A DNA stretch of 52,114 nucleotides from Candidatus Sulfopaludibacter sp. SbA3 (lineage in GTDB: Bacteria > Acidobacteriota > Terriglobia > 20CM-2-55-15), in contig CAMBFR010000016.1 of NCBI GenBank assembly GCA_945865815.1, positions 1 through 52,114 of the forward strand, given 5' to 3'. Shown in pieces: positions 1 to 52,114 of this stretch. Under the pieces are notes generated by a model. It saw only the letters and a program-made list of their open reading frames with translations, had not been told where the DNA came from and ran no database searches. Every line of letters begins with the position of its first letter. Position 1 is the first letter of the stretch. The translations under genes and the position numbers were made by a program.

Positions 1-1225
1 AGAGCCTCTGGCCGCTGAGACCGGGCATGCGCTGGTCGCAGACAATCACGTCGTATGACCCCTGTTTCAGACGTTCCAGAGCTTTCAGACCCGAACTCGC
101 CACCTCGATGTTTGCCCCATGACGGACGAGCACGTCGAAGATCAGCTCCGTAATGTGAATCTCGTCGTCAATGACCAGAATCGATTTACCACGCAGCGAC
201 TCCCCGCCGCCGGCCGCTGCAGGTCCGCTTTTTTCTTCCTGTACGACTTGAGAAACAGGTAGTTCGAGGGTAAAGGTCGAGCCGCCTCCGTAAGTGCTCC
301 ACGCGTACAACTCTCCGCCGTGATCCTTGACAATTTCAGCGCAAATGCTGAGGCCCAACCCTGTTCCGGAGTTCTTGCCCTTGGTCGTAAAGAAGGGATC
401 AAAAATCTTCGCCATATCGCCGGCGCGGATCCCGCTTCCATTGTCGGTCACCGACAATTGAATGCGCCCTTCCTCCAGGGTGGTTCTGATCTGGATGATG
501 CCGGAGCGCCCTTGAACTTGTGTAATGGCGTCTTCCGCATTGACGACCAGGTTCAGCAATACCTGTTCAATCTGGCTGGGATCGCCGGTGCCCGCAGGCA
601 GATCTTCGGAAAGATCAAGCCTGACGGTGATGTCGTCCACGCTCACTTCGTACTCCCGCAACTGGACAACGTTGCGAACCACGTCGTTGAGACGGAACGC
701 GATGCGCCTCGGCTCGCTTTTCGAGGCGAGGCTCAGAAAGTTCTGAACGATTCTCCCCGCGCGCTCGGACTGCGTGAGGATCACGTCGACCATGCGCCGC
801 GTGGGTGCATCGAGGTCGGACCGAGCAGCCAACTGGGCGTATCCGAGAATTCCAGCCAGCGGGTTGTTCAACTCGTGCGCAACCCCGGACACCAGACGTC
901 CGATGGCGGCCATTTTTTCCATATGAACAATCTGCTGCCGCAATTGAACTTCATTCGTGATGTTGACGGCATAGGCGATCTTCAGGCCCTGGTCGTTCAA
1001 AGGGACTGTCTCGATTTCATATGTTCCTCGACCGAGCACTTCGAGCTCATGCTGAGACAGGTGCTGCAGGTTCTGGGCGCCTGCAAATGTCTCGGAGAAA
1101 CTCGAATTCGCAAGGACGATCGTTCCCTGATCGTCAACAATTGCGACTGGCACTGGAAGTAATGAGAAAAGACTACTGAGGAGTTGTATCGGATCTGCGG
1201 CTCGGCCTGTGCCTTCCCTGGTCAT
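1..1225 (-). CDS. PAS-type sensor histidine kinase with C-terminal receiver domain (3' end outside window)
   Basis: Reading inward from ATG at 1225 gives 408 open residues that run off the left edge. A weak PAS-like region covers about residues 15-95. It is followed by the dimerisation/phosphoacceptor helix with GVAHELNNP (His about 117), the N box (NLVVNAEDA), the G1 box (DNGSGI), the F box (FDPFFTTK) and the G2 box (GTGLGLS), so the kinase core is complete. After a short linker, a receiver domain starts (ILVIDDE, then VIVCDQRMPG with the likely phosphoacceptor Asp) and is cut by the window. No transmembrane segment is visible, so it is probably a cytoplasmic hybrid kinase. GGGAG seven bases before the ATG supports this start. 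The sensed signal is unknown. Confidence 0.88.
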   Translation of the reverse strand, partial: MTREGTGRAADPIQLLSSLFSLLPVPVAIVDDQGTIVLANSSFSETFAGAQNLQHLSQHELEVLGRGTYEIETVPLNDQGLKIAYAVNITNEVQLRQQIVHMEKMAAIGRLVSGVAHELNNPLAGILGYAQLAARSDLDAPTRRMVDVILTQSERAGRIVQNFLSLASKSEPRRIAFRLNDVVRNVVQLREYEVSVDDITVRLDLSEDLPAGTGDPSQIEQVLLNLVVNAEDAITQVQGRSGIIQIRTTLEEGRIQLSVTDNGSGIRAGDMAKIFDPFFTTKGKNSGTGLGLSICAEIVKDHGGELYAWSTYGGGSTFTLELPVSQVVQEEKSGPAAAGGGESLRGKSILVIDDEIHITELIFDVLVRHGANIEVASSGLKALERLKQGSYDVIVCDQRMPGLSGQRL

Positions 1226-1338
1226 GCTTGCACTCCCTTCATGGGGCGTTTTATCTAGAGAAGCGGGGATTCTCCTAGGAGAGCATCTTCTTTGCAAGAG
1301 GAAAATTAGCGGAAAAATACATCTTTTTCAAAGACTTT

Positions 1339-2196
1339 TTAAAGGCGGCAAATGGCCCGTATCGGACACCGCACGCAGTTGACGATATTGAGTTTTTTCG
1401 GGCAGTTTCCGGCTATGCCCAGATGGCAGAGCGCAAAGTCGTATCGGACGGGATCCTCGGAATTCAGCCTGCTCAGGCTCCTCGTTATATCAAGCGCCAT
1501 CGGCCAACCGGGCGTGTGCATGTCAGTCAGCCCGATATAATTCGAAATCCTCGCGATATGAGTATCCAGCGGAATCACCAGTTGCCGCGGCGACGGCTTG
1601 CTCCATACGCCGCAATCGATGCCGTCATCGGGGCGAACCATCCATCGAAGGAACAGGTTGATTCTCTTGCAGGCGCTTCCCTCCGACGGGCGCGGGAATA
1701 GAAACCGCACACCCAGACGCCGCTTCAATTCGCCGCGCGGATAAAATTCCTCGTGACCAAAACCCAGCAGGCGCGCGGAAAATCGCTCGATCCCCGGGCC
1801 GACGTGCGGGTCTTCCTGGTCGAGGCCTGCCGTAAATGCACCCTCAATCGAGCCATAGTTCTCCACCGTGCGCCGGATAATCCAGAACAAGACCGCCAGG
1901 TCGCGGCTGGTGTTGAAACGGTGGTAAAAGCCGCGCAGCCGTTTTGCGTCGCGGCGAATGTCGAACGACGCAATGGCTTCCGCGGGCCGGGGCCCCAGGT
2001 ATCCGAGCGCCTGATTAACGGATCGCAGCACAATTTTCACATTCCCGTAGGCGAATACGGACGCAAGCAGGCCCGCGATTTCGCGGTCTCGCGGATCACT
2101 GTATCGGTGGACAAATTGAACCGGGTCGTTTGAAAGGTGACGCTCTTTTGGAAAAGATTCGATGAAGCTATCGAGATGATGTTTGAGAGAAGACAT
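1339..2196 (-). CDS. TIGR02757 / DUF2400 family protein
   Basis: A 285-residue protein matching the TIGR02757 (DUF2400) family in length and in its opening, with NDPVQFVHRYSDPRDREIAG near residues 24-43. The family is widespread in Bacteroidota and Acidobacteriota and has no established biochemical role. The C-terminus ends in a cysteine cluster spaced C-x8-C-x2-C-x5-C. This closely resembles the C-x6-C-x2-C-x5-C [4Fe-4S] loop of endonuclease III/MutY, and the IPLDTHIARI segment is helix-hairpin-helix-glycosylase-like. A DNA-repair-like fold with an iron-sulfur cluster is therefore a reasonable inference, but not proven. The gene lies alone between the kinase and the FecR operon. Confidence 0.85.
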   Translation of the reverse strand: MSSLKHHLDSFIESFPKERHLSNDPVQFVHRYSDPRDREIAGLLASVFAYGNVKIVLRSVNQALGYLGPRPAEAIASFDIRRDAKRLRGFYHRFNTSRDLAVLFWIIRRTVENYGSIEGAFTAGLDQEDPHVGPGIERFSARLLGFGHEEFYPRGELKRRLGVRFLFPRPSEGSACKRINLFLRWMVRPDDGIDCGVWSKPSPRQLVIPLDTHIARISNYIGLTDMHTPGWPMALDITRSLSRLNSEDPVRYDFALCHLGIAGNCPKKLNIVNCVRCPIRAICRL

Positions 2197-2249
2197 AAAA
2201 ATAGCCGCAAATCCAAACCGGGCAGGCCTGTGGATCTGCGGCTACTATT

Positions 2250-3020
2250 CTAGCGGTTATATTCCAGCGTCGGCTTGCTGCGCTCTACGTTGCTATTCGT
2301 CTGCGAGGCGGGCAGCGGCAACGGATCACTGGGCCGGCTTCCCCGGTCGTTGTCGCGCGCGATGGCGCCAAGCGACGGCGTGGCGGTTCCAGGAATGCCC
2401 CGCGGCGCGTCCTTGCGAACAACCTTCACTACTCGATTCCGCAGAATCGCTTCATCGTTGTTCACAGGCATAAGCGGGTATTCCCCGGGCCTGACGAGAG
2501 TTTTTCTTCCCGGTTCCAAAATGACTTCCCGGTCCGGCAATCCAACACTCTCCACACTGACGAGGCCTTCGAAGACTCGAACCTCGGTAAAGGAAGCATC
2601 GTCGACCGACACTTCAAAGGTCGTGCCACGAACAGCGATAAGGGCCGTCGGCGTTCCAACCTGATAGGGATTGGGTCTTCCGCCGAAGCGCTGAATGTAG
2701 AACCGCACTTTGCCGAGCATGAGGTTGATATAGCCCGTGATGCCCGAATTTCCATACTGCTGCAGAGTGAGCGTCGTGTTTTCGGAAACAACCATATAAG
2801 AACCGTCGGGCAGTTCGAGCATCACTGTACCGCCGGGTCCCGTACGAATGTCGTCTCCTACCTGAACGCCCTGCGTTGAAACGCCGATTGGGTTGAACCT
2901 GGCACTGGCCTTCGCCTTCCATTCAACCGGTCCGTACATTGACGAAACCTTCACGGACGCCTGCGCAAACAGCATCGAAGGCAGCAACAGCAGAAGCAAA
3001 GACAAGACTATTTTTTTCAT
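2250..3020 (-). CDS. Secreted FecR-domain protein
   Basis: A 256-residue protein with a clear signal peptide (residues 1-20, basic start then a leucine-rich core ending in FAQA). A FecR domain follows, recognisable by VGDDIRTGPGG, LELPDGS, and the PTALIAVRGTTFEV core near residues 125-140. The tail is proline and charge rich. In this setting the FecR domain lacks the anti-sigma N-terminal part, so it is a periplasmic or extracellular domain and not a sigma regulator. Its ATG overlaps the stop of the upstream gene (ATGA at 3017-3020), indicating translational coupling. It is the last gene of the CHASE2 kinase / sigma-54 regulator unit. Confidence 0.85.
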   Translation of the reverse strand: MKKIVLSLLLLLLPSMLFAQASVKVSSMYGPVEWKAKASARFNPIGVSTQGVQVGDDIRTGPGGTVMLELPDGSYMVVSENTTLTLQQYGNSGITGYINLMLGKVRFYIQRFGGRPNPYQVGTPTALIAVRGTTFEVSVDDASFTEVRVFEGLVSVESVGLPDREVILEPGRKTLVRPGEYPLMPVNNDEAILRNRVVKVVRKDAPRGIPGTATPSLGAIARDNDRGSRPSDPLPLPASQTNSNVERSKPTLEYNR

Positions 3021-3592
3021 TTCACACCATCGCTCTTATTGAGCAGTACATCACCATCGTGGACTTTGGTCAGCCGCGGCTGGTTAATCGAACGGAAGTC
3101 CATGGTCTCCTGGAACAAGCCAAAGCCGCTCCCGAGGTCCGGCAGAGAATGAACCCGGCGCGATGAGCGCAGTTTTTCGAAAATCTTCGAATTTCGTTCC
3201 TTCTCCGCCGCCATCAGAAACTTCTCCAACGAACGTGCCATCTTGTCCGGATTCATGCCCACAGTCTGCACGAATGATCCCCAGTCGTCACGAGCCTCCC
3301 GGAGGTCGGAAAAGCTCCGCCCTACGGTAGCCTGTATATAGGCCATGGCGGCAATAGCGCCCCAGCTCAAATCATTCTCTATGGCCCATTTCAGTTCGTC
3401 CTCGGTGGTCCGGTACTCGCGCTGAATCAGGCCGGCCAGGCGCACAGGGCCTTCGGCTTCGAGTGAAGCTTCGCGATCCAGCTTTGACATAACGTTTGCC
3501 AGGCCGGCGTCGAACGCAGGACCGTTCTCCGCAAAGGCGGGCAACGCCAAAGCCGCTACCAGTAAACCAAGGACTATGATCCGTCTTTCCAT
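3017..3592 (-). CDS. Small secreted protein of unknown function
   Basis: A 191-residue protein whose ATG at 3592 opens a classical signal peptide (MERRIIVLGLLVAALALPA, cleavage after AFA). A longer reading exists upstream but only re-reads the regulator gene in another frame. The mature part is mainly helical and charged, without a family I recognise. It sits between the sigma-54 regulator and the FecR gene and overlaps the FecR start by four bases, so both are likely exported and co-made. A possible extended -10 (TGTACTAT) lies about 20 bases upstream of the ATG, so the gene may also have its own promoter. Confidence 0.75.
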   Translation of the reverse strand: MERRIIVLGLLVAALALPAFAENGPAFDAGLANVMSKLDREASLEAEGPVRLAGLIQREYRTTEDELKWAIENDLSWGAIAAMAYIQATVGRSFSDLREARDDWGSFVQTVGMNPDKMARSLEKFLMAAEKERNSKIFEKLRSSRRVHSLPDLGSGFGLFQETMDFRSINQPRLTKVHDGDVLLNKSDGVK

Positions 3593-3623
3593 AGCTTTAG
3601 AACCGCAGGGCGGATAGTACACT

Positions 3624-4991
3624 CTAGGCGCCTGAAAAATCAATGCCCAGCCTCTTTGCCTTGCTATAAAGCGTCCGGCGCTCGATACCCAGGATCTCAG
3701 CCGCCTTCTTCTTATTTCCACCGGTTTCCCGAAGGATCCGGATGATGTGCTCCCGTTCCATATCGTCCAGCGAGTTGCCTGCGCCGGCAGGCGATGAGGC
3801 TCCCGCCCCTTCATCGGCTTCGGATTCACCGAACTCCAGTTCCGACGCCTGTATCACGCCGGTATCGTTGAAGGTAATGGCACGCTCAAGCACGTTCCGG
3901 ATCTCCCGGACGTTCCCGGGCCAGTCATAGGCCTTCATCACTTCCAGAGCCTCGCCGGCCAATCTTACGTTCGTGCCAAACTTTTCATTAAAAATCTTCA
4001 GATAGTAGGCGGCCAGCAGCGGGATGTCGGCAACCCGTTCTCTCAAAGCAGGCAAGGATATGGTGAAGACATTCAGACGATGGAAAAGGTCCTCGCGAAA
4101 CTGGTTATTGCGGGTCATTTCGCGCAGGTCCCGATTAGTCGCGGCAACGACGCGAATATCCACCTGAACCGTTTCGTTCGAACCGACCCGCCGGATTTCA
4201 TGTTCCTGAATTACACGCAGAAGCTTTACCTGGAAGCCAAGCGACGTCTCCGAGATTTCATCGAGAAAGACTGTTCCGCCCGTCCCGTTTTCGAAGAGTC
4301 CCTTTCTCGTTCCGGTGGCGCCGGTAAAGGCTCCCTTCTCGTGGCCGAATAATTCGCTTTCCAGCAGCGTCTCGGGAAGAGCGCCGCAGTTGATGACAAC
4401 GAACGGCGCCGATGCGCGGCGGCTGTTCATATGCAGCGCCCGGGCCACGAGTTCCTTTCCGGCCCCGCTCTCGCCCAGGATCAGCACGGGTGATTCGATG
4501 CGGGCGATCTTAGCGAGCTTCTTGTACACCTCGATCATCTTCGGGCTGGTACCGACCATCTCGGTGTCCGGCAGGGTTTCGATCGAATCCGAATCCGCTC
4601 CGGAGACGCGCATTATCCGGAATTTTTCCTCGATCCGATGAATGACGCCGATCATGTCGTCCACGCCGAACGGCTTGCTGATGTAGTCGAACGCGCCGTT
4701 GTGGACGGCGTTCACGGCGGTCTCGAGTGAGCCATGAGCGGTCATGATGACGACTTCGGAGTCGGCATTGATTTCCTTCATGCTCTCGAGCAGGTGAAGG
4801 CCGGAGTCGTCTCCGAGGTAGATGTCACTGACAAGGATGTCGAACCGCTCTTCCTTCATGGCCTGCCGCGCCTGCTTGCCATTCACGGCGATCCGGTGTG
4901 GATACGATTCCATATCGAGAATCGAGTCCATCAATTTGCAGATGGATTTATCGTCGTCGACGACAAGAATCTTCGGTTTGGTACTACTCAT
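3624..4991 (-). CDS. NtrC-family sigma-54-dependent response regulator
   Basis: A 455-residue regulator with all three expected parts. A receiver domain covers residues 1-120 (acidic DDD at 12-14, phosphoacceptor Asp56, Lys106 in SKPF). An AAA+ domain follows, with Walker A GESGAGKE at 173-180, the sigma-54 contact loop GAFTGA at 220-225 and a GNVREIRN motif. A Fis-type helix-turn-helix is at about 410-450 (NKKKAAEILGIERRTLYSK). It should activate sigma-54 promoters when phosphorylated. Its partner is almost certainly the CHASE2 kinase directly upstream, 22 bases away on the same strand. I found no convincing -24/-12 site near the operon, so its targets are probably elsewhere. Confidence 0.95.
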   Translation of the reverse strand: MSSTKPKILVVDDDKSICKLMDSILDMESYPHRIAVNGKQARQAMKEERFDILVSDIYLGDDSGLHLLESMKEINADSEVVIMTAHGSLETAVNAVHNGAFDYISKPFGVDDMIGVIHRIEEKFRIMRVSGADSDSIETLPDTEMVGTSPKMIEVYKKLAKIARIESPVLILGESGAGKELVARALHMNSRRASAPFVVINCGALPETLLESELFGHEKGAFTGATGTRKGLFENGTGGTVFLDEISETSLGFQVKLLRVIQEHEIRRVGSNETVQVDIRVVAATNRDLREMTRNNQFREDLFHRLNVFTISLPALRERVADIPLLAAYYLKIFNEKFGTNVRLAGEALEVMKAYDWPGNVREIRNVLERAITFNDTGVIQASELEFGESEADEGAGASSPAGAGNSLDDMEREHIIRILRETGGNKKKAAEILGIERRTLYSKAKRLGIDFSGA

Positions 4992-5013
4992 TACTTATTG
5001 CTTGATCACCTGG

Positions 5014-7383
5014 TTAATTCGGAATCCAGAGTGTGAACGTGGATCCCTTACCTACCTCGCTCTCCACGAGAACATCGCCTCCGTGGCGTACGGCCACTTC
5101 CCTAACGAAGGCCAGGCCGAGGCCAAACCCACTCTGCGCTTGAGTTTCTTCGTTGCCGCGGCGGTAGAACTTCTCGAATACCTTTGCGCTCTCCTCGGCC
5201 GGAATGCCGCATCCCTGATCGGAGACGGTAAACCGGACGCGGTCATTCCCATTGGCGACCCCGATGCGGACGGTTGTTCCCGGCGCGCTGTACTTGATCG
5301 CATTGGTGACCAGGTTCGTAAGAGCCTGATAGAGGAGCAGCCGGTCCGCGCGAACTTCCGCGCCACCGACATCCTCCAGTTCGACGGAGATCTGCTTCCC
5401 GGCGGCAACCGGACCCACAACACTGACCAGGTCCCTCAGCACCGGCTCGACCTTGAACTCCGTGATCGAAACCTTCTGCCGGCCGGACTCGATATAGGCG
5501 ATATCCAGGAACGATTGAATCAATTGATTGAGCCGGATGCTTTCGTCAACGATTGTTCCCAGGAACTGCTTTCCCTTCTCCTGGACCAGATCATATTTCA
5601 GAAGCATGTCGCTGTACCCGCGTATGGACGTGAGCGGCGTACGCAGCTCATGCGATACCAGTGAGACCATATCGTTCTTCGCCTGGTTTAATTCGAACTG
5701 CGCCGTTGTGTCATGCAGGCTCAGGACGACTCCAATGCGATCGATGGGCGACATTGTCACGTTGTAGTAATTTCTGCCGTTCCGCCCGGGCACGAACTCC
5801 ATGGAAACCGCCTGGCCCCTGGTCAGGACGGAGCCGAACGCGGGAGCAAAAGCACGCCCGTCCAGCAACGACGCAAAATAGTCCGGAGCAAATCCCGGAT
5901 CCTGCGTGAAACCTGAAAGGCGTTTGGCTGCCGGATTCTGGTAGGCTACGCGGCCTGCCGGATCGCTGACGATAATCACGTCCTCGATGCTTGCCAGAAT
6001 CGCGGTATTGAACGACAGGAACCGCACCAGCTCTTCGTTGAAGAAGTCCACCGCGTTAAGTCGCCAGCGGTAGCCGGGATGAGGCGCTGCAAAGAGCGCC
6101 GCCCGGTTCTTCTTGCGTCCCGTGGTCTCGCGCTGATGCGTGTCGATTGCGGCAAGCCAGCCCTCTCGTTCGGGCGATTCGGTTACGCTTTGAAGAACCC
6201 GGTCGCGAGCATTCCATTCGGCGTGCACTGGCGCAACTTCAGCGCCCAGCTTCGATAGTCTCTCGATCTTTTCTTCAAGGTTGCGATTGACGTGCCGCCG
6301 GTTGGCGACTTCAAGGCCAGGCACGGCAACCACGATCGCGGTCCAGAATTGTTCGAAAGGCAACCAGACGTTGAAGTACTGCATCGCAATATAGGACATG
6401 ACAACAACAGCGGGCACGCACAACACCGCAACAGTGAAAAATCGCGGTCCTTCAAAACGCCGGTTCACCCACCAGAGGAAAAATATGCCCGCCGTAAGCA
6501 GCGTCAGGAGAATCGACTGCCGGATCTCGACGATTTCGCTGCCGTCGTACAGAGTTTCAATTGCGTTGGCGTGAATCTCGACGCCGCTCATCTTCTGACC
6601 CGTTCCGCCGAAAGGCGTGAACCACTGATCCTGCAGTCCCGCGGCAGTCGCCCCGATGAGCACGATCTTGTCTTTAAAGGTCCCCTCCGCGGCAACCCCT
6701 TCAAGCACATCGGCCGCAGGTATGTGTTCAAACGTCTTGCTGTCGCCGGCAAACCGGATTTTTACGGGCGTGCTTCGGAAAATCTGCGTCGAGCCGACGG
6801 ATTCCACGAAGTTACCGCGGATTTCCGCGTGCGCCACCTTGAGCGCCTGTATTGCGAAAGCCGGCTGGCCGGTTCCCTGCGCGGTCTTTACCGGCACCAC
6901 CTGCCGGCTGATGCCGTCCAGGTCCGGATCGGCATGGACGTGACCGAGCAGCGCGCTTCCCTGGAGAAATTTCTCGTTCGGCGGACGCCAGCGCGCGCGG
7001 CGCCCAACGCCATCCACCCTCGTCGCCAGGACAATCGCCTTCGAGCCGGAAATCGACGCGGCCAGCGCGGCGTCGGCTTCCTCGGTCGTTTCATCGTCCA
7101 GCAACAGGTCGATCGCGATTGCCCGCGGCGCGTCCATTTCGATTCGATCAATCAGTTTCGCGAGTTTGTCTCGTGACCACGGCCATGCTTCCACGCGGCC
7201 AAGACTGTCATCGTCGATCGCAACAATGACGGTTGGACTCTCCGGGGGAACCGGACCGGCCAGGCGCAGAGTAAAGTCATAGGCGATGAGATCGAGTTGT
7301 ATGAAATACGCGGTCCACCACAACAAAACGATCGTCATGGCGACGAGCAAACTGAGAACTGCGGCTTTAACGAAGGGCCTCAT
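5014..7383 (-). CDS. CHASE2-domain membrane sensor histidine kinase
   Basis: A 789-residue kinase. An N-terminal membrane anchor (about 9-29) is followed by an extracellular CHASE2 domain (about 30-290, with VIVAIDDDSL and PRAIAIDLLLDD). Three membrane helices lie at about 295-380. A PAS domain follows at about 460-550, then a HisKA helix with SHELRTP (His578) and a complete ATPase domain (NLVTNAIKYS, DQGCGIP, GFGLGLAF). CHASE2 kinases sense unknown extracellular cues. The gene heads the minus-strand unit with the NtrC regulator, a secreted protein and a FecR protein. A TATAAT box at 7394-7399 ends 10 bases before the ATG and overlaps the -10 of the divergent efflux operon. Confidence 0.94.
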   Translation of the reverse strand: MRPFVKAAVLSLLVAMTIVLLWWTAYFIQLDLIAYDFTLRLAGPVPPESPTVIVAIDDDSLGRVEAWPWSRDKLAKLIDRIEMDAPRAIAIDLLLDDETTEEADAALAASISGSKAIVLATRVDGVGRRARWRPPNEKFLQGSALLGHVHADPDLDGISRQVVPVKTAQGTGQPAFAIQALKVAHAEIRGNFVESVGSTQIFRSTPVKIRFAGDSKTFEHIPAADVLEGVAAEGTFKDKIVLIGATAAGLQDQWFTPFGGTGQKMSGVEIHANAIETLYDGSEIVEIRQSILLTLLTAGIFFLWWVNRRFEGPRFFTVAVLCVPAVVVMSYIAMQYFNVWLPFEQFWTAIVVAVPGLEVANRRHVNRNLEEKIERLSKLGAEVAPVHAEWNARDRVLQSVTESPEREGWLAAIDTHQRETTGRKKNRAALFAAPHPGYRWRLNAVDFFNEELVRFLSFNTAILASIEDVIIVSDPAGRVAYQNPAAKRLSGFTQDPGFAPDYFASLLDGRAFAPAFGSVLTRGQAVSMEFVPGRNGRNYYNVTMSPIDRIGVVLSLHDTTAQFELNQAKNDMVSLVSHELRTPLTSIRGYSDMLLKYDLVQEKGKQFLGTIVDESIRLNQLIQSFLDIAYIESGRQKVSITEFKVEPVLRDLVSVVGPVAAGKQISVELEDVGGAEVRADRLLLYQALTNLVTNAIKYSAPGTTVRIGVANGNDRVRFTVSDQGCGIPAEESAKVFEKFYRRGNEETQAQSGFGLGLAFVREVAVRHGGDVLVESEVGKGSTFTLWIPN

Positions 7384-7393
7384 GGTGGCGCGT

Positions 7394-7403
7394 ATTATAC
7401 AAT
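7394..7403. promoter_or_regulatory. Bidirectional promoter with overlapping -10 boxes
   Basis: Minus-strand TATAAT (7399-7394) and plus-strand TACAAT (7398-7403) overlap by two bases. They sit 10 and 9 bases before the two divergent start codons (7383 minus, 7413 plus). There is no room for an ordinary leader on either side and no good -35 box, so both transcripts probably begin at or within a few bases of the start codon. Confidence 0.55.
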
Positions 7404-7412
7404 GGGACGCTT

Positions 7413-8591
7413 ATGACGCGCCGTAGCCGACTGATTTTACTTACCGTTGTGGTTGTAGCCGCCGCCGGCGCGACAGCCGGTTATTTCCTTCAGACCGAGC
7501 CGGCCGGCAACGCGCTCCGGGCCTCCGGAACCATTGAAGCCACCGAAGTGGATGTCTCGTTCCAGATCCCGGGAAAGGTTGCCGAAGTCCTGGTCGACGA
7601 GGGCCAGCCGGTCTCAAAAGGTGAAATGCTCGCCCGAATGTCCTCCGGCGAACTGCAGGCGCGGCTCGCTCAAATCCAGGCTTCGCTGGATGCGGTACGG
7701 AGTCAGGCCAGGCAGCAGGAAGCCGGGCTCCGGCTGCGGCAAAACGTCGTGGAGAATCAGATTCAACAGGCGCGCGGCCAGGCCGACGCATCACGTTTTG
7801 TCGTCGATCGATTACGCGAAGGTAGTCGGCCGCAGGAGATCCGGGCTGCCGAAGCGGCGGTTACTCAAGCCGAAGCGGAAGCCGAACGGCGTCGAAACGA
7901 CCTCGACCGGATGACTTCCCTGCTCGAAAGAGGCGCCGCTTCCAGACAGGAATGGGACGCCGTGCGCTCAGGATCGGTTGCTGCCGACAGCGCCCTCACC
8001 GGGGCTGTCGAACGGCTGCGCCTTCTCCGTGACGGCCCGCGCAGAGAGGAAATAGCGGAAGCGGAAGCCCGGGTCCGGGCGGCTGAAGCCGGAGTGGGAA
8101 TCGCCGAAGCCGGCCGCTCGGAAATCGATATTCAACGGCAGGCGATCGAGGCTGCGCGCGCTCGCGAACGTGAATTGCTGGCTCAGCTCGAAGCCGCCGG
8201 GACCCAGCTCGGCTACACCGAGATCACTTCCCCGATCGCAGGCGTCGTGCTCCTCAAAAACGCGGAAAGCGGCGAAGTCGTCAATTCAGGCACTCCCGTC
8301 GTAACCGTGGCGGATATCGACGCGCTCTGGATGAACGTCTACATCCCTGAAACCCAGACCGGGCTGGTGAAGCTCGGACAGTCCGTAAAAGTGAATGTAG
8401 ACTCGTTTCCGGGTGACGTCTTCATGGGCACTGTCACTTTCATTTCTTCGCAATCCGAGTTCACGCCCAAGACAATCCAAACCGAGGAAGAACGCGTAAA
8501 ACTGGTCTACCGGGCGAAGGTTTCAATCGAAAATACGCAGCGAAGACTCAAGCCCGGCATGCCTGCCGACGCCGAGATTGTTATCAACTAA
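7413..8591 (+). CDS. HlyD/YbhG-type periplasmic adaptor subunit
   Basis: A 392-residue membrane-fusion protein. A single N-terminal anchor (residues 6-26) is followed by a first lipoyl half (VDVSFQIPGKVAEVLVDEGQ, about 47-66). A long alternating Glu/Ala/Arg-rich coiled coil covers about 80-270. The second lipoyl half (YTEITSPIAGVV) and the beta-barrel domain come last. It would bridge the inner-membrane ABC exporter formed by the downstream genes to an outer-membrane channel, as YbhG does in Escherichia coli. Its stop overlaps the next ATG by one base. Probably it starts the six-gene operon and is transcribed from the TACAAT at 7398-7403. Confidence 0.92.
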   Translation: MTRRSRLILLTVVVVAAAGATAGYFLQTEPAGNALRASGTIEATEVDVSFQIPGKVAEVLVDEGQPVSKGEMLARMSSGELQARLAQIQASLDAVRSQARQQEAGLRLRQNVVENQIQQARGQADASRFVVDRLREGSRPQEIRAAEAAVTQAEAEAERRRNDLDRMTSLLERGAASRQEWDAVRSGSVAADSALTGAVERLRLLRDGPRREEIAEAEARVRAAEAGVGIAEAGRSEIDIQRQAIEAARARERELLAQLEAAGTQLGYTEITSPIAGVVLLKNAESGEVVNSGTPVVTVADIDALWMNVYIPETQTGLVKLGQSVKVNVDSFPGDVFMGTVTFISSQSEFTPKTIQTEEERVKLVYRAKVSIENTQRRLKPGMPADAEIVIN

Positions 8592-9454
8592 TGATAACCG
8601 TCAGAAACCTCACCAAGACATACGGCAAGACCACGGCTGTCGATCATCTCAGTATGGAGATCGCGGAGGGCGAACTCTTCGGACTTGTCGGACCCGATGG
8701 CGCCGGAAAAACCACCGCGATCCGGCTCATGATCGGAATCCTGACCCCCAATTCCGGCGAAGTACACGTTGCCGGAACCACCGGCTACGTTTCACAGCGT
8801 TTCAGTCTCTATGGCGACCTGACGGTTCAGGAAAATCTCGAATTGTTTGCCGATCTTTACCACGTGAGCGAAACCGCACTAACCGAGCGCACCGATCGGC
8901 TGATGCAATTCAGCCGGCTCGATCCGTTCCGCAATCGGCTTGCACGCGACCTGTCCGGAGGCATGAAGCAGAAACTCGCGCTTTCCTGCGCCCTGATCCA
9001 TACCCCGAAGGTGCTCTTTCTGGACGAGCCGACAACCGGAGTCGATCCGTTGTCGCGACGCGATCTCTGGCTTCTTCTCTTTGAGCTCTGGCAGTCGGGA
9101 GTCACGATTGTTGTCTCAACGCCATACATGGACGAGGCCGAACGCTGCTCCCGCGTCGGATTTCTGAGCGCAGGCAAGCTGATCGCCTCCGGACGCCCGG
9201 ATGAACTGAGGTCGAAATTCGGCGGAGTGATTTTCGAAGTCGTCACCGAACACAAATTCAAGGTGCAGGAAGCCTTGAGGGGCCTGCCGTTTGTGCGCAG
9301 CGTGACAGTCTTTGGCGAGGGATTGCACGTTGTCGTGGATGCAGACGCGGCAGAAAGTGCGCCGGAGAAGCTGCGAAGCGCGGCTCCTGGAGTTCCCGCA
9401 GTGACCCGGCTGGAACCTTCCATGGAAGATGTGTTTTTTGAACTCGTGAAATGA
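8591..9454 (+). CDS. ABC exporter ATPase (YbhF N-half-like)
   Basis: A 287-residue nucleotide-binding subunit. Walker A is GPDGAGKT (34-41), the signature is LSGGMKQK and Walker B is VLFLDEPTTG, all intact. The switch-loop histidine is missing: the motif reads STPYMDEAE where STHYMDEAE is usual. It corresponds to the first half of the E. coli fused ATPase YbhF; here the two halves are separate genes. Together with the second ATPase and two permeases it should form one asymmetric heteromeric exporter of the drug/peptide type. Its start overlaps the adaptor stop by one base. Confidence 0.92.
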   Translation: MITVRNLTKTYGKTTAVDHLSMEIAEGELFGLVGPDGAGKTTAIRLMIGILTPNSGEVHVAGTTGYVSQRFSLYGDLTVQENLELFADLYHVSETALTERTDRLMQFSRLDPFRNRLARDLSGGMKQKLALSCALIHTPKVLFLDEPTTGVDPLSRRDLWLLLFELWQSGVTIVVSTPYMDEAERCSRVGFLSAGKLIASGRPDELRSKFGGVIFEVVTEHKFKVQEALRGLPFVRSVTVFGEGLHVVVDADAAESAPEKLRSAAPGVPAVTRLEPSMEDVFFELVK

Positions 9455-9482
9455 CTGTGCGAAAGCTACTGTTGCCCAGAGT

Positions 9483-9588
9483 CCCTCACCCGCCGCTTCG
9501 CGGCACCCTCTCCCGGAGGGAGAGGGACAAACTTGCAGATATGTCCTTCTCCCCCTGGGAGAAGGTGGCCCGAAGGGCCGGATGAGGG
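9483..9588. repeat. REP-like palindromic element inside the ABC operon
   Basis: A 106-base element bounded by CCCTCACCC and GGATGAGGG (imperfect terminal inverted repeats). It holds four successive short hairpins: 9492-9504, 9506-9526 (perfect 9-bp stem), 9545-9565 (perfect 9-bp stem) and 9567-9579. It lies between the two ATPase genes and does not interrupt either. This is the build of dispersed intergenic palindromes seen in many proteobacterial and environmental genomes. As RNA it could slow decay or attenuate transcription within the operon. Confidence 0.75.
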
Positions 9589-9597
9589 TTAAGGGCC

Positions 9598-10509
9598 ATG
9601 CCCAACTGGTCCGTCGAAGTTGAAAATCTGGCCCGCCGGTTTGGCGATTTCGTTGCCGTGGATAATATTTCCTTCCGCGTCCGCGAGGGCCAGATCTTCG
9701 GCTTCCTCGGTCCGAATGGCGCCGGCAAATCGACGACGATTCGCATGCTTGCCGGGATTCTCGAGCCCACTTCCGGCGCCGGCCGGGTGGCGGGCTTCGA
9801 CATCATTCATGAGCGTCGAAAGATCAAGCATGTGATTGGTTACATGTCGCAGAAGTTCTCGCTCTACGAAGACCTCACGGTTGGCGAGAATCTTGATTTC
9901 TTTGGCGGGATTTACGGCGCGAGTTCCTTTGACTGGGCGGTGGAGGTTTGCCGGCTCGAATCGGTTATCGATACACGCTGCTCGAGTCTTTCCGTCGGCC
10001 TGCGGCAGCGCGTCGCCCTGGCCTCCGCCGTCGTCCACCGGCCTCGAATCGTGTTCCTCGACGAGCCCACTGCAGGTGTGGATCCGGCGTCGCGCCGCTC
10101 TTTCTGGGAATTGATCTATGAACTGGCTCACTCCAACGTGACCGTATTCGTCTCCACGCACTATATGGACGAAGCCGAGCACTGCGACTGGCTCGCGCTG
10201 ATCGACCAGGGCAGGATCGTCGCTTCCGCTCCGCCCACTGAACTTCGGCGCCGGTTCTTCCACGCCCACCTGCTCGAACTCGGCTGCGACTCCATGTTCC
10301 AGTGGATCGACGAACTCGCGAGGCGGCCGGAGATCGAGGGAGCCGCGATGTACGGGAATAAGTTGCACCTGACAGTGAAGACCATAACCGAAGCCGAGCG
10401 CGCGGTCCGCGAGGTTGGCGCACACAAGGGATTGCAGGTGATTTCACTGCGGGAAATCACTCCGTCGCTCGAAGACATTTTTGTTTCCGTAATGACGCGC
10501 CAGCGGTAG
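9598..10509 (+). CDS. ABC exporter ATPase (YbhF C-half-like)
   Basis: A 303-residue nucleotide-binding subunit with Walker A GPNGAGKS (38-45), Walker B IVFLDEPTAG and an intact switch histidine (STHYMDEAE). The signature is degenerate: LSVGLRQR in place of LSGGxxQR. This is the mirror image of the first ATPase, which has a good signature but no switch histidine. The pair is therefore expected to form one working and one degenerate ATP site. The gene starts nine bases after the REP-like element. Likely partners are the HlyD adaptor and the two ABC-2 permeases. Confidence 0.92.
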   Translation: MPNWSVEVENLARRFGDFVAVDNISFRVREGQIFGFLGPNGAGKSTTIRMLAGILEPTSGAGRVAGFDIIHERRKIKHVIGYMSQKFSLYEDLTVGENLDFFGGIYGASSFDWAVEVCRLESVIDTRCSSLSVGLRQRVALASAVVHRPRIVFLDEPTAGVDPASRRSFWELIYELAHSNVTVFVSTHYMDEAEHCDWLALIDQGRIVASAPPTELRRRFFHAHLLELGCDSMFQWIDELARRPEIEGAAMYGNKLHLTVKTITEAERAVREVGAHKGLQVISLREITPSLEDIFVSVMTRQR

Positions 10510-10551
10510 GATGAAAAAGCCTTTTGCGCTTTCCCTGGTCACCAGAAGCGC

Positions 10552-10956
10552 ATGTCTCTTTCGGAATCCTGCCTGGCCGTGGCGGTCATTTCTACTGTGA
10601 TGACGATCGCTGTGCCTTCTTTAACTCGAAGCCGCGAAGACTACCTGCTTGCCGCAACCGCAAGACAGGTCGCTTCGCATTTGCATTCGACGCGAATAAA
10701 AGCGGTCACCCGTAATCGGGATTGCCGGCTGAACGTTACGTCTGCCGCGACCTATGTCATCGAATGCGAGGATCCCACCTGGTTGCCGGTGGATTGGATC
10801 GTCATGCCCAGGGGCCTGTCCATCAGCGCGAACGCGCGGCCGGAATTTCACCGGCGTGGAAACGTGTCACCGATGGCAACGATTACGATACGAAACGAGA
10901 ACGGACGGGAGAAGCGGCTCATAGTCAATATTACGGGCCGCGTGAGGATACAGTAG
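10552..10956 (+). CDS. GspH/FimT-like pseudopilin, no recognisable leader
   Basis: A 134-residue protein whose N-terminus resembles a type IV pilin/pseudopilin helix: MSLSESCLAVAVISTVMTIA, with Glu at the +5 position, then VPSL. The rest resembles the GspH/FimT minor-pilin fold. The usual short basic leader ending in Gly before the helix is absent. In frame upstream the residues are QKR and then the previous gene's stop lies 45 bases away with no start codon. It is therefore either a leaderless relative, a decayed pilin, or a protein using another start. Its stop abuts the next ATG directly (10956/10957), so it is embedded in the exporter operon. Confidence 0.62.
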   Translation: MSLSESCLAVAVISTVMTIAVPSLTRSREDYLLAATARQVASHLHSTRIKAVTRNRDCRLNVTSAATYVIECEDPTWLPVDWIVMPRGLSISANARPEFHRRGNVSPMATITIRNENGREKRLIVNITGRVRIQ

Positions 10957-12093
10957 ATGCGGTCACCCCTGACGGCGATTGCCCGGAAGGAATTCATCCA
11001 GATTCGCCGCGACAAGTCGACGATCTACATGGTGTTCATCTTTCCGTTGATGATGCTGATCCTCTACGGCTACGGCATCCGCTATGACGTAAAACTCGTT
11101 CCGATCACCGTCTTCGATCAGGACGCGAGCTTCGAAAGCCGCCAATACCTGGAACGCTTCGGAGAATCGCCGTACTTCAGCATCATCCGGTACGTTCCCA
11201 ATTACCGCGAACTCGAAAACGATATCAACCGCGGCGAAGCGCGTCTCGGCGTCGTTATCCCGCCCGACTTCGGCGAGCGCCTTTCTTCAAACCGGGAAGC
11301 AACGGTGCAGGTGATCGTCGACGGCGCCGACAGCAACACCGCGACCATTGCCCTTGGCTATTTCTCAGCCATCACCCGCGAATATTCGTCTGCCGTCATG
11401 ATGAACCAGATGGAGGCCATGATCCGGCGCACGAACCTGTCGATTCCACCGATGGAAATCGAACCCCGCATCTGGTTCAACGAAGACCTGCAGAGCGTCG
11501 AATTTATCGTTCCCGGAATCATCGCGATCATCATGATGATCATCGGCACGCTTTTGACAGCAGTCACGATTGTGAAAGAAAAGGAAGACGGCACGATCGA
11601 GCAGATCGTTTCCTCGCCGATTAAACGGCACCAGCTGATGCTGGGGAAGGTTCTGCCGTACGCAGTGCTCGCCTACCTGGATTTCCTTCTGGTGGTGCTG
11701 GCCAGCTATGTGTTTTTCGGGGTCGAGATCCGGGGCAGCGTGCTGCTGCTCTTCATTGTGGCGTTCTTCTACCTGCTGGGCGTGCTCGGTATCGGAATTC
11801 TGGTTTCCACGATCACGGAGACGCAGATCTCCGCCATGCTGATTGCTATCCTCGTTTCGCTCCTGCCTTCGATTCTGTTGTCCGGCTTTATTTTTCCCAT
11901 CCGGCAGATGCCCGAAGCCCTGCAGATCCTCACGACCGTGATCCCCGCTCGATACTTCATCGAGATACTTCGCGACATCTATCTGAAGGGCCTCGGCCTG
12001 GAGGCCATTTGGCGGGAGATCCTCTACATCATGCTGTTCGGCTTCGTCACCCTGGTGCTGGCGGCTCAGCGCTTCCAGAAGAGGCTGGATTAA
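10957..12093 (+). CDS. ABC-2 type permease (YbhS/YbhR-like)
   Basis: A 378-residue membrane subunit. One N-terminal helix (about 22-40) is followed by a large extracytoplasmic domain (about 45-180), then five helices toward the C-terminus. The conserved VKEKEDGTIEQIVSSPI motif lies between helices 2 and 3. It is paired with the next gene, to which it is clearly related (shared DGADSNTATIALGY-like segment and a similar start). The two form the transmembrane dimer of the exporter powered by the two upstream ATPases. Confidence 0.93.
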   Translation: MRSPLTAIARKEFIQIRRDKSTIYMVFIFPLMMLILYGYGIRYDVKLVPITVFDQDASFESRQYLERFGESPYFSIIRYVPNYRELENDINRGEARLGVVIPPDFGERLSSNREATVQVIVDGADSNTATIALGYFSAITREYSSAVMMNQMEAMIRRTNLSIPPMEIEPRIWFNEDLQSVEFIVPGIIAIIMMIIGTLLTAVTIVKEKEDGTIEQIVSSPIKRHQLMLGKVLPYAVLAYLDFLLVVLASYVFFGVEIRGSVLLLFIVAFFYLLGVLGIGILVSTITETQISAMLIAILVSLLPSILLSGFIFPIRQMPEALQILTTVIPARYFIEILRDIYLKGLGLEAIWREILYIMLFGFVTLVLAAQRFQKRLD

Positions 12094-12097
12094 TTAA

Positions 12098-13225
12098 ATG
12101 CTGAAGCGCGTTTTCCGGATCATCCGCAAGGAGCTCATCCAGATCGGCCGCGACGCCGGCCTGGTGAAAATGATCGTCATCGCGCCCTTGCTGCAGCTCC
12201 TCATTTATGGATACGTGGTGGCGACCGAGATCCGTGAGCTTCCGATTGTGGTTCTCGACCGTTCGCATTCCGCCGAGAGCCGCCGTTTGGTGGATCGCTT
12301 CCTGGCAAGCGGGTATTTCGTGCTGGAAGGCCATGCGGAGACTCTCGATGAGGTCACAGCGCACCTCGACGACAGCCGTTCGTTGATGGGGATCGTTATT
12401 CCCGAAGACTACGCCAGCAACATCCGGCGCGGCGTCCGCGCGAAGGTGCAGATTCTCGTGGATGGCACGAATTCGAACACCGCGACCATCGCTCTTGGCT
12501 ACACGGCCGGAATCGTAGCGGTCGAGAACAACGACCTGATCGAGTCGAACTTCGAAAGGCTTGGAATACGCATGATCGAGGCCGGAATCGATCAGCAGGA
12601 ACGCGTATGGTTCAACCCTTCGCTGCGCGCCATCAATTACATGGTGCCCGGAATCATATGTGTGCTTCTGATGGAACTCCTGATGCCGCTCACCGCTTTC
12701 AGCCTGGTCAAGGAGCGGGAGCGAGGAACCATCGAGCAACTCATGGTTACGCCCATTCATGCCGGAGAAATGCTCGCGGGAAAAACGATCCCATATGCGC
12801 TGCTGGGTGTCGTGAATATCGTAATAATTCTTGCGGCGGGAACGTTCTGGTTCAAAGTGCCGATGGCTGGAAGCGTTGGAGCCCTGCTGATCTACGCACT
12901 CCTGTTTATAGTGGTGACGCTGGGGATGGGTATCCTCGTTGCCACCATGGTAACCACCCAGCAACAGGCCGCCCTCGCCGCCCAGTTCATGCTTATCCCG
13001 AACATACTGCTTTCGGGTTTCATGTTCCCTATCGAATCCATGCCGGATCTCATGCAAATCTTCACGACAATTTTGCCCATGCGCTATTTTCTCGTCATCG
13101 TCCGGGGCATTATGATGAAGGGCCTTGGAGTTGCAGAATTGTGGGATCAGGGATTGCCTCTGGTTATTATCGGCGTGATTGTCTTTTCAATCAGTTGGTA
13201 CCGATTTCGGAAAGTCTTTGGCTAG
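12098..13225 (+). CDS. ABC-2 type permease (YbhR/YbhS-like), second subunit
   Basis: A 375-residue paralogue of the preceding gene, four bases downstream. It has the same arrangement: first helix about 22-40, large outer domain carrying VDGTNSNTATIALGY, then five helices with LVKERERGTIEQLMVTPI. It completes the heterodimeric transmembrane channel. It ends the operon, since a separate promoter follows for the next gene. The substrate is not deducible; relatives export cationic drugs or lipids. Confidence 0.93.
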   Translation: MLKRVFRIIRKELIQIGRDAGLVKMIVIAPLLQLLIYGYVVATEIRELPIVVLDRSHSAESRRLVDRFLASGYFVLEGHAETLDEVTAHLDDSRSLMGIVIPEDYASNIRRGVRAKVQILVDGTNSNTATIALGYTAGIVAVENNDLIESNFERLGIRMIEAGIDQQERVWFNPSLRAINYMVPGIICVLLMELLMPLTAFSLVKERERGTIEQLMVTPIHAGEMLAGKTIPYALLGVVNIVIILAAGTFWFKVPMAGSVGALLIYALLFIVVTLGMGILVATMVTTQQQAALAAQFMLIPNILLSGFMFPIESMPDLMQIFTTILPMRYFLVIVRGIMMKGLGVAELWDQGLPLVIIGVIVFSISWYRFRKVFG

Positions 13226-13227
13226 AT

Positions 13228-13256
13228 TTGTGGTAAACAAGGCGATTCGATATAAG
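13228..13256 (+). promoter_or_regulatory. Sigma-70-type promoter for the NTF2-like gene
   Basis: TTGTGG (13228-13233) and TATAAG (13251-13256) are separated by exactly 17 bases. The -10 box ends 14 bases before the ATG at 13271. This is the only promoter in the window where I see both hexamers well placed. Confidence 0.5.
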
Positions 13257-13270
13257 AGACCACGAAAGAT

Positions 13271-13684
13271 ATGACAGACCCTGAACACGTAGTGGAGGCC
13301 AACCTCAAGTTCTACTTCGCTCTGGAGAGCCTCGACGTGGACTTAATGGATGAGGTCTGGGCGACGGATGCCAGCGCCATATGCGTTCACCCGGGCAAGG
13401 AAAGGCTGGCCGGATGGGAAAACATCCGCGCGAGTTGGGAACGGATTTTCAAGAACATAACGTCGCTGCGAATTGATGTGACCGACGTGTCCGTCGAAGT
13501 GCAGGGAAATGTGTCGTGGGTTACGTGCCTTGAAAACATCCATCAGGAAGTCGGCGACCAGATACAGCGCTCGCAGGCATACGCCACCAACATCTTTGTT
13601 TTCGAAGAAGACCGCTGGCTGCTGGTTCTTCACCACGCTTCCATGCTCGGCGAGGAAGACGGAAAAGACGCTTATTCCGCGTAA
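13271..13684 (+). CDS. SnoaL/NTF2-like domain protein
   Basis: A 137-residue cytoplasmic protein of the NTF2-like superfamily (SnoaL-like type). It shows an N-terminal helix pair (VVEANLKFYFALESLDVDLM), the VHPGKERLAGWENIRASWERIF segment and alternating strands ending in LLVLHHAS. Such proteins act as small-molecule isomerases, hydrolases or binding modules, and the substrate cannot be read from sequence. It has its own promoter and overlaps the convergent membrane-protein gene by 13 bases. Confidence 0.85.
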   Translation: MTDPEHVVEANLKFYFALESLDVDLMDEVWATDASAICVHPGKERLAGWENIRASWERIFKNITSLRIDVTDVSVEVQGNVSWVTCLENIHQEVGDQIQRSQAYATNIFVFEEDRWLLVLHHASMLGEEDGKDAYSA

Positions 13685-14085
13685 GTTTTCCGTTCCTTCT
13701 GCTGGAACTGTAATCCCCGTCCAAACATCCAGTGCGAAATAAGCAGCGGCAGACTGGCCGCGAGCCATCCCCGCGGGAGCCGGTATCCCAGAAATCCCCG
13801 GCCCACGAGCGGAAACAGCACGAGTACGTTCACAAGCCAGAACATGGCCGCCGCGAGAAACGGATGTTTCAGATGGACTCGAATGCGTTCCCACATCATG
13901 GAAAATATCAGGTAGGGCGCGAAATAGAGCACTGCGATGTTGATCACCATCGCGATCTCGATGTCCTGAAGCACCGGAAGCAACGCGAAAAGCCTTCGCG
14001 CGAACAAATCCGGCATGAAGACGGCTCCGGCATACTGCCAGAGGAAGATCGTGATCGCGATGTACAGTGCCGGCGCCAGCCACAT
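13672..14085 (-). CDS. Small integral membrane protein, unknown function
   Basis: A 137-residue protein with about four hydrophobic helices (near residues 5-25, 35-60, 75-98 and 102-120) and a short charged C-terminus. No family recognised. TAGAAT at 14097-14092 lies six bases before the ATG and there is no Shine-Dalgarno site, so the mRNA may be leaderless. The 3' end overlaps the convergent NTF2-like gene by 13 bases. Confidence 0.7.
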   Translation of the reverse strand: MWLAPALYIAITIFLWQYAGAVFMPDLFARRLFALLPVLQDIEIAMVINIAVLYFAPYLIFSMMWERIRVHLKHPFLAAAMFWLVNVLVLFPLVGRGFLGYRLPRGWLAASLPLLISHWMFGRGLQFQQKERKTYAE

Positions 14086-14119
14086 CCGCTCATTCTACGA
14101 CAGCGGGGGGCGGTGCCAT

Positions 14120-14380
14120 TCATCCGGATGCTTCCTTGAAGGCTTTCAGGACGGCGTTCATCTTGGTCTGATATCCCGCGCCCTGCGATTTGAACCACTT
14201 CAGCACGTCCACGTCGATCCGCAGTGAAATCGACTTCTTGGGCGCAACCGGCTTCAGGCCTTCGCGCACGATACTACGGACAATGTGCCGTACATCTGCC
14301 TCCGGGTGCTCCTTTGTGATTCGAATTTCAGAATCTTTCAAACGCCGGACCCGCTTCACTTCAGTCTTCGATGTTTTCAT
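14120..14380 (-). CDS. brnA: BrnA-family antitoxin
   Basis: An 86-residue protein starting at ATG 14380. The C-terminal half carries the BrnA hallmark: KKSISLRIDVDVLKWFKSQG followed by GYQTKMNAVLKAF, a ribbon-helix-helix-like DNA-binding fold. The N-terminal half is basic and probably wraps the toxin. BrnA neutralises the ribonuclease BrnT and represses the operon. Here it overlaps the end of the brnT reading frame by 20 bases, the usual toxin-first order. The longer upstream extension in frame is just brnT read in another frame. Confidence 0.9.
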   Translation of the reverse strand: MKTSKTEVKRVRRLKDSEIRITKEHPEADVRHIVRSIVREGLKPVAPKKSISLRIDVDVLKWFKSQGAGYQTKMNAVLKAFKEASG

Positions 14381-14639
14381 AGAGAAGTATTTCCTCACGC
14401 CGCGTGGCCTGCCGAAAGGAGATGACGCGAGTCTGCCCGCCAGTCTCGGTATGCACAATCGAAACCGGAACGGCCCCAAGAAACCCCAGAGGTCAGCGCC
14501 ATTCACGATAGTCAAATCGATCGTCTTCGAGTGTTAGCGTCCGGCCTTCGAAAACCGAATGAACATCCAGGAAGTCCAACCCATGGTCCTTCAGGTTCTT
14601 CAGACGCTTCGCTTCGTCCCAGACGAACTGTATATTCAT
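14361..14639 (-). pseudogene. brnT: BrnT-family toxin interrupted by an in-frame TGA
   Basis: From ATG 14639 the product begins MNIQFVWDEAKRLKNLKDHG and continues to DDRFDYREWR, which is typical BrnT. It then meets TGA at 14495-14493 (codon 49). Reading through in the same frame gives PLGFLGAVPVSIVHTE, then RVISFRQATRREE and a stop at 14363-14361. That is 92 codons, exactly the size of a BrnT ribonuclease toxin, with its C-terminal RxISxRxAxxxE motif. The gene is therefore full length apart from one nonsense codon (with perhaps one residue missing nearby). Most likely it is an inactivated toxin. Confidence 0.85.
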
Positions 14640-14641
14640 AG

Positions 14642-14651
14642 CGTATATACG
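14642..14651. promoter_or_regulatory. Palindromic AT-rich site before brnT (possible BrnA operator)
   Basis: A perfect 10-base palindrome CGTATATACG lies directly upstream of the brnT ATG and includes a TATATA -10-like box. BrnA/BrnTA complexes repress their own promoter, so this is a candidate operator. Only position and symmetry support it. Confidence 0.35.
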
Positions 14652-14864
14652 TTCAGCCGAAATGCAACCTTGAGCCTTATGCAATTCTTCTTCTGCTGAT
14701 AAGTCTTTCAAACCGCGCGTTGATCTCAGGAAGTCGGGTGATTGGCGACTTTTTGTCCTGGAATTCCAAGAAAATTACTCGCCTCGTGCGCACGAGGTTC
14801 GGGTCCGGCCAAAAGCCCGATTGACCCCTTCCCTTCTTTCCGCTTAGGATGAAGTATTGCAAAT

Positions 14865-14937
14865 GGGCCTGTGGCGCAGTTGGGAGCGCGCATGACTGGC
14901 AGTCATGAGGTCGGGGGTTCGAACCCCCCCAGGTCCA
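14865..14937 (+). tRNA. tRNA-Ala (anticodon GGC)
   Basis: A 73-base cloverleaf. The acceptor stem GGGCCTG/CAGGTCC contains the G3-U70 wobble pair (14867/14934) that identifies alanine tRNA. The anticodon stem-loop is CATGA-CTGGCAG-TCATG with anticodon GGC, the T arm is GGGGG-TTCGAAC-CCCCC and the discriminator base is A. The CCA end is not encoded. Confidence 0.96.
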
Positions 14938-14966
14938 CTCAAGTACAAAATCAGGACAGTAATTGC

Positions 14967-15007
14967 AGGGGGCTACTGTAAGGAAAACCGATCCCAGGTA
15001 GCCCCCT
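14967..15007 (+). terminator. Hairpin downstream of tRNA-Ala (possible terminator)
   Basis: A perfect 10-bp inverted repeat AGGGGGCTAC/GTAGCCCCCT (14967-14976 and 14998-15007) with a 21-base loop, 29 bases after the tRNA. No U-run follows, so intrinsic termination is uncertain; it could also be an RNA-processing or repeat structure. Confidence 0.4.
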
Positions 15008-15077
15008 ATGCGTCTCTGCGGACGAGTACCGGAAACCCGGCGCGAGCGAAGACCGAATGACTCAAATAGGCCGCACC

Positions 15078-15353
15078 CTATTTTCTATTTCTTGTGGCGC
15101 TATAGACCGACGCCATCGCAATTGCATGAACCAGCAGCCATGGCGACATTCCATGTCCCTGGAAAATTAAGATTAATACCAGCGCCCTTGGAATCAGTAT
15201 GCCCAGGACCGGTGACACCCAACCGCTCAAGGAGTAAATCGCCAAAGTGCCGACAAAGTAGGCAATCACCATCGACAGCCGGGGCAACAACAAAGACATC
15301 AACAGAAACCATAATGGAAGTTCCACTGAGGCCTCCTCTACGCATCGCAACAT
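15078..15353 (-). CDS. Small membrane protein, unknown
   Basis: A 91-residue hydrophobic protein with about three membrane helices (near residues 11-32, 35-58 and 66-86) and a basic C-terminus (ATRNRK). No family recognised. The start could also be the internal ATG of MSLLLPRLSM. Continuous hydrophobic patterning in one frame across the whole length suggests it is real, although no strong ribosome-binding site is visible. Confidence 0.5.
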   Translation of the reverse strand: MLRCVEEASVELPLWFLLMSLLLPRLSMVIAYFVGTLAIYSLSGWVSPVLGILIPRALVLILIFQGHGMSPWLLVHAIAMASVYSATRNRK

Positions 15354-15413
15354 TTACCGCAACAAATCGCAACAGACCTGATAATTTCGGCAATAACACT
15401 GTCGTGCCGCCAG

Positions 15414-15471
15414 GTTCCGTTCTACCTGTGGGCGCGGGACTTGAGCCCTGTGCCCACAGGTGAAACGGAAC
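15414..15471. repeat. Palindromic repeat, CTGTGGGC...GCCCACAG family
   Basis: Twenty-base arms GTTCCGTTCTACCTGTGGGC and GCCCACAGGTGAAACGGAAC pair with two mismatches around an 18-base GC-rich loop. The core CTGTGGGC...GCCCACAG with an AGCCC-containing loop recurs at 28254-28284, so this belongs to a dispersed family. It lies downstream of the DUF5916 gene. Confidence 0.7.
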
Positions 15472-15579
15472 AACGCCGGACGATGTGGTCTGCCCTCGTA
15501 GTCGACCTTCTGGATCATTCGCGATCGCAGACCGCGCCTGCAGTAAGGCAGACCTTGGGTGCGAAGCCGGGCAGCTTTC

Positions 15580-17778
15580 TTAGAAGTTGAACAGATTCGT
15601 CAGCTTTACCGTGAACGCCCGCTCCAGAACCTGGCCGCTAACCGTGTTGCGCCGATCGTTGTACACCAGGTACAGGTCGCTCAACGGACGGTGAATGATG
15701 TTAAAGCGGATGTTCGAGCTGATCTCGTGCGCGTCGGCGTTGTATTGCAGGAATGTATTCAGGAAGGCCCGGCTCGTGAAAGCGTAGGTGAACCTCGCGC
15801 CGACGATGTTTGCCGCGAATGAGCCGTTGGGCAGGTCCACCCAGTTGCCGTTGTAATTGAGTTCCATGCCAAGGTGGTAGTTGGGCCGGACACTCAGCGT
15901 GCTCACAAAAGACCGCCGCGTGCCGTTCCAGAACTCACCCCACGTATACGTGGTATTCACACCCACTTTCCGGCTCTGACCGCTGTTGCCCCTCAGCGAA
16001 TAGCTGACGTAGGTGTAATCACCGGCGGCAATCCCAAGATCGGAACGAATCGCAAATGGGCGCGTGAGCCGATCGAAGGCCCGGTTCATACTTGCATTAA
16101 CCCCTCCGCCGCTTTCGAATTGGAGACCCATGGTCACGTCCTGCGTCCTGGTTTCCACGGTTCCGGCTCCGGATGCGTAGTAATCGGCGCTCACGGCGAA
16201 GTTGAGATTCCGGATCAAATCGCTTCGTTCCAGTTGCGGCCGCCAGGAAAAGTCCGACGTGTATTGGGTGACATCCTTCCGGCGAACGAATCCGGCCTCG
16301 GGATTGAAGTTTGCCTGGACGGTGTTGTACTCGGCGGAAACGTTCAGATCGTTGCCTCTCCAGGCCGTCAGGAACTTTCTCGCATAATCCTTGCCTGTGC
16401 GGCCGGGCGTCTCGCTCTTCAGGATGTACGAATCGAACTCGACCCGATCGGCGAGAAGAAAGTACGCGTCGGCGCCGTACACCCTGTTGTAATCGCCTGG
16501 TGTTGCGGAGTCCCGGCTGGTCACAATTCCGCCGATGAACGAATTCGTGAGGAGGTTACGTTTGGCGCGGCCAACCAGGTAGTTATTCGATGGAGTGGAT
16601 CCCAGCCGTTCGGTCTTCATCGAAAGAAAACCGAGGTCGTAGCGGCCGGTCTGGCCCGACACGCGCGCGCCCCCGATGATTGGAATCGGCGTGCCGGCCG
16701 CGCTCAGGCCGATGCGGCGGCTGAAGAACGGAATCAGGTTGCCGCCGTTCACACCCTCGTTGTTGCCTCCATTGAATCCTCCACCGCCGCTCCCGAAACT
16801 GAAGATTCCGGCGTTCTCGAGAAAGAAGTCTCTCTTTTCAGGAAAGAACAGATTGAAGCGAGTCAGGTTCACCTGTTGCTGATCCACTTCGACCTGGGCG
16901 AAGTCGGTGCGGTAGGTCATGTCGAGCGTCAGTGACTGGGTAAGCCCATACTTTGCATCCATGCCGCCGTCGTAGTCCGTCTTCACATCGGCGCCGCCGC
17001 TGAATTTCGAGACGCCCGCGGTCACGAACGGCTTGATCTTCAGATTGCGGCCCTGCCGTATGCCATCAAGCCCGTTCAACGTTCCGGCAAGAGAGACGCG
17101 CACGTTTCTCGCGCGAATCGGGATCGGGGACCAGTTGCTCTGTTCGTTGCGGCGCATGAGCAGGCGGGTGATCTGGAGCCCCCACTCCTGAGTCTGCAGA
17201 TTGGAGAAGCGGAGCGTCTTGAACGGAATCGCAAACTCGGAGATCCATCCCTCGGAAGTCGTACGTACCTTCGCGTCCCACACACCATCCCAGTCCTGGC
17301 TGAACACGCCGTCGTTGAATACCAGTCCGTCGCGTTTGGCTCCGGCGGGATTGGTGCCAAACACGAACGCCGAGCGGCGGTCATGAAGACTATCGAGGAT
17401 CAGGCTGATGGTGTCGCCACTGCCGAAACTGAAATCTTCCCTGAGTTCATTGACGCTCATATTCTCGACATCGGAATCGAAGCAGATGACGCCGACGTAG
17501 AGGTAGTCGGCATCGTAGAGGAACCGCACCTCCGTGCGTTCGGCGGATAGCTCCCCGTTTCGCGGATATTGTTGAATGAAATCGGTGGCCGGGACCGCCA
17601 GGCGCCAGGCGGACTCATCCAGTTGACCGTCCAGCGTGACCTCTTCAGTCACGCGCAGTGCGGTTACGATCTTCAGAGCGCGGATCGCTTCAAGGGCGGC
17701 ATCAGACGACGCTTCTTGAGGAAAAGCCGGCGCGACCAGAGAGAGCAGTACCGCCAGAACCAGAGCAAGCCGCTTCAT
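15580..17778 (-). CDS. DUF5916 / CBM9-like outer-membrane-associated protein
   Basis: A 732-residue exported protein. A signal peptide covers residues 1-20 (MKRLALVLAVLLSLVAPAFP). An N-terminal CBM9/DOMON-like beta-sandwich covers about 40-240 (VTLDGQLDESAW, VRFLYDADYLYVGV, FAIPFKTLRF). A long C-terminal region of alternating amphipathic strands ends in an aromatic residue (LTNLFNF), as expected for an outer-membrane barrel (DUF5916). A Gly/Asn-rich loop (GSGGGGFNGGNN) interrupts it near the middle. Such proteins are common in Bacteroidota and Acidobacteriota near peptidases or oxidoreductases; the function is unknown. TACCAT (17794-17789) lies 10 bases before the ATG and there is no Shine-Dalgarno site. 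Confidence 0.88.
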   Translation of the reverse strand: MKRLALVLAVLLSLVAPAFPQEASSDAALEAIRALKIVTALRVTEEVTLDGQLDESAWRLAVPATDFIQQYPRNGELSAERTEVRFLYDADYLYVGVICFDSDVENMSVNELREDFSFGSGDTISLILDSLHDRRSAFVFGTNPAGAKRDGLVFNDGVFSQDWDGVWDAKVRTTSEGWISEFAIPFKTLRFSNLQTQEWGLQITRLLMRRNEQSNWSPIPIRARNVRVSLAGTLNGLDGIRQGRNLKIKPFVTAGVSKFSGGADVKTDYDGGMDAKYGLTQSLTLDMTYRTDFAQVEVDQQQVNLTRFNLFFPEKRDFFLENAGIFSFGSGGGGFNGGNNEGVNGGNLIPFFSRRIGLSAAGTPIPIIGGARVSGQTGRYDLGFLSMKTERLGSTPSNNYLVGRAKRNLLTNSFIGGIVTSRDSATPGDYNRVYGADAYFLLADRVEFDSYILKSETPGRTGKDYARKFLTAWRGNDLNVSAEYNTVQANFNPEAGFVRRKDVTQYTSDFSWRPQLERSDLIRNLNFAVSADYYASGAGTVETRTQDVTMGLQFESGGGVNASMNRAFDRLTRPFAIRSDLGIAAGDYTYVSYSLRGNSGQSRKVGVNTTYTWGEFWNGTRRSFVSTLSVRPNYHLGMELNYNGNWVDLPNGSFAANIVGARFTYAFTSRAFLNTFLQYNADAHEISSNIRFNIIHRPLSDLYLVYNDRRNTVSGQVLERAFTVKLTNLFNF

Positions 17779-17917
17779 TACGCCGCGTATGGTACCAGAC
17801 GCGCTGGAAGACCGCAGGCGAAAATTCCGCCTCTCGGTCTTCCGGCCTTTTTCTTTGCTCGCACATTGGCGTAAACTTCGGTCCGTGAAACACTGCAGTC
17901 AAAAAGGGAGTAATGGC

Positions 17918-19066
17918 ATGAGGTTCGGATCGAGGCAAACCATTCGGGGTGGCATTGGCACAGTCGTTCTTTGCCTGTTGGCCGTTGGGTTCGCAAGCGG
18001 CCAGGCAGCGCAGCAAAGACCGCAACTGGCGGGGGAAGTCTTCAAGAATGTCCCGGCGCTCAAGGACATTCCCGTCGACGAGTTCATGGATACGATGGGG
18101 ATGTTTTCTGCCGCCACGAATATGAACTGCACGGATTGCCACACCGAAGACAGCGGCAGCAACTGGGCCAACTATGCGAAAGAGACGCCGCTGAAGCAGA
18201 CGGCGCGCAGGATGGTTCTGATGGTCAACAACCTCAACAGGAACAACTTCAGGGCGGCAAAGCTCGTAACCTGCTACACCTGTCATCGCGGCGACCAGAA
18301 ACCCAAGGCCGTGGCAAGCCTGACCATTCAGTACGGTGTTCCCATGGAAGATCCGAACGAAATCGAGATCTTCCCCGATCCCCTGGCGCCGCCTGCCGCA
18401 CAGATCCTCGACAAATATATCGAGACCATCGGCGGAGCGCAGCGCCTTGCCGCACTCACCAGCTTTGCCGCGAAGGGCACTTACGAGGGGTTTGATACCG
18501 AACAATTGAAGGTCCCGGTCGAAATCTACGCCAAAGCTCCGGCGCAGCGAACCACGATAGTCCACACCCCCTTTGGAGACAGCGTCAGAACCTTCGACGG
18601 GCGCGCCGGCTGGATCTCCGCGCCGGATAAACCGATGCCGTTGATGACGCTGACCAAAGCCAATCTGGAAGGCGCCCGGATCGATGCACTGATCTCTTTT
18701 CCTGCGCAGGTCAAGCAAGCTTTTACTCAATGGAAAGTCGGTTCGACGGTCATCGACGATCGCGACGTCCGCGTCGTCCAGGGAACCAACGCCGGGCAGC
18801 CAACCCCTGTGAACCTGTACTTCGATGAATCCGGCATACTGATCCGTCTGGTGCGCTTCAGCGAAACCGCCGTCGGCACGATTCCCACGCAGATTGACTT
18901 TTCAGACTACCGCGATGTCGCCGGCGTTAAGATGCCCTTCAAATTCATCGTGACATGGACGAACGGACAGGCAACCACCGAACTGAGCGAAATCCAGCCG
19001 AATGCCGCGATTGATGCGGCGCGATTCGCCCGTCCGGCTCCGGCAGCGATACCGCGGCTGCAATAG
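17918..19066 (+). CDS. Secreted di-haem c-type cytochrome, reaction-centre-cytochrome-like
   Basis: A 382-residue exported protein starting at ATG 17918, chosen because AAAAGGGAG ends seven bases before it and a signal peptide follows. Two CxxCH haem motifs, CTDCH (71-75) and CYTCH (119-123), lie in an N-terminal domain of the photosynthetic reaction-centre cytochrome c subunit type that Acidobacteriota use outside photosynthesis. From about residue 160 a second domain resembles LolA-like lipid-binding folds (IYAKAPAQRTTIVHTPFGDS, YFDESGILIRLVRF, FSDYRDVAGVKMPFKF). It probably works as a periplasmic electron carrier. It overlaps the next gene by one base. Confidence 0.9.
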   Translation: MRFGSRQTIRGGIGTVVLCLLAVGFASGQAAQQRPQLAGEVFKNVPALKDIPVDEFMDTMGMFSAATNMNCTDCHTEDSGSNWANYAKETPLKQTARRMVLMVNNLNRNNFRAAKLVTCYTCHRGDQKPKAVASLTIQYGVPMEDPNEIEIFPDPLAPPAAQILDKYIETIGGAQRLAALTSFAAKGTYEGFDTEQLKVPVEIYAKAPAQRTTIVHTPFGDSVRTFDGRAGWISAPDKPMPLMTLTKANLEGARIDALISFPAQVKQAFTQWKVGSTVIDDRDVRVVQGTNAGQPTPVNLYFDESGILIRLVRFSETAVGTIPTQIDFSDYRDVAGVKMPFKFIVTWTNGQATTELSEIQPNAAIDAARFARPAPAAIPRLQ

Positions 19067-19833
19067 TGAAGAATCGAGCGCTGAGGGCCGGCGGGATTAT
19101 CGCTTCACTCATCTTTCTGGGATTGCCGTCGATGGCAGCCGCTCAGAAGAATGTCGACGGATTCGACGCGCGGGTTTACAGGAATGCCCGCGCCGAAACC
19201 ATGCCCTACCGCCTCTTCACTCCAAATGGCTACAACAGCCAGACCCAATATCCGCTCATTCTCTGGTTGCACGGTTCAGGCAGCGTCGGCACGGACAACG
19301 TGAAACAGATTTCCGGCGCCAGCCTTCGAGGAACGCACGTATGGACCCAGCCACAGAACCAGGCAAAGTATCCGGCCTTCGTTCTGGCGCCGCAGTCTCC
19401 CGCGGGATGGGCGAATTTCCGGAGCGATAACCTGAGCCGCGAAATGACTCTCGTCCTTGAGATACTCCAATCCGTGCAACGCGAGTTCAGCATTGATTCG
19501 ACGCGAATCTACGTGGCCGGACAATCCATGGGCGGCTATGGCGCGTGGGACGTCATCTCAAAGCGCCCCGATCTTTTCGCTGCGGCGATTCCGCTGTGCG
19601 GCGGCGGCGATACAACCAAAGGTGCAGCGGCCGCTAAAACAGCCACGTGGGCTTTCCACGGCGATGCGGACCCCACGGTGCCGGTGACGCTGTCTCGCAG
19701 CATGATCGCCGCCGTCCGAAAAGCAGGAGGCAATCCCCGCTACACCGAATACAAGGGCGTTGGCCATGACGTGTGGGTGCGGGCGGTCCGGGAACCCGGA
19801 CTCGTGGACTGGCTCTTCGCACAACACAGGTAG
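19066..19833 (+). CDS. Secreted alpha/beta hydrolase (esterase / dienelactone-hydrolase-like)
   Basis: A 255-residue exported hydrolase with a GTG start overlapping the previous stop by one base (TAGTG). A signal peptide ends near residue 26 (MAAAQK). Oxyanion region LILWLHGSG, nucleophile elbow GQSMGGYG (Ser about 152), Asp in FHGDADPTVPV and His in KGVGHDVW form the full triad. The closest type is the PHB-depolymerase/prolyl-oligopeptidase-like esterase group. Translational coupling to the cytochrome implies joint export; the substrate is unknown. Confidence 0.88.
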   Translation: MKNRALRAGGIIASLIFLGLPSMAAAQKNVDGFDARVYRNARAETMPYRLFTPNGYNSQTQYPLILWLHGSGSVGTDNVKQISGASLRGTHVWTQPQNQAKYPAFVLAPQSPAGWANFRSDNLSREMTLVLEILQSVQREFSIDSTRIYVAGQSMGGYGAWDVISKRPDLFAAAIPLCGGGDTTKGAAAAKTATWAFHGDADPTVPVTLSRSMIAAVRKAGGNPRYTEYKGVGHDVWVRAVREPGLVDWLFAQHR

Positions 19834-19838
19834 CACAG

Positions 19839-20504
19839 TTGGAACCTCGAACTGCTATCAATGCTATAAAGGCCGCAATCTTCGATATGGATGGCCTGAT
19901 GTTGGATACCGAAGGCGTCGAAAGGGATACGTTCAAGCGAGCCGCCTCGGAATTCGGGTACTCGGTGCCGGAAGAAATCTATCTGCAGGTGGTGGGACGT
20001 ACCGGAAAGGACGCGCAGCAGATCTTCAGCAACGCGCTCGGCGAGACTTTTCCATTCGATGACATCCGTATCCGCTGGCGCGAATACGTCGATCTCCATG
20101 TAACCACTCACGGCGTGCCGCACAAATCCGGCCTTCTGAATCTGCTGACGCTCATCGAGAGCCGCTCGCTGCCCAAAGCAGTCGCGACTTCGACACGGCG
20201 GGTTCGCGCTCTTCGATTACTCGAACGGTCGAACCTGCTGTCGCGCTTCGATGCGGTTGTTGCCGCGGACGATGTCACTCATGGAAAGCCGGATCCCGAA
20301 ATATTTCTGACAGCGGCTCAGCGCCTCAATGTCCGGCCGGAGGAATGCATCGTTTTCGAGGACTCCGCGGCGGGGATTCGGGCCGCGCATGCCGCCGGCA
20401 TGCTTGCGATACTGGTGCCGGATCTGGTTATGCCTGCCGATGATGTCTGCCGTCTCGCCTACCGTATCTGCGACTCACTCGACGATGCCCGGGACCTGTT
20501 CTGA
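19839..20504 (+). CDS. HAD-superfamily phosphatase (beta-phosphoglucomutase-like)
   Basis: A 221-residue HAD subfamily IA hydrolase. Motif I is FDMDGLMLDTE (nucleophile and acid/base Asp), motif II is the Ser/Thr of ATST, the conserved Lys is in HGKPDPEIF and motif III is FEDSAAGIRAA. The best start is the TTG at 19839, six bases after the previous stop, which gives LEPRTAIN before the motif; longer starts overlap the esterase. It likely dephosphorylates a sugar phosphate or similar small metabolite. Confidence 0.88.
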   Translation: MEPRTAINAIKAAIFDMDGLMLDTEGVERDTFKRAASEFGYSVPEEIYLQVVGRTGKDAQQIFSNALGETFPFDDIRIRWREYVDLHVTTHGVPHKSGLLNLLTLIESRSLPKAVATSTRRVRALRLLERSNLLSRFDAVVAADDVTHGKPDPEIFLTAAQRLNVRPEECIVFEDSAAGIRAAHAAGMLAILVPDLVMPADDVCRLAYRICDSLDDARDLF

Positions 20505-20566
20505 ATCATTCTTCGGGCGGCGCCAGCTGGATCGCACTCCACAGCTCATCGAATTTTGCAGTAAAA

Positions 20567-20589
20567 CCCGCGGCTACCATAGCCGCGGG
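20567..20589. terminator. Bidirectional hairpin between convergent genes
   Basis: A perfect 10-bp stem CCCGCGGCTA/TAGCCGCGGG with a three-base loop, preceded by AAAA and lying between the HAD gene (plus) and the TonB-receptor gene (minus). It probably stops both transcripts. Its core GCCCGCGGCTA is shared with the repeats at 26832-26857 and 43691-43714. Confidence 0.6.
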
Positions 20590-20609
20590 CTCTATCGCCT
20601 CCAGCGTGG

Positions 20610-23600
20610 CTAAAAGATGATCTTGGCCGCCAACTGGATGACCCTTGGGTTAGCCGCGCCCGATACAGTCTGGAAGTTCGACTGCCGCACAAGCTGCCCG
20701 CCCGCGACCGCGAACTGCTGGGTGCGAATCGTGGCTGCGCTCGTCACGTTGAATCGGTTAAAAACGTTAAACCCTTCGAAAATCAGTTGCAGCTTTGCGC
20801 GTTCGTTGAAGTTGATATCGCGTGTGATCCGCGGATCGAAACTCCAGGTATTGGGGAGCCGCATCGTATTGCGTCCAAGATTCGGTACTCTGTCGTTGCG
20901 ATTGTTGCCGTCATTGTTCAAATCGATCAAACCGATTGTCGGCGAATAGGGCTGCCCGCTCTGGGCGGTAAGAATATACGCGGCCGACCACCCGCCAAGA
21001 ATGGCTCGGGCGGCGGCGCTGCTCGCCTGGTTTGCGTAGGTGAAGTCCCACACACCGCTGACCACCAGACGCTGCCGCTGATCGTTGACGCCTGGACCGC
21101 GGTCGTCCCGGAGGTTGAGCGGGTTCTGCGCGAATTTGGCGTCGTCGCCGCTGCTGGGCACGACCGCCGTCGCGTCCGGCACGTCATCCATAGCTTTCGA
21201 CCACGTGTAGGCCACGCGAGTCTGGAAATTCGCCGAGTACCTCTTGTTCATTTCAAGCGTCAGTCCGTGATAGATCGAAGAGGCGCTGCTTTCGAACGCA
21301 ATGGTCCGGGCGAAGCTGGAGAATGCCCGGCCTGTGATTCTCTGATACGGCAGGCTGACGCCTTCGTTGGCGATGTTGATCGTGGCGGCCGTTAAGCCGG
21401 CCACGTTCGTGTCCCGCGATCGTTGGAGATGGACTCCCCGAACGCCAAGATAGGTCGCGGAGACGGATAGATTGTTCGTCAATCCGTACTCGACAGACAG
21501 GTTGGCCTGCCCTGTATAAGGGCTGACGTAGCTGTTCGAAAAGTAAAAGATGGTTGGCGGAGGAGGAGCCGCCGCGCCCGTCGGAATGGCGTCGAATTTT
21601 GCCGGATACGCCGGCACCGCGGCGCCTGTGAAGGTGATCGTCTGGACATTCAAACCGTTGTTGGAATGCGCCGTGCCAATCATGATCGATGGTGTGCGGC
21701 CAAAGAACAGTCCCAGGCCGCCGCGCACAACGAACCGGCTATTGTCCGGGGAAGGCCGAAAGGCGAATCCGAATCGTGGCGCCCAGTTGTTCTTATCCCG
21801 CCGAATCGTGCCCGTGTCGATACCGGCTGCCGCCAGTTGCGGACTGGGGTTCCTCGTCCCAGGCTGCGCCATTCCCACGTAGTCGTAGCGTATTCCGAGA
21901 TTCACAGTCAGTTGATTGTCGACACGCCAGTCATCCTGGAAGAACGCGGCAAACTCCGAGAGATTGGGCTTGGTGGTCGGACCGGTCGTGCCGACGCCCT
22001 GGAACGCCTGCACGTAGCGTTCACCCGCTCCTGCCGGACGGCCCGCGGTGAAACTGGCCAGACTCGCGAACGTATAGCTTCCGGAGAAGTTGCCTGGAAA
22101 GAAATTCAGAATTCGATCGAAGTTCCAGTCTCCACCGAACTTCATGCTGTGACCGCCGGCACTGTATGACAGGTTGTCGGCGAATTGAGCGCGCTTGATC
22201 GTCGTTTCGCGCGGGCTGAAAAAGTTGCGCCCGATGACCAGAACCGTCTGGCCTCCTTGCTGAATCGTGGCTTCAGGCTTTGCGCTGTTGGCCTCACCCG
22301 GCTCCTTGTCGCGCATGTACTGCGCGCGAAATTCGTTATACAGGCGACCCGTCAGGACCGAGCTGAAGCTCCCGCTCACCGTGTTCGTTTTCACGATCGA
22401 AGCGCCGGTATGCTCGAAAGAGTTCTGCGCCCCTCCGTTTTCGAAACCTTCGCCTGTGAAGTTCTGCTGGTTGTATCGCACGGAGAGACGATGGTTCGAG
22501 CCAAACTGCCAGTCCGTTTTTCCGAGATAGGTGTCCTGATTGAGTGCCCGGTTCCAGCTCGTTGCCAGCGGCGTGAGCGTCTGAATCGCGCTTTGAGTGG
22601 CAGCGTCGGTGGGCGTCGACGCCGGCAAATTCAGAAACACAAGATTCGGGATTTTGCTCCGCTGACCATCATAGTTGAAGAAAAAGAAACTCTTGTCCGT
22701 CTGGATCGGACCGCCGAGGCTGGCGCCGAACTGATTGAAGTGATACGGCGACTTCGCGCGGTTCTGAAGTTTGTTGATCACGTCGTTCGCATTCAATGAT
22801 TTGTCGCGATAAAACTCGAACACCGAACCATGAAACTCATTGGTTCCCGACTTTGTCACCACATTGACCACGGCGCCGCCGGCTCGTCCGAATTCGGCGG
22901 CGTAGCCGTTCGAGTTCACCTGAAACTGCTGAACGGCATCCTGGCTGAATTGGAAAGGCGCACGGCCGGAACCGGTGCGGCCGGCCGCCTGGCCGAAAAA
23001 TGTATTGTTGTTATCCGCGCCATCGACAACGATGCTGTTGAGGGTTCCCCGTTGCCCCCCAAAACTGATGTCTCCCGTGCGCACGTCTCGCGTCACGCCG
23101 GGCGTCAGCAGAACGAAATCGATAAAATTCCGCCCATTCACCGGCAGATTGGCAACCGCGCGATCATCAACAGTCGAACTGACTTGAGTGCGCGACGTTT
23201 CAATCAGAGGAGATTCTTCCGTTACGGAAACTTCGGCTGTCGTGCCGGCAACCGTCATGCGGATGTCCAGAGTCAGTGTCTGACCGACAGTCAGCATGAC
23301 GCCGGACCGCTGGAACTCCCGAAAACCCGTGAAAGCGGCCGTGACGTCATAACGGCCGACCGGAAGCAGCGGTACGCGAACGATTCCCCGGTCGTTCGAC
23401 TGGGCGCCGCGCGTGACTCCGGTTTCGACATTCCTGACGGTTACTTCCACACCCGGCAGGACAGCTCCCGTCTGATCGGTCGCGGTCCCCTCAATTGTTC
23501 CGGTCGTTGCCTGCGACTGCGTACCGGCTATTCCGCCGATTGCAGAAATAAGGATGAGAAGAGTGGTCTGAATCCATGCACGTTTCAGTGTCCTGTACAT
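20610..23600 (-). CDS. Oar-like TonB-dependent receptor with carboxypeptidase-regulatory domain
   Basis: A 996-residue outer-membrane protein. The start at 23600 is supported by GGAGG four bases upstream and a following signal peptide (LLILISAIGGIAGTQSQA). A CarboxypepD_reg-like Ig domain covers about 30-110 (GTIEGTATDQTGAVLPGVEV). The plug domain follows (LPVNGRNFIDFVLLTPGVTRD, GGAVVNVVTKSGTNEFHGSV), then a long barrel with TonB-receptor blocks ending IQLAAKIIF with a terminal Phe. Acidobacteriota encode dozens of these for uptake of large substrates. The gene is divergent from the SMP-30 gene; the substrate is unknown. Confidence 0.95.
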   Translation of the reverse strand: MYRTLKRAWIQTTLLILISAIGGIAGTQSQATTGTIEGTATDQTGAVLPGVEVTVRNVETGVTRGAQSNDRGIVRVPLLPVGRYDVTAAFTGFREFQRSGVMLTVGQTLTLDIRMTVAGTTAEVSVTEESPLIETSRTQVSSTVDDRAVANLPVNGRNFIDFVLLTPGVTRDVRTGDISFGGQRGTLNSIVVDGADNNNTFFGQAAGRTGSGRAPFQFSQDAVQQFQVNSNGYAAEFGRAGGAVVNVVTKSGTNEFHGSVFEFYRDKSLNANDVINKLQNRAKSPYHFNQFGASLGGPIQTDKSFFFFNYDGQRSKIPNLVFLNLPASTPTDAATQSAIQTLTPLATSWNRALNQDTYLGKTDWQFGSNHRLSVRYNQQNFTGEGFENGGAQNSFEHTGASIVKTNTVSGSFSSVLTGRLYNEFRAQYMRDKEPGEANSAKPEATIQQGGQTVLVIGRNFFSPRETTIKRAQFADNLSYSAGGHSMKFGGDWNFDRILNFFPGNFSGSYTFASLASFTAGRPAGAGERYVQAFQGVGTTGPTTKPNLSEFAAFFQDDWRVDNQLTVNLGIRYDYVGMAQPGTRNPSPQLAAAGIDTGTIRRDKNNWAPRFGFAFRPSPDNSRFVVRGGLGLFFGRTPSIMIGTAHSNNGLNVQTITFTGAAVPAYPAKFDAIPTGAAAPPPPTIFYFSNSYVSPYTGQANLSVEYGLTNNLSVSATYLGVRGVHLQRSRDTNVAGLTAATINIANEGVSLPYQRITGRAFSSFARTIAFESSASSIYHGLTLEMNKRYSANFQTRVAYTWSKAMDDVPDATAVVPSSGDDAKFAQNPLNLRDDRGPGVNDQRQRLVVSGVWDFTYANQASSAAARAILGGWSAAYILTAQSGQPYSPTIGLIDLNNDGNNRNDRVPNLGRNTMRLPNTWSFDPRITRDINFNERAKLQLIFEGFNVFNRFNVTSAATIRTQQFAVAGGQLVRQSNFQTVSGAANPRVIQLAAKIIF

Positions 23601-23767
23601 TTGTCCTCCAATTCGTTCACCAAACCCCACGACATTTTCGACCTCGTAATTATTACGCAATCTCTATGAGGTTTGTAGCTCCGGATCCGATTGTTGAAAT
23701 CTATTCACAACTGAAAGTCAGAACCTGTAATCTTTGCGGCACGAGTTTACTCAACAAGGGAGGTTGT

Positions 23768-24754
23768 ATGAGATACGCAGCAACGTTCGTGGGCGTTGGG
23801 CTGGCCCTGCTCTGTTCCGCACCTGTATTCCCGCAGGGCGCCGCCACTCCGCCATATGTGCCGCCGGCCTTCGATACGTATACGCCCAATATTCCCGGCG
23901 TGGTCGCCGGAGGAACCAGAGTCGAGCTCATCACGGACCAACTCAATGGAACCGAGGGTCCCCTCGCTCTGCCGGATGGGACGCTGGTCTTCACCGAAGG
24001 GGGTGCCAGGCGGCTGACGCGCATCGACAAAGACGGCAAGCTTTCGACGTTCCACGAAAACATCCAGTCCGGCGGTCTCGCGTTCGACTCGAAGGGCCGC
24101 CTGATTGCCAACGACAATACGCAGGGCAAGCAAGGTATTTACGTTGTCCAGCCGAAAGGCGCCGAGGCAACCCTCGTCGACAGAAAAACGCCGGGCTTCA
24201 TGGGCGCCAACGATCTGACTGTCGACAAGAAGGGTGGCGTGTATTTCACCCAGCCGGAGCAAGCAAACGTGGGGTATATCTTCCCCGACGGGAAGGGGAT
24301 GAAGATCGCTGCCGAAAACATCACGCGCCCGAATGGCATCACCCTGAGCCCCGACGAGAAGGTCCTGTACGTAAACGACTCCCGAGGCGAGTACATTGTC
24401 GCCTTTGACGTGCAGGCGGACGGGTCGGTCACGAACCGCCGCAACTTCGCCAAATACGATCAGATCAACACGTCGTCCGGAGGTGGCGATGTGGGTCCCG
24501 GCCTTCGCTACAGATTTACCAGCTGCGCCGACGGTCTGGCGGTCGACAAAGAGGGGCGCGTGTATAACGCCGGGTGCAATGGCATCCAAGTCTATAGCCC
24601 TCAGGGACGGCACCTCGGTACGATACCGACTGCCCGCGTGGTCCAGAACCTCGCATTCTCGGGCCCGGGCAAAAAGACGCTCTACCTCGTGGGCCGGGGC
24701 GCCGCCTGGAAGATCCAGACGCTCACGGAGGGATACCAGGGACGCGCAAAATAG
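23768..24754 (+). CDS. Secreted SMP-30/gluconolactonase-like beta-propeller
   Basis: A 328-residue exported protein starting at ATG 23768, preceded by AGGGAGG. A signal peptide covers 1-23 (ending PVFPQG). Propeller repeats follow: EGPLALPDGTLVFTEGG with the metal-ligand Glu, FDSKGRLIANDN, NDLTVDKKGGVYFT, PNGITLSPDEKVLYVNDS and CADGLAVDKEGRVY. These are SMP-30/gluconolaconase signatures, so it probably opens a sugar lactone in the periplasm. The related sugar dehydrogenase at 30022-31218 could supply such lactones, but the link is only by proximity. It is divergent from the TonB receptor. Confidence 0.9.
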   Translation: MRYAATFVGVGLALLCSAPVFPQGAATPPYVPPAFDTYTPNIPGVVAGGTRVELITDQLNGTEGPLALPDGTLVFTEGGARRLTRIDKDGKLSTFHENIQSGGLAFDSKGRLIANDNTQGKQGIYVVQPKGAEATLVDRKTPGFMGANDLTVDKKGGVYFTQPEQANVGYIFPDGKGMKIAAENITRPNGITLSPDEKVLYVNDSRGEYIVAFDVQADGSVTNRRNFAKYDQINTSSGGGDVGPGLRYRFTSCADGLAVDKEGRVYNAGCNGIQVYSPQGRHLGTIPTARVVQNLAFSGPGKKTLYLVGRGAAWKIQTLTEGYQGRAK

Positions 24755-25124
24755 TGGGCTAATTCGGGGACAGGCCGCTAGTTCCCCGCCTATGCACGGG
24801 CACGCCGCAAACCAGCAAACATTGTGAGGCTGGACCAAACGGTTGCGGCGCCCAAGAAGAAAACAATGAGCACCGCCGTGCCCCTCGAAAGTCCGCGGCG
24901 GTTTGATGAAAACGGCACACCCGAGTGCATCCTTTAACGATCAGAGGACGAAATGTGGCGCACACTATCGATTTCTATTGGCAAGCGCGCCATCACGGCA
25001 CATTAACTGAGCGCCGGCACTCGATTGACCCTCTCCACTTCACAACTTCACAACTATCTTCCTTGAAGTGACGGCCGGGTTTTGACAGAATCCCGCGAAC
25101 TCAAGGCAGAGGCGAGGAGGCACT
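24755..25124. other. Non-coding stretch with a dispersed-repeat copy
   Basis: 370 bases with no convincing gene. The first part (24759-24790) is a copy of the TCGGGGACAG repeat that also occurs at 34616 and 50756. Near 25041-25057 there is a short direct repeat of CTTCACAA. The end carries GGCGAGGAGG, the ribosome-binding site of the next gene. A TTGACA at 25083 has no matching -10. Confidence 0.5.
24759..24790 (+). repeat. Partial copy of the TTCGGGGACAG dispersed repeat
   Basis: GCTAATTCGGGGACAGGCCGCT matches the outer end of the palindrome at 50756-50847 (there TAGTTCGGGGACAGGCCACT). Directly after it CGGGGA/TCCCCG forms a small hairpin. Confidence 0.65.
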
Positions 25125-25547
25125 ATGGCTGGGATCAGCATGAAAGGCGTCATCGGCGGAGGGTTGCTCGCGGGCCTGGTCATTAACATCAGCGAGACCA
25201 TCCTTAACGTTCCGGTCATGGGGGCACAGATGGAGGCTTCACTGGCCGAGCGGAATCTGCCGGCCGTCGGGGGAGGCGCCATCGGCGTATTCGTCCTCGG
25301 CAGCTTCATCATTGGCATTGTGCTTGTGTGGTTGTACGCGGCCATCCGGCCGCGGCTCGGGCCGGGCCCCAAAACGGCGGTCGTAGCCGGTGTGCTGGTC
25401 TGGTTCCTTGCGTATCTCTGGCCTCAAGTCGGGCTAACCGCGATGGGCTTCATGCCCGCAGAGCTCGTGGTATTTTCTGTCGTGTGGGGATTGGTCGAAA
25501 TGATTCTCGCGGCCCTTATCGGCGGCCGCATCTACAAGGAAGCATAA
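25125..25547 (+). CDS. Small membrane protein upstream of yeiH-like gene
   Basis: A 140-residue protein with four predicted helices (about 8-28, 47-70, 83-103 and 112-133) and a short basic C-terminus. GAGGAGG sits four bases before the ATG. No characterised family recognised, although glycine-rich helices and the GxxIGG pattern suggest a compact helical bundle. It ends six bases before the exporter gene and is likely co-transcribed with it. Confidence 0.75.
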   Translation: MAGISMKGVIGGGLLAGLVINISETILNVPVMGAQMEASLAERNLPAVGGGAIGVFVLGSFIIGIVLVWLYAAIRPRLGPGPKTAVVAGVLVWFLAYLWPQVGLTAMGFMPAELVVFSVVWGLVEMILAALIGGRIYKEA

Positions 25548-25553
25548 AAACGA

Positions 25554-26831
25554 ATGTCATCTCCAGCCAGAAAGTCCGGACTCGTTCGCAGCGAAGACTG
25601 GCTGACGGTTTGGCTTGCCCTTGCCGTCATCGTTCTCGTTCTCGCGGGGCTTAGACCTCAAATGCCCGATCTGCGCTGGACGGCGGATCTCGGAGAGGTG
25701 TTTGGCCTCGAAAGCGTTTTCCGGGCGCTTCTGCTCGGCGCCTTTTACATGGTGATATCCGCTATCGGAGTTGCGCTGTTGGGCGGCAACATCCGCGCCT
25801 TTATACCGGGCTTCCCTGTTGTTTTCGTGCTGGCATGGCTGTCTCAGGTCGTGGCGGGCAATTCGGCCGTCACAAATCTGGGGCTCGAGTACGTCATATT
25901 CGGTCTCTTATTCGGACTTGCGATCGGGAATACGGCAGGCGTTCCTTCGTGGCTTCGCGAAGCCGTCCGCACCGAGTACTACATCAAGATCGGACTGGTC
26001 ATTTTCGGCGCCGGCATTCTGTTTGAAGAAGTGTTGCAGGCGGGACTGTTTGGACTGCTGCAGGCGATTCTTGTGATCTTCGTGGTGTGGTACACCTGCT
26101 ACTACGTGGCGAAAAAGCTGCGTGTCGACGATGAATTCGCCGTGCTGCTGGCCTCGGCCGTTTCCATTTGCGGAGTGTCGGCCGCAATCGCGGTCTGCGG
26201 CGCGATCCAGGGTGACCGCAAAAAGCTGTCCTACGTGACTTCGTTGGTGCTGATCGTCGCTGTGCCGATGCTGGTCATCATGCCCTGGATCGTCAGGCAA
26301 TTCGGAATACCCGACATGGTCGGTGGCGCGTGGATCGGTGGAACCATCGATACCAGCGGCGCGGTTGTCGCAGCGGGCGGTTTGATCAGCGAAGCCGCAA
26401 TGAAAGCCTCCGTCATCGTCAAATTCTCCCAGAATGCCCTGATCGGGGTTGCCGCGTTCCTGCTCTCAATCTGGTGGACGTTTAAGGGCCACAACACCGG
26501 CACTGCAGAACGGCCGACCGCCGGCGTTATCTGGGAACGCTTCCCGAAGTTTGTCCTGGGATTCATGGCCGCATCGGTGATCTTTTCCTTCGCGCTTTCT
26601 CCCGCTTTGGTTGCCGAAACCAGGCCGACCCTGACTGCCATGCGAACCATCTGGTTTGCCATGGCGTTTGTTTGTATCGGCATGGAGACTCGCTTCACTC
26701 ACTTGTTCCGAATGGATGGCGGACGCCCCGCCCTCGCGTTCCTGATCGCCCAGGCCGTGAACGTGGTTTGGACCCTGCTTGTCGCATACCTGCTTTTCGG
26801 CGGCGTACTGTTTACTGTGCCGCAACTTTGA
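25554..26831 (+). CDS. YeiH-family putative sulfate exporter
   Basis: A 425-residue polytopic protein with about ten to eleven helices. Family marks include GLLFGLAIGNT, IKIGLVIFGAGILFEE, VSICGVSAAIAVCGAI, the SLVLIVAVPMLVIMPWIV helix and GAWIGGTIDTSGAVVAAGG. These match the YeiH/PF03601 group, annotated as putative sulfate exporters on limited evidence. A lone N-terminal helix (about 19-35) precedes the core. The gene is convergent with the di-haem protein gene, with a hairpin between them. Confidence 0.9.
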   Translation: MSSPARKSGLVRSEDWLTVWLALAVIVLVLAGLRPQMPDLRWTADLGEVFGLESVFRALLLGAFYMVISAIGVALLGGNIRAFIPGFPVVFVLAWLSQVVAGNSAVTNLGLEYVIFGLLFGLAIGNTAGVPSWLREAVRTEYYIKIGLVIFGAGILFEEVLQAGLFGLLQAILVIFVVWYTCYYVAKKLRVDDEFAVLLASAVSICGVSAAIAVCGAIQGDRKKLSYVTSLVLIVAVPMLVIMPWIVRQFGIPDMVGGAWIGGTIDTSGAVVAAGGLISEAAMKASVIVKFSQNALIGVAAFLLSIWWTFKGHNTGTAERPTAGVIWERFPKFVLGFMAASVIFSFALSPALVAETRPTLTAMRTIWFAMAFVCIGMETRFTHLFRMDGGRPALAFLIAQAVNVVWTLLVAYLLFGGVLFTVPQL

Positions 26832-26857
26832 CGCGGGCGTAAAGCCCGCGGCTACAG
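26832..26857. terminator. Convergent hairpin, GCGGGC...GCCCGCGGCTACA repeat
   Basis: CGCGGGC-GTAAA-GCCCGCG is a perfect 7-bp stem between the ends of two convergent genes, followed by GCTACA. Its complement matches 43691-43714 with two mismatches over 24 bases, so it is a dispersed repeat that also serves well as a terminator. Confidence 0.6.
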
Positions 26858-28255
26858 GGTCCGCAGAAATGCGATGAGTTCCCGGCGTTGGCTTTCCGAA
26901 AGGTTCAGGCCGAAGGGATGTCCTGCCACAGTACCCACCCGGCGCGGATCGAACCAATTCTCAAGTCCCCGGGCTGCGCCGCCATGCTGAAGCGGGCCCC
27001 GGTACCACACACCGCGAAGTGACGGAATCTTGTAATAACCGGTTCCCTTTCTCGTTCTGAGGGCCAGCGCGGGATCGGTCCCGACGACATCCACGGGCAC
27101 CAGCTTGTCGCTTGTGTAGAGCGGAGGCGTGTGGCACTGCGCACAACCTTCGCGTTCGAAAACCGCTTTGCCGCGCTGCGCAACGGCATCAAACCGGTTC
27201 GGATTCTCCGGAGGCTTGAGAGAACACAAGAAACCGGCCAGGGCGTAGAGCTGCTCGTCGCTGTAGCGCTGAAGTCTCTCGGGATCCGGCAGGTTGTCGA
27301 CCAGCGCAAAATCGCCGAACCGATCAAACGAGTTGGCGCCCTGAACCAGCGCGACATAGCGCATGAGATCCGCCTTCGATCGCTGCTGGACGATTCCCGT
27401 GTGATCCAGATGCTTCAGGTCGCACACGCCTATGAGATCCGGTATCTGGGCCGGACTGAACAGGCTCAGGTTCACGCGCGTCGTTACACCCGGCGGGATG
27501 GCTTCGTAAATCGACGCAATCTCCTCCAGCGGCATTCCCGCGATTCGTTCCATGGGATCGGGACTAAGCCACGGCATTCCAAAAAAGGCGCGCTGGCCGA
27601 GGCGAATATTGTTCAGGAACCCCTGTTTGTCTGCGGCAGCCTGCGACTGTTCACGAAGACTGATGCTGAGGGCGCGATCGACGGCAAAATTGCCCTGGGC
27701 GCCCCGGACCACGCGGCCATCGGGAAGGACCCGTGAATGACACATCGCGCAGGATCCGGTTCCGACCTCGACCTCGCCTTTTCTGCGAATGACATATCGG
27801 GCAAACGGTATCGTCCCGTCTCGAGCAGCCGGAATTCTCAGGCGTTCGTGCCACGAGCGATCGCGGACGTTGGAAAGCTTGAACGTTGCGCCATAGCCAA
27901 TGGGCGCCTCAAACACGAGTTCACCGGCGCGCGCCCAGTCGTCTTCTGTCTCCAGTTTTGAAGGATCGAACGCCACTTCAGGCTCCTGCTCGCGAAGCCA
28001 TTCGATGTAACCGGACGGCTCCCTTCCCGGAGCGTAAATCGGATAGCTCTTGTAGATCGGGCGCACGGGTATGCGGTAGTAGAAATCCGAAGAGACGTGT
28101 TTGGGAGAAGCTTCCGGCCTGGCGAGCGGCAGTTCCATCGTAGCGAGCGCGGCATCGTCCCAGACCTTCGGAATATCAATGGCGCAAATCGCTGCCGTGG
28201 AAGCGACCAGAAGAGCGGCTGTAAGGATATAAATACGCACTTGAAGATTGTTCAC
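26852..28255 (-). CDS. Secreted di-haem cytochrome c (cytochrome-c-peroxidase-like)
   Basis: A 467-residue exported protein with two CxxCH motifs: CAMCH near residue 180 and CAQCH near residue 370. The second is followed by KIPSLRGVWYRGPLQHGG, the segment typical of di-haem peroxidase/MauG-like proteins, and the protein ends LNLSESQRRELIAFLRTL. The start is uncertain: GTG at 28255 (taken here) or GTG at 28240, both before a signal peptide (IYILTAALLVASTAAICA); neither has a clear Shine-Dalgarno site. It is last in a minus-strand group with a sugar dehydrogenase and two metallo-hydrolases, perhaps receiving electrons. Confidence 0.8.
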   Translation of the reverse strand: MNNLQVRIYILTAALLVASTAAICAIDIPKVWDDAALATMELPLARPEASPKHVSSDFYYRIPVRPIYKSYPIYAPGREPSGYIEWLREQEPEVAFDPSKLETEDDWARAGELVFEAPIGYGATFKLSNVRDRSWHERLRIPAARDGTIPFARYVIRRKGEVEVGTGSCAMCHSRVLPDGRVVRGAQGNFAVDRALSISLREQSQAAADKQGFLNNIRLGQRAFFGMPWLSPDPMERIAGMPLEEIASIYEAIPPGVTTRVNLSLFSPAQIPDLIGVCDLKHLDHTGIVQQRSKADLMRYVALVQGANSFDRFGDFALVDNLPDPERLQRYSDEQLYALAGFLCSLKPPENPNRFDAVAQRGKAVFEREGCAQCHTPPLYTSDKLVPVDVVGTDPALALRTRKGTGYYKIPSLRGVWYRGPLQHGGAARGLENWFDPRRVGTVAGHPFGLNLSESQRRELIAFLRTL

Positions 28256-28284
28256 TGTGGGCACGGGGCTGAAGCGCCCACAGT
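28254..28284. repeat. Palindromic repeat, CTGTGGGC...GCCCACAG family
   Basis: Perfect nine-base arms ACTGTGGGC and GCCCACAGT around a 13-base loop. This is the same family as the palindrome at 15414-15471. It fills the gap between the first metallo-hydrolase gene and the di-haem gene and overlaps the GTG start proposed for the latter. Confidence 0.65.
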
Positions 28285-28295
28285 TTAGAAGCGCT

Positions 28296-29147
28296 TTATG
28301 GCCGGTTGGCTGCTTTTTCAGCCGCCAGCTTCTTTTCCGCATTTGCCAGCAGGTCTGCGAAGTAGGCTTTGAAGCCCGCGGGATCGACGAATGGATGCGG
28401 ATCTCCGGCCTTGCGCGCCATCAATTTATCGCGGCGCTGAAAGACCTGGGCACCGGCCGGATGATTCGTAATGTTGACCTGCAGATCCGGCAGCGCCATC
28501 ATGCGCCGGACGCTGGCAATGTACTGCTCGGTCGTGCGGACGCCGTTGACGGTATTCAGGCCGGTTCCGCCGAACATGACGGTCTTGTACTTTCTTGCGC
28601 CATCGGCGACCTGAAACTCGAGCGATGTCACTCCCGGCGTGTGACCGGGCGTGACATAGAACTTCATGGTCGTATCTCCCAGCGTCAGCGTATCCCCGTC
28701 CTTGATGACAAGGTCGCGCTTCAACGCAGGGAAAACCCGTTGCTGGCCGCCTGAGCTCATATAGCCACCCTTGGCGTACATGTCCCAGTCGCCTTCCGCC
28801 ATCCCGACTCGAGCCCCGCTCAGCGCCTGGATTGCCGGCGCGCCGGCAGCGTGGTCGCTGTGCGCGTGCGTGACGATGATGTACTTGATGTCCCGGGGAT
28901 TGAGACCAGCCTGCTGCAGGGACTTAATGACTTCGGCCGACGACTCTTCGTAGGTCGCGTCAATCAGGATCAACCCGGCGCTGGTCCGCACTGCGAATGA
29001 GCTTACGCCGCGAAGCCCGACGTAGTACAGGTTGTCGAAGATCTTGAATGGCGGAGTGGTCGTCAGGTCGTCCTGGGCTGCGGCAAACTCGACTTGCGTG
29101 ATCAGCAATGCGGCAGCCAGGAAAGTAATCGTGAGAATCCGTTTCAT
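28296..29147 (-). CDS. Secreted MBL-fold metallo-hydrolase, subclass-B3-like (copy 1)
   Basis: A 283-residue exported enzyme. A signal peptide covers residues 1-24 (ending FAAAQ). The metallo-beta-lactamase fold shows THAHSDHAAG (zinc ligands HxHxDH, near residue 113), PGHTPGVTS (third His) and the late ITNHPAG His. The HxHxDH form and overall length match subclass B3 beta-lactamase relatives. Real lactamase activity cannot be inferred. GGAG lies before its ATG. It is a tandem paralogue of the next gene, with nearly the same C-terminus (AAEKAANRP and AEERAANRP). Confidence 0.9.
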   Translation of the reverse strand: MKRILTITFLAAALLITQVEFAAAQDDLTTTPPFKIFDNLYYVGLRGVSSFAVRTSAGLILIDATYEESSAEVIKSLQQAGLNPRDIKYIIVTHAHSDHAAGAPAIQALSGARVGMAEGDWDMYAKGGYMSSGGQQRVFPALKRDLVIKDGDTLTLGDTTMKFYVTPGHTPGVTSLEFQVADGARKYKTVMFGGTGLNTVNGVRTTEQYIASVRRMMALPDLQVNITNHPAGAQVFQRRDKLMARKAGDPHPFVDPAGFKAYFADLLANAEKKLAAEKAANRP

Positions 29148-29161
29148 TGTTCAGTCTCCTT

Positions 29162-30025
29162 CTACGGCCGGTTGGCCGCCCGCTCCTCAGCCAATTTTTT
29201 CTCGGCGTCCGCCAGGCGCGGCTGCATCGCTCGGCTGAACGCGGCAGGGCCATCCACGAAGGGATGCGCGTCTCCGGGTCTGCGGGCCTTCAGTTTCGCC
29301 GCCTTCTCGAACAGGTCAATGCCCATCGTGTGGTCGCTGAGCGTCACCTGAACATCGGGCGCCGCCATGATGCGCTTGATCTTGTCGAGATGCTCCTGGG
29401 CCGCCCTGGCGCCCGTGAATGCGGTGCCCAGTCCGGAGAACAGGAACGTCTTGTACCTTCTGTTACCGTCGATGGCCATGAATTCAATGGTCGTGTCGCC
29501 GGGCGTATGGCCGGGCAGCACGTGGAATTTCAGCGTGGTATCGCCCAGCGTCAGAGTTTCCTGGTCTTTGATGACCATGTCGCGGGGAATGGCCGTGAAC
29601 TTTCTGGGTATGCCCTGCGAATTCATGTAAGTGCCGCTTGCCTGAAATTGCCAGTCGCCTTCCGCCATGCCGATCCGCAGGCCCCGGTTCAGCTCCTTGA
29701 AGTGATTCGCCGCGCCGGTGTGGTCCGTGTGGGCGTGGTTGATCAGCAGGTACTTGCCGTCACTGAAGTTCAAGCCGAGTTGCCGCATGGCGCCCGGGAT
29801 GTGGTCGAGCATATTCACGTATCCCGAATCGATCAGGATCAAACCCTGGCTGGTCTTGATCACCCACGCGCACGCCGACTCAAAACCGACATAGTACAGG
29901 TTGTCGAAAACCTGAAACGGCTGCGCCGGCTTGTCGTCCGCCTGCCGATCGGCCTGCTGCCGGGCGGCGACCGGGCTGGTTGCCAGAAACAGGATCAGAA
30001 AGCTAACGGACAAAAACTCCTTCAT
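29162..30025 (-). CDS. Secreted MBL-fold metallo-hydrolase, subclass-B3-like (copy 2)
   Basis: A 287-residue exported paralogue of the preceding gene, 14 bases upstream of it. Signal peptide 1-21 (FLILFLATSPVAA). Zinc ligands lie in INHAHTDHTGA, PGHTPGDTT and LSDHTMG. Both copies share PFxxFDNLYYVG, GMAEGDW and DTLTLGDTT-like segments, so the pair arose by duplication. Its ATG overlaps the stop of the sugar dehydrogenase (ATGA). All zinc ligands are retained in both copies, so both are probably active. Confidence 0.9.
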   Translation of the reverse strand: MKEFLSVSFLILFLATSPVAARQQADRQADDKPAQPFQVFDNLYYVGFESACAWVIKTSQGLILIDSGYVNMLDHIPGAMRQLGLNFSDGKYLLINHAHTDHTGAANHFKELNRGLRIGMAEGDWQFQASGTYMNSQGIPRKFTAIPRDMVIKDQETLTLGDTTLKFHVLPGHTPGDTTIEFMAIDGNRRYKTFLFSGLGTAFTGARAAQEHLDKIKRIMAAPDVQVTLSDHTMGIDLFEKAAKLKARRPGDAHPFVDGPAAFSRAMQPRLADAEKKLAEERAANRP

Positions 30026-31218
30026 CGCGCACTCCCTCCTGAATACCGCACACGCCAGATACGCCCGCCTCCGTCATCGCTGACCAGCAGCGAACCATCG
30101 CGTGCGACAAGCACGCCGACCGGCCGTCCCCACGTCGTGTTCGGATTGTCGCTGAGATTCCAACCACTTACGAAATCCTCTATTGGACCTGGTTTTCCGT
30201 TCTGAAAAGGAACGAATACCACTTTATATCCGGCCGGCTTCGACCGGTTCCATGATCCATGCAAGGCAATGAACGCGCCATTGCGATAGCGTTCCGGAAA
30301 CTGGGCGCCGGTATAAAACGCAATTCCCAGCGCGGCCGAATGTGCCGGAATCAGGACATCGGGCACGATGGCGCGCTTCACGAGGTCCGGCATCTTCCCC
30401 ACGTGTTCAGGATCGGGGTTACTGCCGATATAGGAATACGGCCAACCGTAAAAGGCGCCATCCTTTACCGAAGTTGCATAGTCCGGAACAAGATCGTCAC
30501 CCAGCGTGTCGCGTTCGTTGACCGCCGTCCAAAGCACGTTCGTGCCGGGCTGCCAGGCCAGGCCCACGGGGTTGCGAATGCCTGAAGCGAACACGCGCTG
30601 GCCGGTTCCATCGGGATTGTATTCGTTGATCGCCGCGCGCCGCGGATCCTCGCCGGCATTCTTGTTCGACTGCGAACCCACGGCAACGTACATTTTTCTG
30701 CCATCGGGGCTGAAAATCACATTGCGTGTCCAGTGGCCGGTCATCGGCACTTCGAGAAGTTGTTCGGGCGCGCCGGCCGCCTTTGTCTCCCCGGATTGAT
30801 ATTTGTAGCGGACCACGCGTCCTTCTTCGCCGACGTAGAGGTAGCCATTCTGGAACGCCATTCCAAAAGGCCGCCGCAGTCCTTCGGCATAAACGCTGCG
30901 CTGGTCAGGGGAGCCGTCATTGTCTGTGTCGCGCAATACGAGGATGGATCCGGCATTCGATTGCGCCACAAAGATGTCGCCATTCGGGGCCAGGGTCAGC
31001 ATACGTGGCGCCTGAAGATTGTCCGCGAAGATGCTTGCCGTGAAACCGGCCGGAAGCTTTAACTCCGTGGCATCGGGCCTGGGGACAACCTGTGACCGAT
31101 TCGTGGTCGATGGGGTGGCGAAAGGAGCCGGAAGTTGCGGGCCTTGTGCAACGAGAACCGCGCTTAAAGATGCGATTGCGCCGAGTGCAATGAGCACGGG
31201 CCTGAAAGCTGCTTTCAT
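30022..31218 (-). CDS. PQQ-dependent sugar dehydrogenase (sorbosone-dehydrogenase-like)
   Basis: A 398-residue exported beta-propeller starting at ATG 31218, chosen for GGGAG seven bases upstream and the signal peptide that follows (FRPVLIALGAIASLSAVLVA). Family motifs: LPAGFTASIFADNLQAPRML, LAPNGDIFVAQS, YVGEEGRVVRYKY, FSPDGRKMYVAVGSQSN, RNPVGLAWQPGT and FIALHGSWNRSKPAGYKV. These match soluble PQQ sugar/sorbosone dehydrogenases, which oxidise sugars in the periplasm and pass electrons to cytochromes. It is first in the minus-strand group of four. No PQQ synthesis genes are in the window. Confidence 0.9.
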   Translation of the reverse strand: MKAAFRPVLIALGAIASLSAVLVAQGPQLPAPFATPSTTNRSQVVPRPDATELKLPAGFTASIFADNLQAPRMLTLAPNGDIFVAQSNAGSILVLRDTDNDGSPDQRSVYAEGLRRPFGMAFQNGYLYVGEEGRVVRYKYQSGETKAAGAPEQLLEVPMTGHWTRNVIFSPDGRKMYVAVGSQSNKNAGEDPRRAAINEYNPDGTGQRVFASGIRNPVGLAWQPGTNVLWTAVNERDTLGDDLVPDYATSVKDGAFYGWPYSYIGSNPDPEHVGKMPDLVKRAIVPDVLIPAHSAALGIAFYTGAQFPERYRNGAFIALHGSWNRSKPAGYKVVFVPFQNGKPGPIEDFVSGWNLSDNPNTTWGRPVGVLVARDGSLLVSDDGGGRIWRVRYSGGSAR

Positions 31219-31331
31219 GCTTGTCTCCCGAAAAGATTTTGAAATGCGGGAGATATCGTAGCGCAACCGGTGGGAAATGAGAATTGAACAGTGAACAGTT
31301 CCCGATCAGCCGAATGGCCTGTTGGGACTTT

Positions 31332-31667
31332 TCATTTGGGAATGCAGCGGACCCTGGTGCCCAGGTCCACCGACATTCTCAATTCTTCCGGCCTGACGTC
31401 CGCGGGAAAGTAGGCTCCCGAAATCCTGGCCCGGTGAAGGCTGGCTCCTTCAAGCTTGGCCTGGGAAAGGTCGAGACCGCGCAGGTCGGCGCTGTGAAGG
31501 TATGCCCCGCTCAGGTCTGCATTGCGAAGTTCAACGTGACGCAGGTCGGCGCCTCGGAGATTCGCGTTCGATAAGTCAATACCGTTATCCCGCGAAACCT
31601 TTTTAAACTCGTCCACGAAGCCATCGCGGAGCAACGTAGCTGCATGGTCTTCTCTGAATTTGGACAT
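31332..31667 (-). CDS. Pentapeptide-repeat protein
   Basis: A 111-residue protein starting at ATG 31667 (AGGC upstream), with a charged N-terminal helix followed by a run of A(D/N)LxX pentapeptides ([40 protein letters not shown]). These fold as a right-handed quadrilateral beta-helix. With about nine to ten repeats it is short, and its partner is unknown. No neighbour indicates a role such as gyrase protection. Confidence 0.85.
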
Positions 31668-32044
31668 GCTGTGCCTCTTTCTCTTGTAACGAATCGGCAA
31701 CCGGGGACAGAAACTTTAGCGCTTTCCTGAGGGAGTCCGAACTCCCCTCCTGTCTTAGGAGGGGAGGCTGCGCTATCAAAGAGAACGGTCCCGTTCCTCA
31801 TTGGCGCAGACGGGGTGGTACGGAATGGCGCGAAGCCACGTCATGGATGCTCGCGCAGCGCTCCACTTTAATCGGTGCACTGCGCGAATATCTACGAGGT
31901 GGCTTCGCAGCGTATACACCACCCCGCCGTTCGCTAAAAAACGCGCGAACGGCACCCCTCCTAATCCAGGAGGGGAGTTTTTGCGTGCACGATGTGAAGA
32001 CCACAAGACTTGCCCGTTGCGATAGACTCGCTGGACGAGCCAAC
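31668..32044. other. Gene-free stretch dominated by a composite palindrome
   Basis: 377 bases between the pentapeptide-repeat gene and the glycosylase gene. Several reading frames cross it on both strands, but they contradict each other and follow the repeat symmetry, so none is called. The element at 31742-31977 fills most of it. The remainder shows no feature I can name. Confidence 0.6.
31742..31977. repeat. Nested palindromic element (MITE-like)
   Basis: Two flanking hairpins (31742-31766, perfect 10-bp stem CTCCCCTCCT/AGGAGGGGAG; 31955-31975, 8-bp stem CCCCTCCT/AGGAGGGG) enclose a long hairpin. Its paired blocks nest exactly: GGGGTGGT 31812-31819 with ACCACCCC 31918-31925; GCGAAGCCAC 31830-31839 with GTGGCTTCGC 31899-31908; TCGCGCAG 31851-31858 with CTGCGCGA 31880-31887. 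No coding content is supported. Confidence 0.8.
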
Positions 32045-32950
32045 ATGCCTGAATTACCGGACGTTGTTCTATACATCGAGGCACTCCGGACGCGCGTAGC
32101 GAGCCAGGTTCTCGAACATATCCGCCTGGCAAGCCCCTTCGTTCTCCGGTCGGTGACACCGCCCATTACGGCTTTTGCCGGCCAGATCGTCCATGATATC
32201 CGGCGCATAGGAAAACAGATTGTTTTCTCATTCGACGGTGATCTCTTCCTGATCATTCACCTGATGGTCGCCGGGCGGCTTCAGTGGAAAGCCAGGAGCG
32301 CATCGATTCCCGGACGAATCGGTCTTGCGGCATTTGATTTTCCAACAGGCACGCTGTTGCTTACCGAAGCAGGTTCGAAAAAGCGCGCGTCTGTGCACGC
32401 GGCTCACGGAAAGGAATCGCTGGCAGGATTTAACCGGGGTGGCATGGACGTAATCGGATCGACAGCCGGCAATTTTGCTGAAGCGCTGCAGCGGGAGAAT
32501 CACACCTTGAAGCGGTCGCTGACGGATCCGCGTTTGTTCAGCGGCATAGGCAATGCATACTCCGACGAGATTCTCCACCGCGCACGCCTCTCGCCGCTCA
32601 AACTGACGTCCAGGATTACCGATGAAGAGATCCTGCGCCTTCACGCCGCGGCCACTTCGACGCTGTCGGAATGGACCGAACGGCTTCGCCTTCAAGCCGG
32701 CGAGGAGTTCCCTTCCAAAGTCACGGCATTCCGTCCCGAAATGGCCGTGCACGGCCGCTTCGGAAAGCCCTGCCCGGACTGCAGCTCGCCCGTCCAGCGC
32801 ATTGTTTATGCCGAAAACGAGTGCAACTATTGCGCGACGTGCCAGACCGGCGGACGCCTGCTGGCCGACCGGGCCATGTCGCGCCTGTTGAAGGAGGATT
32901 GGCCGCGAAGCCTCGACGAGTGGGAGCTGCATCTCGATAAGCGCCGGTAA
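32045..32950 (+). CDS. Fpg/Nei-family DNA glycosylase / AP lyase
   Basis: A 301-residue protein starting MPELPDV at 32045, giving the catalytic N-terminal Pro2 and Glu3. Position 6 is Asp, where Fpg proteins usually have Glu. The conserved Lys is in RRIGKQIVF, HLMVAGRL matches the Fpg hairpin, and FSGIGNAYSDEILHRARLSPL is the helix-two-turn-helix. A C-terminal zinc finger C-x2-C-x16-C-x2-C ends at CATC with an extra Cys inside. It removes oxidised bases and cleaves the abasic site. The longer upstream frame runs into the palindromic element and is not coding. Confidence 0.9.
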   Translation: MPELPDVVLYIEALRTRVASQVLEHIRLASPFVLRSVTPPITAFAGQIVHDIRRIGKQIVFSFDGDLFLIIHLMVAGRLQWKARSASIPGRIGLAAFDFPTGTLLLTEAGSKKRASVHAAHGKESLAGFNRGGMDVIGSTAGNFAEALQRENHTLKRSLTDPRLFSGIGNAYSDEILHRARLSPLKLTSRITDEEILRLHAAATSTLSEWTERLRLQAGEEFPSKVTAFRPEMAVHGRFGKPCPDCSSPVQRIVYAENECNYCATCQTGGRLLADRAMSRLLKEDWPRSLDEWELHLDKRR

Positions 32951-32961
32951 GGGCCGGATGG

Positions 32962-32967
32962 TACAAT
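32962..32967 (+). promoter_or_regulatory. -10 box (TACAAT) for the hybrid kinase
   Basis: TACAAT ends eight bases before ATG 32976 and directly follows the glycosylase gene. It supports 32976 over the upstream ATG at 32958, because transcription would begin at about 32974-32976. Confidence 0.45.
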
Positions 32968-32975
32968 GGCAGACC

Positions 32976-34613
32976 ATGCCGCCCACGGACGGACAGCAAG
33001 AACGCTTATTCCAGAACCTTTTTGAGAGCTCTCCGGACGCGATTTTCATCGAAGACATGGATGGTATCGTCGTGGACTGCAATCCGGCCGCCGCCACTCT
33101 TCACAGGACAACTCGCGAAGCCATTATCGGCAAACACGTATCTCAGCTGGTTCCGCCTGAGCGGCGCGAACAGATTGTGATTTACTCACCGAATGCTCCA
33201 AGGGAATTCGAAGGTGAGAGCCTGACTGCCGACGGGAAAACCCTTCCAGTCTGGATACGGAGCAGCCGGATCGAATATAACGGCAAACCGGCGTTGCTTC
33301 TTCATGTGCGCGATATTGCCGACCGCAAGCAAATCGAAGAAGAGCTGCGCCGGACCAACGATGAGCTGGAGTTGCGGGTTCAGAGCCGAACAGCCGCCCT
33401 GGCCCGGGCGAACGAAATTCTGCGCGAGGAAATCCGGGAGCGCGCCGTGGGCGAGGAAGTGCGCCGGCAGCTCGAGGAAGAAATCCGAAGCGCGCACAAG
33501 ATGGAGGCTGTGGGCCGCCTGGCCGGCGGAGTCGCGCACGATTTCAATAATCTCCTTACCGTCATAATCGGGCGTTGTGAAGTGATCCTCGGCCAGTTCA
33601 AGCAGGATCATCCCATACGCCCCAACCTGAATCTGATCCATGAGGCTGCCCGGAAGGCGGCATCCGTGACCCGCCAGCTGCTGGCATTCGGGCGCAAGCA
33701 GGTGCTCCAGCCTGTTCTGCTCGATCTGAACGCAGTCATTTCCAACATGGAAGATATGCTCCGCTCGCTTATCAGCGAGAACATCGACCTGCACCTCGAT
33801 CTCGAGCCGGATTTGTGTAACGTCGAGGCCGATCGCGGCCAGATCGAACAGGTCATCATGAACCTGGTTGTCAACGCCATCGATGCCATGCCGCATGGAG
33901 GAACCCTGCGAGTCATCACGAGCAATACGGATCCCGCCTCTCCGCCACCGGGCGTGGAGGCGGCAGAAATCGAAGGGCGCCGCTATGCTGTGATTGCGGT
34001 TCAGGACACAGGTAGCGGGATGGACGAGGAAACCTTATCCCACGCCTTTGAGCCTTTTTTCACAACCAAGGACGGCGCCAGGGGCACCGGTCTCGGATTG
34101 CCCACTGCATACGGAATCGTGAAACAGAGCGGCGGCTATATCTGGGCCACCAGCCAGCCGGATCAAGGAACAAGCGTGCGGGTCTATCTGCCGGAAGTAG
34201 CGGGAAAACCAAAAGCAATCCCGCGAAACCGCGAGGCGCCTCCCCGCGGGACGGAAACAATCCTGATCACGGAAGACAACGATGCCGTCAGACGACTGAC
34301 CCGCGAACTTCTCGAGGTCTGCGGCTATACCGCACTCGAAGCCGGTGACGCCGAAGAAGCGTTGGAAAAGTGCGCGGAATTTGCAGGAACAATACACCTC
34401 ACATTGACCGACGTCGTCATGCCCGGCATGGATGGCCGGGAGTTGGCAGAAAGGGTCGTTTGCCTTCGGCCCGGCATGAAGGTTCTGCTGATGTCCGGTT
34501 ATGCCCAGCGGCTGCTGAAAGGCGGCGCGCTACATCCCGGGGTTCACTTCATCGAGAAGCCGTTTACGACCTACGACCTCGCCAGGAAGATTCGAGATGT
34601 CCTGGATCAGTAG
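32976..34613 (+). CDS. PAS hybrid sensor histidine kinase with receiver domain
   Basis: A 545-residue soluble hybrid kinase. PAS covers about 10-115 (FESSPDAIFIEDMDG). A charged coiled coil covers 120-175. The phosphoacceptor helix has GVAHDFNNLLT (His188), and the ATPase domain carries NLVVNAIDAMP, DTGSGMD and GTGLGLPTAYG. A receiver domain starts near 425 with LTDVVMPGMDG as the phosphoacceptor loop. No output domain follows. The in-frame ATG at 32958 would add six residues (MVQWQT), but a -10-like TACAAT lies between the two starts. It is similar in design to the partial kinase at the window start. Confidence 0.92.
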   Translation: MPPTDGQQERLFQNLFESSPDAIFIEDMDGIVVDCNPAAATLHRTTREAIIGKHVSQLVPPERREQIVIYSPNAPREFEGESLTADGKTLPVWIRSSRIEYNGKPALLLHVRDIADRKQIEEELRRTNDELELRVQSRTAALARANEILREEIRERAVGEEVRRQLEEEIRSAHKMEAVGRLAGGVAHDFNNLLTVIIGRCEVILGQFKQDHPIRPNLNLIHEAARKAASVTRQLLAFGRKQVLQPVLLDLNAVISNMEDMLRSLISENIDLHLDLEPDLCNVEADRGQIEQVIMNLVVNAIDAMPHGGTLRVITSNTDPASPPPGVEAAEIEGRRYAVIAVQDTGSGMDEETLSHAFEPFFTTKDGARGTGLGLPTAYGIVKQSGGYIWATSQPDQGTSVRVYLPEVAGKPKAIPRNREAPPRGTETILITEDNDAVRRLTRELLEVCGYTALEAGDAEEALEKCAEFAGTIHLTLTDVVMPGMDGRELAERVVCLRPGMKVLLMSGYAQRLLKGGALHPGVHFIEKPFTTYDLARKIRDVLDQ

Positions 34614-34615
34614 GG

Positions 34616-34665
34616 TCTAATTCGGGGACAGACCACTTGAGAATTGAAAATAGAATAGTCACTGG
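34616..34665 (+). repeat. Partial copy of the TTCGGGGACAG dispersed repeat
   Basis: TCTAATTCGGGGACAGACCACTT, then GAAAATAGAATAGTCACTGG, lies right after the hybrid kinase stop. The first part matches the outer arm of the 50756-50847 palindrome; the second shares its GAAAATAG block. Confidence 0.65.
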
Positions 34666-34705
34666 CTAAAATGCGGCATATTAGATCCCGGCAGGAGGCT
34701 TGAGG

Positions 34706-35032
34706 ATGCGTTTGCTGAAAGTGCTTGTGGTGATCGCGGGGTTGGTCGCTCTAGCCCGCTACTTCCCCCCTGTGTACTACGCAACACAGTTCAACGATTT
34801 CGTAACGCAGGAAATAAAACGCACGACAGCGGCTGCGCCTTTACGACAACAGCTTCTCTCGAAAGCCGAACTCTATTTTCTTCCTGTCAAACCCGAAGAT
34901 ATCCAGATCAGCGAAAGCGGGTCCGTGGTGCGGGTGAACGTCGACTATCAAGTGCCCGTGGATCTGTTCGTCTTTACGCACGTGCTGAATTTTCACGCAA
35001 CGGCGTCCGGCATCGCGCCCGCCGCGCAATAA
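34706..35032 (+). CDS. Small single-pass membrane protein (DUF4845-like)
   Basis: A 108-residue protein starting at ATG 34706, seven bases after GGAGG (the TTG at 34700 is too close). One N-terminal helix (about 4-20, LLKVLVVIAGLVALARYF) is followed by a roughly 85-residue extracytoplasmic domain ending with a strand-rich VRVNVDYQVPVDLFVFTHVL. It resembles the DUF4845-type small anchored proteins. The function is unknown. It is convergent with dusB, four bases apart. Confidence 0.72.
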   Translation: MRLLKVLVVIAGLVALARYFPPVYYATQFNDFVTQEIKRTTAAAPLRQQLLSKAELYFLPVKPEDIQISESGSVVRVNVDYQVPVDLFVFTHVLNFHATASGIAPAAQ

Positions 35033-35036
35033 ATCT

Positions 35037-36215
35037 TCAGCCGCCATCGCCCGTGTCTTCGTCGGCTCCGAGCCACGGCGTGTCGTCTTCGGGGTTGTCC
35101 AGATAGCCCTTCGGCAAGGCCACTTTCTGGACGCCCGACGTCTTTCCCCGCGGGACGCGCATCGCCGATGGCGGAAATGGCTGCGACCGGTCGGCATTGG
35201 CAAACAGCTCGACCAGTCCGGCAACCGTCTTGATCCTCATCAGCTCCGACCTCAGCTCCGAGGACATTCGAAATCCTTTCGTATACCACGATGCGTGCCG
35301 CCTGAATGACTTCATGGCCATCTGTTCACCGAACCAGTCCGCGAGCCCCTGCGCATGGCCGAACATGATGTCGAGTACCTCGCCGAACCGGGGTGGATTG
35401 ACCGGATCACGGCCGTTGAAAACGTCGGCAAGATCGCGGAACAACCACGGCCTTCCGAGGCATCCGCGGCCGACAATAACGCCGTCGCAGCCTGTCTGCC
35501 GGATCATGCGCAGCGCATCTTCGGCTTCCCAGATATCGCCGTTGCCGAGAACCGGAATACGAACCGCGCGTTTCAGTTCGGAAATCGCGCTCCACTCCGC
35601 GGAACCGTGGTAGAGCTGCGCTGCCGTGCGCGCGTGCAGGCCGACAGCCGCGCAACCCTCCTCTTCGGCAACGCGTCCAGCCGTCAGATACGTCAGGTGG
35701 TCGTCGTTGATTCCCAGCCTGAACTTGATGGTCACCGGCACCTTTTGCGCATGCTTCACCGCGGCGCGAACGATGTTTCTGAACAGATTCGTCTTGAGGG
35801 GAATGGCGGCGCCGCCTCCCTTCCGCGTGACCTTCGGCACGGGACAACCGAAATTCATATCGAGGTGATCGATCCGCCCCTCATCCACGAGCAACATCAC
35901 GGCCTCGGCCACATAGTGCGGATCGGTTCCATACAGCTGCAGGCTGCGGGGCGTTTCACCGGGGCCGAAGTCGGCAAGTTTTAGCGTCTTGCCGCGCCCA
36001 TCGACCAGAGGCCTCGCGTTGATCATCTCGCTGACGTACAGCCCGGCGCCGAAGCGCCTGCAGACATCGCGGAACGGGTAGTTTGTTACGCCGGCCATCG
36101 GGGCAAGGACGACGGGCGGCCATACTTCGATGCCCCCGATTCGTACCGGCGGAAATTCCCCGGGCTCGGCCGGCTTCACATCACGGTTTATGGCGCTTCG
36201 GTAGATGTCATCCAT
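35037..36215 (-). CDS. dusB: tRNA-dihydrouridine synthase (DusB-type)
   Basis: A 392-residue flavoenzyme. The TIM barrel opens LAPMAGVTNYPFR (FMN site), followed by HLDMNFGCPVPKVTRKGGG with the catalytic Cys of the GCP motif, VTIKFRLGIND, GLHARTAAQLYHG (active-site HxR) and PVLGNGDI. These are DusB/NifR3 marks, so it reduces uridine to dihydrouridine in the tRNA D-loop. It carries about 45 residues beyond the usual C-terminus, rich in Pro/Asp/Gly. TAACAT (36231-36226) lies 10 bases before the ATG and no Shine-Dalgarno site is present. Confidence 0.93.
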   Translation of the reverse strand: MDDIYRSAINRDVKPAEPGEFPPVRIGGIEVWPPVVLAPMAGVTNYPFRDVCRRFGAGLYVSEMINARPLVDGRGKTLKLADFGPGETPRSLQLYGTDPHYVAEAVMLLVDEGRIDHLDMNFGCPVPKVTRKGGGAAIPLKTNLFRNIVRAAVKHAQKVPVTIKFRLGINDDHLTYLTAGRVAEEEGCAAVGLHARTAAQLYHGSAEWSAISELKRAVRIPVLGNGDIWEAEDALRMIRQTGCDGVIVGRGCLGRPWLFRDLADVFNGRDPVNPPRFGEVLDIMFGHAQGLADWFGEQMAMKSFRRHASWYTKGFRMSSELRSELMRIKTVAGLVELFANADRSQPFPPSAMRVPRGKTSGVQKVALPKGYLDNPEDDTPWLGADEDTGDGG

Positions 36216-36338
36216 GCAGCCCCTTATGTTACAGCAACTTTATGGATGCTCCCGGAACCAACCCATACACATCAACGGTTTGCGTAATGGACCGACTCGT
36301 GCAACTGATGCGACTGAAAGAAACAGGAGGCATGTTCC

Positions 36339-37226
36339 ATGCGTATATTCGCTGCAGTAATGGCTGGTTTGTTAATGATTTCAAATTTCGGTTTTGCCGA
36401 GGAAGGTCCCGGGAGGGGGCGATCCGATAAATCCAAGGACAAAAAACAGGACAGCGACGATCACGAAGACGGCGAACCGATCAGGGCGGGTTACGCCATC
36501 ATCACGCCAATGGCCGCAACGACCGCCGGTGGCGCGGCGCCGCTCGTCGTATTTGCGACTTTCGGACATCAAAAGGGTGATGAAACGACGCAGGCGGCTA
36601 TCCTGCCGTCGGCGCTTTCCAAAGACGCGATCATGTTCCTGAACACGCACGGAAAGCTCTCCCGCAACCTCGGGATCGGAATCACGAATCCTGGAACTGC
36701 GGCAGCAAACGTAACGTTCGCATTGTTTGACGACGAGGGTGAGAGTATCGGCACGCCGAAGACTGTCGCTGTTGCGGGTATGCATCAAACCGCGCACTTT
36801 GTGACCGACATCTTTAAAGATCGGAGCGAGATACCTCGCGATCTGACAGGAACTGTCCGGATTACGTCCGACGCACCTGTAGGACTCGTTGGACTTCGCT
36901 TCAGGGGAGACAATTTCAGTTCGCTGCCAACCACGATCTTGTCGCCATCAACGACGATTCCCCTCCGCGAAGGCGGAGTCGGCGGCCCCGATGCCGTGCT
37001 TCTCTCTCACTTTGCTGCGGGCGGCGGCTGGGCCACGGAACTGGTCCTGTTGAACACCGGCAAGGCCGGCCTGACCGTACGCGCCGATTTCTTCAAACAG
37101 GATGGTACCGCCATGACCGTGAAACTGAACGGCCAGTCCGCATCCAGCTTCACAGATCTCAAGATTCCCGCCGGTGGAGTTCTCGAACTCGCGCCGAAGA
37201 ACAAGGACGGCGAAAGCCGGTTCTGA
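36339..37226 (+). CDS. Secreted protein with two beta-sandwich repeats, unknown
   Basis: A 295-residue exported protein. Signal peptide 1-20 (MRIFAAVMAGLLMISNFGFA), then a Lys/Asp-rich linker (about 22-48). Two related segments follow: one near 95-190 (LGIGITNPGTAAANVTFALFDDEG...) and one near 225-290 (ATELVLLNTGKAGLTVRADFFKQDG...). Each has the pattern hydrophobic-strand, N-x-G, V-T-F/V-x-A-D-F, D-x-x-G. This resembles repeat units common in secreted Acidobacteriota proteins. ACAGGAGG ends eight bases before the ATG, supporting the start. No catalytic motif is visible. Confidence 0.75.
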   Translation: MRIFAAVMAGLLMISNFGFAEEGPGRGRSDKSKDKKQDSDDHEDGEPIRAGYAIITPMAATTAGGAAPLVVFATFGHQKGDETTQAAILPSALSKDAIMFLNTHGKLSRNLGIGITNPGTAAANVTFALFDDEGESIGTPKTVAVAGMHQTAHFVTDIFKDRSEIPRDLTGTVRITSDAPVGLVGLRFRGDNFSSLPTTILSPSTTIPLREGGVGGPDAVLLSHFAAGGGWATELVLLNTGKAGLTVRADFFKQDGTAMTVKLNGQSASSFTDLKIPAGGVLELAPKNKDGESRF

Positions 37227-37246
37227 GAAGCAAAATCGTGCAGACA

Positions 37247-37389
37247 TTTTGAAATTGGACGAATCCTGCACCTTAAATCCGAAATCCCGAAATCTTAAAT
37301 TGGACTGCACCCGCGCTCGTGGCGCATGCGCTCCAATCTGAGATTTCGGGATTTCGGATTTAAGGTGCAGGATTCGCCCAATTTTAAAA
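37247..37389. repeat. Large 58-bp inverted repeat
   Basis: Arms 37247-37304 and 37332-37389 pair over 58 positions with only four mismatches, all transitions, around a 27-base loop. The core block is CCTTAAATCCGAAATCCCGA. It lies between the secreted-protein gene and the AmpG-like gene. As RNA it would form one very stable hairpin; as DNA it looks like a MITE. Confidence 0.85.
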
Positions 37390-37408
37390 TCTTCCACTGA
37401 ATACCGTC

Positions 37409-37414
37409 TATATT
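37409..37414 (+). promoter_or_regulatory. -10 box (TATATT) for the AmpG-like gene
   Basis: TATATT ends seven bases before ATG 37422. There is no Shine-Dalgarno site between, so transcription would start about at the ATG. Confidence 0.45.
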
Positions 37415-37421
37415 AGCTGCC

Positions 37422-38675
37422 ATGCTGGCGGTCTTTCGAAGCCGGAAGATGGGAATATTGGCTCTGCTCGGGTTCTCCTCCGGCCTGCCGTTGTATTTAA
37501 CGAGCCGCACACTGCAGGCATGGATGACCGTTGAAGGCGTGAACCTCACCGCCATCGGGTTCTTCAGCCTCGCAAGCCTGCCCTATTCGCTCAAATTCCT
37601 GTGGGCGCCGCTGCTCGACAGGTTCTCCTTTCCGCGGCTCGGCCGGCGCAAGGGCTGGCTGCTCGCAACCCAGGCGGCGCTGACGGTTGCGATTGCATGG
37701 ATGGCATTCCAGCAGCCTGCCGTGGCACTGCGGTTGGTTGCCGTAAACGCCGTTCTGATTGCCTTCTTCAGCGCAACCCAGGACATCACGATCGACGCCT
37801 ATCGCGTCGACATCCTTCAACCTCGGGAAACCGGCGCCGGCGCTGCAGTCAGCGTGCTGGGCTACCGAGTGGCTCTCATTGTGATCGGATCGGGCGCGCT
37901 CATCCTTGCCGACCAAATCTCCTGGCCCGCGGTTTACCTGCTTGCGGCCGCAACGATGCTTGCGACCCTCGCCGTCTCAATCCCTGTTCCGGAACCGGCG
38001 TCTACCGAAGAGCCGCCTCAATCCATGCGGGACGCAGTAACCATGCCGCTGGCCGACTATATCGGACGAATGGGAACCGGCCGCGGCGCATGGGTATTGG
38101 TTTTCATCGTTCTATACCGGCTCGGCGACTCGATGATCAACAACATGACCACTCCATTTCTTCTGCAATCGGGATTTACGCAGACCGATGTGGGAGCCAT
38201 GCAGGGCGCAGTCGGAATTATCGCGACGATTGGCGGAATTCTGGCGGGCGGCGGCATATTAAGCCGTATCGGAGTGTATTCGTCGCTGTGGGCGTTCGGC
38301 GCGCTGCAGGCCGTGAGCAATCTCGCCTATCTCGCGCTGGCCGAAGCCGGCCGTAACTACTACCTGATGGCCGGCGCCGTTATCATTGAAAACTTCTGTT
38401 TTGGTCTCGGATCCGCGGCGCTGCTGGGATTTCTGATCGGTCTCTGCAATCCCCGGTTCTCCGCCACCCAGTACGCCCTGCTTTCAAGCGTGCTCGGCTT
38501 CAGCCGGGATGTGATCGTCGCCCCAGTTGGATCGATCGCGGAAATCACCGGCTGGCCTCTCTTTTTCCTGATCAGTTTTCTGGCGGCGCTGCCCGCCCTG
38601 TTTCTGCTGCCAACCATTCGGAATTTCGTGAAGGATGTTCCCCTGGGTATCGGCGCGCGCGAGTCCGGTGTATAA
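37422..38675 (+). CDS. ampG: AmpG-like MFS permease (muropeptide uptake)
   Basis: A 417-residue permease with twelve predicted helices. The start MLAVFRSRKMGILALLGFSS and the block GFFSLASLPYSLKFLWAPLLDR are AmpG hallmarks, as is ATQDITIDAYRVDIL in helix 4. AmpG imports anhydromuropeptides for cell-wall recycling. Downstream lies an envelope glycan group, which fits a cell-wall theme. Members outside Enterobacteriaceae sometimes have other substrates. Confidence 0.88.
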   Translation: MLAVFRSRKMGILALLGFSSGLPLYLTSRTLQAWMTVEGVNLTAIGFFSLASLPYSLKFLWAPLLDRFSFPRLGRRKGWLLATQAALTVAIAWMAFQQPAVALRLVAVNAVLIAFFSATQDITIDAYRVDILQPRETGAGAAVSVLGYRVALIVIGSGALILADQISWPAVYLLAAATMLATLAVSIPVPEPASTEEPPQSMRDAVTMPLADYIGRMGTGRGAWVLVFIVLYRLGDSMINNMTTPFLLQSGFTQTDVGAMQGAVGIIATIGGILAGGGILSRIGVYSSLWAFGALQAVSNLAYLALAEAGRNYYLMAGAVIIENFCFGLGSAALLGFLIGLCNPRFSATQYALLSSVLGFSRDVIVAPVGSIAEITGWPLFFLISFLAALPALFLLPTIRNFVKDVPLGIGARESGV

Positions 38676-38704
38676 ATGAACCTCCACTGAGGATTGAAAC
38701 ACGC

Positions 38705-39487
38705 ATGATCAGAAAGCTGCTCAACAACCGGAACCTTCTCAAGAACCTGGTCCTGCGCGACCTGAAAAACAGGTACGTTGGTTCCATGGGCGGGTTCCTC
38801 TGGTCGGTGATCCATCCGCTGGTTCTTCTCACCAGCTACACGTTCGTGTTTTCCGTCGTCCTGAAGCTGAAACCGGGACCGGAATACGGAACCGACAGTT
38901 TCCCGATTTTTCTGTTTTGCGGAATGTTGCCCTGGCTGCTATTCACCGACACGGTAGTGCGAAACTGCACCTCCATTACCGACAACGCCCACCTCGTAAC
39001 CAAGACCGTTATTCCCGCCGAGATCCTCCCCATTTCCATTACGATCTCAAATGTTGTGCACCACTTGATCGGCCTGGGGATGCTGCTCATCATTCTTGGA
39101 GTTTTTCACGAGGTGCACCTTTCGGCATTCGGAATACTCATCTACCTCCCGATGCTCCTGATGCTGGCGCAGGGTCTGGGGTGGATCGTCGCAGGTCTTC
39201 ACGTCTTTTTGCGCGACACGATTCAGGCCGTCCAGATTCTGATTTTTCTCTGGTTTTGCCTGACACCGATCTTCTACTCTCCGGCAATGATTCCCAGTGA
39301 GTTTCAATTGGTCGTGCGGTTGAATCCGTTAGCCGTGCTGGTTGAGGGCTACCGCAATTCCCTCCTGAATGCCGGCCAGCCCTCTGCCGCGGACATCGCA
39401 CCCGTGCTGGCGGCAAGCGTCGCCGTATTCGTGATAGGTGGTTTGCTGTTTAAGCGGGCAAAGCCGGCGTTTCCCGACGTCCTGTAG
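38705..39487 (+). CDS. ABC-2 polysaccharide/lipid export permease (Wzm/TagG-like)
   Basis: A 260-residue membrane subunit with six helices. Characteristic features are the N-terminal amphipathic part LKNLVLRDLKNRYVGSMGGF, FWSVIHP-like LWSVIHPLVL, and GLHVFLRDTIQAVQILIFLWFCLTPIFYSP near residues 160-200. This is the transmembrane half of O-antigen/teichoic-acid type exporters. The usual ATPase partner (Wzt/TagH) is not next to it or anywhere in this window, so it must be shared or encoded elsewhere. It is followed by glycosyltransferase-type genes. Confidence 0.9.
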   Translation: MIRKLLNNRNLLKNLVLRDLKNRYVGSMGGFLWSVIHPLVLLTSYTFVFSVVLKLKPGPEYGTDSFPIFLFCGMLPWLLFTDTVVRNCTSITDNAHLVTKTVIPAEILPISITISNVVHHLIGLGMLLIILGVFHEVHLSAFGILIYLPMLLMLAQGLGWIVAGLHVFLRDTIQAVQILIFLWFCLTPIFYSPAMIPSEFQLVVRLNPLAVLVEGYRNSLLNAGQPSAADIAPVLAASVAVFVIGGLLFKRAKPAFPDVL

Positions 39488-39508
39488 GCTGGAATCTGAA
39501 GTACGAGG

Positions 39509-39991
39509 TCAGCAAGGATAAGCGACGGGATCCATCTGAAGCGGGGCAATCCGTTCCAACGACGAGAACGCAATCTGAACTCGTTCTTCCGGTTCCGCCA
39601 ACGCTTCGACAACAGGAATCATCAACCTCATCAGCGAAGACTCGCCGGCGCATTCCTGAATGAATGTCTGCGTCATGACATCACTGGGCACGGCCAATGC
39701 ATTTCCCGACCAGAAATGCATTTTCGCGCGCGATGAATTTTCTGCGCATAAAGGCGCGGTCATCTCCAGAAGAAAGTCATTGGATACGGGTTTGCCGTCG
39801 TCGCACCAGAATACGTATAACTGTGAACAGGGAGAAGTAATCTGCAGTTGCTCGCTCCAACTGCTGTGCGGAGGCACTTCGACAATCTCGAACTCCGGGT
39901 AGTCGAGGGCCTCGATCTGCTGCCGCCTGTCTGGCCGGTCCTCTCCTTTATATATCCAGATCAGAGAGACCGACGGAAACTGCCTAGTCAT
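39509..39991 (-). CDS. Short glycosyltransferase-like protein, unknown
   Basis: A 160-residue protein. Its start resembles a family-2 glycosyltransferase (FPSVSLIWIYKGEDRPD...ALDYPEFEIVEVPP), with a later VFWCDDGKPVSNDFL in the place of the DxD/donor segment. It ends well before the usual 230-300 residues and lacks the acceptor-binding part. It may be a minimal or truncated GT-A domain. The gene is divergent from the next glycosyltransferase (38 bases between the starts). Confidence 0.55.
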   Translation of the reverse strand: MTRQFPSVSLIWIYKGEDRPDRRQQIEALDYPEFEIVEVPPHSSWSEQLQITSPCSQLYVFWCDDGKPVSNDFLLEMTAPLCAENSSRAKMHFWSGNALAVPSDVMTQTFIQECAGESSLMRLMIPVVEALAEPEERVQIAFSSLERIAPLQMDPVAYPC

Positions 39992-40029
39992 AACTGGACT
40001 ATCGGCCGAGGATTCAGGAAACTGTAGGA

Positions 40030-41133
40030 GTGCAGAAACTTCTGATCCTTTCCTCGGACACGGGCGAAGGACACAACAGCGCCGCAGCGGCGATTCGTTC
40101 TGCTGCCCGAGCCGCTGGATTCAAAGCAGTTATCCGCAAACCTCTGGAAGAATCGGGGCCCCTCAACCGCGTCCTTGGAAACCTCTACAACTCCCTCCTT
40201 GCGCGCCGGCCACGGGCGATCCGGAAGTACTTCTGGCTGCTGGACCGTATTCGTCCAAACGAGCGCACTTTTTTTTACACAAAAACCCGGCCCTACATCC
40301 GCCGATTTCTGGATTCGGAGCAGCCCGACATCGTTCTCTCCGTGCACCCCATGCTGAATCACTTCATTCAGCGGCTCATAAAGGAAGAGCGGGGCGGGAT
40401 ACCGTGCCATACCTTTCTTACCGATCCTTTTCCGCCATTCTGGAAAGGATGGTCTTCTCCCTATATAGACCGCTACTTTGTGGTTACCGGCGAGGCCGCT
40501 CAAGCCCTGACTGCCATGGGAGTTTCCGCCTCGCGTATCGACCGCGTGCCCATGCCCGTCCGGAGTCAATTTGCGCCGGCCACGATGACCGAGATTCAGG
40601 AACTGAGAAATACGCTCAAACTCGATGATGCAGGCATTATCCTTATTAATGGCGGGGCTCGAGGCGGCGGCCCCATCCTGAAGGTTTACGAGACAACAAG
40701 GCGGGCGGCGCCGGCGGCCAACATTCTCGTGGTCTGCGGCAGAAACAACCGTTTGCGCCAGCGTATATCGGCGTTGTGCGATCCAAAGACCCGAACATTT
40801 GGTTTTCTCGATGATATTTACCGATACATCAGCGCTTCCGATCTGGTGATCACCAAGCCCGGAGCCCTGTCGACGTACGAGGCGCTGGCGTGCGGCGTCC
40901 CGGTTGTATTGATCGGGATTCGCGACCTGATGCCTCAGGAGTCCGGACTGTTTGATGCGGCTGCCCGGTACGATTTCGGGTATGCTGCCAGAACGTTTGA
41001 TGCTCTCGACGCCGTTGTCCGGAAAGATCCGCGAGAGTGGAATCGGAAACGGGAATCGCTCGCGAACTTCTACCGGCACAGTGTGGGATCAGAGCTAATT
41101 GAAAGGATTCATTCTGTCCATGTCAGATCGTAA
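40030..41133 (+). CDS. MGDG-synthase/UgtP-like diacylglycerol glycosyltransferase
   Basis: A 367-residue GT-B enzyme with a GTG start. The N-terminal domain opens LLILSSDTGEGHNSAA and contains PDIVLSVHPMLNHF and TFLTDPFPPFWKGW, matching the MGDG-synthase N-terminal family. The C-terminal half has the nucleotide-sugar site: NGGARGGGP, VVCGRNNRLRQ, SDLVITKPGALSTYEALACGVPVVL. Such enzymes add sugar to diacylglycerol or a related lipid at the cytoplasmic membrane face. It overlaps the SDR gene by 14 bases, so the two are co-translated. Confidence 0.87.
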   Translation: MQKLLILSSDTGEGHNSAAAAIRSAARAAGFKAVIRKPLEESGPLNRVLGNLYNSLLARRPRAIRKYFWLLDRIRPNERTFFYTKTRPYIRRFLDSEQPDIVLSVHPMLNHFIQRLIKEERGGIPCHTFLTDPFPPFWKGWSSPYIDRYFVVTGEAAQALTAMGVSASRIDRVPMPVRSQFAPATMTEIQELRNTLKLDDAGIILINGGARGGGPILKVYETTRRAAPAANILVVCGRNNRLRQRISALCDPKTRTFGFLDDIYRYISASDLVITKPGALSTYEALACGVPVVLIGIRDLMPQESGLFDAAARYDFGYAARTFDALDAVVRKDPREWNRKRESLANFYRHSVGSELIERIHSVHVRS

Positions 41134-42286
41134 GGTCCTGGTAACGGGGGCAACGGGTTTTCTCGGAAGCCACCTGGCCCACAAACTACTCAGTGAAGGA
41201 CGCCACGTCATTGCGCTCGCGCGCGGATCAAAGGCCGCTTCGGCAGAAGCCCGCGTGCGTGAGGTGCTGAATACCGTCGGCAGCATCGATCTCAGCAGGC
41301 TTGAGGTCTGCGAGGGCGACATAGCTCAGCCGCAGCTTGGGCTGAAGGAGTCCGTCTCACGAACGATCGCCTCCTCGATCGACCAGATCTGGCACTGCGC
41401 CGCATCCCTTTCCTTTACGGACGAAGATCGGGACGAGATTTTCAAAATGAACCTGGGGGGGACGAAGAACATTCTCGCCCTGGCGGAACAGACGCCGACT
41501 CGCCGGCTTCATCACGTCAGCACGGCGTATGTCGCGGGAAATCGTACGGACCTTGTACTGGAGACGGATCTGAATGTCGGCCAGACTTTTCGAAATGCGT
41601 ACGAGGAATCGAAGTGCCAGGCGGAAATGCTGATTGCCGATGCGCACGGCAAAGGACTGGTCGTGTCGTCCGTATACCGGCCCAGCATCGTGATCGGAGA
41701 CTCCAGGTCGGGACGCGTCACTCATTTTCATGGCGTCTACGCCTTTATACGGGGATTGTGGTCCGCGCTGGAGCGGTTGCGCCGGAGAATGCCCGAGGCA
41801 GGAACGGTCAATCTTCCCCTTCGAGTGTTGGGCGCTGAAGCGACCACGCTGAACTTTGTGCCGATCGACTACGTCGTGGACGGCATGGTGGAAATCTCAA
41901 GGCAGCCATCGAGCGTCGGTGGAACCTACCATCTGGCAAATCCTCAAGCCACGGAGAATCGTATCTGGTTGCCTCATATCTGCCGCGTGTTGAGCGTGGA
42001 AGGAATCCAGCTCGTGGGAGAAACATCGTTTCTTCGCACGCCAATGACGAAACTCGAGGCTTTGTTCCAGAAGCAAATGGCTTTCTATTACCAGTATCTG
42101 CAGGGAGAACCTCGCTTTGATTGCCGGCGCACGCTGGATGCCCTCAGGAACACCGGCATCGAGTGCCCGGGCGTCACCGTGGAATTCATTCACAGGATGG
42201 TGGGCTGGTATGTGAGTTTCCTCAACAGCGCCCGGCAAGGAACCGGTTCATCATCTCCCGGCCCTGGCGCCGCTCAGCCTGTTTAG
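41120..42286 (+). CDS. SDR/thioester-reductase-like NAD(P) dehydrogenase
   Basis: A 388-residue extended SDR starting at ATG 41120 (MSDRKVLVTGATG), within the end of the previous gene. The nucleotide motif is TGATGFLGSHLAHKLL and the active-site motif is YEESK (Tyr and Lys). VSTAYVAGN and PSIVIGDSRSGR place it in the thioester-reductase / male-sterility (NAD_binding_4) group. Coupled to a lipid glycosyltransferase, it may reduce an acyl thioester or modify a lipid or sugar head group. Its end overlaps the convergent glycosyltransferase by 36 bases. Confidence 0.88.
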   Translation: MSDRKVLVTGATGFLGSHLAHKLLSEGRHVIALARGSKAASAEARVREVLNTVGSIDLSRLEVCEGDIAQPQLGLKESVSRTIASSIDQIWHCAASLSFTDEDRDEIFKMNLGGTKNILALAEQTPTRRLHHVSTAYVAGNRTDLVLETDLNVGQTFRNAYEESKCQAEMLIADAHGKGLVVSSVYRPSIVIGDSRSGRVTHFHGVYAFIRGLWSALERLRRRMPEAGTVNLPLRVLGAEATTLNFVPIDYVVDGMVEISRQPSSVGGTYHLANPQATENRIWLPHICRVLSVEGIQLVGETSFLRTPMTKLEALFQKQMAFYYQYLQGEPRFDCRRTLDALRNTGIECPGVTVEFIHRMVGWYVSFLNSARQGTGSSSPGPGAAQPV

Positions 42287-43681
42287 GAATTCAACGTAAC
42301 GCTCCCCCAGCCGCTCCGGCCGGAACTCCCCGCGGAATCTCTTCAAGGTCTCCTCCGCGTATTTAGCGCGTACCGACGGATTGCGGATCAGCCTGTCGGC
42401 GATATCCGGATACTCCGCTTCGCTTCGCGCAATCAGTTCAGGAATTCCAACCAGCTCGGCGCCGGAGTTGTAGTGCGAATCGGGGGGATACTTCAGCACG
42501 ACGATCGGTTTGCCGGCGCCCATTGCCTCGAGCAGCGAATGGCCTCCGGAATGGGGGAATGACGCCAGATAGACGTCCACCGTGGCAAGCAGCGGCGCCA
42601 CGTCGGACACGTGGCCGAGAAACCGAACGCGGGGGAGCACGCCTTCGGAATGAAGAAACGATCGCGCCGCTTTCACGTCGCCCGCCCCGGCGAAAAGATG
42701 AAAATGCTTCGGAAAGCGCTTGAGGATCTCGGCAAGCACTCTCAGGTATCCCGATCCCGATATCTTGTAGAGATTACCGAACGTCGCTGAGACGCTGCCG
42801 GCCGATTCGAGACCCATGCTGCGTCGATCAACATGGTCTGAGGCCTGCAGCCGGTCCTCGATGTCGGAGGCGAGCGGTATCCATTCGGACGGATGCGAAG
42901 AAAAGCGAGTGCGCTCCAGCGCATTCTGAAACAGGTGCACGAAGCCTTCGAACACGTCCGCATCCATTTCGCTGCCGTGGTTGACGTTGACCTGGATTGG
43001 CGCGGGGTGCATCGCCGCAACGCGGGCTGTGATCTGCTCGGAAAGGCTTCCATGGTAGAAGACCACCGGAATGCCGGAACTTCGAATCGCCGCGGCGATC
43101 CGGGTTGCCCGCTCCTGAAAATCTCCCTCTACAGACGCGATCGAGACAGCGGCATCGATCTCGAGCGGCTCGGATTGCGGAACGCCCGCGGGATTAAAGA
43201 ACCATGACGCGGCCCACTCCGTCGTAAAAATGGTGGATTGGACCCCCTGCCGCTTCAGGCTGCCTGCGAGCATCCGGACGTACTGCGTCGGCGCGTGTCC
43301 CGGCAACAAGCAACCCACGACGTGGGCTACCCGATCGACTGGGCCAATGCTCCCGGACGCCTGCGCAACACGCCCTTCGCTTGCCCATTCCTCAAAAATC
43401 TCCCCGATCCGGCGCACACGGCTTGAATCAAGTCCGGACAGAAGGGCGCGCTGGAAGTAGTCCATGGCCGTTCCCGGATCGTCCTTGAGAAAAAGACTCG
43501 CCACGCGGAATGCGACGTCGGCGAGCCTTTCCTTTTCCCCGGTGCGATGAAGAGCAAGCGTGTACGCGTGATTGATGATGTCGGATGTGTAGCCGGTCTC
43601 GCGCGCAGCCTTCTCCAACAACGGGACGGCGGCCTTGAAATCGCCGTTCTTCAGTGCCTCGAAAGCTTGTTCGTAACTCAC
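42251..43681 (-). CDS. GT4-like glycosyltransferase with N-terminal helical repeats
   Basis: A 476-residue protein with a GTG start. Residues 1-105 are helical and TPR-like (YEQAFEALKNGDFKAAVPLLEKAA). A GT-B glycosyltransferase follows: VVGCLLPGHAPTQY, VFYHGSLSEQITA, VSATFGNLYKISG, VRFLGHVSDVAPLLATVDVYL, FPHSGGHSLLEAMGAGKPIVV. The last is the family-4 donor-binding block with the conserved Glu. It resembles O-GlcNAc-transferase-like or capsule enzymes. TACAAT (43693-43688) lies six bases before the GTG, inside a dispersed repeat. The 3' end overlaps the SDR gene by 36 bases. Confidence 0.85.
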   Translation of the reverse strand: MSYEQAFEALKNGDFKAAVPLLEKAARETGYTSDIINHAYTLALHRTGEKERLADVAFRVASLFLKDDPGTAMDYFQRALLSGLDSSRVRRIGEIFEEWASEGRVAQASGSIGPVDRVAHVVGCLLPGHAPTQYVRMLAGSLKRQGVQSTIFTTEWAASWFFNPAGVPQSEPLEIDAAVSIASVEGDFQERATRIAAAIRSSGIPVVFYHGSLSEQITARVAAMHPAPIQVNVNHGSEMDADVFEGFVHLFQNALERTRFSSHPSEWIPLASDIEDRLQASDHVDRRSMGLESAGSVSATFGNLYKISGSGYLRVLAEILKRFPKHFHLFAGAGDVKAARSFLHSEGVLPRVRFLGHVSDVAPLLATVDVYLASFPHSGGHSLLEAMGAGKPIVVLKYPPDSHYNSGAELVGIPELIARSEAEYPDIADRLIRNPSVRAKYAEETLKRFRGEFRPERLGERYVEFLNRLSGARAGR

Positions 43682-43687
43682 GCGCGT

Positions 43688-43714
43688 ATTGTAGCCGCGG
43701 GCTTCACGCCGGCG
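43688..43714 (-). promoter_or_regulatory. TACAAT -10 box carried by a dispersed GC palindrome
   Basis: The repeat at 43691-43714 (plus: TGTAGCCGCGGGCTTCACGC...) matches the complement of the 26833-26856 hairpin with two mismatches. On the minus strand its end TACA plus the following AT forms TACAAT, placed six bases before the glycosyltransferase GTG. Confidence 0.45.
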
Positions 43715-43758
43715 TTCAATTTCCAGCGAACTTTTTCCGAAAGGTCAATGGAGGAGGC

Positions 43759-43875
43759 TTAGCTCTGGATTCCCTTTCGGGCGTCGAAATGGGCTTTGGC
43801 TCTGCGCTTCAAGCGAGCCTTTTTCTTTGCGCGGTTAACACGTCGGTTTCTCAGAATCTCGTACTTATTGGCCAT
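43759..43875 (-). CDS. 38-residue Lys/Arg-rich microprotein
   Basis: Starting at ATG 43875, the product begins MANKYEILRNRRVNRAKKKA, ends KGIQS, and has 15 Lys/Arg in 38 residues. AGGAAG lies two bases before the ATG, and a TATAAG box is a few bases farther upstream. The charge pattern is that of a small RNA-binding or ribosome-associated protein, but I recognise no family. It is divergent from selC: 32 bases separate its start from the mature tRNA 5' end. Its small size would make most gene finders skip it. Confidence 0.55.
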   Translation of the reverse strand: MANKYEILRNRRVNRAKKKARLKRRAKAHFDARKGIQS

Positions 43876-43893
43876 GTCTTCCTTATATTTCCT

Positions 43894-43899
43894 TATAAT
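43894..43899 (+). promoter_or_regulatory. -10 box (TATAAT) of selC
   Basis: A consensus TATAAT ends eight bases before the mature 5' end of the tRNA, so transcription would start almost at the first tRNA base. No good -35 is visible. Confidence 0.55.
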
Positions 43900-43907
43900 C
43901 CAAAATT

Positions 43908-44005
43908 GGAAGTGAGTAGGGTCCGGTGACTCTCCTGGCCTTCAAAGCCTGTGGGGCGTCGGGGAACCGACGTTCGGTGGGTTCGACTCCCACACACTTC
44001 CGCCA
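43908..44005 (+). tRNA. selC: tRNA-Sec (selenocysteine, anticodon TCA)
   Basis: A 98-base tRNA. The acceptor GGAAGTG pairs with CACTTCC (7 bp, eighth pair A-A mismatched) and is followed by discriminator G and an encoded CCA. The anticodon loop CTTCAAA carries TCA (43942-43944), reading UGA. The long variable arm CGTCGG-GGAA-CCGACG is a perfect 6-bp stem, the T arm is GTGGG-TTCGACT-CCCAC, and the D arm contains CCGGTGA. Overall it aligns closely with E. coli selC. The organism therefore should insert selenocysteine at some UGA codons. No selA, selB or selD is in the window. Confidence 0.95.
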
Positions 44006-44009
44006 AACT

Positions 44010-44366
44010 TCACTGCTTCGCAGGCTTCATCGAGGCCAGTGCCTTGGCCTCATCTTCGTAGGTGTCGAAGACTGTCAGCAGCTTGGTCATCTGGAGCAGG
44101 TCTTTCGCCTTCGCCGTCAGATGCAGCAGCTTCACATCGCCCTGCTTGTTCCGGACAGTAGTATAAGCCGATACCAGCTCACCCAGGCCGGAACTGTCAA
44201 TGTAGCCAACGTCGCCCAGATTCAGGATAAAATACTTGACGCCCTGACTGATTTGCACACGAAGCGTCTCTCTAAGCAGAAGGACAGGTTCACCAATTGT
44301 CAGTCTGCCCGACATATCTATAATCACGACGCCATCCGCTGTCCTGGTCTTTAAACTCAGACTCAT
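44010..44366 (-). CDS. STAS-domain anti-sigma-factor antagonist
   Basis: A 118-residue single-domain STAS protein of the SpoIIAA/RsbV type. VVIIDMSGRLTIGEP leads to YFILNLGDVGYIDSSGLGEL, where Ser58/Ser59 is the site normally phosphorylated by an anti-sigma kinase. It would control a partner kinase/anti-sigma factor by partner switching; none is adjacent. GGAGG lies before the ATG. It is convergent with selC, with four bases between the ends. Confidence 0.92.
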   Translation of the reverse strand: MSLSLKTRTADGVVIIDMSGRLTIGEPVLLLRETLRVQISQGVKYFILNLGDVGYIDSSGLGELVSAYTTVRNKQGDVKLLHLTAKAKDLLQMTKLLTVFDTYEDEAKALASMKPAKQ

Positions 44367-44604
44367 ACGTCCTCCAAAACTCTATTCGCCCCCCACCATC
44401 GATGCCGCCCAAACAGTAAGTAAAGGCGGGTAGCTTATCTTTTATCAGCCGGGACTTTCAAGGCCTTTGAAGCCGGGCCGTCATTTACCTTACAATCTAA
44501 AAAGTCTCTTCTCCAGAACCCATGCCGGTCTGCGGCGCTGGGCATAGCCATTAGGTAGATGAGCGGCTGCGAATGCAAGCCCGATAGGGCGCGGCCATCA
44601 AGGA

Positions 44605-46587
44605 ATGACGTCTGGTACTGAGATCCACTTTCAGATGATGCAAAGTTACTTCACAAGGCTCCTCATCGTTGCAGGCCTTTTTCTTCTGTTGCTGGGCGCC
44701 GGTGTGCTCATGACCCAGGAGGGCGGCCGCGCGCCCCTTAACCCGGAACCTGTAGCTGCGGCAACGGGCATCTATGACTTGTCGTTGTCTCCCGACGGCA
44801 GGTCCATCGCATTCATCTCGACCCAGAGCGGAAGTTCCGAAATCTGGATCGCAAACGTGGCAGGTGGCCAGCCCCGGCGGATTACCGGTACTTCCGGAAT
44901 TAAAAAACAGATTCGCTGGTCGAACGATGGGAAATGGATCGCGTACGTCGCGGTGCGCCCCGGAAAGGCCGGCGACATTCGTCTGGTCAACGCCGTTGAC
45001 GGAAATGAAGTCGCCGTCACAGAAACAACGGAGGACGAGCGTCAACCCACATGGTCACCTGATAGCCGCTCAATCGCGTTCACCGAACGAGCCACGGGAA
45101 GGAACCGGATCGCCATCGCCGATGTAGAATCGCTCGAGGTCAGGACTCTGGTCGAGGTTGCCGCGTCCAACCTGCAATGGTCGCCCGACGGCAAGGCGAT
45201 CGTGTTCGTATCGGATCCCCTGTTATCCGATGACAAGCGTGACAATGACGACCTTTTTGTAATTTCCGCTGAGGGTGGCTCCCCGAGACTGCTCACGCCC
45301 GGCACTCAACGCTTCCGCGATTACGCACCTTCATGGTCGCCCGATTCGCGCAACATCGCCTATGCGTCGGAGAGTTCCGGCTACAGCAATATCTACATCG
45401 TGGATACACAAGGCGGGTCTCGGCGGCGGCTGACCAATGAAGACGTTGAGAGTTTTGCTCCCAAGTGGTCACCGGACGGACGAAGCATTGCGTACGTGCG
45501 CAACGAAAGTGCGCAGTTCCATATATGGGTGACACCGGCTGAGGGCGGGGTCGCGTCGAAAATCTCCGATCGCGACGGAGTGAACGGCGGTATCGAGGAG
45601 GAGGATGCGAATCCGCGCGGAGCGCTGCAGTGGTCCGCCGAAGCAGACCGGATCGCATTCACCCACTCGGATCCGGGGCGTACATCCGATCTGTGGATCG
45701 CCGGGCTTGATGGAACTCGCGCACTGCAGGTGACCAACTCCATGCCGCCCGAATTGCGGCGCGAAACGCGCTTCGTATCCCCGGAGTTATTGGCTTACCG
45801 AAGCTTCGATGGTCAGGAGATTTCAGCGCTCCTATACAAGCCGCGGGGCTTCAAACCCAGGGCCGGGCACCCCGCACTGCTGGTATTCCGCGACACTGTG
45901 GACGGCCAACACACAAGGAACTGGGATCCATTTATTCAGTTCTTCGTCAGCGATGGCTATGTTGTGTTTGCTCCCAATGTGCGGGGATCTTCAGGTCACG
46001 GCAAAGAGTATCGCCAGATGATCTTTGAGCATGGCGGCGACTACGACGTTCGCGACGCGTTCATCGGCCTGGACCGGCTTTCTTCCGAGGGCCTCATCGA
46101 TGCCGAGCGCGTGGGCGTCTTCGGCGCAGGGACAGGCGGATTCCTCGCAACTACCGCGATCATCAAGGATGAAACACGTTTCAAGGCTGCAGTTTGCCTC
46201 TACGGGATCGTGGACGCGGTCACGGCCGTGTCCTACCCAGGCATGGCGGCGTGGGCGCGTTACATGATCGGCTCATCGCCGATGACGGCGCCGCTTCCCT
46301 ATTTCGAACGTTCGCTCGTCAATTTCGTCGATAAACTGCGCACCCCTATTATCTTTCTCTACACCGGGGGCGACCCATCCACGCCCTTCCAGCAGCTTCA
46401 ACAATTCGCTGTTCAAGCCGAGGTGAAGGGAAAGTGGTTCGACTACCGGGTTTTTGAGAACGAATCCGAAGGCTGGCGATACTGGCGGCCGAATAATCTG
46501 CGCCTATCCCTCGAGGCAATGGACGCTCTCTTTGAAAAACACCTGCTCGGACGCGACAGAGAAATCCGCCTAGGCCGGAACAGATAA
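44605..46587 (+). CDS. S9-like beta-propeller/hydrolase protein lacking catalytic Ser and His
   Basis: A 660-residue protein anchored by one N-terminal helix (about 18-36). WD40-like/TolB propeller repeats cover about 50-390 (LSLSPDGRSIAFIS, WSPDSRSIAFTE, WSPDGRSIAYVR). A prolyl-oligopeptidase-type alpha/beta-hydrolase domain covers about 400-650. The fold is clear (VVFAPNVRGSSGHGKEY, ...LRTPIIFLYTGGDPSTP with the usual Asp). The nucleophile elbow reads GVFGAGTGGF, where GxSxGG is normal, and the His position reads ENESEGW in place of EGHGW. Two of three catalytic residues are gone, so it is likely a non-peptidase binding protein. The ATG at 44635 is an alternative start. Confidence 0.85.
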   Translation: MTSGTEIHFQMMQSYFTRLLIVAGLFLLLLGAGVLMTQEGGRAPLNPEPVAAATGIYDLSLSPDGRSIAFISTQSGSSEIWIANVAGGQPRRITGTSGIKKQIRWSNDGKWIAYVAVRPGKAGDIRLVNAVDGNEVAVTETTEDERQPTWSPDSRSIAFTERATGRNRIAIADVESLEVRTLVEVAASNLQWSPDGKAIVFVSDPLLSDDKRDNDDLFVISAEGGSPRLLTPGTQRFRDYAPSWSPDSRNIAYASESSGYSNIYIVDTQGGSRRRLTNEDVESFAPKWSPDGRSIAYVRNESAQFHIWVTPAEGGVASKISDRDGVNGGIEEEDANPRGALQWSAEADRIAFTHSDPGRTSDLWIAGLDGTRALQVTNSMPPELRRETRFVSPELLAYRSFDGQEISALLYKPRGFKPRAGHPALLVFRDTVDGQHTRNWDPFIQFFVSDGYVVFAPNVRGSSGHGKEYRQMIFEHGGDYDVRDAFIGLDRLSSEGLIDAERVGVFGAGTGGFLATTAIIKDETRFKAAVCLYGIVDAVTAVSYPGMAAWARYMIGSSPMTAPLPYFERSLVNFVDKLRTPIIFLYTGGDPSTPFQQLQQFAVQAEVKGKWFDYRVFENESEGWRYWRPNNLRLSLEAMDALFEKHLLGRDREIRLGRNR

Positions 46588-47469
46588 GACGGCCCGGAAC
46601 GCAGACTCCAGATCCGGGTGTTGGAACTTGAATCCCGTTGCAACCAGTTTTGCGGGCTCAACGCGTGCGCTTGCCAGCAGCAACCCTTCAGCCATTTCAC
46701 CCAGCGCAATTCGTGCCGCAAAGGCCGGCAATGGGAAAATCGTGGGGCGGGAAAGAGCCCGGCCGAGCGCCTTTGTAAAGTCGCGATTGGTTACCGGGAG
46801 AGGTGATACAGCATTGACCGGGCCGTGCAGTGTTGCTACCTCGACGCAGTGCAGGATTACCGCGCACAGGTCGGATAGCGTAATCCAGCTCATATACTGT
46901 TGCCCCGATCCGATTCTGCCGCCGACGCCCATCTTGAACGGAAGAAGCATTTTGCCAAGCGCTCCTCCCTTGCTGCTGAGTACGAGCCCCGTTCGGATTT
47001 GAACTACGCGGATTCCCTTTTTCCTGGCAGGATCGGTTGAAGCCTCCCATTGACGGCACACGCCGGGGAGGAATCCGGTGCCCGGAGCGCTGTCCTCACG
47101 CAACACTTCACTTCCACGGTCCCCGTAGTAACCGATCGCCGATGCGCTGACCAGGACACGCGGAGGCCGCGCCACTCCGGCAAGTGTTTCGGAAAGCAGC
47201 TCGGTTCCCCTCACACGGCTGTCGCGTATCCGCGCCTTGCGGGACGCGGTCCAGCGTCCGGCGGCGATGTTCTCGCCCGCCAGATGAACCACTGCATCGT
47301 ATCCCTCCACGCCGGCACGGTCGATAGCGCCGGCGTCAGGATTCCAGAGAACGGATCCCGGCGGGCCACTCGACCGGACAAGCCTATGCACGTCGTGACC
47401 CGCGCCGGAAAGAAATGGCGCCAGGGCAGATCCCACCAGGCCGGTTGATCCGGATATAAGAACTCGCAT
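46570..47469 (-). CDS. TIGR01777-family SDR (YfcH-like)
   Basis: A 299-residue extended SDR of the TIGR01777 group. It starts with the nucleotide motif ISGSTGLVGSALAPFL, then VVHLAGENIAAGRWT, SASAIGYYGDRGSE (family hallmark), VQIRTGLVLSSKGGALGKML and the C-terminal DUF1731-type part. The role of YfcH-like proteins is unsettled. TAAAAT (47481-47476) ends six bases before the ATG with no Shine-Dalgarno site. Its 3' end overlaps the convergent S9-like gene by 18 bases. Confidence 0.92.
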   Translation of the reverse strand: MRVLISGSTGLVGSALAPFLSGAGHDVHRLVRSSGPPGSVLWNPDAGAIDRAGVEGYDAVVHLAGENIAAGRWTASRKARIRDSRVRGTELLSETLAGVARPPRVLVSASAIGYYGDRGSEVLREDSAPGTGFLPGVCRQWEASTDPARKKGIRVVQIRTGLVLSSKGGALGKMLLPFKMGVGGRIGSGQQYMSWITLSDLCAVILHCVEVATLHGPVNAVSPLPVTNRDFTKALGRALSRPTIFPLPAFAARIALGEMAEGLLLASARVEPAKLVATGFKFQHPDLESAFRAVLSVPA

Positions 47470-47505
47470 TTGATAATTTTACTGCCGGCTAGTTCGACGC
47501 GGGAA

Positions 47506-47966
47506 TCAATGTGACTTTCGAACGAAATATTTTTCGAGGCCGGCCTTGGGAAACGCGTAACCGTAGTGGAAATTGCCATCCGGTTCGAGCGTGGGATGAT
47601 CGTGCACGAAAACCTGAAGATCGCGGCTCACGACAAACATGTGGAACAGCCGTTCGTGAATCATTTGAAACTGCGTCACGGGGCGGGTCTTCCACGGGTC
47701 GTGGACGGAAAATACCAGGTCCGCACGAGCGCCCGGTTTAGGCGGGCGGGGCGTGATGTCGAAATCCAGATGGTACTCAACCGGGGTAGGGATGCCGTTG
47801 ACAGCTTCATCCCACAACGGCTGCAATTACCGGGTGTGTGAGAACGGACGTCGGGATCCATCGGACAGATGTAAACCGTACCGTCCAGGGGTGATTTTCC
47901 GGCAGGCTCCTGCGCCCATAACGAAACAACAAGAACGAGTATCAAAAATCCGATTCTTGTGCCCAT
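47506..47966 (-). pseudogene. Heavy-metal-binding-domain secreted protein, frameshifted and truncated
   Basis: From ATG 47966: signal peptide (MGTRIGFLILVLVVSLWA), then the metal-binding motif YICPMDPDVRSHTPG-NCSRCGMKL. Immediately after it the frame changes. The next frame carries VNGIPTPVEYHLDFDITPRP, then ...FQMIHERLFHMFVVSRDLQVFVHDHP, the usual second part of this family. A one-base loss near 47800-47805 explains it. The second frame also stops early at 47508-47506 (after KYFVRKSH), short of the usual C-terminus. The gene is probably dead, unless the frameshift is a sequencing error. Confidence 0.75.
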
Positions 47967-47996
47967 TCTATCGGTTGCATTGCCTGCCGGACAAAA

Positions 47997-48812
47997 TTAC
48001 AGCGGGTTGTCCGGAGTGGCAATTGTCCGCCACATATGCGCGACCGGGCTGTTGTCGTTGCCGAGACCTTCTTTCGGATTTTTGAAATGCCGTCCGATGA
48101 CATCCGCAAAAGGCTCGATCGTCACAACCACGCCGGGTTCGAACGCGTAGAGATCGTTCACGGTCACCATGCGTGAGTCCATGTACCATTTGTGATCCTT
48201 GGCGTACTTGTAGGCCGCTTCAATATGCGGCCCCGGGACGTAGTCTTCGCCAAACATGCTCCGGTACAAATCCGGATACTCGTAACCGTTTTTGGTATCC
48301 GCGTAGAAGCGAAGCGCCTGATGGTAACGGATTGCAAACGCCGTCCTCTCCGGAACGTAAGGAGCGTAGAGGTCTGCTCCCCACCAGCCGTGATCGGTTT
48401 TCATCAGGACTTGAACCGTATCGTGGAGGAGACATGCCAGAATCACCTCTTCCGACATGCCGGTTTTCAGGGCCCGATTGGCGCTCTGGAAGACGTGGTT
48501 CGAGAACTGGCCGAAGCGCAGCCGGAAAAAATCGTGCAGGTTCGGCTTCGCCGGCATCGGCTCAAGTTTCTTGACCTTGGAATCCGCAGAGGTCACTAGA
48601 AAAGCGCTTCCCACGCCTCTGCGGTAGTGTCGCGTTTCGATCTGGGTTTCTATCTGTGCTGCTGTTGGAAATTTTCTGGCCGGCGTTGCCGGCGTATTCA
48701 ACTGCAGACTCATGTATGTCTCGAGCGCTTCGGCCCGCGCTTCATGGCTCATCAGCTTGACCGCGGCCGCGCCGCCCAGGCTGGCAATGAAATGTCTTCG
48801 ATCGAGTTGCAT
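47997..48812 (-). CDS. Tat-exported HD-domain-like protein
   Basis: A 271-residue protein beginning MQLDRRHFIASLGGAAAVKL, a twin-arginine signal. The core has HDFFRLRFGQFSNH, then LACLLHDTVQVLMKTDHGWWGADL and AIRYHQALRFYAD. This spacing of His, HD, DH and His resembles HD-fold di-iron oxygenases such as PhnZ/MIOX, although LLHD is followed by TVQ and not by IGH. Tat export suits a folded metalloprotein. GGAGG lies nine bases before the ATG. It follows the copper/haem protein gene by 41 bases and is likely in its operon. The function is unproven. Confidence 0.7.
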   Translation of the reverse strand: MQLDRRHFIASLGGAAAVKLMSHEARAEALETYMSLQLNTPATPARKFPTAAQIETQIETRHYRRGVGSAFLVTSADSKVKKLEPMPAKPNLHDFFRLRFGQFSNHVFQSANRALKTGMSEEVILACLLHDTVQVLMKTDHGWWGADLYAPYVPERTAFAIRYHQALRFYADTKNGYEYPDLYRSMFGEDYVPGPHIEAAYKYAKDHKWYMDSRMVTVNDLYAFEPGVVVTIEPFADVIGRHFKNPKEGLGNDNSPVAHMWRTIATPDNPL

Positions 48813-48853
48813 GGTTAGTGACCTCCGCCTATTTCCGTTTATTCTGCCTGCTG

Positions 48854-50140
48854 CTATCGCCGGCTCAGTGTTCCCGTAGTAAATGCCTCATTGGGGGCAA
48901 TCTGGATAGGTTTTGTGTCGCTTGAATTCTGGTCGTTGACTTCACTCCAGGTGATGTAGATCACGTGCATTTCCTGCCAGATCTGTTGTCCGAATTCCAC
49001 CGGAACCTGCGGATTCGGGTTGAACGGGTTCGCCGGTGAATTGTCGTAGTTTGCGACAAACTCCAACAGGGCGCCCTTGGGAACTGTGACTGGCTCCGCA
49101 AGCACATAGTAGTTCTGCCAGCCATCGTCCCACCGAGGGATGTTGAGCAGAATTTTCCGTGTGCCGTCGGGCAGAATGAGCGACGCCGTCCCGTTCTTTC
49201 CACGAAGGTGCATATGCGGGCGCAGGCCGTGGATGCGGGAATCCTTCGCAAACTGGAAAACCGTGATGCCTTCATGAGCGCGCACCATCGGCGGTATCAG
49301 CAGATTGCCGTTGGACAGGACGGTCGTGTTTACCATGGTGTGCACGGGCTTCTTTGCGAGCTTGAACCCGACCTTCGTCAGGTCCATCTGCTCCTTGCCA
49401 TTCGCCTGGTAATGCATTCCGAACACGAGACGGGAGCCTTTTCGGACGAACTTGCCGTAACCCTCTCGCCAGATCATGGCGTCGAGCCCGGGTGAATAGA
49501 GATGCATGTTGCCCTGAGACATTGCGTTTGCCGTTTCACCGGGCGCGATGACGCCCACGGTTGCGTGGTGCACGACCTGGCGGCTTCCGGGACGCACCTC
49601 GATGGCCTCGATCCACGTGTCTTCCGGGAAGACATACTCACTATCCAGAGTCACCCAGGGCATATCGCCTTTCGCCTGGACCTTGAAGGCCTCGCGCATA
49701 TTGACGACCAGATCAGGAACTCCAATCTGCCACCCATCAACAAACGACGGCGCCGGAAGCAGATCTGCCGGATTGCCTTCTTTAGTGCCGCCATCGATCC
49801 ACGAAACAATTGTCTGGACGTCTTTGTCGCTTAATCGACGGTTATTCCGGAATTCTCCAAAATGCGGATCGGCCTGCCATGGCGGCATTCTGTGGAGCGC
49901 CACCGCCTGCCGGATTGCTCTTGCCCACGGGCGAACCTGACTGTATGTGAGCAACTGCATTGGCCCGATTTCCCCCGCGCGGTGACAGTAAACGCAATTT
50001 GCATAGAGGATCGGTGCGACATCCTTAGTAAAGGTTACGTCCTCCGGTGGGGCGGAAGTGACGGCGTTCTGCCCTGTAAGGCTGGACGGAAAACCGAGCG
50101 CCAGTACTGCCCACGCCAACATTGTTACCATTCGCCACAT
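48854..50140 (-). CDS. Secreted haem c / copper monooxygenase-like protein
   Basis: A 428-residue exported protein. Signal peptide 1-23, then a cytochrome-c-like domain with CVYCH (near 49-53), HRMPPWQADPHFGEF and IVSWIDGG. From about residue 140 it resembles copper type II ascorbate-dependent monooxygenases, with His pairs in RQVVHHATVG, FGMHYQANG, LRPHMHLRGK and QEMHVIY. Such cytochrome-fused forms are common in Acidobacteriota and related groups. It may oxidise an organic substrate in the periplasm. GGAG precedes the ATG. Genes on both sides are also exported. Confidence 0.85.
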   Translation of the reverse strand: MWRMVTMLAWAVLALGFPSSLTGQNAVTSAPPEDVTFTKDVAPILYANCVYCHRAGEIGPMQLLTYSQVRPWARAIRQAVALHRMPPWQADPHFGEFRNNRRLSDKDVQTIVSWIDGGTKEGNPADLLPAPSFVDGWQIGVPDLVVNMREAFKVQAKGDMPWVTLDSEYVFPEDTWIEAIEVRPGSRQVVHHATVGVIAPGETANAMSQGNMHLYSPGLDAMIWREGYGKFVRKGSRLVFGMHYQANGKEQMDLTKVGFKLAKKPVHTMVNTTVLSNGNLLIPPMVRAHEGITVFQFAKDSRIHGLRPHMHLRGKNGTASLILPDGTRKILLNIPRWDDGWQNYYVLAEPVTVPKGALLEFVANYDNSPANPFNPNPQVPVEFGQQIWQEMHVIYITWSEVNDQNSSDTKPIQIAPNEAFTTGTLSRR

Positions 50141-50177
50141 ATAATCTCCTCAACCGCCGATTTCGCCGGCGAACTGC

Positions 50178-50657
50178 TCAGTATCGCGAGCGTTGTTTAT
50201 CCAGAACATAATTGAACCGGACCCACTTCACATCACCCACAAACACGTCTGCTGTTCCAGTCATGATATTGCGATCCGCTGTCTTGAAATCAAACTTCAC
50301 CCGAACGTTGGCTGTGAACCCCCTGGAAGGAGGGCGCTGAGTGCTTCCAGCCGCGGGCGAAGGTCCGACTGCCGCCGTGGCGCTCAGTTGATCGCCCACA
50401 ATTTGCGCGCCTGAAAAATACGCGACATCTGTCCCGCCAAAAAATGGCGACATTGTCCCGACGAGCTTCCCATCGACCAGTTCAATAGCGAAAGTAACCG
50501 GTTGCGGTTCGCGCTCGGGCGGCGCGCCTTCTATCCCCCAGGTTTGTACGCCAACCCAGTTCCCCACGAATCTCGACTGAGGTTCATTCTCCGGTGGAGG
50601 CTGCTGAATCACCAGCGCAACACACAGCATGCACAGCGTTGATATTGTCGAAATCAT
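50178..50657 (-). CDS. Secreted lipocalin-like small protein, unknown
   Basis: A 159-residue exported protein with a short signal peptide (STISTLCMLCVALVIQ). The mature part is strand-rich: FVGNWVGVQTW, VTFAIELVDGKLVGTMSPFF, FTANVRVKFDF, NIMTGTADVFVGDVKWVRFNYVLDK. This is the pattern of small beta-barrels that test how much a ligand-free barrel differs between strands, similar to lipocalin-like DUFs. No family is certain. It lies 37 bases upstream of the copper/haem protein gene, probably in one operon. Confidence 0.7.
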   Translation of the reverse strand: MISTISTLCMLCVALVIQQPPPENEPQSRFVGNWVGVQTWGIEGAPPEREPQPVTFAIELVDGKLVGTMSPFFGGTDVAYFSGAQIVGDQLSATAAVGPSPAAGSTQRPPSRGFTANVRVKFDFKTADRNIMTGTADVFVGDVKWVRFNYVLDKQRSRY

Positions 50658-50755
50658 ACCCAGTAATAAACCGTCGAAAGACTCATTTTGTGCCTGCGGT
50701 CCTGATTACAATTGCCGCGATAATACCACCGCATATCTTTGGAAGGATATGATAT

Positions 50756-50847
50756 CTAGTTCGGGGACAGGCCACTCAGTTCTCTATTTTCGAGTGAATG
50801 CTTTTAACGATGAAAATAGGGAATTGAGTGGCCTGTCCGCGAATTGG
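50756..50847. repeat. Complete palindrome of the TTCGGGGACAG dispersed repeat
   Basis: Arms 50760-50791 and 50812-50843 pair over 32 bases with three mismatches, and weaker pairing continues four bases outward; the loop is 20 bases. The arm begins TTCGGGGACAGGCCACTCAG and ends CTATTTTC. Partial copies occur at 24759 and 34616. The element lies between two gene clusters. Confidence 0.85.
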
Positions 50848-50883
50848 ACCAATACAGTGAGGTGGGTGGCGCGGTTTGCGGAT

Positions 50884-51090
50884 TTAAGGTCTGTAGCCTT
50901 CGAGGGTCTTGCGTTCCTTATAGTACTTACCGGCTTCGTTGAGGTCCGGTTTTCCGACGGCCGTGTGGCAATAGATGCATTGCTTCTCTTCCTTTTTTGC
51001 GTGCTCCGGCGTGGCCATGGCAAAAGGTGACAGTAAAACTGCCACGCCCGCCAGGATTGCCAGTGCATTTAAGAAGGCTTTCAATGTCAT
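50884..51090 (-). CDS. Small secreted mono-haem cytochrome c
   Basis: A 68-residue exported protein starting at ATG 51090: signal peptide MTLKAFLNALAILAGVAVLL (cleavage after AMA), then KKEEKQCIYCHTAVGKPDLNEAG with one CxxCH haem site. The tail ends KERKTLEGYRP. It is shorter than usual class I cytochromes and has no distal Met in the usual place, so it may act as a donor shuttle or be a fragment of a larger architecture. It is divergent from the VWFA gene, with 34 bases between the starts. Confidence 0.75.
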   Translation of the reverse strand: MTLKAFLNALAILAGVAVLLSPFAMATPEHAKKEEKQCIYCHTAVGKPDLNEAGKYYKERKTLEGYRP

Positions 51091-51110
51091 CTCCCTGCCG
51101 TTTCCGATGG

Positions 51111-51116
51111 TAGGAT
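51111..51116 (+). promoter_or_regulatory. -10 box (TAGGAT) for the VWFA gene
   Basis: TAGGAT ends eight bases before the GTG at 51125, with no Shine-Dalgarno site between. This is the same arrangement as at the other proposed leaderless genes. Confidence 0.4.
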
Positions 51117-51124
51117 AGCACACC

Positions 51125-52114
51125 GTGAAACGTGCCATTTTTAGACTCTGGCTTCTTGTTTTAGTCAGCCTCGGAAGCGCACAGGCCCAGGAGCCCCCTT
51201 ATACTCTGCGGGTAGACGTCCCTGTCGTTTCTCTCGACGTTTCGGTCGCTGATGGCGACGGCCGCCCTGTCAACCAGCTCGGCTCATCCGACTTTTCAGT
51301 CTTCGAAGACGGCATTCCCCAGGAAATCCGGTTCTTCAGCAGTGTGTCGGCGCCTTACAACGTCTTCCTTCTGTTTGATCGCAGCGGCAGCACGCAGCAC
51401 AAATGGCAGTTCATGCAACGCGCGGTTGCCGGATTCATCGCGAGCCTCAGACCCCAGGATCGGATAGCTATCGCATCTTTCGACGAGGAGTTTGAGATGC
51501 ACCTTCGATGGACCGGGGATCGCGCGAAAGCGCTCGCCGCGATTCCAGAGCTGATTCGTCCAAAGGCGGCCGGAGGAACGAGGTTTTACGCGGCGCTGGA
51601 CCGGACCCTGCGTCAGGAAATGAAAGTGGATGGCCGAAGGGCCTTAATCGTCCTGACCGACGGGCGCGATACATCTCTGTATCGCGAACTGGTAAGCCGG
51701 AACAGGCTGCTCAGCGCCTCCGGCGACAAGGGCTTTCAGAGGGCATTGAGAGCCGCGGAGGATCGCCACCTACCTGTGTACTTTCTCGCCCTGAATACGG
51801 ATCGGAACTTCGAACCCAATCCGCAGGGCGGAGATGAATTTCGGAATCTGCAGAAGATTTTTCCGAACTCGCCCGCTCCCCGGCATTTTCTTGCGGAAGT
51901 CCGCGAGCGCATGGAGAAAGTCTCCGACGTGTCGGGTGGACGCATGCTCTATCCCAAAACTGTCGAGGATATCGTTGAACTGTACGAGCAGATCGGCCGT
52001 GAACTCGGAATGTCCTACAGTATCGGCTATATTCCGTCCGGCTCGATTCGAGCCGGGACCGTACGCCGAATTGAGGTTAATACCACCAATGCCGCGTTGC
52101 GCGTCATGCAGTCC
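51125..52114 (+). CDS. VWFA-related Acidobacterial-type protein (3' end outside window)
   Basis: From GTG 51125 the frame stays open for 330 codons to the right edge. Signal peptide FRLWLLVLVSLGSAQAQ, then the family opening LRVDVPVVSLDVSVADGDGR and SDFSVFEDGIPQEIRFF. A von Willebrand A domain follows, with the metal-site motif VFLLFDRSGST (DxSxS-like), AGGTRFYAALD and ALIVLTDGRDT. The end reads YEQIGRELGMSYSIGYIPSG, another hallmark of the VWFA-related Acidobacterial domain family (TIGR03436). These exported proteins are numerous in Acidobacteriota; their role is unknown. Confidence 0.92.
   Translation, partial: MKRAIFRLWLLVLVSLGSAQAQEPPYTLRVDVPVVSLDVSVADGDGRPVNQLGSSDFSVFEDGIPQEIRFFSSVSAPYNVFLLFDRSGSTQHKWQFMQRAVAGFIASLRPQDRIAIASFDEEFEMHLRWTGDRAKALAAIPELIRPKAAGGTRFYAALDRTLRQEMKVDGRRALIVLTDGRDTSLYRELVSRNRLLSASGDKGFQRALRAAEDRHLPVYFLALNTDRNFEPNPQGGDEFRNLQKIFPNSPAPRHFLAEVRERMEKVSDVSGGRMLYPKTVEDIVELYEQIGRELGMSYSIGYIPSGSIRAGTVRRIEVNTTNAALRVMQS

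Follow-up and report, generated by a model that had tools for sequence, protein, structure and literature searches.

A 29-base gap between a CHASE2 kinase operon and an HlyD-ABC exporter operon as a candidate bidirectional promoter with overlapping -10 boxes

The question raised by this locus is how two operons diverging from a gap of only 29 bases could both be transcribed. The locus lies in a window of 52,114 nucleotides (the whole stretch of DNA that was analysed), taken from the MAG of an uncultured Acidobacteriota. The gap length given in an earlier note on this DNA was exact by its coordinates (Table 1), with the kinase start codon read as CAT 7381-7383 on the minus strand and that of hlyD as ATG 7413-7415 on the plus strand. 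Alternative start codons for the kinase or hlyD were rejected, since both annotated starts were backed by orthologue alignments and the first Met of the kinase was conserved in six orthologues.

On the minus strand, the sensor kinase and an NtrC-type response regulator formed one operon with a gap of 22 nt, a synteny that was conserved across the family. The named relatives of the kinase were MAGs of uncultured Acidobacteriota, among them 'gp5' isolates and one that bears the label Candidatus Sulfopaludibacter. The literature searched contained no study of CHASE2 kinases from Acidobacteria. On the plus strand, the operon was compared, as an operon, with the YbhG-YbhF-YbhS-YbhR exporters, which we take to be the closest in kind. 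An HlyD adaptor, two ATPase units and two ABC-2 permeases in a single operon were common to both, while the present operon differed in that its ATPases were encoded by two separate genes, its NCBIfam equivalog scores fell short of the cut-off (the best model for the adaptor being PRK03598), and its interior held a GspH-like ORF as well as a dispersed repeat. This ORF, GspH/FimT-like and pseudopilin in type (PF12019), was located at 10552-10956 between ATPase 2 and permease 1, which were directly adjacent without it in the family genome G004. The repeat, of about 110 bases, was located at 9455-9597 between the ATPase genes and had dozens of genomic copies or fragments, up to 94% identical.

Table 1. 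Features of the gap and of the two operons that diverge from it (positions in the window).
Feature	Position	Strand	Remarks
Divergent intergenic region with candidate bidirectional promoter	7384-7412		29 bases; same length in G001
Kinase -10 box TATAAT (ATTATA on plus)	7394-7399	minus	predicted start ~7386-7387, leader ~3-4 nt
Exporter operon -10 box TACAAT	7398-7403	plus	predicted start ~7409-7410, leader ~3-4 nt
Alternative -10 box TATTAT	7393-7398	plus	with the minus TATAAT, canonical 18-bp spacing
CHASE2-PAS-HisKA-HATPase sensor histidine kinase	5014-7383	minus	Pfam PF05226, PF08448 (PAS_4), PF00512, PF02518 (HATPase_c)
NtrC-type response regulator	3624-4991	minus	Pfam PF00072, PF00158, PF02954
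HlyD/YbhG-like periplasmic adaptor, exporter operon gene 1	7413-8591	plus	PF16576, PF13437
ABC exporter ATPase 1	8591-9454	plus	PF00005, PF13732
ABC exporter ATPase 2	9598-10509	plus	PF00005, PF13732
ABC-2 permease 1	10957-12093	plus	PF12698
ABC-2 permease 2	12098-13225	plus	PF12698

Within the gap, the two-base overlap that had been described for TATAAT (minus) and TACAAT (plus) was found exactly, the common bases being 7398-7399. TATAAT ends 10 nt before the kinase start and TACAAT 9 nt before that of hlyD, and on both sides the first T of the box lies 15-16 nt before the start codon. With transcription start sites placed by the usual spacing of 7 nt after the -10 box, leaders of about 3 nt are predicted, and the mRNAs would thus be near-leaderless rather than leaderless. 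The two genes described as leaderless are better read as near-leaderless on both sides, a reading supported by the conservation of the boxes and by the genome-wide class of such boxes described below. A weak Shine-Dalgarno-like motif, GGGA, precedes hlyD.

Other promoter elements were missing on either strand. The best match to a -35 element was 2/6, no better than at random positions, the TGn extension was absent on both strands of the gap, and the bases at -18 of the canonical starts were G, G and C instead of T. Since -35, TGn and -18 T were all lacking, each side is probably weak unless assisted, and the C or G found at the canonical +1 positions likewise suggests that transcription in at least one direction may be weak or dependent on an activator. 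A T at -18 is a common supporting feature of bidirectional promoters and no requirement. No activator site was found at the gap. A promoter reading based on the -35 element was dropped, as a consensus scan gave no -10/-35 promoter in 8 kb, and sigma-54 control through the neighbouring NtrC-type regulator was rejected, as no site occurred near the gap and the matches in the window were no more than expected by chance.

The 29-base gap is probably a compact bidirectional promoter of the sigma-70 type serving the kinase-regulator and HlyD-ABC operons with near-leaderless mRNAs. Housekeeping RNA polymerase would read the minus TATAAT to transcribe the kinase-regulator operon, and recognition of the plus TACAAT, or of the overlapping TATTAT, would lead to transcription of the exporter operon. 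The mRNAs would begin some 3-4 nt before the ATG (8 nt for TATTAT), and their translation would depend little, or not at all, on a Shine-Dalgarno sequence; at any time the polymerase could be seated one way only.

Such an arrangement has counterparts in other bacteria. Warman et al. 2021 reportedly defined bidirectional promoters with shared -10 elements. In such promoters, boxes on opposite strands overlap and starts are 7-25 bp apart; in the gap, the boxes overlap and the predicted starts are 23 bp apart with TACAAT (7387, 7410) or 18 bp apart with TATTAT (7387, 7405). Common distances between the divergent starts of bidirectional promoters are 18, 10 and 23 bp (PMC12825309; PMC10268837). 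The gap thus resembles the known cases in its overlapping divergent -10 boxes, in falling into the 23-bp class with an additional 18-bp arrangement and in the mRNA predicted on both sides, while it differs in that the starts, here predicted ones, are within a few bases of the start codons and in that neither strand has a T at -18. A further likeness was found to acrR/acrA of E. coli, where one bidirectional promoter likewise lies between an efflux operon and a gene of regulator type; in contrast, the exporter is here paired with a membrane histidine kinase instead of a repressor of its own, and the search for an operator gave none.

The plausibility of near-leaderless transcripts in this organism was assessed in 852 kb of its genome, sampled as 40 stretches in which a simple gene caller found 606 genes. 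A -10-like hexamer 6-10 nt before the start was present in 35 of these genes, whereas positions farther away gave an expectation of 6.9, an enrichment which indicates that a minority TA-led class exists here and makes near-leaderless transcripts plausible. Shine-Dalgarno-like tetramers were commoner than these near-start boxes (157 of the 606 genes). Furthermore, -10-like boxes just before start codons are a published signature of leaderless genes in many bacteria (PMC3160421). As in those TA-led genes, a -10-like TANNNT precedes the start codon here by a short, constant distance and marks a minority class of the genome, although its first T is 15-16 nt before the start instead of the typical ~12, leaders of 3-4 nt are predicted and both directions are served from one site. 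Among 81 divergent pairs in the 852 kb, the test for boxes on both sides was limited to the 14 with a gap of 70 nt or less, and only in the kinase/hlyD pair was each start closely preceded by a -10-like box.

The sequence of the gap was then compared across the family. Among the 10 other family genomes, divergent kinase and hlyD genes with a 29-nt gap were found only in the congener G001. In this one congener the block had been kept, as the check on close relatives proposed with the original claim had called for: GTATTATACAATGGGACGCTTATGA was identical between the two, and the 50 columns from 7392 held a single difference, a lower number than in any other stretch of 50 columns within the ~3 kb compared (83% identity overall). 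Longer exact runs occurred elsewhere in coding sequence, so the identity with G001 is moderate evidence, from two genomes. Regarding rarity, the 11-mer TATTATACAAT had its sole match in the window at this site with up to one mismatch allowed (0.13 expected), and it occurred exactly once in the 4.34-Mb genome of the window. A search of 11 family genomes, including that of the window, gave six sites, namely five kinase promoters and the hlyD promoter of G004; the relatives carrying it were four, at kinase/hlyD promoters only, and the same 11-mer read backwards as a control gave no matches in these genomes.

Beyond the congeners, each box was found to be conserved with its own gene, which supports the proposed bidirectional promoter and its overlapping -10 boxes. 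Kinase orthologues from each of the family's four genera had kept TATAAT just upstream of the start, in most of them 7-10 nt away and without an adjoining exporter, although the neighbouring genes on that side varied. Some g4 genomes (G004, G008) had the kinase start codon about 40 nt farther away, and a short leader is thus not universal. TACAAT was present 8-9 nt before the hlyD ATG in g1, g3 and g4 (G001, G003 and G004, respectively), and no clear Shine-Dalgarno sequence was seen at the short-gap orthologues of these three. The overlap of the boxes with the kinase as partner was conserved only in the two congeners (the window and G001). In G003, kinase and hlyD were also divergent but 450 nt apart with separate boxes, the kinase with its own TATAAT and hlyD reading TTGCTACAATCGCGGTTTATG; in G004, hlyD faced an unrelated secreted-protein gene across a gap of 36 nt, again with TATTATACAAT.

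These same relatives bear on whether the block could be the kinase promoter only, TACAAT being part of its upstream -10 region and hlyD being transcribed from elsewhere, for instance from an antisense start inside the kinase gene, or by weak reverse leakage. The kinase promoter of three g4 genomes (G004, G008 and G009) read ATTGTATAATA, and ATTGTATAAT precedes the kinase there with no hlyD adjoining. The reversed TACAAT by itself therefore does not prove that a plus promoter exists, and its retention in the window pair could be partly due to the kinase promoter. The plus strand without -35, TGn or -18 T also fits such a reading. However, hlyD of G003 had its own TGC-TACAAT 8 nt before the ATG with the kinase start 450 nt off, which is the cleaner evidence for a plus promoter, and hlyD of G004 carried the block without the kinase. 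A promoter for the kinase only is therefore considered unlikely.

Some further observations were made in these relatives. The 450-nt space between hlyD and kinase in G003 (L033 2620-2970) was filled by palindromic dispersed repeats. In g4, a conserved GCAATTATATTGC-like inverted repeat, absent from the window and possibly a regulator site, was found shortly upstream of the kinase TATAAT (L060, L058, L059, L062 and L063). The gene facing the kinase in g4, at a greater distance, was SnoaL-like (L058, L060-L063), and its counterpart in the window is found beyond the exporter operon (13271-13684), which indicates that this operon was gained or lost here as a block; as to which arrangement came first, the kinase and regulator trees did not separate the order of the three genera. 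Moreover, a four-codon ORF, ATGGGACGCTTATGA (7402-7416, overlapping the hlyD start), was rejected as a coupling peptide, since it starts inside the -10 box and was not kept in G003 or G004.

The self-complementary GTAT-T-ATAC in the gap could also mean that the AT-rich palindrome GTATTATAC serves a repressor or an activator as operator and is not a -10 pair, and the nearest exporters of sister families indeed have a TetR-type operator at the corresponding place. In these exporters, whose hlyD was ~40-46% identical, a TetR-like gene preceded in many cases, as judged from sequence without a profile scan, and a GTGAAY-N4-RTTCAC-like operator was found before tetR and/or hlyD (L160-L163, L166, L168 and L171). 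However, the sister site reads GTGAAC-N4-GTTCAC, and the window contained no such GTGAA-TTCAC operator, so TetR control as in the sister families was discarded. In G003, furthermore, the halves of the palindrome were split over two promoters, each still -10-like, and the symmetry follows from two -10 boxes facing each other. The operator is thus regarded as very improbable. As a more speculative history, which we hold to be unlikely, the exporter might have lost TetR control and adopted a regulator-free near-leaderless bidirectional promoter, its partners being swapped across a conserved -10 pair, with the kinase in one genus and the unrelated secreted-protein gene in another.

If the gap acts as a bidirectional promoter, sensor and exporter might be reciprocally regulated by competition, activation one way shutting off the other. 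The geometry would force exclusive binding, and at E. coli promoters, acrA/acrR of an efflux locus among them, an activator acting in one direction can cause repression in the opposite one (PMC12825309). On the other hand, none of the five bidirectional promoters tested in E. coli had enough basal transcription for competition, which occurred only on strong activation (PMC12825309). Here, the adjacency with a common box is confined to one genus, the G003 boxes being separate at 450 nt, and the g4 kinase and the G004 hlyD each do without the other. With such low basal activity in E. coli and neither an activator nor a sigma-54 site identified at the gap, coupling by competition is possible but unsupported; a switch of this kind appears quite improbable, and coupling of sensor and exporter by polymerase competition at basal level would be unlikely. 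As both promoters look weak, each operon is probably expressed at a low basal level without influence on the other.

Bidirectional promoters are already a well-known class in bacteria, of which the kinase/hlyD gap would be an additional example, and no case of such a kind in Acidobacteriota was found in the literature searched. With 29 bases serving two operons, it would be a very compact natural case. Moreover, the relatives in which the same boxes are separated (G003) or re-paired with another gene (G004) constitute a natural series, with which it could be asked whether overlapping -10 boxes are regulatory or a mere remnant of packing two near-leaderless genes together.
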